A DNA stretch of 39,699 nt from an uncultured Myxococcales bacterium (GCA_903911905.1 CAIWFK010000012.1:1-39699), one strand, 5' to 3'; numbered from the stretch's first letter, positions 1-39,699 are shown. Notes: generated from the letters alone by a model not told the origin. Translations and numbers: made by a program.

Positions 1-76
1 CTGAGCGCCGCTCCTGGTGGGCGCACGCCGAGGCAAGGAGCAAGACGAGCACGGTGGCAGGGCGGTTCCATCGCAT
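1..76 (-). CDS. N-terminus of a lipoprotein, cut by the window edge
   Basis: Reading leftward from an ATG at 74-76, 25 codons remain before the edge. They encode Met-Arg-Trp-Asn-Arg, a hydrophobic core (TVLVLLL) and then ASAC, which fits a type II signal peptide with Cys at residue 18 as the lipidated residue. The product would be anchored in the outer or inner membrane. The gene is divergent from the dihydrouridine synthase gene with only 28 bp between the two start codons. Nothing of the mature domain is visible, so no function can be given. The lipobox has Ala rather than Leu at -3, which is tolerated but not ideal. Confidence 0.55.
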   Translation of the reverse strand, partial: MRWNRPATVLVLLLASACAHQERRS

Positions 77-104
77 CACCCGATGGTGATAACCCGTTCC
101 GCCG

Positions 105-1169
105 ATGCTGCCCATCGGTCCGTACACGCTCCGCAATCGCTTCATCCTCGCGCCGATGGCGGGGGTCAGCGAGAAGCCCTTCCGCGTCATCGCCTTCCAG
201 TTGGGGGCGGCGCTGTGCCCGACCGAACTCATCAGCGCGCAGGGGCTCTTCCGCATCAACACCCGCACGTTGCGTTACCTGCGCTACGAGCCGTCGGTCG
301 AGGTGCCGTATTCGCTGCAGCTCTTCGGTGGCGAGCCCGAGGTGATGGCGCGGGCCGCAGTCATCGCGAAGGACTACGGCGCGCAGATCATCGACATCAA
401 CATGGGCTGCCCGGTGAAGAAGGTGACCAAGAGCGGAGCCGGGTCCGCCATGATGTGCGACCCCTCGCGCGCCGGAGACGTCGTGCGGCAGATTCGCGAA
501 GCGACCGGCCTGCCGGTGACCGCGAAGATTCGCTCGGGGTGGGACGCGAACGCCCGCAACTTCCTCGAGATGGCCGACGCGCTCGGTGCCGCGGGCGTGG
601 CGGCGCTGGCCTGTCACCCCCGCACCCGGGCGCAGGGGTATTCGGGCAAGGCCGACTGGGACGTGCTCAAGGCGCTCAAGGCCCACGTGGGCAACCGCTT
701 CCCCGTCATCGGCAACGGTGACGTGAAGAAGCCCGCCGACGCGGTGCGCATGCTCGAGCAGACCGGCGTCGACTACGTGATGATCGGGCGAGGCGCGCTG
801 GGCAACCCGTGGATCTTCCGCGAGCTGCTCGGCGGCCCGGCCCCCACCACCGAAGAGCGCTGCGCGCTGGTGCTGCGGCACTTCCGCGAGCACGTGGCCT
901 TCTCGAGCGAAGGGCGGGTGCAGAAGGCCGACGTGCCCATCGACCCCGAGCGCACCGAACTGCAGGCCGTGCGCAGCTTCCGCAACCACCTCGCGTGGTA
1001 CGCGCACGGGCTGTTCGGCGCGTCGACCTTCCGCGGCCGCATCAACGGCCTCGACGGGCGCGCCGAGGTCGAGAGCGCGGTCGAGCAGTTCTTCCTCGGC
1101 GCCAGGGTCGACCACGCCGCGCAGGACGAAGAGCAGGGCGACATCGATTACCGCAGCGCGCTGGGCTGA
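105..1169 (+). CDS. dus: tRNA-dihydrouridine synthase (DusB-like)
   Basis: A 354-residue FMN-dependent enzyme that reduces specific uridines to dihydrouridine in the D-loop of tRNA. The TIM-barrel start (FILAPMAGVSEKPFR) is typical. The active-site cysteine lies in NMGCPVKKV near residue 100 and is followed by a DusB-like SGAGSAMM segment. The FMN and phosphate-binding elements CHPRTRAQGYSG, VIGNGDV and IGRGALGNPWIF follow in the expected order. The length matches the family. The start is the ATG 28 bp from the divergent lipoprotein gene, and no clear Shine-Dalgarno is visible. In many proteobacteria dusB precedes fis, but not here. Family assignment is secure, whereas the A/B/C subclass is inferred from the SGAG segment. 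Confidence 0.93.
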   Translation: MLPIGPYTLRNRFILAPMAGVSEKPFRVIAFQLGAALCPTELISAQGLFRINTRTLRYLRYEPSVEVPYSLQLFGGEPEVMARAAVIAKDYGAQIIDINMGCPVKKVTKSGAGSAMMCDPSRAGDVVRQIREATGLPVTAKIRSGWDANARNFLEMADALGAAGVAALACHPRTRAQGYSGKADWDVLKALKAHVGNRFPVIGNGDVKKPADAVRMLEQTGVDYVMIGRGALGNPWIFRELLGGPAPTTEERCALVLRHFREHVAFSSEGRVQKADVPIDPERTELQAVRSFRNHLAWYAHGLFGASTFRGRINGLDGRAEVESAVEQFFLGARVDHAAQDEEQGDIDYRSALG

Positions 1170-1213
1170 GCGGTCACCAGAAGCTCACGTTCGAAGCTCA
1201 CCTGGGCGTGGCG

Positions 1214-2956
1214 TCAGTGGCCGCCCATCAGTTGCTTGAGCAGTTCCTCGTATTCCTTGAGCGCCTGGGGGTCCATGCCCGCGCCGCCGGGAACGCCTCC
1301 GAGCGCGCCGCTGCCCAGGGTGCCGAGGTCTTCGTCTCCATGCGCCTCTTCCCACCAGCGACGGCGCAGGTGCTTGAGCTCTCCGGCCGCAGTGGGTGAG
1401 CGCTTGACGGCCAGCTCGAAGAGCGTGTTCGAGGTCACCCACTTGTAGCGATTGGCGTCGACGTACGCGCGCAGGGTGCCCAGCCACGCGTCGTCGCCCA
1501 GCACCTTGCGCCACTCGTCGAACATCAGCGGCGCCTTGCCGTAGACCATGGCCGCGTATTCCATGTTCGAGTCGAAGTTCCAGGTGGGCCGGTTGGCCGC
1601 GCCGTCCTTCGCGCCGCTCATGCGCATCATCTGGAAGGCGGCCTTGAGCTGGGCGTCGCGCATCTGGTCCGACGTCGCCCGGTCATTGCGCCACTCCATC
1701 AGCAGCAGCGCCACGTGCTGGGTCAGCGCCTCGTCGGCCAGCGGTTCGAGCACCGGGTCGTTGCCGATGAGCATCGCGAAGTACTGGTGGGCCACCTCGT
1801 GCTCGATGGTGAACTCGAGCGTGGCGTCGAACAGCCGGGTCAGCATGTCGCCCATGTCGCCCAGCCCCGAGAGCAGCCCGGCGAGCGCCGGGTCGTTGCC
1901 CATCGCACCCAGGCCCAGGGCCGACAACGGGTTGGCCGACCCCGAATAGAGCGTCGACGACGCGGTCACCAGGCCGGGAAATTCCATGCCGCCGGCGCCG
2001 CCCACGAAGTGCGCCTCGACCACGCGAAAGGTGGTGTACGGCGTGGGCCCCAGCTTCGCTTCGAGCAGCGCCAGCGACTTCGCCGCGTGCTCGAGCGCCT
2101 TCTTGCCGCTGGCCACGTCGTGCGCGGCGAACCACGACTCGACCTGCACCTCGCCCGCGGTGGTGGTGACCGACTCGTAGCCCTTGACCGCCAGCACCGG
2201 CAGCTCGCGCGCCCCGGCGATGGCGTAGGTGAAGCGCGGGCGCCCCGCACGGTCGGGCACTTCGCCGATGAGCTGACCGGCCAGCAACGCGCGCCAGCCC
2301 GAGGGTACCGACACCGAGGCGATGAAGTTCGAGGGGTCGAAGTTGCCGAGGTCGCCGATGCCCGAAGGCCCGTCGCACGGCTCGCCGTCGGCCTTGAGCA
2401 CCGAGACCATGGGCACGATGCCGTCGAGGTTGAAGACGTCGGGCGTGCTCGAGAACGCGCCGTAGTCGCCGGGGTGATCGTCGCCGCCCATCGCGATGGA
2501 CTGGGCGACCGGCACCGATGGCACCTTCGCCGCGACCTTGAAGGCCACGGTCACGCTCTTGCCGGGCAGCACCGGCGGGTCGAACGACACGTCGAAGAGC
2601 GACGGGTCGGGCACCGAGAAGCCCTTCTTCACCCCTTCGACCTCGAGCCCGCTGAGCGCGACGGCGCCCGGGTGCGCGGCGTTGGGCGTCACCCGCAGGT
2701 GCAGGCCGTGCAATTCTTCTTTCGCGGTCACCGTCAGCGACACCTTGCCCGAGACGGTGCGCTTGACCGGGTCGAGGTCGAGCTCGACGCGGTAGAGCGG
2801 CAGCTTGTCGACCGGGCCCAGTTGCTTCTCGAGCCGGGCGCGCTCACCGGGCCGCAGCGACTGCACCGCCAGTTGCACTTCGGCAGGCAGCTCGGGGGCT
2901 CCAGCGACGGCGCGCAGCGACGAGGTGATCAGCAGGGCGAGCAGCAACGGGCGCAT
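1214..2956 (-). CDS. exported M1-family zinc metallopeptidase
   Basis: A 580-residue protein with a Sec signal peptide (MRPLLLALLITSSLRAVAGA). The zinc motif is HEVAH at about residues 386-390, with the third ligand Glu at 409 (HEXXH-x18-E), as in gluzincin M1 aminopeptidases. The upstream substrate-binding signature appears as GGMEF near 322-326 in place of the usual GAMEN. The N-terminal region (about 55-250) reads as the M1 beta-sandwich domain, with YRVELDLDPVKRTVSGKVSL resembling its first strands. A Gly/Leu-rich insertion (about 335-375) precedes the zinc helix. It probably acts in the periplasm or outside the cell on peptides. It converges with the dus gene with 44 bp between the stops. 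The Phe replacing Asn in GxMEN may alter exopeptidase specificity. Confidence 0.85.
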   Translation of the reverse strand: MRPLLLALLITSSLRAVAGAPELPAEVQLAVQSLRPGERARLEKQLGPVDKLPLYRVELDLDPVKRTVSGKVSLTVTAKEELHGLHLRVTPNAAHPGAVALSGLEVEGVKKGFSVPDPSLFDVSFDPPVLPGKSVTVAFKVAAKVPSVPVAQSIAMGGDDHPGDYGAFSSTPDVFNLDGIVPMVSVLKADGEPCDGPSGIGDLGNFDPSNFIASVSVPSGWRALLAGQLIGEVPDRAGRPRFTYAIAGARELPVLAVKGYESVTTTAGEVQVESWFAAHDVASGKKALEHAAKSLALLEAKLGPTPYTTFRVVEAHFVGGAGGMEFPGLVTASSTLYSGSANPLSALGLGAMGNDPALAGLLSGLGDMGDMLTRLFDATLEFTIEHEVAHQYFAMLIGNDPVLEPLADEALTQHVALLLMEWRNDRATSDQMRDAQLKAAFQMMRMSGAKDGAANRPTWNFDSNMEYAAMVYGKAPLMFDEWRKVLGDDAWLGTLRAYVDANRYKWVTSNTLFELAVKRSPTAAGELKHLRRRWWEEAHGDEDLGTLGSGALGGVPGGAGMDPQALKEYEELLKQLMGGH

Positions 2957-3053
2957 GGCGGGAGACTGTAGCGCGTTCGTCGAGCGAAACCGAACCGGTG
3001 GTACCTCGCGCTGCTCGAAAGCCGGTGCTCGCCGCGGGCCTGACGGGTTCGAC

Positions 3054-4283
3054 TCAGCGCCCGCCGTGCTTGCTCAGTTCGATCTTCGCGATGACGCCCT
3101 TGTGCACTTCGTCGGGCCCGTCGGCCAGCCGCAGCGCGCGCCCCTGGGCGAAGAGGCGCGAGAGCGGCGCGTCGTCACTGAGGCCGCCACCGCCGTAGAT
3201 CTGCATCGCGTCGTCGGCCACCTTCGCCAGCACGTTGGGCGCCACCACCTTGATGGCCGAGATTTCCGTCATCGCCGCCAGCGGGCCGACCTCGTCGAGC
3301 CGCCACGCCGCGTAGAGCGTGAGCAGCCGCGCCTGGTCGATGGCCATGCGCGCCTCGGCCACGCGCTCGCGGTTGCCGCCCAGGTTGATGAGCGGCTTGC
3401 CGAAGGCGGTGCGCGAGAGCCCCCGCTTGACCATCGCCTCGAGCGCCACTTCGGCCGCGCCGAGGCAGCGCATGCAGTGGTGAATGCGCCCCGGCCCCAG
3501 CCGGCCCTGGGCGATTTCGAAGCCCATGCCCGGCCCGGCGATGAGGTTGGCCCGCGGCACGCGTACCGCGTCGAAGTGCACCTCGCCGTGGCCTGACGGA
3601 GCGTCGTAGTGCCCGAACACCGGCAGCATGCGCACGATGGTCACGCCCTTCGCGTCGAGCGGCACCAGCACCATCGAATGCTGATGGTGGCGGTCGCCTT
3701 CTGCGTTGGGCGTGCGCGCCATCACGATGGCCACGCGTGCGCGCGGGTCACCCAGGCCCGTCGACCACCACTTCTTCGCGGTGACGACCACCTCGTCGCC
3801 TTCCACCACCGCGGTGGCCTGCATGTTGGTGGCGTCGCTCGAGGCCACGTCGGGCTCGGTCATGGCGAAGACCGAGCGAATGGTGCCGGCCAGCAGCGGC
3901 TCGAGCCAGGTGTGCTTCTGGGCGTCGGTGCCGTAGCGGTGCAGCACTTCCATGTTGCCGGTGTCGGGCGCGCTGCAGTTGAAGATTTCGGGCGCCAGCA
4001 GGCTGCGGCCGGTCAGCTCGGCGATGGGCGCGTATTCGAGCGTGCTCAGCCCCGGCCCGTGCGCCGGGTCGGGCAGGAACAGGTTCCACAGGCCGGCCGC
4101 CCTGGCCTTCGCCTTGAGCTGCTCGACCACCGCCGGCACCTTCCACGTGCGCCAGTCACCCGACGCGCAGGTGCGCGCGACCTCGGCCTCGTACTCGGCC
4201 TCGACCGGCGTGATCTGCCGGTCCAGGAAATCGCCAACCCGCGCCAGGTACTCGGTGGTCTTGCTGCTCGGAGTGAAGTCCAT
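3054..4283 (-). CDS. acyl-CoA dehydrogenase
   Basis: A 409-residue flavoprotein of the acyl-CoA dehydrogenase superfamily, which introduces the alpha-beta double bond in acyl-CoA and passes electrons to ETF. Visible elements are the FAMTEPDVASSDATNM segment that contacts the FAD and substrate, the KKWWSTGLGDPRA strand, the helical C-terminal half with RMAIDQARLLTLYAAW, and YGGGGLSDD followed by LADGPDEVHKGVIAK near the end. The long N-terminal helix region and the GPDEVH ending resemble the ACAD10/11-like branch. It stands alone: the next gene on this strand lies beyond a 97-bp gap and the histidine kinase gene diverges from it. The exact substrate chain cannot be read from the sequence. Confidence 0.9.
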   Translation of the reverse strand: MDFTPSSKTTEYLARVGDFLDRQITPVEAEYEAEVARTCASGDWRTWKVPAVVEQLKAKARAAGLWNLFLPDPAHGPGLSTLEYAPIAELTGRSLLAPEIFNCSAPDTGNMEVLHRYGTDAQKHTWLEPLLAGTIRSVFAMTEPDVASSDATNMQATAVVEGDEVVVTAKKWWSTGLGDPRARVAIVMARTPNAEGDRHHQHSMVLVPLDAKGVTIVRMLPVFGHYDAPSGHGEVHFDAVRVPRANLIAGPGMGFEIAQGRLGPGRIHHCMRCLGAAEVALEAMVKRGLSRTAFGKPLINLGGNRERVAEARMAIDQARLLTLYAAWRLDEVGPLAAMTEISAIKVVAPNVLAKVADDAMQIYGGGGLSDDAPLSRLFAQGRALRLADGPDEVHKGVIAKIELSKHGGR

Positions 4284-4329
4284 GAGTTGGCTGGCACGCT
4301 ACGCCCGGTGACGGGGGTGGGCTGGTGAA

Positions 4330-4343
4330 ATCGTCGCGACGAT
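4330..4343. promoter_or_regulatory. 14-bp perfect palindrome between divergent genes
   Basis: ATCGTCGCGACGAT is self-complementary over all 14 bases and lies in the 155-bp gap between the acyl-CoA dehydrogenase and histidine kinase genes, about 46 bp upstream of the dehydrogenase start. Position and symmetry suit a dimeric regulator's operator. A second small dyad, GGGCTC-gtg-GAGCCC at 4392-4406, lies in the kinase leader. No regulator for either is identifiable here. Confidence 0.4.
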
Positions 4344-4438
4344 CCTAGAACCGTCGGTGGGGGGTACTTCAGCATGATGATTGCCAGGCAGGGGCTCGTG
4401 GAGCCCGGTATGCGGCGTGGTGCCTTCGGGGGCGCCGC

Positions 4439-5848
4439 ATGAACGGCTTCCTGTCGTCCACCGTCGATTCCATCGCACACGCGCAGGCCTCGTTCGACGA
4501 CGCGTTCGCGCCTCGGGCCGACGCCGCCTTCCTCATCGTCGAAGGGCGCATCGCCCGCTGCAACGCGGCGGCGAGCGCGCTCAGTGGCCACGCGGTCGAC
4601 GAGCTGCTCGGCGCCCCGTTCGAGCAGCTCATTCCGGTGCCGGGTCGCGCGCATCACCGCGAGCAGCTCGAGCTGGTGCTGGGTGACGGGACCGGTGTCG
4701 CCGCGGCCCCCTTCGAGCTGTTGCGGCGTGACGGGCGGCTGCTGGCGGTCGAGCTGCGCCTGGCCCGCCTGCCCATGCCAGGCGTGATGGTCGCCACCGC
4801 CAGGGACACCAGCGATTCGACCGCCTCGCTGCTGCAGAGCGAATCGATGCGGCGCAACCTCTTCGACGCCGCCAACGACGGCATCTTCGTGTGCGATGGC
4901 TCGGGCTTCTACGTCGACGTGAACCCCGCCGGCTGCCGCATGCTCGGCTACACCCGCGAAGAACTGGTGGGCCGTCACCTGCGCGAGGTGGCCGTGCCCG
5001 ACGGTACGCCCTTCCAGCTCGACGCCATTCACGAAGGGCGCGCGGTGGTGACCGAGCGCACCCTGCGCCGGAAGGACGGCGGGCTGGTGCCGGTCGAGAT
5101 TTCCGCCAGCCGTGTGGCGGGTGGCCTGCTGCAGGGCATCGTGCGCGACCTCACCGAGCGCAAGCGCGCCGAGCAGGCGCTGCACCACGCGGCCCGGCTC
5201 GACAGCCTCGGGCGGCTGGCGGGCGGCGTGGCGCACGACTTCAACAACCTGTTGATGGTGATGGCCGAGCTGACCCGCGAGCTGCGCGGGCGCACGGTCG
5301 ACCCGCAGAACCTCTCGTTGTTCGACGAGCTGACCCAGGCCACCGACCGCGCGAGCGACCTGACCCGGCACCTGCTCGCCTTCGCCAGGCGTCAGCCCGT
5401 CACCCCGAAGGTGGTCGACGTCAACGCCGAGGTGCACGACGCGGCGCGGTTGTTCGAACGGGTGGTCGCACCGGCCACCCTGACGCTCGAGCTGAGCGCT
5501 TCGCCGCTGAAGGTGAACATCGACCCCATGCAGTTCGAGCAGGTGCTCATCAACCTGCTGGCCAACGCCCGCGACGCGATGCCCCGGGGCGGCACGGTCA
5601 CGCTCTCGACCCGACTCGAGGCCGACGAGGTGGTGGTGACCGTCGCCGACACCGGAGAAGGCCTGTCGGAAGCGGCGCTGGCCCACCTCTTCGAGCCGTT
5701 CTTCACCACCAAGCCGCGCGGTCGCGGCACCGGCCTGGGGCTGGCCACGGTCTACGGCATCATCACCCAGTCGAAGGGTACGGTGAACGCGACGTCGCAG
5801 CCTGGGCAGGGCACCACCTTCCGGCTGCGGCTGCCCCGGGTCGACTGA
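4439..5848 (+). CDS. soluble PAS-PAS sensor histidine kinase
   Basis: A 469-residue kinase without membrane segments. A first PAS-like domain covers about residues 25-125 and a second, with the clearer signature NPAGCRMLGYTREELVG, about 140-240. The dimerisation/phosphoacceptor helix follows with GGVAHDFNNLL, His266 being the likely phosphorylated residue. The ATPase core has the N box (INLLANARDA, 371-380), the G1 box DTGEG (404-408), the F box (FEPFFTTK) and the G2 box GTGLGL (430-435). This HDFNN type is common in myxobacteria. No response regulator is adjacent, so it is an orphan kinase. The sensed signal is unknown and the location is cytoplasmic. Its stop lies 10 bp from the convergent hppD stop. 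Confidence 0.92.
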   Translation: MNGFLSSTVDSIAHAQASFDDAFAPRADAAFLIVEGRIARCNAAASALSGHAVDELLGAPFEQLIPVPGRAHHREQLELVLGDGTGVAAAPFELLRRDGRLLAVELRLARLPMPGVMVATARDTSDSTASLLQSESMRRNLFDAANDGIFVCDGSGFYVDVNPAGCRMLGYTREELVGRHLREVAVPDGTPFQLDAIHEGRAVVTERTLRRKDGGLVPVEISASRVAGGLLQGIVRDLTERKRAEQALHHAARLDSLGRLAGGVAHDFNNLLMVMAELTRELRGRTVDPQNLSLFDELTQATDRASDLTRHLLAFARRQPVTPKVVDVNAEVHDAARLFERVVAPATLTLELSASPLKVNIDPMQFEQVLINLLANARDAMPRGGTVTLSTRLEADEVVVTVADTGEGLSEAALAHLFEPFFTTKPRGRGTGLGLATVYGIITQSKGTVNATSQPGQGTTFRLRLPRVD

Positions 5849-5858
5849 GCGCGGTGGC

Positions 5859-6920
5859 CTACAGCACGCCGCGCTTCTGCTGGTCGCGCTCGATGCTGCG
5901 GAAGAGGGCGCCGAAGTTGCCCTCGCCGAACGACGAGTGGTTCTTGCGCTGAATGAGTTCGATGAAGATGGGGCCCACCAGGTTCCTGGTGAAGATCTGC
6001 AGCAGGTAGCCCTGGTCGTCACCGTCGATGAGCACGTTGCGGCGCTTCACCTCGTCCTTGTCCTCCGTGATGCCGGGGAACTTCGCGAACACGTCTCGGT
6101 AGTACTGGTCGTCCATGTCGAGCATCTCGATGGGCGTGCCCTCGAGGTTCTTCAGCGACCCCAGAATGTCGTCGGTCAGGAAGGCCAGGTGCTGAATGCC
6201 CGGGCCCTGGTATTCCTCGAGGTACTCGTTGATTTGCGACTTGGCCTCGGTGCCCTCGTTGATGGGAATGCAGAAGAAGCCGCAGGGCGAGCGCAGCGCG
6301 TACGAGGTCAGGCCCGTCTTCGCGCCGCGAATGTCGAAGTAGCGCACCTCTTCGAAGCCGAAGACCGACTTGTAGAAGGCGGCCCAGGTCTGCATCGTGC
6401 CCTTGACGACGTTGTTCGTCAGGTGGTCGAGCACCGTGAAGCCCTTGCTGGGCACGAGGTTCGGCGTACGCGCGGGCGCGAAGCCCAGGCGCTGGTACAG
6501 GTCGTCGCTCTTCTCGACGAAGTAGATGAGGCTGTCGCCGATGCCGAAGATGGCCGGCACGGGCTTGCCGTCGATGAGGAAGTCACCCTCGGGACGGGGC
6601 TTCGCGCCGCGCGCCACCGCCGCCTCGAAGGCCTGCTTCGCGTTCTTCACCCGCCAGCCCATCGAGCAGATGCTGGGGCCGTGCAGCGCCGCGAAGCTGG
6701 CCGCGAACGAGCGCGACTCGCGGTTGACGAGGAAGGTGAGGTCGCCCTGGCGGTAGAGGTCGATGGGCCGGGTCGCCTGTTCCATGGTGCGCGAGAAGCC
6801 GAAGCCGGTGAACAGCGCGTCGAGCACCGCGGGCTTCGGCGAGACGAACTCGACGAACTCGAGGCCGGCCAGGCCGCAGGGGTTGTTCTTCGAGACGGGG
6901 AACTGGGGAGCGTGGGTCAT
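5859..6920 (-). CDS. hppD: 4-hydroxyphenylpyruvate dioxygenase
   Basis: A 353-residue non-haem Fe(II) enzyme that converts 4-hydroxyphenylpyruvate to homogentisate, the second step of tyrosine catabolism. The metal ligands appear as His in VLDHLTNN, His in IQHLAFLT and Glu in IFIELIQRK, giving the 2-His-1-carboxylate triad. The C-terminal signature NFGALFRSIERDQ is also typical of HPPD. The length is normal for bacteria. AGGA about 9 nt before the ATG supports the start. It lies 32 bp downstream of hmgA on the same strand, so the two are very likely co-transcribed, an order that supplies consecutive pathway steps. Confidence 0.97.
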   Translation of the reverse strand: MTHAPQFPVSKNNPCGLAGLEFVEFVSPKPAVLDALFTGFGFSRTMEQATRPIDLYRQGDLTFLVNRESRSFAASFAALHGPSICSMGWRVKNAKQAFEAAVARGAKPRPEGDFLIDGKPVPAIFGIGDSLIYFVEKSDDLYQRLGFAPARTPNLVPSKGFTVLDHLTNNVVKGTMQTWAAFYKSVFGFEEVRYFDIRGAKTGLTSYALRSPCGFFCIPINEGTEAKSQINEYLEEYQGPGIQHLAFLTDDILGSLKNLEGTPIEMLDMDDQYYRDVFAKFPGITEDKDEVKRRNVLIDGDDQGYLLQIFTRNLVGPIFIELIQRKNHSSFGEGNFGALFRSIERDQQKRGVL

Positions 6921-6952
6921 GGTCGGGTTCCTGTGAGAAAAGTGAAACGAGG

Positions 6953-8065
6953 TCAGGGGGTCAGCCAGCTCTTCCAGTACTCGGCCAATTCAGCCTTGCC
7001 GGCGCCAGGCAGCACGGTGAGCGGGTTCTTCGTGTCGAGCATCACCGCCACCTCTTCGGTGCGGGTCGCGGCCTTCGCGCGGTCGAACGCCCTGGCCTGC
7101 GGGCCGTGGTGAATGCCCTGCGGGTGGAAGGTGAGCATGCCGGGCGCGATGCCCGCGCGGCTGAAGAACTCGCCCGAGTGGTAGAAGAGCACTTCGTCGA
7201 AGTCGATGTTCGAATGGTAGAACGGCACCTTGAGCGCCACCGGGTCGCCGTTCTCGAGCGGCCGCGGCAGGAAGGTGCAGATCACCGCGTTGCGCATCAC
7301 GAAGGTCGAGTGCGCCGAGGGCGGCAGGTGGTAGCGGTCGCTCGAGACCGGGCGAATGTCGCGCACGTTGAGCTTGAGCGCGGCCAGGGTGCCCTTCCAA
7401 CCCACCACGTCGTGCGGGTTGAAGGGGTAGAAAATCGACGTCATCGCGCCCTGCTGCTTGACCTTGAGCTCGAATTCGCCGGCCGCGTTGGCGGTCAACG
7501 AGCTGGCCTCGGGGGAGGGCACCTGCACCACCGCCGGGTCGAAGAGCGCGTGCTGACCCAGCAGGCCCTTCTCGGGGAAGTTCACCTCGCTCGCGGCCTC
7601 GACCACCAGGAAGCGCGAGCTGCTGGTCGGCGAGAAGCGGTACGCGGTGCCGCGCGGCAACACCAGGTAGTCGCCCGGCTCGTACGCCAGCGGGCCGAAG
7701 TCGGTCTCGAGCCGGCCCGCGCCCGCGTGCACGAAGACGATCTCGTCGGCATCGGCGTTGCGGAAGAGGTACGGCATGAGGCGATCGAGCGTGGTCAGCG
7801 AGAGCACCACGTCGGCGTTGCCCAGCAGCCCCCGGCGCGCGCCCAGCCAGTCGTCACCGGCGGCGCCCGGCAGCTCGCGCAGGTCGTACGCGCGCGGCCT
7901 GAGCGGGCCTTCGATGCGGGTCCAGCCCACCGGCGCGTGCGTGCGGTAGAGGTGGGCGTAGCGCCCGAAGAACCCGTTGCGGGCATATTCCTCTTCCACC
8001 GTTCCGTCGGGGACGCCGACGTGCGCCTGCTGGGCGATGCGGCCGCGAATCCAGGGAATGTCCAT
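6953..8065 (-). CDS. hmgA: homogentisate 1,2-dioxygenase (short form)
   Basis: This cupin-type Fe(II) dioxygenase opens the ring of homogentisate to maleylacetoacetate. Iron-ligand candidates are His and Glu in FYHSGEFF and His in HPQGIHHGPQ near the C-terminus. An N-terminal cupin half has VFVHAGAGRLETDFGPL and YEPGDYLVLPRG. I start it at the ATG at 8063-8065 (370 residues, MDIPWIRGRI), because the in-frame upstream start at 8096-8098 is a TTG inside the palindromic operator region. Both starts give a protein shorter than the roughly 430-445 residues of proteobacterial or human HmgA. It is first in the hmgA-hppD operon and divergent from a LysR regulator. Maleylacetoacetate isomerase and fumarylacetoacetase genes are not in the window. 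Confidence 0.9.
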   Translation of the reverse strand: MDIPWIRGRIAQQAHVGVPDGTVEEEYARNGFFGRYAHLYRTHAPVGWTRIEGPLRPRAYDLRELPGAAGDDWLGARRGLLGNADVVLSLTTLDRLMPYLFRNADADEIVFVHAGAGRLETDFGPLAYEPGDYLVLPRGTAYRFSPTSSSRFLVVEAASEVNFPEKGLLGQHALFDPAVVQVPSPEASSLTANAAGEFELKVKQQGAMTSIFYPFNPHDVVGWKGTLAALKLNVRDIRPVSSDRYHLPPSAHSTFVMRNAVICTFLPRPLENGDPVALKVPFYHSNIDFDEVLFYHSGEFFSRAGIAPGMLTFHPQGIHHGPQARAFDRAKAATRTEEVAVMLDTKNPLTVLPGAGKAELAEYWKSWLTP

Positions 8066-8093
8066 GGGCTCGTTCGTAGGCGGGGTGACCTTC

Positions 8094-8143
8094 GTCAAGA
8101 AATTGACAAAGTGTGGTCAGTCATTGTGTATTCGTCGAACAAT
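8094..8143. promoter_or_regulatory. divergent promoter/operator of hmgA and its LysR regulator
   Basis: Three dyads sit in 50 bp. GTCAA-gaaa-TTGAC occupies 8094-8107, TGAC-N8-GTCA occupies 8104-8119 and ATTGT-N11-ACAAT occupies 8123-8143. The last is an exact T-N11-A LysR box whose right arm overlaps the regulator's ATG (8142-8144), suggesting autorepression. A plausible promoter for the regulator is TTGACA (8103-8108), an 18-nt spacer, then TGTATT (8127-8132), which would give a nearly leaderless transcript. The hmgA promoter must lie in the same stretch in the opposite direction. Confidence 0.65.
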
Positions 8144-9026
8144 GAACGTCACGCTCGAACAGGCCCGTGCGCTGGCCGCCTTCCACGCCGCTGGCACCCT
8201 GCAGGGCGCGGCGAAGGCGCTGCACCGCACCCACACCGCGGTGCTCTACGCGCTCAAGCAGCTCGAGACCCAGACCGGCCTCGACCTGTTCGACCGCTCC
8301 GGGTACCGCACCCGACTGACGCCCGCGGGCGACGAGGTGCTGCGGCGTTGCCGCTCGTTGCTCGAGGCCGAGCGCTCGCTGGTCGAGACCTGTCGTGAGC
8401 TCAAGAGCGGGTGGGAACCGGTGCTCACCGTGGTCTTCGACGCCATTCTGCCCCTGGGCCCCACGCTCGAGGTGGTGCAGGCGCTGCGCGACGCCGGTGC
8501 GCCCACCCGGCTCAGGCTGACCGTCGATTCGCTCGGTGGGGTCGAAGACCGCTTCGTGGCCGACGACGCCCAGGTGCTCATCAGCGTGTTGCCGGTGCGG
8601 CTCGAGGGGCTGACCGTCATCTCGTTGCCCCGGTTGCGCGCCCGGCTCGTCGCGCACCGCAGCCACCCGCTCTCGAAGCTGCGTACCGTCAGCCGCGCCG
8701 ACCTCGCCCAGCACGTGCTGTTGACGGTGCGCGGGTCGGACCCCCGCCTGCAGTTGTCGACCGCCCAGTTGGACGAGCAGTCCCACGTGCACCTGTCGGA
8801 CTTCCACGCCAAGAAGGCCGCCATTCTCGCCGGCATCGGCTTCGGGTGGCTGCCCGACTGGCTCATCGAGCGCGAAGTGAAGAACGGCGAGCTCAAGCCG
8901 CTCACGTTGCCCCAGGGCAGCGTGCACGCCTTCGAGCCCCGGCTGGCGCACCGCGGGCGACTGGGGCCGGCGGGCCGCCTGTTCCTCGAACGACTCACCG
9001 GTCGACCGAGCGCGAACCGCGGGTGA
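8142..9026 (+). CDS. LysR-type transcriptional regulator
   Basis: A 294-residue regulator. An N-terminal winged helix-turn-helix (about residues 1-62) contains FHAAGTLQGAAKALHRTHTAVLYALKQLE and ends with the typical LFDRSGYRTRLTPAGDEVL. A periplasmic-binding-like effector domain follows from about residue 90, with LLTVRGSDPRL and GIGFGWLPDWLIE matching the usual C-terminal subdomain. The start is the ATG at 8142, where similarity to the family begins. Longer in-frame starts would run into hmgA. Divergent placement and the T-N11-A box argue that it controls the hmgA-hppD pair, with a tyrosine-pathway intermediate as a possible effector. This last point is inference. Confidence 0.93.
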   Translation: MNVTLEQARALAAFHAAGTLQGAAKALHRTHTAVLYALKQLETQTGLDLFDRSGYRTRLTPAGDEVLRRCRSLLEAERSLVETCRELKSGWEPVLTVVFDAILPLGPTLEVVQALRDAGAPTRLRLTVDSLGGVEDRFVADDAQVLISVLPVRLEGLTVISLPRLRARLVAHRSHPLSKLRTVSRADLAQHVLLTVRGSDPRLQLSTAQLDEQSHVHLSDFHAKKAAILAGIGFGWLPDWLIEREVKNGELKPLTLPQGSVHAFEPRLAHRGRLGPAGRLFLERLTGRPSANRG

Positions 9027-9066
9027 AAGCTTGTGGGTTGACGCGGGTCACGCTGTACTGCGGGCC

Positions 9067-9693
9067 GTGCCACGACTCGCCATTCTCGGTGCGACTGGAA
9101 AGCTGGGCGACAAGCTCATCACCCGCGCGCTCGACCAGGGGTATTCGGTCAACGCGCTCGCTCGTGACCCCCGGGCCATCAAGCGCCAGAACGAGCGGCT
9201 GACCGTCATTCCCGGTGACGCCGAGACGGGCGCGGGGCTCGACGCGCTGGTCGAGCGCTGTCAGTTCGTGGTCTGCGCCATCGGCTCGTTGCGGCCGGTG
9301 GTGGCGACCGCGATGGACAAGCTGCTGCCCCAGCTCGAAGCACTCAAGCGCTTCGAGCGCTTCGTGCTGATTTCCCGCCTGGGCACCGGCGAGAGCCGCG
9401 AACAGAGCGCCAAGGTCTCGGGCCCCATTCAGCAGCGCCTGCCGGTGATTCTGGGGCCGGTGTTCCGCGACATCAACCTGGCCGAAGAGCGCGTGCGCAC
9501 CAGCCGCGTGCCGTGGACCATTCTTCGCTCGACCCGTCTGACCGACGACCCGCCGACGGGCAAGGCGGTGGTGGTGGGCCCCCACGAGCCGCCTCCGCAC
9601 CGCATCACCCGCGCCGACCTCGCTCACTTCCTGGTCGACCTGCTCGACCAGCCCGGCCACGTCGGCGAAGAGCTCACCGTCGGGTCGCCATGA
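9067..9693 (+). CDS. NAD(P)-binding protein, NmrA/atypical SDR type
   Basis: A 208-residue protein beginning directly with a Rossmann nucleotide-binding motif, LAILGATGKLGDKLI (GxxGxxG). The body follows the NmrA/SDR-a5-like pattern: LTVIPGDAETGAGLDALVERCQFVVCAIGS, FERFVLISRLG, TRVPWTILRSTRL-like and a C-terminal RITRADLAHFLVDLLD. I chose the GTG at 9067 because it sits immediately before the first beta strand. A TTG at 9031 is an in-frame alternative. It lacks an obvious YxxxK catalytic pair, so it may be a redox sensor or binding protein and not a dehydrogenase. Its stop overlaps the next start (ATGA), so it is coupled to the beta-barrel gene. It follows the LysR gene after 40 bp. Confidence 0.82.
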   Translation: MPRLAILGATGKLGDKLITRALDQGYSVNALARDPRAIKRQNERLTVIPGDAETGAGLDALVERCQFVVCAIGSLRPVVATAMDKLLPQLEALKRFERFVLISRLGTGESREQSAKVSGPIQQRLPVILGPVFRDINLAEERVRTSRVPWTILRSTRLTDDPPTGKAVVVGPHEPPPHRITRADLAHFLVDLLDQPGHVGEELTVGSP

Positions 9694-10781
9694 CCCGCTG
9701 GTGGGTCGGGGCGCTGGTGCTGGCGGCGGCGAGTGCGCACGCCTTCGACGTGACGGCTGCGGGCTCGGCGGCGGTCGACTACCGCTACGTGTCGGGGCCC
9801 AACCCGCCCGAAAACCCCTCGACGCTGGGCATCACCGGGCTGACCTACGAGGTGGCGCAGAAGCTCGTCGCCGAGGTCGGCCATGGCGTCAGCTTCACGG
9901 TGAAGGCCTGCGCCGGGTGTCACGGCCTCGAGGTCGACCAGGGCTTCGGCGAAGTGCGGGTGAAGCGCTTCTTCAACGTGCGCGCCGGTCGGCTCAACCT
10001 GCCCTTCGGCGAGTTCAACCTGCGCCACGACCCCACCAACTTCACCACGCCCAGCAAGCCGCTGCCGTACGCCATGGGCGACATGCTCTGGTACGGACGC
10101 GAGGGCTTCAACCTGGGCATCGTACCCGCGCCCTTCGTCGACAACGGCGTCGAGGTCTACGGCAGCCTCTCGCTGAGCAAGAAGGTGCAGCTCGATTATT
10201 CGGCCTACGTGGTCAAGGGCCTGGTCGGAGACAACGACATCGACTGGGCGCGCTCGCGCAACTACCTCGACATCAACCGCACGCCGGCGGGCGGCGGTCG
10301 GGTGGTGCTCACCGGAGAAGACTGGGCGGTGGGCGCCTCGTTCACCGGCGGCACCTACGACCCGAAGGACACGCTGCATTACCTGATGGGCGGGCTCGAC
10401 CTCTACCTGCGCTTCGGGCCGGTGGTCTTCCGCGCCGAGGGCCTGGCACGTCGCACCGACCTCGACCCGACCGCCACCGGCTACGCCTACCAGGTCATCG
10501 ATTCCTGGTTCCTCAAGGTCGGGTGGTACGGGCAGGTCGACTGGGCCATCATTCCGCAGTTGACGCTGGTGCTGCGCAGCGACGGGTTGCAGCACTTCGG
10601 CCTGCCCATTCCCGAGAGTTCGATTCAGCCCAACGCGCGCGTGCTGCGCCAGACCGTGGCGCTCATGGGCCGGGTGAACGAGAACTTCGCCATCAAGGCC
10701 GACTACGAATTGTGGACGGTGACCGACGCGCCGTTCACCGCTCGACACCTGGCCCGCCTCGGCGTCGTGGTGGGGTACTGA
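9690..10781 (+). CDS. predicted outer-membrane beta-barrel with a haem-c motif
   Basis: A 363-residue exported protein. The signal peptide is MTRWWVGALVLAAASAHA. The remainder alternates hydrophobic and polar residues like a porin (for example VKRFFNVRAGRLNLPFGEF, LDLYLRFGPVVFRAEGLA and FAIKADYELWTV) and ends in VVVGY, with a terminal aromatic residue. I judge it a barrel of roughly 14-18 strands. Within the N-terminal part lies CAGCH (residues 74-78), a perfect c-type haem attachment motif, unusual for a porin. It overlaps the preceding gene by ATGA and is followed after one base by a two-haem cytochrome, so the three probably work together. Electron transfer across the outer membrane is possible. 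I do not recognise the exact family. Confidence 0.75.
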   Translation: MTRWWVGALVLAAASAHAFDVTAAGSAAVDYRYVSGPNPPENPSTLGITGLTYEVAQKLVAEVGHGVSFTVKACAGCHGLEVDQGFGEVRVKRFFNVRAGRLNLPFGEFNLRHDPTNFTTPSKPLPYAMGDMLWYGREGFNLGIVPAPFVDNGVEVYGSLSLSKKVQLDYSAYVVKGLVGDNDIDWARSRNYLDINRTPAGGGRVVLTGEDWAVGASFTGGTYDPKDTLHYLMGGLDLYLRFGPVVFRAEGLARRTDLDPTATGYAYQVIDSWFLKVGWYGQVDWAIIPQLTLVLRSDGLQHFGLPIPESSIQPNARVLRQTVALMGRVNENFAIKADYELWTVTDAPFTARHLARLGVVVGY

Positions 10782-10782
10782 C

Positions 10783-11394
10783 ATGCTCGCGCTCGTGCTC
10801 GCGCTCACCCTGGCCGCTCCTCCCAACGCCCGCCTGGCGTGGGAACGGAAGTGCCTGTACTGCCATTCCGAAGAGGTCGCCGAGGGCCACCGCTACACCG
10901 AGCCGCAGTGGCGCCGGGTGGTCGAGAAGATGCGTCTCAAGGCGCCGCTGCTCATCAGCAAGGCCGACGCGGTGCTGCTGACCCGCTACGCCACGCAGAC
11001 GCTGAAGCTGGTGCTGCCTCCGGCCCGGCCGACGCCCATGGTCGTCGCTCCGCTCAAGCCCGTCCCCGTCGACAAGCCGCCTGCCGACGAGCTCAAGACG
11101 CCGGTGATGACCGACCTGCCTGCCGACCTGCCTGCCGACCTGCCGCCCGAGCTTCCTCCGACGCCGCCCGACGACTCGCTGCGCACCAATGCCGACGACG
11201 AGCTCGACCAGCAGGCCACCGCGCTCATTCAGGCGCGCTGCTCGAAGTGTCACGCGCTGGGTCGGGTGTACGGGCGACTCGACACCTACGAGCGTTCGCT
11301 GACCACGCTCGAGCGCATGCGCCTGAAGACCGGCTCGGGCATCACCGACGACGACCTGGCCGTGCTCGAGCGGTACCTGCGCGCGCAGTTCTAG
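10783..11394 (+). CDS. exported cytochrome with two CXXCH motifs
   Basis: A 203-residue protein with a short signal peptide (MLALVLALTLAAPPNA). Two haem-binding modules flank a Pro/Asp-rich linker. The first has CLYCH near residue 24 and the second CSKCH near residue 152. Each is followed about 30-40 residues later by a Met that could be the axial ligand (VEKMRLKAP and LERMRLKTG), so the protein looks like an internal duplication. The linker (about 78-135) repeats LPADLPADLPPELPP. It would be periplasmic or attached to the neighbouring barrel. It begins one base after the barrel gene's stop. The terminal partners of the electron path are not visible. Confidence 0.83.
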   Translation: MLALVLALTLAAPPNARLAWERKCLYCHSEEVAEGHRYTEPQWRRVVEKMRLKAPLLISKADAVLLTRYATQTLKLVLPPARPTPMVVAPLKPVPVDKPPADELKTPVMTDLPADLPADLPPELPPTPPDDSLRTNADDELDQQATALIQARCSKCHALGRVYGRLDTYERSLTTLERMRLKTGSGITDDDLAVLERYLRAQF

Positions 11395-11404
11395 ATTCGG
11401 CGTT

Positions 11405-11472
11405 CTGGCGACGGGAGGGTTTTTCCGCAGCCTGCCAGTGGCCCGGCCGTCAGACCGATGCGGCGTCGCCAG
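11405..11472. repeat. 9-bp inverted repeat in a convergent gap
   Basis: CTGGCGACG (11405-11413) and CGTCGCCAG (11464-11472) are perfect inverse complements separated by 50 bp. They fill the 81-bp gap between the convergent cytochrome and kinase genes. A run of five T (11420-11424) follows the left arm. It may help bidirectional termination, but the loop is too long for a classical intrinsic terminator. Confidence 0.35.
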
Positions 11473-11475
11473 CGG

Positions 11476-13293
11476 TCACAGGCAGCAGCGCAACCCCAGG
11501 TGGCTCGACCCGCCGCCGCCAGGCATCAGGTAGTCGCGGGAATCACACGGCAGCCGCGCGTCACTCTGGTCGAACGAGCCGCCGCGAATCACCCGTTGCA
11601 GCGCGCCTTCCTGCAGGGGCGAACTGGTCCACTCGGCGACGTTGCCCACCAGGTCGAACACGCCGTTCTCACCCACGCACTTCGGCCGTGAGCCCGAGGC
11701 CGCCGGCCCCTTCACCCGCGGCCCCTTGATGACGCAGCGGTCGCGCTCGAGCTTCTTGCCCCACGGGTACGCGTCGCCTGCGCTGCCTTTGCATGCCGCT
11801 TCCCATTCCTGCTCGGTGCACAGCCGCTTGCCCGCGCCGGCGCACAGCGATTCGGCCTCGGCGAAGTCGACGTTGGTGATGGGCATGGCCCCCGCGCGGT
11901 TGGGGTACTCGTAGCGGTCGATGAAGACCTGGCCGACCCGCACCATGCCGTTGTGATGCGCGTACGAGGTGCGTTTGACCTCGGCCTGCAGCGGGTCGTC
12001 CTTCTCGAGCGTGCCCAGCTTCTCGAGCAGGGCCACCTGCGCCAGGGCGCCAGCGTCGTCGTCCTTCTTGAGCGCGGTCTGCAGGCTCAGCCGCAGCGTC
12101 GCCGAGAGCTGCGCCGTCAGCGCGACCCACTCGGGCCGCTCGGGGAAGGCCTTCTTCGCGGCCAGCAGCGCGTCGACCGCCAGCTCGGCAGGGCCAGCCA
12201 GCAACTGCTCGACCTCGGCGGCCTTCTTCTTCGCCGCCACGCTCACCGGGTCTTCGACCACCGGCGCCACCACTGGCGTGACCACCGGGGCCGGCCGCAG
12301 CGCGAGGAAGGCCACCACCGCGACCGCCACCGCCGCCAACACCCCCACCGTCACGGTGCGGGTCAGCCGGGCCTTGGCCGAGGTCAGGTGGGCCCTCACC
12401 GCCAGCAACTGGGTGCGCACCGCCGCCGCCGACGGCGGGCGACGCAGCGGCTCGATGGCCATCAGGTTCTGAATCAGCTCGTCCAGCTCGGCCGGTACGT
12501 CGGGCCGCAGCGTCCGCACACTGGGGCGAGGCTGTTCGCGATGCAGCCGCAACACCTCGTTCCAGTCGGACGCCACGAAGGGCAACTGACCCGACAGCAG
12601 CTCGAACATCATGCAGCCCATGGCGTAGAGGTCGGCCTTGGCCCCCACGTTCACGTTCGCGGCCTGCTCGGGCGAGACGTACCCCGCCGTGCCCAGCGCG
12701 TCGGGCGAGCCGGTGACGATGCGCGCGGCGATGCCGAAGTCGAGCAGCTTGGGAAAGGGCGCCCGGCTCGCGCGCTGCACCACGAAGACGTTGGCCGGCT
12801 TGAGGTCGCGGTGCACGAAGCCCGCGGCGTGGGCGGCCTCGAGCGCCTGGAAGAGCGGCACCATCAGGTCGATGACGTCGAGCAGCGGCAACGTCTTCTC
12901 GCGCATCAGCCGGTCTTCGAGCAGCTCGCCTTCCAGCAGCTCCATCACCAGCCACGAGCGGCCGTCGGGCAGGGTGCCGAAGCCATAGACGTCGACGATG
13001 CCTTCGTCGCCGATGGCGTTGACCGCCCGCGCTTCGGCCAGCAGCGTGGGCAGGTTGGGGTCGTTGCTGAGGTGCGGGTGCACCACCTTGAGCGCGGCGC
13101 GCTTGCCGATGGTCTCTTCGAGCGTCTCGTACACCGCGCCCATGCCGCCCACGCCCACCCGCTTGATGACCCGCCAGGTGCCGACCAGCTCGCCCACCAG
13201 CGGGTCGTCGGCCGCGGCCACCAGAATGGTGCCGTCGTTGCGGCACACCACCGCCCCGGGCAGGGCTCGGGCGGCACAGGCCGGGCACAGCAC
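11476..13293 (-). CDS. transmembrane Ser/Thr kinase fused to an FGE-like domain
   Basis: A 605-residue protein. A small CPAC...C zinc-ribbon-like start is followed by a eukaryotic-type kinase: glycine loop GVGGMGAVY (47-55), Lys69 in ALKVV, catalytic HRDLKPANVF (161-170) and DFG (185-187), so it should be active. One membrane helix (about 314-333) leads to a linker and a C-terminal FGE/SUMF1-like domain (about 455-605) with DRYEYPNRAGAMPITNV, ICTEQEWEAAC-like, NVAEWTSS and RGGSF. The Cys pair used for catalysis in true formylglycine-generating enzymes is not evident, so the domain may be a binding module. The GTG at 13293 is the only good start after the upstream stop. It is last in an operon behind a blue-copper lipoprotein. 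Confidence 0.88.
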   Translation of the reverse strand: MLCPACAARALPGAVVCRNDGTILVAAADDPLVGELVGTWRVIKRVGVGGMGAVYETLEETIGKRAALKVVHPHLSNDPNLPTLLAEARAVNAIGDEGIVDVYGFGTLPDGRSWLVMELLEGELLEDRLMREKTLPLLDVIDLMVPLFQALEAAHAAGFVHRDLKPANVFVVQRASRAPFPKLLDFGIAARIVTGSPDALGTAGYVSPEQAANVNVGAKADLYAMGCMMFELLSGQLPFVASDWNEVLRLHREQPRPSVRTLRPDVPAELDELIQNLMAIEPLRRPPSAAAVRTQLLAVRAHLTSAKARLTRTVTVGVLAAVAVAVVAFLALRPAPVVTPVVAPVVEDPVSVAAKKKAAEVEQLLAGPAELAVDALLAAKKAFPERPEWVALTAQLSATLRLSLQTALKKDDDAGALAQVALLEKLGTLEKDDPLQAEVKRTSYAHHNGMVRVGQVFIDRYEYPNRAGAMPITNVDFAEAESLCAGAGKRLCTEQEWEAACKGSAGDAYPWGKKLERDRCVIKGPRVKGPAASGSRPKCVGENGVFDLVGNVAEWTSSPLQEGALQRVIRGGSFDQSDARLPCDSRDYLMPGGGGSSHLGLRCCL

Positions 13294-13310
13294 ACTGGTC
13301 GACGAAACGC

Positions 13311-13994
13311 TCAGGGCACGACCTCGATGGCGCCGGCCATGCCCGACCCGTCGGGCCCACCGTGCTGGTTGCAATAGTACCCAAAGAGGCCCAGCGCGTC
13401 GGTGAAGGTGACCGACCAGGTGTTGCCGAAGTGCGAGGTGACGACGTTGCGCACCGGCCCACACGACTGGTCGAGCGGGTGCGACCCGAAGTCGCCCGAG
13501 AAGGTCAGCGTCTGCCCCAGGCGGACCTTCACGCACGCGGGGCTGTAGTTCAGGCCGCCCACGGGGAAGCGAATGGTGGGGCTGGCCGCGCCGGTCAGGT
13601 CATCGAAGGTCGTGCACCTGGCGAAGGCCGGTCGACACGCGGTGGCGGCAGCCGTGCAGTGCGAGCCGATACACACGCCGCTGGCACAGTCGGTCGGCGC
13701 CGTGCAGGTCGCTCCGAGCGTACAGGCCGGGCAGGTCGGCCCGCCGCAATCGACCGCGGTCTCGGTTCCATCGAGTACGCCGTTGGTGCAACTGGCGCCG
13801 CCGCCGGCGGCCGTGCCTCCGCCGGTCGTCGTACCTCCGCCGGTCGTCGTACCTCCGCCGGTCGTCGTACCTCCGCCGGTACCACCGCCCGTGGCTGCAC
13901 CGCCTCCGGTCGCTTCGATCGGGGGGCCCACCTGGGGCAGGCACGCCGCGAGGAAGATCAGGCTGACGACCGCGAAACGCATTCGAACCGTCAT
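13311..13994 (-). CDS. lipoprotein with a blue-copper (cupredoxin) domain
   Basis: A 227-residue protein whose signal peptide ends in FLAAC, so it is lipidated at about Cys18. A Gly/Thr-rich linker of GGGTTT repeats follows, then a Cys-rich segment with the pattern NGVxDGxETxVDCGG common in myxobacterial surface proteins, then a cupredoxin-like domain (about 140-227). Type-1 copper ligands are likely His in DFGSHPLD, Cys and His in YYCNQH and Met in GSGMAG, which match the plastocyanin arrangement. It should sit on the outside of a membrane and carry electrons or bind copper. It is 17 nt upstream of the kinase-FGE gene and 25 nt downstream of the WGR/HEAT gene. Confidence 0.85.
   Translation of the reverse strand: MTVRMRFAVVSLIFLAACLPQVGPPIEATGGGAATGGGTGGGTTTGGGTTTGGGTTTGGGTAAGGGASCTNGVLDGTETAVDCGGPTCPACTLGATCTAPTDCASGVCIGSHCTAAATACRPAFARCTTFDDLTGAASPTIRFPVGGLNYSPACVKVRLGQTLTFSGDFGSHPLDQSCGPVRNVVTSHFGNTWSVTFTDALGLFGYYCNQHGGPDGSGMAGAIEVVP
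13816..13881. repeat. 18-bp tandem repeat coding the lipoprotein linker
   Basis: Three identical 18-bp units (13816-13869, beginning CCTCCGCCGG on the + strand) plus a partial fourth encode the repeated GGGTTT hexapeptide on the opposite strand. The unit number keeps frame, so length variation between strains is expected. It is a coding low-complexity repeat. Confidence 0.85.
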
Positions 13995-14019
13995 ACCTGA
14001 AACCGACCCAGGGCGCAGG

Positions 14020-14943
14020 CTACCGGTTCTTCAGGTTCACCAGGGCGTGCGTCACCCGGTCGGCCCAGAGCGGCTCCTTGAAGCGCGCCTGCTTCTGCAT
14101 CCACCGCAGGAAGTCGCGGAGCTGGAAGTCGCGCCGGACCTCGGCGGCCCTCATGAACGCCCAGCACATGCCCTCCGATTCCTTCGCGACGACACGCTTC
14201 TTCCACAGCGCCGCGAACAGGTCATCGTCGAGCGAGGACTCGGCCAGCACCTTCGCGGCCACGTCGCGCACCCGCGCGTCGTCGGAATCCAACAGCGTGA
14301 CCAGCCGTGCGGCGGTCTCGGCGTCGGGCGGCCCCAGCGCCACGAAGCTCTCGAGCGGCATGTGCCAGGGCCGACCGTCGGGTTCGTCAGCGGTGGGGTG
14401 CTCGACGATGCTCAGCAGCGCTTCGATGACCCCGGGCAACTTCAGCTCGGCGAGCAGCGAGTCGACGTGCAGCAGCACCTGGGCGTCGGGGTAGCGCAGC
14501 GCCAGCAGAATGCCCGGCAGCACCTCGTCGACGTGGTCGCGCAGCCAGGCGCGGGTCGCCGCCGGGTCGCGGGGCATGCCCGCCTCCAGCCAGGTCAGCC
14601 GCTCGATGCAGGCCTTCGCGGTGGCCTCACCCTTCTCGAGCAACTGCACGCGCAGCACGTCGGCGTCCATGCCCGGGTCGTCCTGGTCCCAGTATTCCAC
14701 CAGCTCGTCCAGCCGCCGCTTCCAGTCGGGCGGGGTGGTCTCGGTGAAGCCGTCTTCCAGTTGCCCTTTCACCAGCGCGTCGAGGTCGGCCGCGCCCAGC
14801 ACCGGCGCGGCGAAGGGGCGGCGGCGCTCGAAGGTGTCGCCATCGGTGGTGATGCGCAGCTCGACCACCTTCCCGTTGAGGCGCACTTCCCACAGCCGGC
14901 CATCGGGGTGAACGAAGCGTCGGTACGGCGGAGCGCGGACCAT
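14020..14943 (-). CDS. WGR/HEAT-like repeat protein
   Basis: A 307-residue cytoplasmic protein. The first 50 residues (RLWEVRLNGKVVELRITTDGD) resemble a WGR domain, although the WGR-typical GRIG segment is replaced. The rest is helical with HEAT-like units (for example ALRYPDAQVLLHVDSLLAEL, VEHPTADEPDGR and LVTLLDSDDARVRDVAAKVLAES). The start is the ATG at 14941-14943, since the longer frame would overlap the divergent enzyme gene and encodes nothing recognisable. It is first in an apparent operon with the copper lipoprotein and kinase-FGE genes. Proteins of this shape are common in myxobacteria and are often of unknown role. I cannot assign a function. Confidence 0.72.
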   Translation of the reverse strand: MVRAPPYRRFVHPDGRLWEVRLNGKVVELRITTDGDTFERRRPFAAPVLGAADLDALVKGQLEDGFTETTPPDWKRRLDELVEYWDQDDPGMDADVLRVQLLEKGEATAKACIERLTWLEAGMPRDPAATRAWLRDHVDEVLPGILLALRYPDAQVLLHVDSLLAELKLPGVIEALLSIVEHPTADEPDGRPWHMPLESFVALGPPDAETAARLVTLLDSDDARVRDVAAKVLAESSLDDDLFAALWKKRVVAKESEGMCWAFMRAAEVRRDFQLRDFLRWMQKQARFKEPLWADRVTHALVNLKNR

Positions 14944-15070
14944 GGACCGCTGCGTACCACGTCGAATCGACGGAAGGCGCACGGGGTGCCACCGGCGCTT
15001 CGCACCCCTGGGTGAACGCCCTGCACGGCCACAATCGCCCTTCGCTGGCACCGTGCTAAGCGATCGACCC

Positions 15071-18000
15071 ATGACGGAACCGTCTCCAGGTCCCCTCGAC
15101 GTGACCCAGACCCTCACCGGCAAGCGCGTGCTCTTCGCGGGCGCCACCGGCTTCGTGGGCAAGGTCGCCCTGTCGATGCTCTTGCACCATTACGGCGACG
15201 TGCTCGCCCACGTGTACGTGCTCGTGCGCCGGGGCAGCAGCAAGGACGCGACCACCCGCTTCTTCGACAAGGTCGCCCCCAGCGAACCCTTCCAGCCGCT
15301 GCGCGATCGCCACGGCGAGCAGGGCGCGCTCGACTGGCTCAAGTCGAAGGTCACCATTCTCGACGGCGACATCACCGACCCGTGGATGGGGATGGACGAG
15401 ACCGCGGCCAGGGCGCTGACCGGCCGCATCGACGTGGTCGTCAACTGCGCAGGTCTGGTCAGCTTCAACCCGTCACTCGAGGTCGGCCTCAACGTCAACA
15501 CCCACGGCGTGAAGTACCTGGTCGATGCCTGCCTGCACTGGAACGTACCGCTGGTGCACATGTCGACCGCCTTCGTGGCCGGCAGCCGCTCGGGCCTGGT
15601 GTTCGAAGACGAAGAGGTGGTCGGCTACTTCCCCAAGCGCGACGAGCTCGACGGCCGCGACTTCTCGCTCGAGCAGGAACTGGTCGACTGCGAGAAGCTG
15701 GTGGCCCGCCTGCGCGAACAGGCCGACGACAAGGCCCTGGCCAGCGAGTTCCGCACCCGCGCCATCGAGCGGCTCGACGGCGAGGGCCGCGACTCGGCCG
15801 ACGAAAAGGCCCTGCGCCTGGCCGTGGGCCGCGAGCGCAAGCTGTGGCTGACCACCCGCCTGGTCGAAGCGGGCATGGAACGGGCCCGGCACTGGGGCTG
15901 GCCCAACACGTACACGTACACCAAGAGCCTGGGTGAGCAGGTCATCGCGAAGACGCCCGGCCTTCGCTACGCCATCGTGCGCCCCAGCATCGTCGAGAGC
16001 GCGATGAAGTACCCCTTCCCCGGGTGGAACGAGGGCTTCACCACCTCGGCGCCCATCATCTACGCGCTCATCAAGGGCCAGGGCTCGCTGCCGGCCAACG
16101 ACAAGTCCATTCTCGACATGATTCCGGTCGACATGGTGGCTGGCAGCCTCATCGCCATCGTCGCGCAGCAGTTGCGCGCGAGCGAACGCCGCGTGTACCA
16201 GCAGGCCAGCGGCGACAGCTCGCCCTTCGCCGCGCCCCGGGCCGTCGAGCTGGTCGGCCTCTACAAGCGCCGCCGCTACCGCCACAAGACCACGGGCAAC
16301 GCGCTCCTCAACGACCTGCGCGGCCGCGTCGAACCGCAGGCCATCGGCAAGGCCGCCTTCGACCTGATGTCGAGCCCGCTGTTCTCGCGCGGCGCGAAGT
16401 GGCTCAAAGACACCATCGACGACCAGAAGCCCACCTGGGGTGCCCCGCGCGTGTCGGCCCTGCTCGAGAAGGCGAAGGAAACGCTCACCGAGGTCGCCGA
16501 CCAGGCCGACGGGGTCAACAACATCGTCGACCTCTTCCTGCCCTTCATCTGGGACAACCGCTTCGTCTTTCGCTGCGACAACACCCGCTCGCTCTACGTG
16601 GGCATGCCCGCGCACGACCGCGCGAAGATCGACTGGGCGCCCGACCGCATCGACTGGCGCACCTATTTCCTCGAGACCCACATTCCCGGCCTCGAGAAGT
16701 GGGTCTTCCCCGGGCTCGACGAGGAGACCGAGCGCCGCAAGACCGTGCACGCCTACCGCGACCTGCTCGAGATGCTCGAGGCCAGCGTGCACGAATGGCG
16801 TCACCGCGTGGCCTTCCGGATGTACGAGGCCGACACCACCACCCGCTACACCTACGGCGAGGTGCACCGCTATTCGTCGCGCGTGGGCAGTTGGCTGCTC
16901 GCCAACGGCGTCGCGCACGGCGATCGGGTGATGGTGCTGGGCGAGAACCGGCCCGAGTGGGGCGTCACCTTCTTCGGCGTGCTGCGCGCCGGCGCCACCG
17001 TGGTGCCGTTGGACAAGGAACTGAGCGTTCCTGAAATCGTCAACATCGCCCGCCGCAGCGAAGCGAAGGTGTTGCTGATTTCCGAGCACCTGCTCGACGA
17101 GAACCCGGGCCGGGCGGAAGCGCTGGCCGCCGCGAAGCTGACCTGCCGGGTCGAGACCCTGGCCACCGCGCTCTCGGGCGACGAGTCGAAGCCCGACGGC
17201 ATCGGTCAGGTGCGCCGCAACGCGTCTCCCGACGACGTGGCCTCGCTCATCTTCACCAGCGGCACCACCGGCAACCCCAAGGCGGTGATGCTGACCCACC
17301 GCAACTTCTCGGCGCTCATCGCCAAGCTGGCCGGCACCTTCGACATCGGCGTGGGCGACGGCGTGCTCTCGGTGCTGCCGCTGCACCACACCTTCGAGTT
17401 CTCGGCGGGCTTCCTGACGCCCTTCTCGCGCGGCGCCGAAATCTCGTACATCGACGAGCTGACGGCCGACCGCATCGGCGAAGTGCTCGAGCAGGGGCAA
17501 CGTCACCGGCCTGGTCGGCGTGCCCGCGCTCTGGCAGCTCTTCCACCGCAAGATCACCCAGGAACTGGCCGCGCGCCCGAAGTTCGTCGAGGAGGCCATG
17601 AAGGGCCTGATGTCGATGAACGCCGAGCTGCGCAACCGCCGCGACCTCAACCTGGGCAAGCTGTTGTTCTGGCCGGTGCACCGCAAGTTCGGCGGGAAGA
17701 TCAAGTTCATGATCTCGGGCGGCAGCGCGCTGCCCGACGACGTGCACAAGGCCTTCCACGCCATGGGCTTCACGCTCGACGAAGGCTACGGCCTGACCGA
17801 AGCGGCGCCCGTGCTCACCGTCACCAAGATGGGGAACAAGCGCCTGCCCGGGTCGGTGGGCCAGCCCCTGCCCGGCATCGAGCTGAAGATTCACCAGCCC
17901 GACGCCGAGGGCATCGGCGAGGTCATCGCCCGCGGCCCCAACGTCATGGCCGGCTACTTCCAGGACCGTGACTCGACCGCCGCCGTGCTCAAGGACGGCT

Positions 18001-19493
18001 GGCTCTTCACCGGCGACCTGGGCCGGCTCGACGAGCACAAGAACCTCTTCCTCTCGGGCCGCCAGAAGGACGTCATCATCGACGCCAACGGCAAGAACGT
18101 GTACCCCGACGACCTCGAAGAGCTCTACGGCGTGCACGCGCACATCAAGGAACTCTCGGTGGTCGGCCTGCCCGAAGAGGGCGGCGGTGAGAAGGTCGCC
18201 TGCCTCTGCGTGCCCGACTACAAGGACCGGCCGCGCGAAGAGGTGCGCCGTGAGCTCGACGAGCACTTCCGCGAGGTGTCGAGCGACCAGCCGTTCTACC
18301 GCCGCATCAAGGTGGTGCGCTTCTGGGACGGCGAATTGCCCCGCACCTCGACCCGCAAGGTCAAGCGCGCGCTGGTCATCGACGAGCTCAAGCGGCTCGA
18401 GAAGGTGGCCAGCTCGGCCGAGAAGGCCCGCCGCGAGCGCGACGGCCGCGAGCACGAGAGCGCCGACTGGGTCTCGCAGATCGTCGCCGACGTCATCGGC
18501 CGCCCGCTGGCCGAGGTGCGCCCCGAATCGCGACTGCAGGTCGACCTGGGCTTCGATTCGTTGATGCTCACCGAGCTGTCGACCGCGCTCGAAGCGGCCG
18601 GCGTGCCGGTGACCGCGGTCAGCGACCTGACGCGCATCACCACCATCGAAGAGCTGCGCCGCGCCGTGCAGGCCAGCGGTCGACGCCCCGCAGCCGAACT
18701 CCAGGCCCGGGAAATCTCGCGCGAGGTCGAGCGCGAGAAGAACGAAGAACTCGAGGTCGAGCTGCCGGCGGTGGTGGCCCAGAGCGGGCGGCTGCTGCTG
18801 CAGGCGGGCCAGCGCGCGGTGTACGGCGGGCTGTTCGACGTGAAGGTGACCGGCAAGGCCTTCATTCCCATGAACCGCAACCTGCTGGTGGTGGCCAACC
18901 ACGCCAGCCACCTCGACATGGGGCTCATCAAGGTGGCCATGGGCGAGCAGGGGCAGCGCATGGTCGCGCTGGCCGCCCGCGACTACTTCTTCGACACCGC
19001 GCTCAAGCGCGCCTGGTTCGAGAACTTCACCGACCTCATTCCCATGGACCGGCACGGCTCGCTGCGCGAATCGCTTCGGCTGGCCGGTGAGTCGCTGACC
19101 CAGGGCTACAACCTGCTCATCTTCCCCGAGGGCACGCGCTCGGCGAACGGCGAGCTGGCCGAATTCAAGCCCACGCTCGGCTACCTGGCGCTGACCTTCA
19201 ACGTCGACGTGCTGCCCATCTACCTGCACGGCACGTACGACGCGCTGCCCAAGGGCTCGTGGTGGCCCAGGCGCGAAGATCTCGAGGTGCGCATCGGCGC
19301 GCCCATCATCATCGACCGCGCGCGGGAACAGGTGAAGGGGCTGGCCCGAAGCGATTCGTACCGGGTGGTGACCCACATGGCCGAGGCCTCGGTGCGCGCG
19401 CTCAAGGAGGGTCGCGTGATGCGGCCCGAAGAGCACGTGATTCCGCCTGGCGCCATTCACTCTCGCCGCGCGCGGAAGGAGTCGTCACCGTGA
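15071..19493 (+). CDS. ElbD-like enzyme (reductase/AMP-ligase/ACP/acyltransferase), frameshifted
   Basis: Two frames join at 17494-17497, where GGGG replaces an expected GGG. Removing one G gives a continuous protein of about 1473 residues. Domain 1 (about 15-470) is a fatty acyl-CoA/thioester reductase with GATGFVGK and YTYTK. Domain 2 (about 560-1100) is an acyl-AMP ligase with TSGTTGNPKAVMLTHRN, EGYGLTEAAP and TGDLGRLDEH. Domain 3 is an acyl carrier with GFDSL, whose Ser would bear phosphopantetheine (about residue 1161). Domain 4 is a PlsC acyltransferase with NHASHLD and FPEGTRS. The order resembles myxobacterial ElbD, which makes alkyl-ether lipids, so it probably activates, reduces and transfers acyl chains. 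The next gene overlaps its stop (GTGA). Taken literally, the frame is broken and the product would end at 17971. Confidence 0.85.
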
Positions 19494-20521
19494 AGATTCT
19501 CGTCACCGGGGCCACGGGGTTCCTGGGCTCGCACCTGATTCCCCTGCTGCGCGCGGCTGGTCACGACGTGCGCGCGCTGGCCCGCACGAAGCCGCCCGCT
19601 TCGTGGAGCGTGGGCGAGCACCCGGTGGAGTTCGTTCAAGCCGACCTGAAGGACCGCGAGGCGGTGCGCAAGGCACTCGACGGCGTCGAGGCCATCTACC
19701 ACCTGGCCGGGCTGGTCAGCTTCAAGAACGCCGACGGGCGCAAGATGTACGAACTGCACGTCGACTGCACTCGCGAGCTGTTGCGTGACGTCATCGCGCT
19801 GGGCACGAAGCCGCGCATCATCTTGATGTCGACCTCGGGCACCATCGCCGTGTCGAAGACCGAGCGCACGCTCAACGAGTCCGAGGACTACCCCATCGAG
19901 ACCGTGGGGCGCTGGCCGTACTACCTCTCGAAGATCTACGAAGAGAAGCTGACCCTCGAGCTGTGCCGCAAGAACGGCCTGCCGCTGGTGGTGCTCAACC
20001 CGTCGCTGCTGATGGGCCCGGGCGACGATCGCCTGAGCTCGACGTGGACGGTGGTGAAGTTCCTGCAGCGCGACCTTCCCGCGATGCCCGGCGGCGGCAT
20101 GAGCTTCGTCGACGCGCGCGACGTGGCCCAGGCGGCGCTCACGGCGTTGACCCACGGGCAGCTCTACGGCCGCCACCTGATGGGCGTGAACCTCTCGATG
20201 AAGGACTTCTTCGGGCGGCTCTCGCGGCTGACCGGCGTGGCGCCGCCGCGGCTCTCGCTGCCCAAGACCGCCAACATCCTCGGGGCGTATGCGCTCGAGC
20301 AGGTCTCGAAGTGGCGCGGCACCACGGTCTCGCTCGACCCGCAGGAAGTCGAGGTCGGCGAGCACTGGTTCTGGTGCGATTCGAGCAAGGCCGAGGCCGA
20401 GCTCAACTTCGTCGCGCGCGACCCGTACGAGACCCTGCACGACACGGTGCAGTACGTGATGTCGAAGCTGCCGCCGGGTGACCTGCCGCCGGCCAAGCGC
20501 AAGCTCGACGACGCACGGTGA
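19490..20521 (+). CDS. NAD(P)-dependent epimerase/dehydratase, extended SDR
   Basis: A 343-residue extended SDR. The Rossmann motif ILVTGATGFLGSHL is at residues 3-16, the ligand-proximal AGLVSF follows, and the catalytic pair appears as YYLSKIYEEK (YxxxK) with an upstream STSGT serine. The GTG at 19490 overlaps the stop of the ElbD-like gene and is preceded by a strong GGAAGGAG about 9 nt upstream, so it is translationally coupled. It resembles dihydroflavonol-reductase or 3-beta-HSD-like members acting on lipid or isoprenoid alcohols. With its neighbours it may modify the acyl or alkyl product. The substrate is not determinable from sequence. Confidence 0.9.
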   Translation: MKILVTGATGFLGSHLIPLLRAAGHDVRALARTKPPASWSVGEHPVEFVQADLKDREAVRKALDGVEAIYHLAGLVSFKNADGRKMYELHVDCTRELLRDVIALGTKPRIILMSTSGTIAVSKTERTLNESEDYPIETVGRWPYYLSKIYEEKLTLELCRKNGLPLVVLNPSLLMGPGDDRLSSTWTVVKFLQRDLPAMPGGGMSFVDARDVAQAALTALTHGQLYGRHLMGVNLSMKDFFGRLSRLTGVAPPRLSLPKTANILGAYALEQVSKWRGTTVSLDPQEVEVGEHWFWCDSSKAEAELNFVARDPYETLHDTVQYVMSKLPPGDLPPAKRKLDDAR

Positions 20522-21387
20522 CCTCCTCACCGATTCGCGACCTCGCCGACACGGCGTTCTGGGTCGCGCACTACCGGGCTGAAGAGAGCGAGCGCCCCGA
20601 CGCGCTTTTCCTCGACCCGCTCGCCCGGACCCTCGCTGGCGAGCGCGGGCGGGCCATCGCCACCCGCATGCCGAACGCACACATGACGCGGTGGCAGGCG
20701 GTGGTGCGCACCTGCCTCATCGACCAACTCCTCGGCGAGCTGGTGGCCAGTGGCGCGGTCGACACCGTGCTCAACCTGGGCGCCGGGCTCGACACGCGGC
20801 CCTGGCGAATGGACCTGCCCGCGACGCTGCGGTGGGTCGAGGTCGACCAACCCGCGCTCATCGACTTCAAGGCGAGCCAGCTCTCGTCACACGCTCCCCG
20901 CTGTCTGCTCGAGCGCCACGCCGCGAACCTGGCTGACGCGGGCGAGCGACGTGCGCTGCTCGAGCGGGTCTGTGGGCCTGGCCGTCGCGTGCTGGTGCTG
21001 ACCGAGGGTGTGGTGCCCTACCTGTCGAACGACGACGTCGCGGCCCTGGCGAAGGACCTGCGCGCGCTGCCGGCCAGCGTCGGGTGGATCGCCGAATACT
21101 TCTCGGCGCAGGTCATTCGGCAACGGGCGAAGCGAATGGCGAAGGCCACCGCCAGCGCCCCGTTCCTGTTCGAGCCTGACGACTGGTTCGCGTTCTTCGC
21201 GGCGAACGGGTGGCAGCCGAGGCAGATTCGCTACCTGCCGGTGGAAGGGCAGCGCCTGGGCCGCCCGTTCCCGGCGCCGCCGCTGTTGCGCGCGGTGCTC
21301 ACGCTCGCCCGCCTGGTGGGGAAGGGCGGCGTCGACAGCCCGTTCTTCAAGACCATGGGCTACGTGCTGTACGCACCGGGCGCGTGA
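20518..21387 (+). CDS. SAM-dependent methyltransferase, leucine-carboxylmethyltransferase-like
   Basis: A 289-residue class I methyltransferase of the LCMT/TIGR00027-like family. Early residues TAFWVAHYRAEESERPDALFLDPLA are typical. SAM motif I is TVLNLGAGLDTRPWR and the acidic motif II is RWVEVDQPALIDFK, followed by RRVLVLTEGVVPYLSNDD. The GTG at 20518 overlaps the previous stop (GTGA), so it forms a three-gene coupled unit with the ElbD-like enzyme and the SDR. This suggests methylation of a lipid or polyketide-like product, an inference from context. It is the last gene before a 325-bp non-coding stretch. Confidence 0.9.
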   Translation: MTSSPIRDLADTAFWVAHYRAEESERPDALFLDPLARTLAGERGRAIATRMPNAHMTRWQAVVRTCLIDQLLGELVASGAVDTVLNLGAGLDTRPWRMDLPATLRWVEVDQPALIDFKASQLSSHAPRCLLERHAANLADAGERRALLERVCGPGRRVLVLTEGVVPYLSNDDVAALAKDLRALPASVGWIAEYFSAQVIRQRAKRMAKATASAPFLFEPDDWFAFFAANGWQPRQIRYLPVEGQRLGRPFPAPPLLRAVLTLARLVGKGGVDSPFFKTMGYVLYAPGA

Positions 21388-21712
21388 TGTGTCGCCGTGG
21401 CCGAAGGGCGCCGAGGTCGTGAGCGCTGGCTCGAGCGGGGTGACGGACCGGCGTGAGCGCCTTGCTCCCAGGCGCAAACGACCAGCACCTTTGCCCGCCT
21501 GGGTCGCAGTCCCCGGAACGTGGTTTCAATGCACGAAACTGACAAGAAGGTTTGTGGGTTTCGCGCACTGAAACCAAGAACTCCGGGCACCCACCCGCAG
21601 GAGGGGTTGGTGGTGTTTGCCGCCAAGGCTCGCCTGGCGGTCCGACCGGCACCCCTCGAGGCCGCACGAGGAGTCACTTGCCTGCGCCACCATCCACTAC
21701 GCTCCTCACTGC
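21388..21712. other. 325-bp non-coding stretch before the OprB-type porin
   Basis: No credible gene lies here: short frames exist on both strands but resemble nothing. It holds the structured element described separately (21467-21592). It also holds a dyad CCGCCA-(a)-GGC / GCC-TGGCGG at 21620-21640, too tight for a stable loop, and a GAGGAG-like purine tract (21667-21673), about 40 nt before the porin ATG and too far to act as its Shine-Dalgarno. No clear sigma70 promoter stands out. Confidence 0.6.
21467..21592. repeat. adjacent hairpins including a long imperfect palindrome
   Basis: First stem: CCCAGGCGCAAA (21467-21478) pairs with TTTGCCCGCCTGGG (21490-21503), leaving a small bulge. Second stem: the 20-nt arms at 21521-21540 and 21557-21576 are inverse complements except for two internal positions and the innermost pair. 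Both internal differences become G-U pairs in a transcript from the minus strand, giving a 19-pair stem there. The loop adds an ACAA/TTGT pairing, and outer CCCGGA/TCCGGG arms (21512-21517, 21582-21587) extend it. It could be a small RNA, an attenuator, or a MITE/REP-like element. Confidence 0.6.
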
Positions 21713-23002
21713 ATGCTCGGCCTGTTCGTCGTCCTCGCGCTGACCCAGGTCGAAACGCCTGTCCCTGGTGCCGCGCGGGAGTCGCCTGCTGCCACGCCGG
21801 AGTCCGTGCAGCCGCCTCCCGCCGCGCCCGAGCCGACGACGAAGGCCGACCCGCCCGAGCCCACCTGGTGGACCGGCGACCACCTCACTGGCGAATGGGC
21901 CGGCGCCCGCACCTGGCTCGCCGACCACGGCGTGACCATCGACCTGCTCTACGCCATCGAGGTCATCACCAACATCGACGCCATGGCCAGCACCGACGCC
22001 ACCAGCGTCGCCGGCCACCTCGACCTCGGCATCTCGCTCGACTTCGAGAAGCTGGGCCTGTGGAAGGGCGGTCACTTCTACGTGCTGGTGCAGAACGGCC
22101 ACGGCACCGGCATCAACGCGTACGTCGGCTCGGCGACCGCCATCAGCAACATCGAAGCGCCGCCGTACACCCAACTGACCGAGTTCTTCTTCGAGCAGAC
22201 GTTCTTCGACGAGAAGCTGCGCATTCGGCTCGGCAAGCAGGACGCGAACCGCGACTTCGGCACCCCGCGCTTCGGCGGCAACTTCCTCAACAACAACTTC
22301 GGCATGTTCCCCAGCACGCCCTTGCCCAGCTACCCGACCACGGGCCTCGGTGCGGCGGTCATCGCACAGCCGCTGTGGTGGCTGGCGCTCAAGGCGGTCT
22401 TCTACGAGGGCAGCCCGCGCATCAACTCGTTCGGCTTCGACAGCGCGCTCGCCCCCAACGCCGGGTGGATGGCGATCGGCGGCGTGGCCGTCACCCACCG
22501 CTACGGCGATGCGGGCCGAAATGGCGGCATCAGCAGCGCGGGCTTCTTCGGCCAGTCAGGCCAGATTCCCGAGCAGGTGCCGGCCGACCAGCCGATGCGC
22601 ACCTTCCGCTCGAACCTGGGGTTCTTCGTGCAGCACGACCAGCGACTCTACGCACACCCCGAGAACGCCGATGACCCCTCGGGCCTGACCTTCATCTCGC
22701 GCCTGTGCTGGTCGCAGCCCGACCGGAACCAGATTCCCCTCTACGTCGGCGCCTCGGTGGCGTGGCACGGGCTGGGCGCGCGCAGCGACGACACGGTGGG
22801 CGTGGGCTTCGGGTGGTTCACGCTGCCAGTGCAGCTCAACGGCACCCCAGGCCCGGGCTCCGAGCTGTTCGTCGAGGTCTTCTACAAGTGGCGCCTGACC
22901 CACTTCCTGAGCCTGCAGCCCGACCTCGAGTACTACCGTCACCCCGGCGGTGACGGCCCCGACGCGGTGTTGGTGGGCGCGCGGCTCAAGCTGAAGCTGT
23001 AG
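21713..23002 (+). CDS. OprB-type carbohydrate-selective porin
   Basis: A 429-residue outer-membrane porin. A short signal sequence (MLGLFVVLALTQV) is followed by a Pro-rich spacer (about 15-50). The OprB signature then begins: LTGEWAGARTWLADHGVTIDL, the alternating barrel LDLGISLDFEKLGLWKGGHFYV, LFFEQTFFDEKLRIRLGKQDA-like and NNNFGMFPSTPLP. It ends in VLVGARLKLKL. Members allow diffusion of sugars and other small solutes across the outer membrane. The ATG at 21713 is chosen because the hydrophobic segment begins there. A 17-bp gap precedes the next gene on the same strand, so the two may be co-transcribed. Confidence 0.87.
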   Translation: MLGLFVVLALTQVETPVPGAARESPAATPESVQPPPAAPEPTTKADPPEPTWWTGDHLTGEWAGARTWLADHGVTIDLLYAIEVITNIDAMASTDATSVAGHLDLGISLDFEKLGLWKGGHFYVLVQNGHGTGINAYVGSATAISNIEAPPYTQLTEFFFEQTFFDEKLRIRLGKQDANRDFGTPRFGGNFLNNNFGMFPSTPLPSYPTTGLGAAVIAQPLWWLALKAVFYEGSPRINSFGFDSALAPNAGWMAIGGVAVTHRYGDAGRNGGISSAGFFGQSGQIPEQVPADQPMRTFRSNLGFFVQHDQRLYAHPENADDPSGLTFISRLCWSQPDRNQIPLYVGASVAWHGLGARSDDTVGVGFGWFTLPVQLNGTPGPGSELFVEVFYKWRLTHFLSLQPDLEYYRHPGGDGPDAVLVGARLKLKL

Positions 23003-23018
23003 CTCCGAGGAGACTGCC

Positions 23019-24149
23019 ATGGGCCTGTGGGATCGCATCAAGCGCGCGCTCAGCGGAGGCCCGGCCTTCGACCCGATGCTCACCCGCGACCGCGTGACGC
23101 TGGTTCCGCTCGAGGGCGTGAGGGTGCCGACCAGCGAGGACCCTGCCGAGTGGTCCGTCTTCCACGACTGGCTCGAGGAGCGCGGCGACGTGCGCGCCGA
23201 GCTGCTGCGCCGCTTCGAGCGACACGAGCAGTTCGAGGAGTTCCTCGCCGCCAACGCGCTCACGTTGATGGGCGAGCTGGCGGTGCACCTCACCCGACGC
23301 AACTCACGCGCCTGGCGCACGAATCTGGGACTGACGTGGCGGCACGGCCTGCCACTGGGCCTCTCGTTTCGCATGGCCGACGAAGGCCGCCCGGTGTGGC
23401 CGTTCGTCGAGCAGGCCTTCTCGTTGCCGTTCTTCTCGACGGTCGAAGAGTTGGGAATTGGCCTCTCGGGCATGGAGCCGTTGATGGAGTCCGAGAACGG
23501 CGTGCTCGTGCGCCCTGCCGCGCAGCGCCTGCGCCGGCTCACCCTGGGTGACTTCACCTTCCCCGACGAGTGCGAGCTGTCGTGGGCCGAGCTGGGCGAC
23601 GTCGGCAGCGTGTGGCGAACGCTCCCGAAGCTCGAGCAGCTCACCTTGCAGGGTTCGGCGGTGCTGGGCGAGGTCGACGCGCCGGCGCTGAAGGCCTTCT
23701 CGTGGATCACCGTCGGGGTCGACGATGACGACCTCGACGCGCTCGAGCAGGCGCGCTGGCCCCTGCTCGAGCGATTCGCGCTCTGGGCGGGTTCGAGTGT
23801 GACCGCCGACCAGTTGCAGCCCCTGCTCTCGGCGCTGCCCGCCGGCGTCACCTCGCTCGCGCTGTGCAACACCTCGCTGGAAGGCGTGGCAGACGTGCTG
23901 GCGTCGCTGCCGCTGGCCTCACGCCTCGAGCGGCTCGACCTGTCGAAGGGCACGCTCGACGACGAGGGCGCGCGGCTGTTGCTCGCCAGGCGAGCGCGCT
24001 TCCCTCGGCTCACCTCGCTCGACGTGTCGGAAAACTACCTCTCGCTCGACGGCATGCGAGAGCTGGGCGAGTGGGTGCCGACGACCGCGACCAACCAGCG
24101 CGACGCGCTCGAGAGCGACGGCGAACGCTTCGTCGCGGTGGGCGAGTAG
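23019..24149 (+). CDS. TIGR02996-type protein with leucine-rich-repeat-like tail
   Basis: A 376-residue cytoplasmic protein. Near residue 45 it has the TIGR02996 core FHDWLEERGDVRAELLRRFE, a short domain expanded in myxobacteria and planctomycetes. The second half contains irregular leucine-rich-repeat-like units (LPKLEQLTLQGSAVLG, VTSLALCNTSLEGVADVLASL, SRLERLDLSKGTLDDEGARLLL and LTSLDVSENYLSLDGMREL). Such proteins probably mediate protein-protein contact, with no enzymatic motif visible. A GGAG just before the ATG at 23019 supports the start. It follows the porin gene by 17 bp. Confidence 0.78.
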   Translation: MGLWDRIKRALSGGPAFDPMLTRDRVTLVPLEGVRVPTSEDPAEWSVFHDWLEERGDVRAELLRRFERHEQFEEFLAANALTLMGELAVHLTRRNSRAWRTNLGLTWRHGLPLGLSFRMADEGRPVWPFVEQAFSLPFFSTVEELGIGLSGMEPLMESENGVLVRPAAQRLRRLTLGDFTFPDECELSWAELGDVGSVWRTLPKLEQLTLQGSAVLGEVDAPALKAFSWITVGVDDDDLDALEQARWPLLERFALWAGSSVTADQLQPLLSALPAGVTSLALCNTSLEGVADVLASLPLASRLERLDLSKGTLDDEGARLLLARRARFPRLTSLDVSENYLSLDGMRELGEWVPTTATNQRDALESDGERFVAVGE

Positions 24150-24232
24150 CTGCGGTCACTCCGGCAGGCGCACCCAGTCGCCGCTGGGGCGCACTGAGCG
24201 GCTCGAGCGAGCGCGCTGTGGTCCCGCTGCCG

Positions 24233-24267
24233 GTGCTCGGTGCTCGGTGCTCGGTGCTCGGTGCTCG
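24233..24267. repeat. five 7-bp tandem repeats (GTGCTCG)
   Basis: GTGCTCG occurs five times head to tail. A 7-bp unit shifts frame with every copy, which is incompatible with a coding function. The array abuts the surviving end of a PIN-domain gene at 24261, and could mark the site where the rest of that gene was lost. It is also a candidate for copy-number slippage. Confidence 0.9.
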
Positions 24268-24383
24268 ATGCGCTGCTCGCCGCCCAGGCCCAGGTTCATG
24301 GCCTCACGATCGTTTCTCGCAACGAGGCCGATTTCGCCCGCTGTGACGTCGCGCTGCTCAACCCCTGGAACGACGTCGGCTAA
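24261..24383 (+). pseudogene. C-terminal remnant of a PIN-domain (VapC/FitB-type) toxin
   Basis: The frame ending in TAA at 24381-24383 encodes about 40 residues that read like the end of a FitB/VapC-type PIN ribonuclease: LDALLAAQAQVHGLTIVSRN followed by EADFARCDVALLNPW. The family pattern is D-x-LIAA-x-A-x-x-HGLTLVTRN-x-x-DF then LLNPW, so the last catalytic acidic residues are present. Upstream, the frame runs into the GTGCTCG array and then a stop at 24195-24197, without the N-terminal catalytic Asp or a start codon. No antitoxin gene is recognisable. I take it as a decayed toxin gene. Homology is inferred from the motif alone. Confidence 0.75.
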
Positions 24384-24398
24384 GAACCCAGGCCGCCC

Positions 24399-24994
24399 AT
24401 GGCCAAGGTTCGACGAAAGCCCACGACCCGCATCACCGTTCGCCACAAGGGCACCCGCGAGGGCGCCGCGCAGTTCGGCTACGGCCTGTTCCGCTTCGTG
24501 CTCTACGGCTTCGCCGGCATCGCGCTCGAGGTCTTCTTCTACAACCTGGTGCGCAACCTGGCGGGCGTGCCGGTGCTGGGCCTGCTCTTTCGATTCATCT
24601 GGCGGGTCGACCCACGCCTCGAGCTCAACCACATCTGGGACGTGCCGGCCGTCTCGCTCTACGGCCAGTGCTCGCTGTGGATGTTCCTGGTCTACGGCGT
24701 GGCCTGCTTCGCGGTCGAATTCGAATACCGCAACCTGAGCGACGTGCGCTGGCCCTGCGCGCGCTGGTCTACGGCCTGACCATCTTCCTCTGGGAATGCG
24801 CCTCGGGCTGGCTGCTGGTGGCCGTCAGCGGCTTCCGCATCTGGGAATACCTCGACTCGGGCAACTTCTTCCGCATGACCAGTTGGTACATCTTGCCCAT
24901 CTGGTGCCTGACCGGGCTTTTCGTCGAATACCTCTACCGGCAGTTGATGGACCCGGCGCTGGTCGACGCCATCGAAGGGGAATTGGGCGGCTAA
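24399..24994 (+). CDS. polytopic membrane protein (CmpB/PF06541-like), frameshifted
   Basis: An ATG at 24399 begins a protein with a basic cytoplasmic start (MAKVRRKPTTRITVRHKG) and membrane segments (YGLFRFVLYGFAGIALEVFFYNLV; LWMFLVYGVACFAVEFEY). At about 24748 the frame moves by one base. The second frame continues smoothly as ALRALVYGLTIFLWECASGW and then FRIWEYLDSGNFFRMTSWY to a stop at 24994. Restoring one base gives about 198 residues and four to five membrane helices. The E...GW...R.W.Y pattern resembles the putative transporter family PF06541, with low certainty. Its stop overlaps the convergent TIGR02265 gene stop by 4 bp. Confidence 0.65.
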
Positions 24995-25551
24995 GCCCAG
25001 CTGCAGACGAAGGTGCAGGCGTGGCCATCGTGGTCCTTCACCACCACCTTCGGCGTCACGCCCGTGGCCGCCAGGGCGGCGTGGATGATGCCGGCGGTGA
25101 ACGTCGGGTGGGGGCCGACCTCGTTCATCCACAGTTCGATGGTGTGCGGGTCGACGTCCGTCACGCGCGACTCGGTGTAGTTGTTGCCCGAGCGAAAGTT
25201 CTGGGTGGCGCGCATCAGCATGCGACGCGGGCCCAGCACCCGAATCATGCCCAGCACCGCGCGGCCCAGGAACGTCTCTTTGTAGCCGTCGATGAGGTGC
25301 GCCCCGACCTTGAACATCGCCTCGGTGGTGGGCCAGGTCGGGTAGAGCTCGCTGGCGGCGATCTCGAGCGACTTCATCCACACGTCGAAGGGGTAGGCGG
25401 GGAGCAGCCTGGTGTCGACGTCGAGGCCGATGGCCACCAGGCGCTGCTTGAAACCGGGGGTCAGCTGGGGGCCGAGGGCTCGCACGAAGAGGCCTTCGAT
25501 GGTCTGCTCGAAGACGACCTTCTCGGCCCCTCCGGCTGGCGCTCCCGTCAT
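24991..25551 (-). CDS. TIGR02265/DUF2378 family protein (Myxococcales-restricted)
   Basis: A 186-residue protein. The start EKVVFEQTIEGLFVRALG and the body FKQRLVAIGLDVDTRLLPAYPFDVW, then GAHLIDGYKETFLGRAVLGMIRVLGP, match my recollection of the family TIGR02265, known only in Myxococcales and found in many paralogues. No function is established for it. The ATG at 25549-25551 lies 4 bp after the stop of an exbD gene, so it is the distal gene of the Ton operon, and a role related to outer-membrane transport is a guess from position. Its stop codon overlaps the convergent membrane-protein gene. Confidence 0.87.
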   Translation of the reverse strand: MTGAPAGGAEKVVFEQTIEGLFVRALGPQLTPGFKQRLVAIGLDVDTRLLPAYPFDVWMKSLEIAASELYPTWPTTEAMFKVGAHLIDGYKETFLGRAVLGMIRVLGPRRMLMRATQNFRSGNNYTESRVTDVDPHTIELWMNEVGPHPTFTAGIIHAALAATGVTPKVVVKDHDGHACTFVCSWA

Positions 25552-25555
25552 TCGG

Positions 25556-26023
<468 letters not shown>

Positions 26024-26025
26024 GG

Positions 26026-26445
26026 TTACTTCGCCCCCTTCTCTTCTTCGACGCCCAGCGCGATGGCCTTGGCGCCCGCCTTCTGGGCCAGGTTCATCAC
26101 CTTGCGCACGTCGTCGAAGGTCAGCGACTGGTCGCCCTTGAGGAGGATCTTCTTGCTCGGGTCGGCGATCAGCTTCTTCTGCAGCTCGGCCTGGAAGCCC
26201 TCGTCGTCGAACTTGTCGCTCTCGATGTAGATGAGCTTGTCGGGCGTCACCGAGACGATGATGGGGTCGGTCTTGCTCTCGGGGTCGACCTTCATCGCCT
26301 TGGGCAGCGTGACGTTCTTGCCACGCTGGAGCATGGGTGTGATCACCATGAAGATGATGAGCAGCACCAGCACCACGTCCACCAGCGGCGTGATGTTGAT
26401 GTCGCTCTTGACGCCGCCTTTGCCACCACCAGCTGCCATTGCCAT
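26026..26445 (-). CDS. exbD: biopolymer transport protein ExbD (first copy)
   Basis: A 139-residue ExbD/TolR-type protein. After a Gly-rich start (MAMAAGGGKGGVKSD) comes the same membrane helix INITPLVDVVLVLLIIFMVI with the conserved proton-carrying Asp. Its periplasmic domain (DPIIVSVTPDKLIYIESDK, DPSKKILLKGDQSLTFDDVRKV) differs clearly from that of the second copy, so the two are not a recent duplication. It lies 39 bp after exbB and 2 bp before the second exbD. Confidence 0.95.
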   Translation of the reverse strand: MAMAAGGGKGGVKSDINITPLVDVVLVLLIIFMVITPMLQRGKNVTLPKAMKVDPESKTDPIIVSVTPDKLIYIESDKFDDEGFQAELQKKLIADPSKKILLKGDQSLTFDDVRKVMNLAQKAGAKAIALGVEEEKGAK

Positions 26446-26484
26446 GGCGTCACCTCGACTTCAGAAAGCTCACGTGGGAAAGGC

Positions 26485-27144
26485 TCACTGCACGTAGTGC
26501 TTGGACACCATGTCCAGGAACTCGTTCGACGACTCCGAGATGTCGACCGAGCGGGCATCGACCCAGCCCTGCAGGAAGTTGAACGCCATCACGGCGGGAA
26601 TGGCGACCAGCAGACCGAAGGCGGTGGTGATGAGCGCTTCGGCGATACCGGCCGACACCGTGCCGAGGCCACCAGAGCCCGAGGCCGCCATCGACTGGAA
26701 CGAGTTCACGATGCCCATGACGGTGCCGAGCAGACCGACGAAGGGCGCAGTGGAGGCGACGGTGGCCAGCACGCCCAGGCCGCGCTTGAAGACCTGAACT
26801 TCGCGAGCCGCCTGGCGCTCGAGCGCACGGGCGACCGATTCGATGGCCGTGTCGCGGTCCTTCGGAGCCAGCTTGAAGGCCACGAGCCCGGAATTGATGA
26901 CCCGACCCAGGTGCCCCACGTTCTTCGACAGGCCGGCGTTGGCTGCCGCAGCGATGTCGCCGTCCTTGAGCAGGTTCGCCATCTTCTCGGCGAACTGCAT
27001 CGACTCGGAACGCGACTTCGAGAAGACCACGATGCGTTCGAACATGACCAGCAGGCTCGCCAGCGACATGAAGAACATGACGATGACGATCATCTTCGCG
27101 AACAGGCCCATCGAGGCCCAGAGGTGACCAAGCGAGAAGTCCAT
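26485..27144 (-). CDS. exbB: ExbB/TolQ-type proton channel protein
   Basis: A 219-residue inner-membrane protein with the three-helix layout of ExbB/TolQ. The first helix is FAKMIVIVMFFMSLASLLVMFERIVVF, followed by a cytoplasmic helical domain. The conserved pair LGVLATVASTAPFVGLLGTVMGIVNSF and GIAEALITTAFGLLVAIPAVMAFN follows. It forms the pentameric ring around ExbD and powers TonB with the proton gradient. I use the ATG at 27142-27144 because the longer frame adds an Arg-rich stretch absent from the family. It lies 109 bp after tonB. That gap has no clear terminator. Confidence 0.95.
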   Translation of the reverse strand: MDFSLGHLWASMGLFAKMIVIVMFFMSLASLLVMFERIVVFSKSRSESMQFAEKMANLLKDGDIAAAANAGLSKNVGHLGRVINSGLVAFKLAPKDRDTAIESVARALERQAAREVQVFKRGLGVLATVASTAPFVGLLGTVMGIVNSFQSMAASGSGGLGTVSAGIAEALITTAFGLLVAIPAVMAFNFLQGWVDARSVDISESSNEFLDMVSKHYVQ

Positions 27145-27253
27145 AGGGGCGCGCTTCCTAGCTCGCGCGTGCCGGCTGAGGCCAGCGCGAAACATCATGG
27201 TGAAGGGTGAACGGTTGTTCGACGGGGGAAAGAGACCGCGCTGAAGGGTGCGA

Positions 27254-27994
27254 TCAGCGGGGCATCTTGAAGCTGAAATTGAAGACGTAGTCGATGGCGA
27301 TCGGCTTGCCCTGGAAGGTCGCCGGCGTCACCTTCATGCTCTGAATGCGGTTGACCACCGCGTCAGAGAGGAACTGCAGCGGCTTGATGACCCGGCAGTT
27401 CTTCACCGTGCCGTCTGCGAGCACGTTGCACTTCACGATCATCATTCCCTGAATCTGCGCCTCGCGCGCTTCGCGGGTGTACAAGTCGTGCGCCAGCTCG
27501 GCCGCGTCGTACGAGGGGCGGGTCATGCCTTCGCCGAACGGCACCACCTCGGTCGCACCCAACTGGCCACCCAGCGTTCCGCCGATCACGCCGCCCACCA
27601 CGCCGCCGACCACGCCACCGACCACGCCGCCCTCGACGCCGCCTTCCACGCCCTCGTCTTCGGCCGCCGCCTCTTCCTTCTGGGGCTCGGCCTCCTTGGG
27701 CTTCTCCTGGGGAATTTCCTTGGGCTGGATGATCTGATCCGGCTTGGGGATGATCTTGTGCTCGGTCTTGACGGTGTTCTTGTGCGCCGGAGGAGGCGGA
27801 GGCGGCGGCGGGGGCGGCGGCGGGGCCGCAGCGAAGAACTTCACCTCGCTCAAGTCATCCTTCACCGGAGGCGGGCGGGTAGTCAGGTAGACGACCACCG
27901 CGATCAGCGCCGCATGCACCACGATGGAAATGACCGTGCCCGTACCGAAGCGGCTCTTCGGTGCGTTGCCGCGATTCAAGACTGAATCAAACAT
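27254..27994 (-). CDS. tonB: TonB energy transducer
   Basis: A 246-residue protein. One N-terminal membrane helix (VISIVVHAALIAVVVYLT) carries the Ser/His motif typical of TonB. A run of 12 prolines follows (APPPP...AHK), then a Lys/Glu/Pro-rich spacer, a Gly-Val repeat (GVVGG units) and a C-terminal domain beginning YDAAELAHDLYTREAREAQI with IVKCNVLADGTVKNCRVIKP and the terminal VIDYVFNF-like strand. It spans the periplasm and pulls open the plug of TonB-dependent receptors, probably including the adjacent one. The ATG at 27992-27994 is preferred; a GTG at 28001-28003 is in frame and three codons longer. It is divergent from the receptor gene. Confidence 0.93.
   Translation of the reverse strand: MFDSVLNRGNAPKSRFGTGTVISIVVHAALIAVVVYLTTRPPPVKDDLSEVKFFAAAPPPPPPPPPPPPAHKNTVKTEHKIIPKPDQIIQPKEIPQEKPKEAEPQKEEAAAEDEGVEGGVEGGVVGGVVGGVVGGVIGGTLGGQLGATEVVPFGEGMTRPSYDAAELAHDLYTREAREAQIQGMMIVKCNVLADGTVKNCRVIKPLQFLSDAVVNRIQSMKVTPATFQGKPIAIDYVFNFSFKMPR
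27580..27652. repeat. 12-bp imperfect tandem repeat coding GVVG units of TonB
   Basis: Repeated blocks close to ACGCCGCCGACC on the + strand encode the GGVVGGVVGG linker of TonB on the other strand. The unit is a multiple of three, so variation would change linker length while keeping frame. Similar GVVGG or GGVPGG linkers are common in myxobacterial TonB proteins. Confidence 0.75.
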
Positions 27995-28024
27995 GTTGCT
28001 CACATAGCACCAGGCGAGTCATTT

Positions 28025-28066
28025 GTTACAGACCCCTGTTGACTTGGCTGTCACGAAGTGTAGGTT
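28025..28066. promoter_or_regulatory. overlapping divergent promoters for tonB and the receptor
   Basis: For the receptor, TTGACT (28039-28044), a 16-nt spacer and TAGGTT (28061-28066) fit a sigma70-type promoter whose transcript would start near 28073. For tonB on the other strand, GTGACA (28049-28054) and TGTAAC (28025-28030) are 18 nt apart and share the same 42 bp, so the two could compete. Both are consensus matches only. Confidence 0.45.
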
Positions 28067-28095
28067 GCGCCCCGCAATTCGATTCCAATCCCGCT

Positions 28096-28100
28096 GGAGG
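28096..28100 (+). promoter_or_regulatory. Shine-Dalgarno that sets the receptor start
   Basis: GGAGG, inside GGAGGGGG (28096-28103), lies 9 nt before the GTG at 28110. A longer frame begins at 28023 but it would include the promoter region and precede the signal peptide, so the GTG is preferred. Confidence 0.8.
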
Positions 28101-28109
28101 GGGTTCTCC

Positions 28110-31100
28110 GTGCGCGTGTCCACATGGCTGTACCGAGTGTCGCTCTTGATGGGCGTACTCGTTTCCTCGATGTCGTTTGCGCAGGGCTCGTCGGTGATCA
28201 CGGGTAACGTGACTGACGCCGCCACGCACAAGCCTGTTCCTGACGTGGTGATCACGGCCACTTCTCCTGCGCTGCAGGGTGAAGAAGTCGTGGTGACCGA
28301 TTCCGCCGGCTCGTACCGCCTGGCGCAGCTGCCCGCTGGTGTCTACACGCTCAAGCTCGAGAAGGAATCGTACAAGCCCTTCGCGCGCTCCGAGATCAAC
28401 GTCCGTACCGACCGCACCGTTCGCCTCAACGTCGAGATCCAGCCGGAATCGATCGAAGGCGGCGTCATCGAAGTCAAGGGCACCGCGCCCACCGTCGACG
28501 TCGGTTCGACCACCACCGGCCTGAACGTCGGCAAGGACTTCATCAACAACATCGCCTTCATTCAGCCCAACGGCTCGGGCGTGAAGTCGTTCGAATCGCT
28601 CGCCGCGGTCGCCCCGCAGGTCGTCAGCGACGACTACGGCTACGGCTTCTCGGGTGCGCAGTCGCCTGAGAACAACTATCTGGTCGACGGCGTGTCGACC
28701 AACGACCCCGCCTTCGGCGTGAACGGCTCGCAGTTCCCGGTCGAGTTCGTCGAAGAGGCGAACGTCATCACCGGTGGCTACCAGGCCGAGTACGGCCGTA
28801 CCACGGGTGGCGTGCTCAACGTCGTCACCAAGTCGGGCTCGAACGAGTTCCACGGCACCGTCTGGGGCGACATCACCCCCGGCGTGCTCGCGGGTGTCTC
28901 GCCGGCCATCAAGAACGACTCCTCGGTGTTCGTCGGCCAGAACCGCCTCTGGAACTCGATCGACTTCGGCGCCGAAGTCGGTGGCCCGATCGTCAAGGAC
29001 AAGCTGTGGTTCTTCGTCGGCTTCTCGCCCTCGTTCGTGCGCTCGCAGGCGACCCAGTCGCTGCGCCGCTTCCTCATCAACGCGGACGGCACTGACTTCC
29101 AGTACGACACCGACGGCTACATCAAGTCGGAGCCCCTGGCCGGCACCACCAAGACCCGGTTCAACGACGTTCGCGCCTTCAGCTACATCGCGAAGTTGAC
29201 CTACCTGGTGAACTCGGACAACAACATCTCGCTGTCCGTCGTCGGCTCGCCCACCTCGGCCACCCAGCCCTACTCGTTCAACGACCGCCGCATCGCGTGG
29301 AACGGTGGCTTCACCGCCAACAACAACACCAGCACGGTGTCGCTGCGCTACCAGGGCGGCTTCCTCGACAAGCACCTGCTTGCCGACGTCAGCCTCGGTT
29401 GGTTCCACAGCACCGCCGACGCGACCCCGAACGACGGCAGCACCCCTGGCTCGACGCAGGCCGGTACGGCCTACGGCACCCCGGTGGTCCTGCTGCGCCG
29501 GTACAACGCCGACTCGAACGTGGGCCCCATCACCAGCCCGTACTCGATCAACGACCTCCAGACCCTGCCCGCCGACGCGGCCGCGAAGTGCGAGCCCGCT
29601 GGCACCAAGTCGACGAACGTCGTCTCGGTTCGTGGTGAAGACCGCATTCTGTTCGCTTGCCCTGCGACCGGCCCCTCGGGCTCGTACGCCATCGGCGGCT
29701 TCGGCGGCTTCTCGAACACCGCGCTCGACCGCTTGCAGGGTCGCGCGTCGCTGACGTACCTGGTGCAGGCGCTCGGTCACCACATCTTCAAGGTGGGTAT
29801 CGACGTCGAGAACCTCCGGTACGACATCTCGAAGGGCTACTCGGGTGGCGCGGCGCTCCAGGAAAACATCACTGGCACCCGCTTCGACGACTTCCGTACC
29901 TACGGTTACTTCGTGGGTCCTGACACCGTCGAGCGCACCGCCGTCGTTCACGGCCAGCCCACCTCGGTCGGCATCGGCGCCTACGTGCAGGACAGCTGGT
30001 CGATCGCCGACCTGGTGACCCTGAACGCTGGTCTGCGCTACGACAACCAGCAGCTCTTCACCGCGTCGGGTCTGCTGGGCATGACGCTCAACAACCAGTT
30101 CGCCCCTCGCGTCGGCCTGATCTACGACTTCACCCAGCAGGGCCGCTCGAAGCTGTTCGGTAACTTCTCGCAGTACTACGAAGGCGTGCCGATCGACCTC
30201 GCCGACCGCGCGCTGACTGGTGAGAGCACCTTCAACTTCCGCCGGGCCCGTTCGGCCAACGCGACCCGCCAGGGCTGCGACCCGCTCAAGGACATCAACC
30301 AGGCGACGAACGAGTGCAACGACCCGAACAACTACCAGCAGATCAACCGCCTGCTCGGTGACAACTACAGCGTCAATGCCTCGGGTCAGTCCGTCGGCAA
30401 CGGCGTGACCCCGGTCGACCCGAACATCCACCCGCAGAGCTCCGACGAAATCGTCGTCGGTGGCGAGTACGAAATCATCAGCGACGGTCGTCTCGGCGCT
30501 TCGTACACCAAGCGGTGGATGAACTACGTCGTCGAGGACATGTCGCTCGACGAAGGCAACCGGTACTTCCTGAGCAACCCCGGCTACGGCCAGGGCTCGG
30601 CCTTCCCCAAGGCGACTCGTGACTACGACGCCGTGACGGTCTACTTCACGAAGGCGTTCTCGGACGGCTGGATGGGTCAGTTCAGCTACACGTACTCGTC
30701 GCTGCGCGGTAACTACAACGGTCTGTTCCGCCCTGAGACGGGTCAGCTCGACCCGAACATCAACTCGGACTTCGACCTCGTGTCGCTGCTCGCCAACCGC
30801 AACGGTCCTCTCGACGCCGACCGCAACCACTTCATCAAGGTGTTCGCGGCCAAGGAGTTCCGCATCACGAACGCGGTCGGTCTGACCATCGGCCTGACGT
30901 ACCAGGGTCGCTCGGGCGCGCCGATCAACTACCTCGCCTCGCACCCCTCGTACGGTGCTGACGAGTCGTTCGTTCTGCCCCGCGGCGCTGGTGGTCGTCT
31001 GCCGTTCCGCCACGAGTTCGACGCCAAGGTCGGCGTCAGCTACCGGCTGAACAAGGACAACCAGATCCAGCTGACTGCCGACGTGTTCAACCTGTTCAAC

Positions 31101-31376
31101 TTCCAGGCTGTCACCTCGGTCGACCAGACGATCTCGAACGCCGACTTCCTGCCCTTCCAGGCTCCTGCCGGGAAGGACCCTGCGACCGCCGCCTGCCTCT
31201 CGGGCTCGAACCAGGCACAGTGCCCGTCTGACGGCACCCTGCCCATCAAGGAGTACGACCCGAACACCGGCAAGATCGTGTTCGCGAACTCCGCGCAGCT
31301 CAACCCCAACTTCAAGCGGCCGACCGGCTACCAGGCGCCTATTTCCGTGCGCTTCGGCATTCGGTTCACCTTCTGA
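28110..31376 (+). CDS. TonB-dependent receptor with carboxypeptidase-like regulatory domain (Oar-like)
   Basis: A 1088-residue outer-membrane receptor. The signal peptide is VRVSTWLYRVSLLMGVLVSS followed by MSFAQ. A carboxypeptidase-regulatory-like beta sandwich follows (about 30-115; ITGNVTDAATHKPVPDVVI, GSYRLAQLPAGVYTLKLEKE). The plug domain (about 130-260) has NNYLVDGVSTNDPAFG and GGYQAEYGRTTGGVLNVVTK. The remainder is a 22-strand-type barrel ending in SVRFGIRFTF with the terminal Phe needed for BAM recognition. The layout resembles Oar of Myxococcus. The GTG start has a strong GGAGG 9 nt upstream. Codon use is richer in GGT, GCT and CGT than its neighbours, which suggests high expression. 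The ligand is unknown, and the next gene is a lipoprotein. Confidence 0.93.
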   Translation: MRVSTWLYRVSLLMGVLVSSMSFAQGSSVITGNVTDAATHKPVPDVVITATSPALQGEEVVVTDSAGSYRLAQLPAGVYTLKLEKESYKPFARSEINVRTDRTVRLNVEIQPESIEGGVIEVKGTAPTVDVGSTTTGLNVGKDFINNIAFIQPNGSGVKSFESLAAVAPQVVSDDYGYGFSGAQSPENNYLVDGVSTNDPAFGVNGSQFPVEFVEEANVITGGYQAEYGRTTGGVLNVVTKSGSNEFHGTVWGDITPGVLAGVSPAIKNDSSVFVGQNRLWNSIDFGAEVGGPIVKDKLWFFVGFSPSFVRSQATQSLRRFLINADGTDFQYDTDGYIKSEPLAGTTKTRFNDVRAFSYIAKLTYLVNSDNNISLSVVGSPTSATQPYSFNDRRIAWNGGFTANNNTSTVSLRYQGGFLDKHLLADVSLGWFHSTADATPNDGSTPGSTQAGTAYGTPVVLLRRYNADSNVGPITSPYSINDLQTLPADAAAKCEPAGTKSTNVVSVRGEDRILFACPATGPSGSYAIGGFGGFSNTALDRLQGRASLTYLVQALGHHIFKVGIDVENLRYDISKGYSGGAALQENITGTRFDDFRTYGYFVGPDTVERTAVVHGQPTSVGIGAYVQDSWSIADLVTLNAGLRYDNQQLFTASGLLGMTLNNQFAPRVGLIYDFTQQGRSKLFGNFSQYYEGVPIDLADRALTGESTFNFRRARSANATRQGCDPLKDINQATNECNDPNNYQQINRLLGDNYSVNASGQSVGNGVTPVDPNIHPQSSDEIVVGGEYEIISDGRLGASYTKRWMNYVVEDMSLDEGNRYFLSNPGYGQGSAFPKATRDYDAVTVYFTKAFSDGWMGQFSYTYSSLRGNYNGLFRPETGQLDPNINSDFDLVSLLANRNGPLDADRNHFIKVFAAKEFRITNAVGLTIGLTYQGRSGAPINYLASHPSYGADESFVLPRGAGGRLPFRHEFDAKVGVSYRLNKDNQIQLTADVFNLFNFQAVTSVDQTISNADFLPFQAPAGKDPATAACLSGSNQAQCPSDGTLPIKEYDPNTGKIVFANSAQLNPNFKRPTGYQAPISVRFGIRFTF

Positions 31377-31393
31377 TCGAGGACGACATCATC

Positions 31394-32440
31394 ATGTCAA
31401 AGACAAAGATTGGCCTCGTCGGCCTCGCTTCAGCAGTGATGGGGTTCGTGGTTCAGGGTTGCACGGCGCAGCAGCCGCCTCCGCAGTGCGACGTGGTGAC
31501 CAGCTCGCCGCTGTACGGCGTGTCGGAGTACTACGCGACCACCACCAAGACCGGTGACAACGCCAGCGCCGACTGCGCCAACGCGCCGTCGAACACGCTG
31601 ACCAACCTCACCGTCGGCATGACCCGGTACGCTCCTCCGGGCCTGCCGCACACCGCGGTGGTTCGTGCGTCGTACCTGATCGACGTGTGGAACGGCGACG
31701 TCTACACCGGTGACCAGGACCCGACGAACGACTGCAGCAAGTCGACCTCGCCCGGCAAGTGCAAGTTCTGCGTCGTCGGTACGGCGCCGAACCTGACCTT
31801 CGCCGACGGTGGCGCGGCGACCGAGACGCTGGCTGACGGCGGCCTGGTGGGCATTCCGGTTCCTGGCGGCGACGGCGGCACCCGCGTGGTGCTGACCAAC
31901 GCCTGCAAGGTCACCGAAGAAGCCATCGCCCGCACCGACCCCAACGACCCGGACGGCCTGAACCTGAACTCGTTCGCGCTGATTCCGAACTACCCCGACA
32001 AGAACGGCATCTGCGAGCTCTCGCAGTTCGACGGCGGCTACCAGAACTTCCAGGCTGAGCCGCTGGTCACGGGCGAGCTGCCGGCCATCACCGCGGCGTA
32101 CAACTGGTCGTCGTTCGACATCGTCAACAACGCGAAGGCCCAGGGCACCTTCTGGACCGCCAAGCTCGAGTTCGTCGAGGGCGCGTGCAAGACGAACTTC
32201 GACGTGGTCGGCTTCTGGCCGCTGGTGTCGTGCGCGACGCTCGACGACCAGGGCAACCCGCTGACCGACATGAACGGCGACTTCGTGCCGAACCAGTCGG
32301 CGTGCGACCCCAACGCCGACGTCGACGCTGGCCGCGTGTTCGGCTCGGGCATCAACCCGTTCTTCAAGCCGAACTGCAGCGCCAAGCTGGGCACCTGCGT
32401 GCCGACCGTGACCACTGCCGACCTGCAGAAGGCCGACTGA
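31394..32440 (+). CDS. lipoprotein partner of the TonB-dependent receptor
   Basis: A 348-residue protein. A signal peptide with lipobox VVQGC puts the lipidated Cys at about residue 23. The mature part is rich in Asp, Asn and Gly and has many cysteines (NDCSKSTSPGKCKFC, ACKVTEEA, GICELSQFDGG, VEGACKTNF, SAKLGTCVP), likely forming disulfides on the cell surface. No known domain is recognisable. It starts 17 bp after the receptor's stop and is followed by an intrinsic terminator, so it is the receptor's operon partner. By analogy with SusCD-like pairs it may help bind the ligand, but it shows no similarity to SusD. Confidence 0.8.
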   Translation: MSKTKIGLVGLASAVMGFVVQGCTAQQPPPQCDVVTSSPLYGVSEYYATTTKTGDNASADCANAPSNTLTNLTVGMTRYAPPGLPHTAVVRASYLIDVWNGDVYTGDQDPTNDCSKSTSPGKCKFCVVGTAPNLTFADGGAATETLADGGLVGIPVPGGDGGTRVVLTNACKVTEEAIARTDPNDPDGLNLNSFALIPNYPDKNGICELSQFDGGYQNFQAEPLVTGELPAITAAYNWSSFDIVNNAKAQGTFWTAKLEFVEGACKTNFDVVGFWPLVSCATLDDQGNPLTDMNGDFVPNQSACDPNADVDAGRVFGSGINPFFKPNCSAKLGTCVPTVTTADLQKAD

Positions 32441-32465
32441 GTCTGGTGTGAACTGATTCGATGGT

Positions 32466-32505
32466 GAAGCCCTCGTTCCCTCACGGGAGCGGGGGTTTCG
32501 CTTTT
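32466..32505 (+). terminator. intrinsic terminator after the receptor-lipoprotein operon
   Basis: Fifteen pairs form between 32466-32480 and 32485-32499, counting three G-U pairs, around a TCAC loop. The stem is GC-rich at the loop end and is followed two bases later by TTTT (32502-32505). The hairpin starts 26 bp after the lipoprotein stop. Confidence 0.85.
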
Positions 32506-32555
32506 GCGGGCGAGCGCGGGTGGCATCGCGCCGGTCGCGGTGGCACAAGGGGACC

Positions 32556-34085
32556 ATGGACTACCAACTCGTCGACGGCGTCCGGAAGCTGCTCGCCGAC
32601 GAACGGGGCACGCTCTTCAAGGAAGCGCCGACCGTGGTGGGGCTCTGCTACCCGAGCCCCTACAACGTGGGCATGAGCAGCCTGGGCTTTCAGGCCATCT
32701 ACCAGGCCATTCACGCCTTCCCGTCGGCGACCGCCGAGCGGGTCTTCCTTCCAGACGACGTCGAGGCCTGGAAGCGGGCGCGGCAGCCTCCCGTTTCGGT
32801 CGAGACGCTTCGGCCCATCGGCGACTTCCGCGTGCTGGCCTTCTCGGTCGCGTACGAGCTCGAGCTGACCGGGCTCTTCACCATGCTCGAGGCCGCTGGG
32901 CTGCCGCTGCTGGCCTTGGAGCGACGCGCCGACGCGCCCCTGGTGGTGGCCGGGGGGCCCATCACCTTCAGCAACCCCGACCCGTTGGAGCCCTTCGTCG
33001 ACGTGGTGGTGCAGGGTGAGGCCGAAGACCTGATTGCCCCGCTGCTGGCGGCGGTCGAACAGGGCGGCACCCGCCACGACATCGTCGCGCGGTTGACGCA
33101 CCAGCCCGGGTTTCGGGTGCCAGGCGTCTCGTCGCCAGCCACCCGCGGGTTCGTCGCCAGGGCGACCGACACCTGCCTGCCGGCGCGCTCGGCCATCGTC
33201 ACGCCCCACACCGAGCTGTCGGGCATGTTCCTCATCGAGCCCGAGCGGGGGTGCAGTCGCGGCTGCCATTACTGCGTGATGCGGCGCACCACCAACGGCG
33301 GCATGCGCACCGTGCCCCCCGAGCGCGTGCTCGAGCTGGTGCCGGAATACGCGGCGAAGGTGGGCCTGGTGGGGGCCGCCGTCACCGACCACCCGCGCAT
33401 CGTCGAATTGCTCCAGGCCATCGTGAAGGGCGGCCGCCAGGTGGGTGTCTCGTCGCTGCGCGCCGACCGGCTGACCCAGCCGCTGCTCGACGCACTCAAG
33501 GCCGGTGGGGCGGGCGTGTTGACTGTGGCCTCGGACGGGCCCAGCCAGCGGCTGCGAGACCTGGTCGACCGCAAGCATTCCGAGACGCAGATTCTGGCTG
33601 CGGCGCACATGGCGAAGCAGGCCGGCCTCAAGCGGCTCAAGGTCTACAACGTGGTGGGGTTGCCGACCGAGACCGACGACGACATCGACGAGCTGGTGCG
33701 CTTCACGCTCGAACTCTCGAAGATTCTGCCGGTGGCGCTGGGTGTCGCGCCCTTCGCCGCCAAGCGCAACACGCCGCTCGATGGTGCGCCGTTCGCGGGC
33801 ATCGACGTGGTCGAGAAGCGGCTCGAGCGGTTGCGGCGGGGCCTGAAGGGGCGCGCCGAACTGCGGCCGACCAGCGCCCGGTGGGCGTGGGTCGAATACA
33901 TGCTCGCGCAGTGCGGCCCCGAGGCGGGGCTGGCGGCGATGGACGCGTGGCGCAACGGCGGCGGTTTTTCGGCCTGGCGCAAGGCGTTCGAGGCGCGCGG
34001 GTGTCGGCCCTACGAGCTGCGGCGCACGCCCGATGGCCGGCGCAACGCGGCGACCTGGCCCAGTGTCGGTCGCCTGGCAGGCTGA
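32556..34085 (+). CDS. radical SAM protein with TIGR03960-like N-terminal domain
   Basis: A 509-residue protein. The N-terminal part (about 1-190) resembles the alpha/beta domain of TIGR03960/Radical_SAM_N2 proteins (VVGLCYPSPYNVGMSSLGFQ, RVLAFSVAYELELTGLFTML, PLVVAGGPITFSNPDPLEPF) but lacks the DxHxxG cobalamin motif. The radical SAM core follows with the [4Fe-4S] motif CSRGCHYC in PERGCSRGCHYCVMR. Later strands include VSSLRADRLT and LKVYNVVGLPTETDDD. The ATG at 32556 is preceded by AAGGGGA about 3 nt upstream, so the spacing is short but the start fits the family. It sits alone behind a terminator. The reaction is unknown; related proteins are often tied to tRNA or rRNA modification. Confidence 0.85.
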   Translation: MDYQLVDGVRKLLADERGTLFKEAPTVVGLCYPSPYNVGMSSLGFQAIYQAIHAFPSATAERVFLPDDVEAWKRARQPPVSVETLRPIGDFRVLAFSVAYELELTGLFTMLEAAGLPLLALERRADAPLVVAGGPITFSNPDPLEPFVDVVVQGEAEDLIAPLLAAVEQGGTRHDIVARLTHQPGFRVPGVSSPATRGFVARATDTCLPARSAIVTPHTELSGMFLIEPERGCSRGCHYCVMRRTTNGGMRTVPPERVLELVPEYAAKVGLVGAAVTDHPRIVELLQAIVKGGRQVGVSSLRADRLTQPLLDALKAGGAGVLTVASDGPSQRLRDLVDRKHSETQILAAAHMAKQAGLKRLKVYNVVGLPTETDDDIDELVRFTLELSKILPVALGVAPFAAKRNTPLDGAPFAGIDVVEKRLERLRRGLKGRAELRPTSARWAWVEYMLAQCGPEAGLAAMDAWRNGGGFSAWRKAFEARGCRPYELRRTPDGRRNAATWPSVGRLAG

Positions 34086-34103
34086 AGGCTTCCCTGACGA
34101 CGG

Positions 34104-35444
34104 TCAGGGCTCCTCGCGCACCAGCTTGTTGAAGGTGGGGTGTGAGATGCCCAGCGCCTTCGCGGTCTCGAGGCGGCGACCGCCGAGCTTCTCGAGTGCC
34201 CAGCGCGCGTACCGCCGCTCGAGCTCGTCAAGCGTCTTCACTTCGGGCTCGGCGAACTGGTCGCCCGGGCCGTGGGTGGTCACGGGCGTGCCCGACAGCC
34301 ACCCGAAGGTCAGCGGCCCGTCTTCGAGCACGGTGGCGCGCTCGAGAATGTTGCGCAGCTCTCGCACGTTGCCGGGGAAGCGGTAGGCCTGCAGCCGCGC
34401 CAGGCCCTCGGCCGACAGCCCCGGGACCTCGCGTCGACCCTGCTCGGCGCAGATGCGCTGCAGGAGCCCGGTGACGAGCGACGGCAGGTCTTCGGGGCGC
34501 TCGCGCAGCGGGGGGACGAGCAAGCGGAACACCGAGAGCCGGAAGAAGAGGTCTTCGCGGAAGGCCTTGGCCTGCACCTGGGCCTCGAGGTTGCGGTTGG
34601 TGGCGGCCAGCACGCGCGCGGTGCTGGTCAGCTCGACCTGCCCGCCCAGCCGGCGGAACCGGCCCTGGTCGAGAAAGGTGAGCAGCTTGGCCTGCAGGGT
34701 CGCCGAGAGCTCGCCCACCTCGTCGAGGAAGAGGCTGCCGCCGCTGGCCAGTTCGACCAGGCCGCGCCGGGTCGCCCTGGCGTCGGTGAACGCGCCCTTC
34801 TCGTGACCGAACAGCTCACTCTCGGCCATGGATTCGGGGAGCGCCGCGCAGTTGACCTGAATGAAGGGCGCCTCGGCTCCGAACGACTGCTCGTGGAGGT
34901 GCCAGGCGAGCGCTTCCTTGCCGCAGCCAGTCTCGCCCAGCAGCAGCACGGGGCTGCGCGGGCTGGTCCGGGCGATGCGCTCGAGCGTGCCCACCACGGC
35001 CTTCATCGGTGCCGAGTTCGGTGGCACCAGGGCCCGCCGGGTGCTCAGGCGGCCCTCGGCCAGGGTCAGGCGGTCGCGGAGCCGGATGTCGTCGGCCGCG
35101 CGCCGGGCCTTCATCACCAGGTCGCTCAGCTCGATGGGCTTGGCCAGGTAGTCGAGCGCGCCCAGTCGAATGGCTTCGACCGCGCTGGTGATGTCGCCAT
35201 GGGCGGTGACCATCACGATGACCGCCGAGGGCAGCGCCGCCTTGAGCTCGGGCAGGTAGGCCAGCCCGTCGCCGTCGGGCAGTCGGCGGTCGAGCACCAC
35301 CAGGTCGAAGCCGACTTCCTGCGTCGCGCGCCTGGCCTCGTGGAGCGAGTGGGCCACCTTCACCGGGAACCCCTCGCGGGCCAGCGCTGCCATCGCTACC
35401 GCCGAGAAGGCGCGATCGTCGTCGACGAGCAGCGTGGAGAGCAT
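34104..35444 (-). CDS. sigma54-dependent response regulator (NtrC type) with GAFTDA loop
   Basis: A 446-residue transcription activator. The receiver domain (1-120) has DDD at residues 8-10, phospho-Asp52 in VVLDRRLPDG, Thr80 and Lys102. The AAA+ domain has Walker A GETGCGKE (170-177), a sigma54-contact loop GAFTDA (217-222) in place of GAFTGA, Walker B SLFLDEVGE (237-245), and the sensor regions with RLGGQVELTSTARVLAATNRN and RFPGNVRELRNIL. A Fis-type helix-turn-helix (AKALGISHPTFNKLVR) closes the protein. The ATG at 35442-35444 is chosen as the point where the receiver begins. No partner kinase is adjacent, so it is an orphan regulator in this window. Confidence 0.93.
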   Translation of the reverse strand: MLSTLLVDDDRAFSAVAMAALAREGFPVKVAHSLHEARRATQEVGFDLVVLDRRLPDGDGLAYLPELKAALPSAVIVMVTAHGDITSAVEAIRLGALDYLAKPIELSDLVMKARRAADDIRLRDRLTLAEGRLSTRRALVPPNSAPMKAVVGTLERIARTSPRSPVLLLGETGCGKEALAWHLHEQSFGAEAPFIQVNCAALPESMAESELFGHEKGAFTDARATRRGLVELASGGSLFLDEVGELSATLQAKLLTFLDQGRFRRLGGQVELTSTARVLAATNRNLEAQVQAKAFREDLFFRLSVFRLLVPPLRERPEDLPSLVTGLLQRICAEQGRREVPGLSAEGLARLQAYRFPGNVRELRNILERATVLEDGPLTFGWLSGTPVTTHGPGDQFAEPEVKTLDELERRYARWALEKLGGRRLETAKALGISHPTFNKLVREEP

Positions 35445-35496
35445 GGTCCCTCTTAGCGTTCCCCAACGGCCACTGTCAGCTTCGGGCGAGGCGGAG

Positions 35497-35526
35497 GGTG
35501 GCGGAGGGAGGTGGCGGAGGGAGGTG
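35497..35526. repeat. 13-bp tandem repeats upstream of the response regulator
   Basis: GGTGGCGGAGGGA occurs twice in direct contact (35497-35509, 35510-35522) with partial units on both sides. It lies 50-80 bp upstream of the response-regulator start, in its leader or promoter region on the opposite strand. Confidence 0.85.
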
Positions 35527-35621
35527 CCACACACGTCGTACGCGAATCGAGTCTGGTGCCTTCTCCAGGGCTTCCTGCTCACGACCTTCTCCAGGGGGAA
35601 CGGCAAAATGGGTCTGGCACC
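35523..35621. repeat. REP-like element with GGTGCCA/TGGCACC ends
   Basis: AGGTGCCA near 35522-35529 and TGGCACCT near 35613-35620 are inverse complements bounding about 100 bp. An internal TCTGGTGCC (about 35551-35559) adds a further half-site, and ATGGGTCTGGCACCTTT forms the right end. This closely resembles repeats associated with RAYT transposases (Y1_Tnp family), whose typical core reads AAAGGTGCCAGACCC. No RAYT gene is present in the window. The assignment rests on motif memory. Confidence 0.5.
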
Positions 35622-35651
35622 TTTCGGCGGCGCGATGCAGGAGTGCCCGAC

Positions 35652-36275
35652 ATGGCCACCACCCGCCCGCCACCGGAGCACGCGTCGCTCTTCGACTCCT
35701 TTCGCCGGCTCATCGGGTGGATGAGGGCAAACGGCGCGCCGTTGCTGGTCGACAACCTCGCGCCCGGGGTGAGCCCCGCGCAGCTCGTGAAGCTCCAGGG
35801 CAAGTTGGGCTTCATGTTGCCGTCGGGGCTGCGCGCGATGTGGCTGTTGCACGACGGCCAGCGCAAGCCGCTCAACGGTTTCGTCGGCCCCCTGCACCTG
35901 TTGCCGGTCGCCTGGGTGCTCAACGAACGGGTTCGCACCCAGTCGTTGCTGGCCCGGTTGCGAGCCAGGCCCGGCGACTGGGCCGACCTGGGCGTCACGG
36001 CCGACGAAGCGGGCTCGGACGCCTGGTTGCCCTTCGCCGCCCGTGGACCGACCTCGTTGGTGGTGCACGCGGTCTCGGGTCGGGTCTTCGCGGGAGATCT
36101 CGACGACGACGCCGCGCCGCTGGCCTTGGTCGCCGACTCGGTGCCTCAGTGGCTCGCGTCGTACGCGGACAGCGTCGAGGCCGGCGAATTCGAACTGCTC
36201 TCCGGCCACGGCGACTACCACCTGGCGCCCATCGACCCCGAGCTGGACGCCGCCGAGGCTCCCGACGAGACCTGA
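35652..36275 (+). CDS. SMI1/KNR4 (SUKH-like) family protein
   Basis: A 207-residue soluble protein. The pattern VSPAQLVKLQGKLGFMLPSGLRAMWLLHDGQ, with Leu-Pro and the WLLHDG-like end, followed by PLHLLPVAWVLNE, fits the SMI1/KNR4 fold. The tail YHLAPIDPELDAAEAP is acidic. Members include immunity proteins to polymorphic toxins, but no toxin gene is adjacent, so immunity function is not supported here. The ATG at 35652 follows a short purine-poor stretch with no good Shine-Dalgarno. It converges with the double methyltransferase gene, 7 bp apart. Confidence 0.75.
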   Translation: MATTRPPPEHASLFDSFRRLIGWMRANGAPLLVDNLAPGVSPAQLVKLQGKLGFMLPSGLRAMWLLHDGQRKPLNGFVGPLHLLPVAWVLNERVRTQSLLARLRARPGDWADLGVTADEAGSDAWLPFAARGPTSLVVHAVSGRVFAGDLDDDAAPLALVADSVPQWLASYADSVEAGEFELLSGHGDYHLAPIDPELDAAEAPDET

Positions 36276-36282
36276 AGTCGGC

Positions 36283-38121
36283 TCAGCGTGCCTTGCGCCA
36301 GTACGCCCCGGTCCAGTCGATGGCGGTCATCGGCTCGGTGATGCCGTGGGCCTGCCGGTAATCTTCGATGGCCTTGCGGCACCCGGCGACCGCACCGAAG
36401 TCGTCGACGATGAGGAAACCGCCCACCGACAGCTTCGGGTAGAGCACCTCGATGGCGTCCATGGTCGACCCGTACATGTCGCCGTCGAGCCGGGCGATGG
36501 CGAGCCGCTGAATGGGCGCTGCGGGCAGGGTGTCCTTGAACCAGCCTTTGAGGAACACCACCTGCTCGTCGAGCAGGTCGTACTTCGCGAAGTTGGCGCG
36601 CACGTGCTCGAGCGAAATGGCCAGTTCCTTCATGGTGTGGTGCTGGTCGCCCTGGTCAGCGGCGTACTTCGGGTCGGGCGGCGGCAGGCCGGCGAACGAA
36701 TCGGCGACGAAGACCCGGCGATCGCTCACGCCCCAGGCCTGCAACACCGCGCGCATGAAGATGGTCGCGCCACCCCGCCACACGCCGGTCTCGATGACGT
36801 CGCCCGGCACCCCTTCGGCCAGCACGGTCTCGAGCGCGACCTGCAACTGGTCGAGTCGCTTCCGGCCGATCATGGTGTGTGCCTGCGAGGGCCAGTCGAG
36901 CCCGACCTCGCGCTTCTTCGCCTCGAAGGTCCTGGGGCCGGTCAGCTGCGCGTCTTCGTAGAGCGTGTTGAGCAGCGCCTTCTTCATCAACTCGAGGAAC
37001 AGGGCGTGGGCCTTGCCCGACGAGGGCGGGGCGACGGGCGCGCCGGCTGCCGAGCGGAGGTTGACCTCGACGCCGACCCTGCGAGCCAGACCCGTGAGCG
37101 CGCTGCGGTTGGCGGTGTCGATGAAGAGCGTGGCGCCGGCGAGCAGACGCTCCCACGCGAAGGGTTCGGCAGGGGCCTCGGTGAGCAGCAGGTCGGCGCC
37201 ACGCGCCGCCTGGGCCAGAGTCTGGAAGGCGGGCGGCGGCGTCTCGAGGTGGCGGCCCTCGACCGCGATGCCGATGGTGATTTGCGCGGCGCGCGCCTTG
37301 TCCGCAAGCAGTTCGCTCACCACCGTGAGCCACGGGTCCGCCGGGTCGAGCGGGTCAGGGGCCAGCAGCACCCGCACCGGTTTGCTGCCCGCCCACTGGT
37401 CGGCGAGCGCGCGCCGCGGCACGGGTGAGGGCGTCAGGCCCAGCTCGGCGCCGGTCTTCGCGGGCTTCGCGCGGGTCAGGTACTGAATGACGGCGGCCTC
37501 GGTCCGGAATGCGGCCTGGTCTCCGCCCAGCTTCTTGACCGACTTCTCGAGCACCTCCATCTGGGGCGAGAGTTTCGAGCTGACGGCGTCGACCTGCTCT
37601 TCCATGGTGAAGCCGGCCTGCGCGAGGAAGCCGGCGAACTCGGTGATGGTGAAGAAGCGCAGGTGGGTGCGGTCGAGAATGCCCGCGTCGGCGTAGTGGA
37701 AGCGGCCCGAGACCAGCAGCGGCACCAGCACCGACTCGTGCCGCACGTTGGGAATCGAGCAGACCAGCAGCCCGTCGTCCTTGAGGTAGCGGCGCAGGTG
37801 CGCGAGCAACGCGCCCGGGTCGACCAGGTGCTCGAGCACGTCGGCGCAGGTGATGACGTCGAAGAACGCGTCGGGGAAGGGCAGGGTAGGCCGCGTGTCG
37901 AGGTCGACCTGCAGCACCGAGGACAGGCGGGTGCGGGCGATGGCGGCCGCGCGGGCCTCGCGCTCGAGCCCCACCACCTCGAGGGCACCTTTGGCGAGCA
38001 GCTCGGCGCCCATGGCTCCGGCGGCGCAGCCGACGTCGAGAATGCGCAGGCCCTTCGGGTCGAAGCGGGCGACGACCTCGGGGCGCGAATAGTTGAAGTA
38101 CGCAGGCAGTGGGGCGTTCAT
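36283..38121 (-). CDS. fusion of a class I methyltransferase and a TylF-type methyltransferase
   Basis: A 612-residue protein. The N-terminal methyltransferase (about 20-210) has motif I LRILDVGCAAGAMGAELL, the acidic VVGLEREARA and DAFFDVITCADVLEHL with LLVCSIPNVRHESV. A middle region (about 230-390) resembles the start of a glycosyltransferase-like alpha/beta fold. The C-terminal third (about 395-612) is a TylF/macrocin O-methyltransferase with GDVIETGVWRGGATIFM, VFVADSFAGLPPPD and LDGDMYGSTMDAIEVLYP. Two SAM sites on one chain suggest successive methylation of a sugar or polyketide-like substrate. Its ATG at 38119-38121 overlaps the stop of the upstream glycosyltransferase-like gene (ATGA), so the two are coupled. 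Confidence 0.88.
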   Translation of the reverse strand: MNAPLPAYFNYSRPEVVARFDPKGLRILDVGCAAGAMGAELLAKGALEVVGLEREARAAAIARTRLSSVLQVDLDTRPTLPFPDAFFDVITCADVLEHLVDPGALLAHLRRYLKDDGLLVCSIPNVRHESVLVPLLVSGRFHYADAGILDRTHLRFFTITEFAGFLAQAGFTMEEQVDAVSSKLSPQMEVLEKSVKKLGGDQAAFRTEAAVIQYLTRAKPAKTGAELGLTPSPVPRRALADQWAGSKPVRVLLAPDPLDPADPWLTVVSELLADKARAAQITIGIAVEGRHLETPPPAFQTLAQAARGADLLLTEAPAEPFAWERLLAGATLFIDTANRSALTGLARRVGVEVNLRSAAGAPVAPPSSGKAHALFLELMKKALLNTLYEDAQLTGPRTFEAKKREVGLDWPSQAHTMIGRKRLDQLQVALETVLAEGVPGDVIETGVWRGGATIFMRAVLQAWGVSDRRVFVADSFAGLPPPDPKYAADQGDQHHTMKELAISLEHVRANFAKYDLLDEQVVFLKGWFKDTLPAAPIQRLAIARLDGDMYGSTMDAIEVLYPKLSVGGFLIVDDFGAVAGCRKAIEDYRQAHGITEPMTAIDWTGAYWRKAR

Positions 38122-38966
38122 GCGGCCATCCTCTTGTGGGCGAGCGCGGCGCGAAGAAACGGCACCGGGCTGCGCTGGTGCATCACCTCGAAGCCACGGG
38201 CGGCGAGGGCGGTACGGGCTGCGTCGTCGGCGAGCAGGCGCTGGCAGGTGGCCACGAGCTGCTCGTAGGGGGCGAAGGCCAGGGCGTTGGCGAACGGCGC
38301 CTCTTCCTCGCGGTCGGCACAGGTCTCGGAGACCACCGCGCGGCGGTTGGCGAGCAGGTACGAGACGCGCACCGCCTCGAAGACCTTGGCTTCGTAGAAG
38401 TGAACGTTGAGCACCAGCTTTGCGCGGGCGATGACCGCGTCTCGAGCGGGCCCGAAGACACCGTAGAGCGTCTCGACCTTCACGCCCTGGGCGCGGAGCG
38501 CATCGAGCACCGCGCGGCGGCGATCGTTGAGGCTGCCGTAGAAGAGGACGTCGAGGTCTTCGGGGCCGTGTGGAATGCGGGTCAGCGAAGGGGTGTAGCT
38601 GATGGGTACCACCTGCGGGCGCGGCACGCCCATGGCCACGAGCGCGTCGGCGTTGCGCTCGCTGTAGTCCCACAGCTCGAAGCGGCGGAAGAGGTCGAGC
38701 AGACCGGGCGTCAGCCAGTCGGAGCCGTGCTGCACCTGCTCGAGGTTGTAGAGGATGCTGCGCGGCGGCGGTTCGACCTTGAAGGTGGCCAGCAGGTTGG
38801 CGCCGAAGATGATGGGGCGCCGCCCCGAGGGGACCTCGAGGCTGCGGGTGAGGACCGCCTCGTGGCCCAACGCGCGCAAGCCCGCGTGCACGGTTTCGGC
38901 GGTCTCGGCGAACGCCTCGCTGTGAACGTAGTTGCGGGGCGTGACGATGATGACGGAGAACTTCAT
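38118..38966 (-). CDS. glycosyltransferase-like protein
   Basis: A 282-residue protein with a two-Rossmann-like layout: KFSVIIVTPRNYVHSEAF at the start, PIIFGANLLATFKVE, then DLDVLFYGSLNDRRRAVLDALRA and ARDAVIARAKLVLNVHFYEAKVFEAVR, ending with APYEQLVATCQRLLADDAAR. The second half is close to glycosyltransferases of the GT4/DUF3880-like group, with the Glu in EAKVFEAVR as a likely nucleotide-sugar contact. The ATG at 38964-38966 is preferred to the GTG immediately before it. It is translationally coupled to the double methyltransferase, so the pair probably builds a methylated glycan. Donor and acceptor are unknown. Confidence 0.75.
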   Translation of the reverse strand: MKFSVIIVTPRNYVHSEAFAETAETVHAGLRALGHEAVLTRSLEVPSGRRPIIFGANLLATFKVEPPPRSILYNLEQVQHGSDWLTPGLLDLFRRFELWDYSERNADALVAMGVPRPQVVPISYTPSLTRIPHGPEDLDVLFYGSLNDRRRAVLDALRAQGVKVETLYGVFGPARDAVIARAKLVLNVHFYEAKVFEAVRVSYLLANRRAVVSETCADREEEAPFANALAFAPYEQLVATCQRLLADDAARTALAARGFEVMHQRSPVPFLRAALAHKRMAA

Positions 38967-39003
38967 CACGCACCGTGCCCTTCAAGGGGCGCGCCAGCGG
39001 TCC

Positions 39004-39055
39004 GCGTCAGGGCTCTGACGCGAGGGCTGTCTGATCGCAGGGTTGACCGCGTCAA
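39004..39055. promoter_or_regulatory. two perfect dyads between divergent genes
   Basis: GCGTCAG-ggct-CTGACGC (39004-39021) and TTGAC-cgc-GTCAA (39043-39055) are perfect inverted repeats in the 139-bp gap between the divergent glycosyltransferase-like and SRPBCC genes. Both share the core GTCA/TGAC, so one regulator could bind both. Neither is followed by a T run, which argues against termination. Confidence 0.45.
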
Positions 39056-39105
39056 GGCCGTCACACGGGGTGGCAAAGCGCGTCGACGGCGGTGATGAAT
39101 GATCA

Positions 39106-39555
39106 GTGACGACGTCGCAGCATCACCTGGAGCAGCGGATCACCGCGACGCCCAGTCAGGTCAGAGCGCTGCTGTCGGACCCGCTCCTGCTGCCCCAGCT
39201 TCACCCATTGATCGAGCACGTGACGATTCGGTCGACCCGTATGGACGGCCAGACCCGCGTCATTGAGTTCGATTTGCTCGAGCGCGTGCCGGTTGGGCCA
39301 TTTCGATATCCGAATGCCTATTCGGGCACGGCGATGGTGCCAGAGGACCAGACCCGCTTGACCATGCTCGGGGTGAGCTTTCCCAGCGTCGTGACGCGGT
39401 CGGAGTTCGAGTTCGTCGCGGTGGGGGACGAGACGCTCGTTCGGGAGCGGTTCGAGCTCACCGCGCCGGCGTACGTGCATTGGTTCGTGGAGAGGGTGGG
39501 GGTCGATGCCCACCGGCGACAGCTCGAGGCTGTCGCTCGGCGGTTTCTACGCTGA
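39106..39555 (+). CDS. SRPBCC (START/Bet v1-like) domain protein
   Basis: A 149-residue cytoplasmic protein. The pattern EQRITATPSQVRALLSDPLLLPQLHPLIEHVTI, followed by central beta strands (RVIEFDLLERVPVGPF, TRLTMLGVSFPSVVTRSEFEFV) and the C-terminal helix VHWFVERVGVDAHRRQLEAVARRF, gives the helix-grip fold that binds lipids or other hydrophobic ligands. The start is the GTG at 39106, and no strong Shine-Dalgarno is visible. No catalytic motif can be named. It is divergent from the glycosyltransferase-like gene. Confidence 0.75.
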   Translation: MTTSQHHLEQRITATPSQVRALLSDPLLLPQLHPLIEHVTIRSTRMDGQTRVIEFDLLERVPVGPFRYPNAYSGTAMVPEDQTRLTMLGVSFPSVVTRSEFEFVAVGDETLVRERFELTAPAYVHWFVERVGVDAHRRQLEAVARRFLR

Positions 39556-39646
39556 GGCGCGTTCGCCTCGAGCCCGGGGAGCGTGCGTCACCGTCCGCTG
39601 CACAGGTCCTTCTTCGCTTCGGGCGGAAAGATCACCCTCATCCCTT

Positions 39647-39668
39647 CCTTCTCCCTCGAGGGAGAAGG
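39647..39668. repeat. 22-bp perfect palindrome, REP-like
   Basis: Bases 39647-39668 are self-complementary around a central CTCGAG, beginning CCTTCTCCCT and ending AGGGAGAAGG. The context ATCACCCTCATCCC upstream resembles widespread proteobacterial repeats of the form CCCTCACCC...CTCCC-GGGAG. It is about 90 bp after the SRPBCC stop and may also act as a terminator stem, but it has no loop. Confidence 0.7.
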
Positions 39669-39699
39669 GGAGCCGCTCTGGCCGCGGCCGGCCACAAAC

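Follow-up and report, generated by a model that had tools for sequence, protein, structure and literature searches.

We identified in the Myxococcota a family of exported outer-membrane porins that carry an invariant c-type haem motif within the barrel and are accompanied by a small c-type cytochrome. One such pair lies in the window, by which we mean the whole 39,699-nt stretch analysed here, from an uncultured Myxococcales bacterium (GCA_903911905.1 CAIWFK010000012.1:1-39699). We lean slightly towards the view that the haem-bearing porin and its dedicated cytochrome form a short outer-membrane electron relay resembling that of Cyc2. The known outer-membrane electron routes either hold a multihaem wire in a haem-free barrel (Mtr/Pcc) or fuse a haem domain ahead of the barrel (Cyc2). 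If our reading is right, placing the haem in an extracellular hairpin of the barrel itself would add a third layout, and with it a hitherto undescribed kind of electrical contact between bacteria and their surroundings. It would also raise a question of assembly, namely how a barrel that already bears haem is folded and how its haem loop is moved across the membrane. The porin family occurs in complete genomes and is hence amenable to genetic testing.

The haem motif of the porin family

The porin gene runs from an ATG at 9,690 to a TGA ending at 10,781 on the plus strand and encodes an exported protein of 363 residues. The open reading frame, AlphaFold, Foldseek and 28 homologues indicate a signal peptide followed by a 16-strand outer-membrane barrel with an OprP/OmpF-type fold. 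Its CAGCH haem-c motif occupies residues 74-78 (9,909-9,923, plus strand). One base separates the porin from the next gene on the same strand (ATG at 10,783 to a stop ending at 11,394), which encodes an exported dihaem cytochrome c of 203 residues. A Pro-rich linker connects the two class-I-like domains of this protein, which are homologous to each other and hold the haem sites CLYCH at 10,852-10,866 and CSKCH at 11,239-11,253 (both plus strand). A preliminary description of this DNA had proposed just such a barrel, and the reading frame, the Pfam relatives and the 16-strand model agree with it; the coordinates likewise bear out what it said of the exported neighbour and its two sites.

Searching the phylum Myxococcota in depth (195 genomes), we found the porin in 28 genomes, as 28 full-length sequences from 27 of them and as fragments of two paralogues in the other (G147). 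Full-length members scored 467-613 bits against the alignment profile and the next match, in genome G010, scored 97 bits and lacked the motif, a gap that makes the family boundary clean. Within this boundary CXXCHG is unchanged in 28/28 full-length homologues (C74, C77, H78 and G79 of the window porin), at identities to the window porin as low as 34%. When the fragments are counted with the full-length sequences, 27 of 30 have no further cysteine beyond the signal peptide. All inspected matches under the gap, at 97 bits or less, are without CXXCH. Barrel homologues devoid of the motif, which the preliminary description had named as a refutation, are thus confined to remote relatives, and the idea passes this check. 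This pattern indicates that the haem motif of the porin is beyond chance. Conserved throughout in an exported protein with a signal peptide-like N-terminus, it has at the sequence level the character of a c-type haem site.

Annotation of the porin by other routes was less informative. The window porin has no match in Pfam or NCBIfam, and only some of its relatives match Pfam porin models (Porin_4, Porin_O_P and SlpA_C), weakly. Compared by sequence with solved structures, the stretch across the CXXCH gave only chance-level cytochrome matches. A search of a plasmid collection returned a single, meaningless match, and one genome-contig scan returned close myxobacterial relatives only.

Barrel fold and modelled place of the motif

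AlphaFold2, run with the family alignment on two members and modelling the protein without haem, returned 16 strands both for the window porin (pLDDT 83.5, pTM 0.80) and for an Anaeromyxobacter-type relative (pLDDT 85.1, pTM 0.82). Foldseek matched the porin to OprO, OprP, OmpF, OmpT and Omp32, all of them 16-strand porins, and a viral fold library yielded generic porin matches only. The hallmarks of the general and specific porin fold are all present, namely 16 strands, short periplasmic turns and a long loop L3. In the window porin model, the short turns at 65-66 and 93-94 mark the periplasmic side, and L3 comprises residues 104-149. Strands 20-34 and 51-64 come before the CXXCH, so the motif sits within the barrel, where it is modelled at the tip of the hairpin formed by beta3 (67-77) and beta4 (79-92), that is, in loop L2 at the extracellular end. 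The second model agrees, with C85-H89 at the hairpin tip and strands 78-87 and 90-103 on either side of it. The trimeric porins of the OprO/OprP and OmpF types share the 16-strand fold with its L3 constriction loop, but the place of their loop L2 is taken in the haem porin by the CXXCH hairpin tip, and we know of no c-type haem in these porins.

Both models contradict the preliminary description on one point, as it had expected the motif on the periplasmic side. Cytochrome c maturation attaches haem c to the chain while it is still unfolded in the periplasm, ahead of barrel insertion, so an extracellular position of the motif is in itself compatible with haem attachment and a weak argument against it. 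The hydrophobic alternation of beta3 points its odd residues towards the lipid, and K72 and C74 should for this reason face the lumen. Because Met129 of the constriction loop L3 (codon 10,074-10,076, plus strand) is invariant in 28/28 porins and no second histidine is, ligation of the haem by H78 and Met129 would be the natural hypothesis, with Met129 as the candidate sixth ligand.

The CXXCH of cytochromes c is normally helical, and the fact that both porin models show it in a beta-hairpin would suit a disulphide or metal site used in assembly instead of a haem site, since outer-membrane proteins may bear stabilising disulphides. We regard this explanation as very improbable: His78 and Gly79 vary no more than the cysteines do, a disulphide needs no histidine, and c-type cytochromes are constantly found alongside the porin.

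Judging from strand length, we estimate that the porin haem would lie about 20 angstroms or more from a periplasmic haem. Such a distance is too far for fast direct tunnelling and would require an intermediate, either aromatic residues or a cytochrome entering the mouth of the barrel. With one haem at the outer rim, far from the periplasm, the porin and cytochrome alone would not make a continuous wire. The minimal electron route first proposed is therefore supported in part only, given that one haem by itself is too short to bridge the membrane.

The partner cytochrome and clade-specific neighbours

We detected a homologous cytochrome with one or two haems in the cluster of every full-length porin, directly adjacent to it in 26 of 28 cases, which extends the gene pair to other myxobacteria. 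The two non-adjacent cases are L048, where a kinase gene intervenes, and one of the G041 paralogues, whose cytochrome lies 7 kb off in the same cluster. The form and position of the partner follow the porin clades. In clade A, to which the window belongs, a dihaem partner lies downstream of the porin. The other two clades have a monohaem partner, located downstream in clade B, which comprises Anaeromyxobacteraceae together with some relatives of the window organism, and upstream in clade C (family f17). Retention of the pair despite this changed gene order argues for joint function. In a reciprocal search, the full-length dihaem cytochrome occurred in exactly 7 genomes, each with an adjacent clade A porin, and the strong monohaem matches of the reverse search all fell at porin loci or in a related cluster in G010. 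The haem porin is thus obligately paired with the small cytochrome. A mirror-tree comparison of the two proteins gave r 0.90, a value that we do not count as strong evidence because each of them tracks the species tree.

The cytochromes of the different clades are homologous. Within the dihaem form, one half aligns with the other, and its second haem domain, which holds CSKCH in the window, aligns with the monohaem partner of the other clades through a shared CxKCH (C-x-[KR]-C-H) and a conserved [RK]-M segment after it. The first site, CLYCH, is kept in 7/7 dihaem homologues. Pfam cytochrome c551/CBB3 matches of the window cytochrome fall below the cut-off, and the nearest solved relatives of its C-terminal domain are the photosystem P840 cytochrome c551 and cytochrome c domains of PDB entries 3a9f and 7uea (chain C). 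Unlike P840 cytochrome c551, the partner is a small protein, soluble or lipid-anchored, that is tied to a porin and has no photosystem.

Two genomes hold more than one porin. Contigs C351, C185 and C306 of G147 carry fragments of a clade A porin and a clade B porin, and contig C117 of G041 carries two clade B porins, so the porin types are paralogues able to coexist.

In the window, an NmrA-like NAD(P)-binding protein (9,067-9,693, plus strand, GTG to TGA; Pfam NAD_binding_10, E 1e-33) precedes the porin and overlaps its start by ATGA. The preliminary description had pointed to this coupling, and although the overlap itself is real, the gene lies immediately upstream of the porin in 5/7 complete clade A loci and in no other clade; we therefore rejected it as a core component. 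Farther upstream, 4-hydroxyphenylpyruvate dioxygenase and homogentisate dioxygenase-like genes on the minus strand and a divergent LysR regulator on the plus strand form an ordinary tyrosine catabolism unit (5,859-9,026) that stops just short of the NAD(P)-binding, porin and cytochrome genes. On the other side, convergent with the cytochrome, are two minus-strand genes. The first (11,476-13,536) encodes a fusion of a Ser/Thr protein kinase with an FGE-sulfatase (sulfatase-modifying factor) domain and is found at 7/7 clade A loci. The second (13,311-13,994) encodes a cupredoxin lipoprotein with a type-1 copper ligand pattern (H...CxxH...M) and a Gly/Thr-rich linker, kept on 6/6 clade A contigs of sufficient length; its match to PF00127 (E 0.0011) is slightly below the cut-off, and it is a possible electron partner.

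Clade B has redox neighbours of its own. Directly upstream of the porin, 19/19 loci (L042-L063, L069) encode a small predicted lipoprotein with an invariant CX4CH. A relative of this lipoprotein in G010 has a regular CGACH, which supports the view that CX4CH is probably a true haem site. Further out, ten loci carry a lipoprotein with an EB_dh haem domain (PF09459) and/or, in eight loci, an MtrC-type decahaem gene, which in these eight Anaeromyxobacteraceae loci lies within 9 kb of the porin; none lies near the window porin. The module first described as minimal is not so everywhere, since Anaeromyxobacteraceae add the CX4CH lipoprotein and EB_dh and/or decahaem proteins. Downstream of the monohaem gene, loci L043-L060 of the Anaeromyxobacteraceae encode a SpoIIE phosphatase, an RsbW-like kinase (ATPase) and a STAS protein, so that a partner-switching set adjoins the outer-membrane redox module in this family.

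The signalling genes that follow the pair in clade B would fit a different role for the porin, as a redox-gated or haem-plugged channel. Here a Met129-ligated haem would gate the pore or sense redox state, and the cytochrome would merely set its oxidation state. The classic diffusion-porin fold with its full L3 loop, the lumen-facing C74 on beta3 and the invariant Met129 in L3 are all consistent with such a gate. We nonetheless consider it unlikely, as it leaves the extra haem lipoproteins, the MtrC-type decahaem and the cupredoxin neighbours unexplained.

A related cluster in G010 (L061; G010:C27:108000-124000) encodes a porin relative without CXXCH, in which a single cysteine is left at the first cysteine position. 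It is flanked by a tetrahaem cytochrome, the CXXCH lipoprotein, an MtrC-type decahaem protein and a monohaem cytochrome of the partner family. The arrangement suggests an ancestral or alternative version with more haems outside the barrel, and the occurrence of a motif-less porin in so similar a cluster implies that the barrel haem is dispensable in some related systems.

Relation to known conduits and a proposed relay

The preliminary description compared the pair with Mtr/Pcc conduits only. The difference it drew holds, but the closest known system is Cyc2, which it did not mention. Cyc2 and Cyc572, the fused cytochrome-porins of Fe(II) oxidisers, also combine a 16-strand porin-like barrel and a single c-type motif in one polypeptide, and Cyc2 likewise has periplasmic cytochrome partners (PMC8406198, PMC10654088). 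Clade A further resembles the cyc2-cyc1-cup...rus arrangement in having a dihaem cytochrome and a copper protein nearby (PMC10654088). The haem of Cyc2, however, is in an N-terminal domain ahead of the barrel and is predicted to be periplasmic, whereas in the window porin two strands precede the motif, which is modelled at the extracellular tip of a hairpin. Two sequence signatures mark Cyc2, AXPXFAR[QK][TY] upstream of the CXXCH and PXL four residues past it (PMC8406198), and both are present in 0/28 porins. The length expected of Cyc2 is at least 365 aa; the window porin, with 363 aa, and its relatives, with about 360-396, lie at this limit. We rejected membership of Cyc2 on the missing signatures and on a haem motif within the barrel instead of at the N-terminus, and by analogy regard Cyc2 as the closest functional counterpart of the haem porin.

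The single-haem porin Cyc2 has been proposed to meet Fe(II) in its pore (PMC8406198), which offers a precedent for catalytic use of the porin haem. On this account a surface-side haem would react with a small molecule (Fe(II), peroxide, NO or another) in the pore, with the cytochrome as electron partner and no long-range conduit. The lone haem motif close to the extracellular mouth in both models agrees with it, as does the resemblance of the window clade's dihaem cytochrome and cupredoxin to cyc2-cyc1-cup...rus (PMC10654088). We think it distinctly unlikely, since we found no catalytic residues and clade B is linked to surface cytochromes typical of electron export; it also overlaps the relay, from which it differs only in the identity of the external partner.

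The Mtr/Mto/Pio and Pcc systems share with the haem porin the joint encoding of a barrel and a c-type cytochrome and, in some relatives, an MtrC-type surface decahaem, and Pcc-type clusters have been described for three Anaeromyxobacter strains (PMC4245776). Their barrels are haem-free, larger (~26 strands) and enclose a multihaem wire, whereas the haem porin has 16 strands, the size of a general porin, and the conserved motif in the porin itself; their periplasmic cytochromes have 8-14 haems, against 1-2 in the obligate partner here. MtrB_PioB (PF11854) is absent from all porin genomes and had one match in the phylum (G156). We rejected membership of Mtr/Pcc on this lack of MtrB homology in porin genomes and on the 1-2 haems of the partner, in keeping with the contrast to haem-free barrels that had been drawn at the outset. 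The porin-plus-cytochrome neighbourhood and the MtrC-like decahaem close to the porin in several loci could still recall a diverged Mtr/Pcc conduit, a sheath around a multihaem cytochrome; strand number, haem number and the missing MtrB_PioB make this extremely improbable. Neither the pair nor a haem motif in the hairpin of a porin was described in the literature covered, which was open-access with few subscription papers. We file the haem porin and its cytochrome as a variant of the cytochrome-porin idea, outside both Cyc2 and Mtr/Pcc.

In the relay that we favour, haem c would be joined in the periplasm to C74 and C77 of the unfolded porin, which would then insert as a 16-strand barrel with its haem at the beta3-beta4 hairpin tip, on the outer rim of the pore. 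The axial ligands would probably be H78 and, from loop L3, Met129. The partner cytochrome would dock on the periplasmic side and exchange electrons with the porin haem. Additional carriers may be supplied by the neighbouring genes, in Anaeromyxobacteraceae the CX4CH monohaem lipoprotein with the EB_dh haem lipoprotein and/or the MtrC-type decahaem, and in the window's clade the cupredoxin lipoprotein. We can infer direction and substrate from the neighbourhood only in outline: the decahaem neighbours of clade B suggest electron export, and the dihaem cytochrome and cupredoxin of clade A are reminiscent of the Cyc2-rusticyanin-Cyc1 chain, which runs inward (PMC10654088). That no surface cytochrome gene is adjacent at the window's own locus speaks against the relay.

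More tentatively, and with rather less than even confidence, we suggest that these porins represent a class of conduit that evolved separately from Cyc2 and from Mtr/Pcc and is found in Anaeromyxobacter, a model metal reducer, too. Its haem would be carried in the barrel wall at the extracellular end and be ligated by L3 across the lumen, and transfer would be stepwise among single-haem proteins on both faces of the membrane. The inside partner would be the periplasmic cytochrome, and the further partners haem lipoproteins, a decahaem or a cupredoxin.

OmcA/MtrC decahaem genes above the curated cut-off were present in 26/28 porin genomes and in 28/167 others; the genomes are related, so that a formal P value overstates the association and the counts are indicative only. 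The window's genome has OmcA/MtrC-type genes on contigs C877 and C342, together with a cytochrome c assembly protein. On the latter contig we also observed a dense cluster of 23-, 3-, 10-, 12- and 12-haem proteins (L102; G000:C342:18000-30585), which probably constitutes an extracellular electron transfer system of its own.
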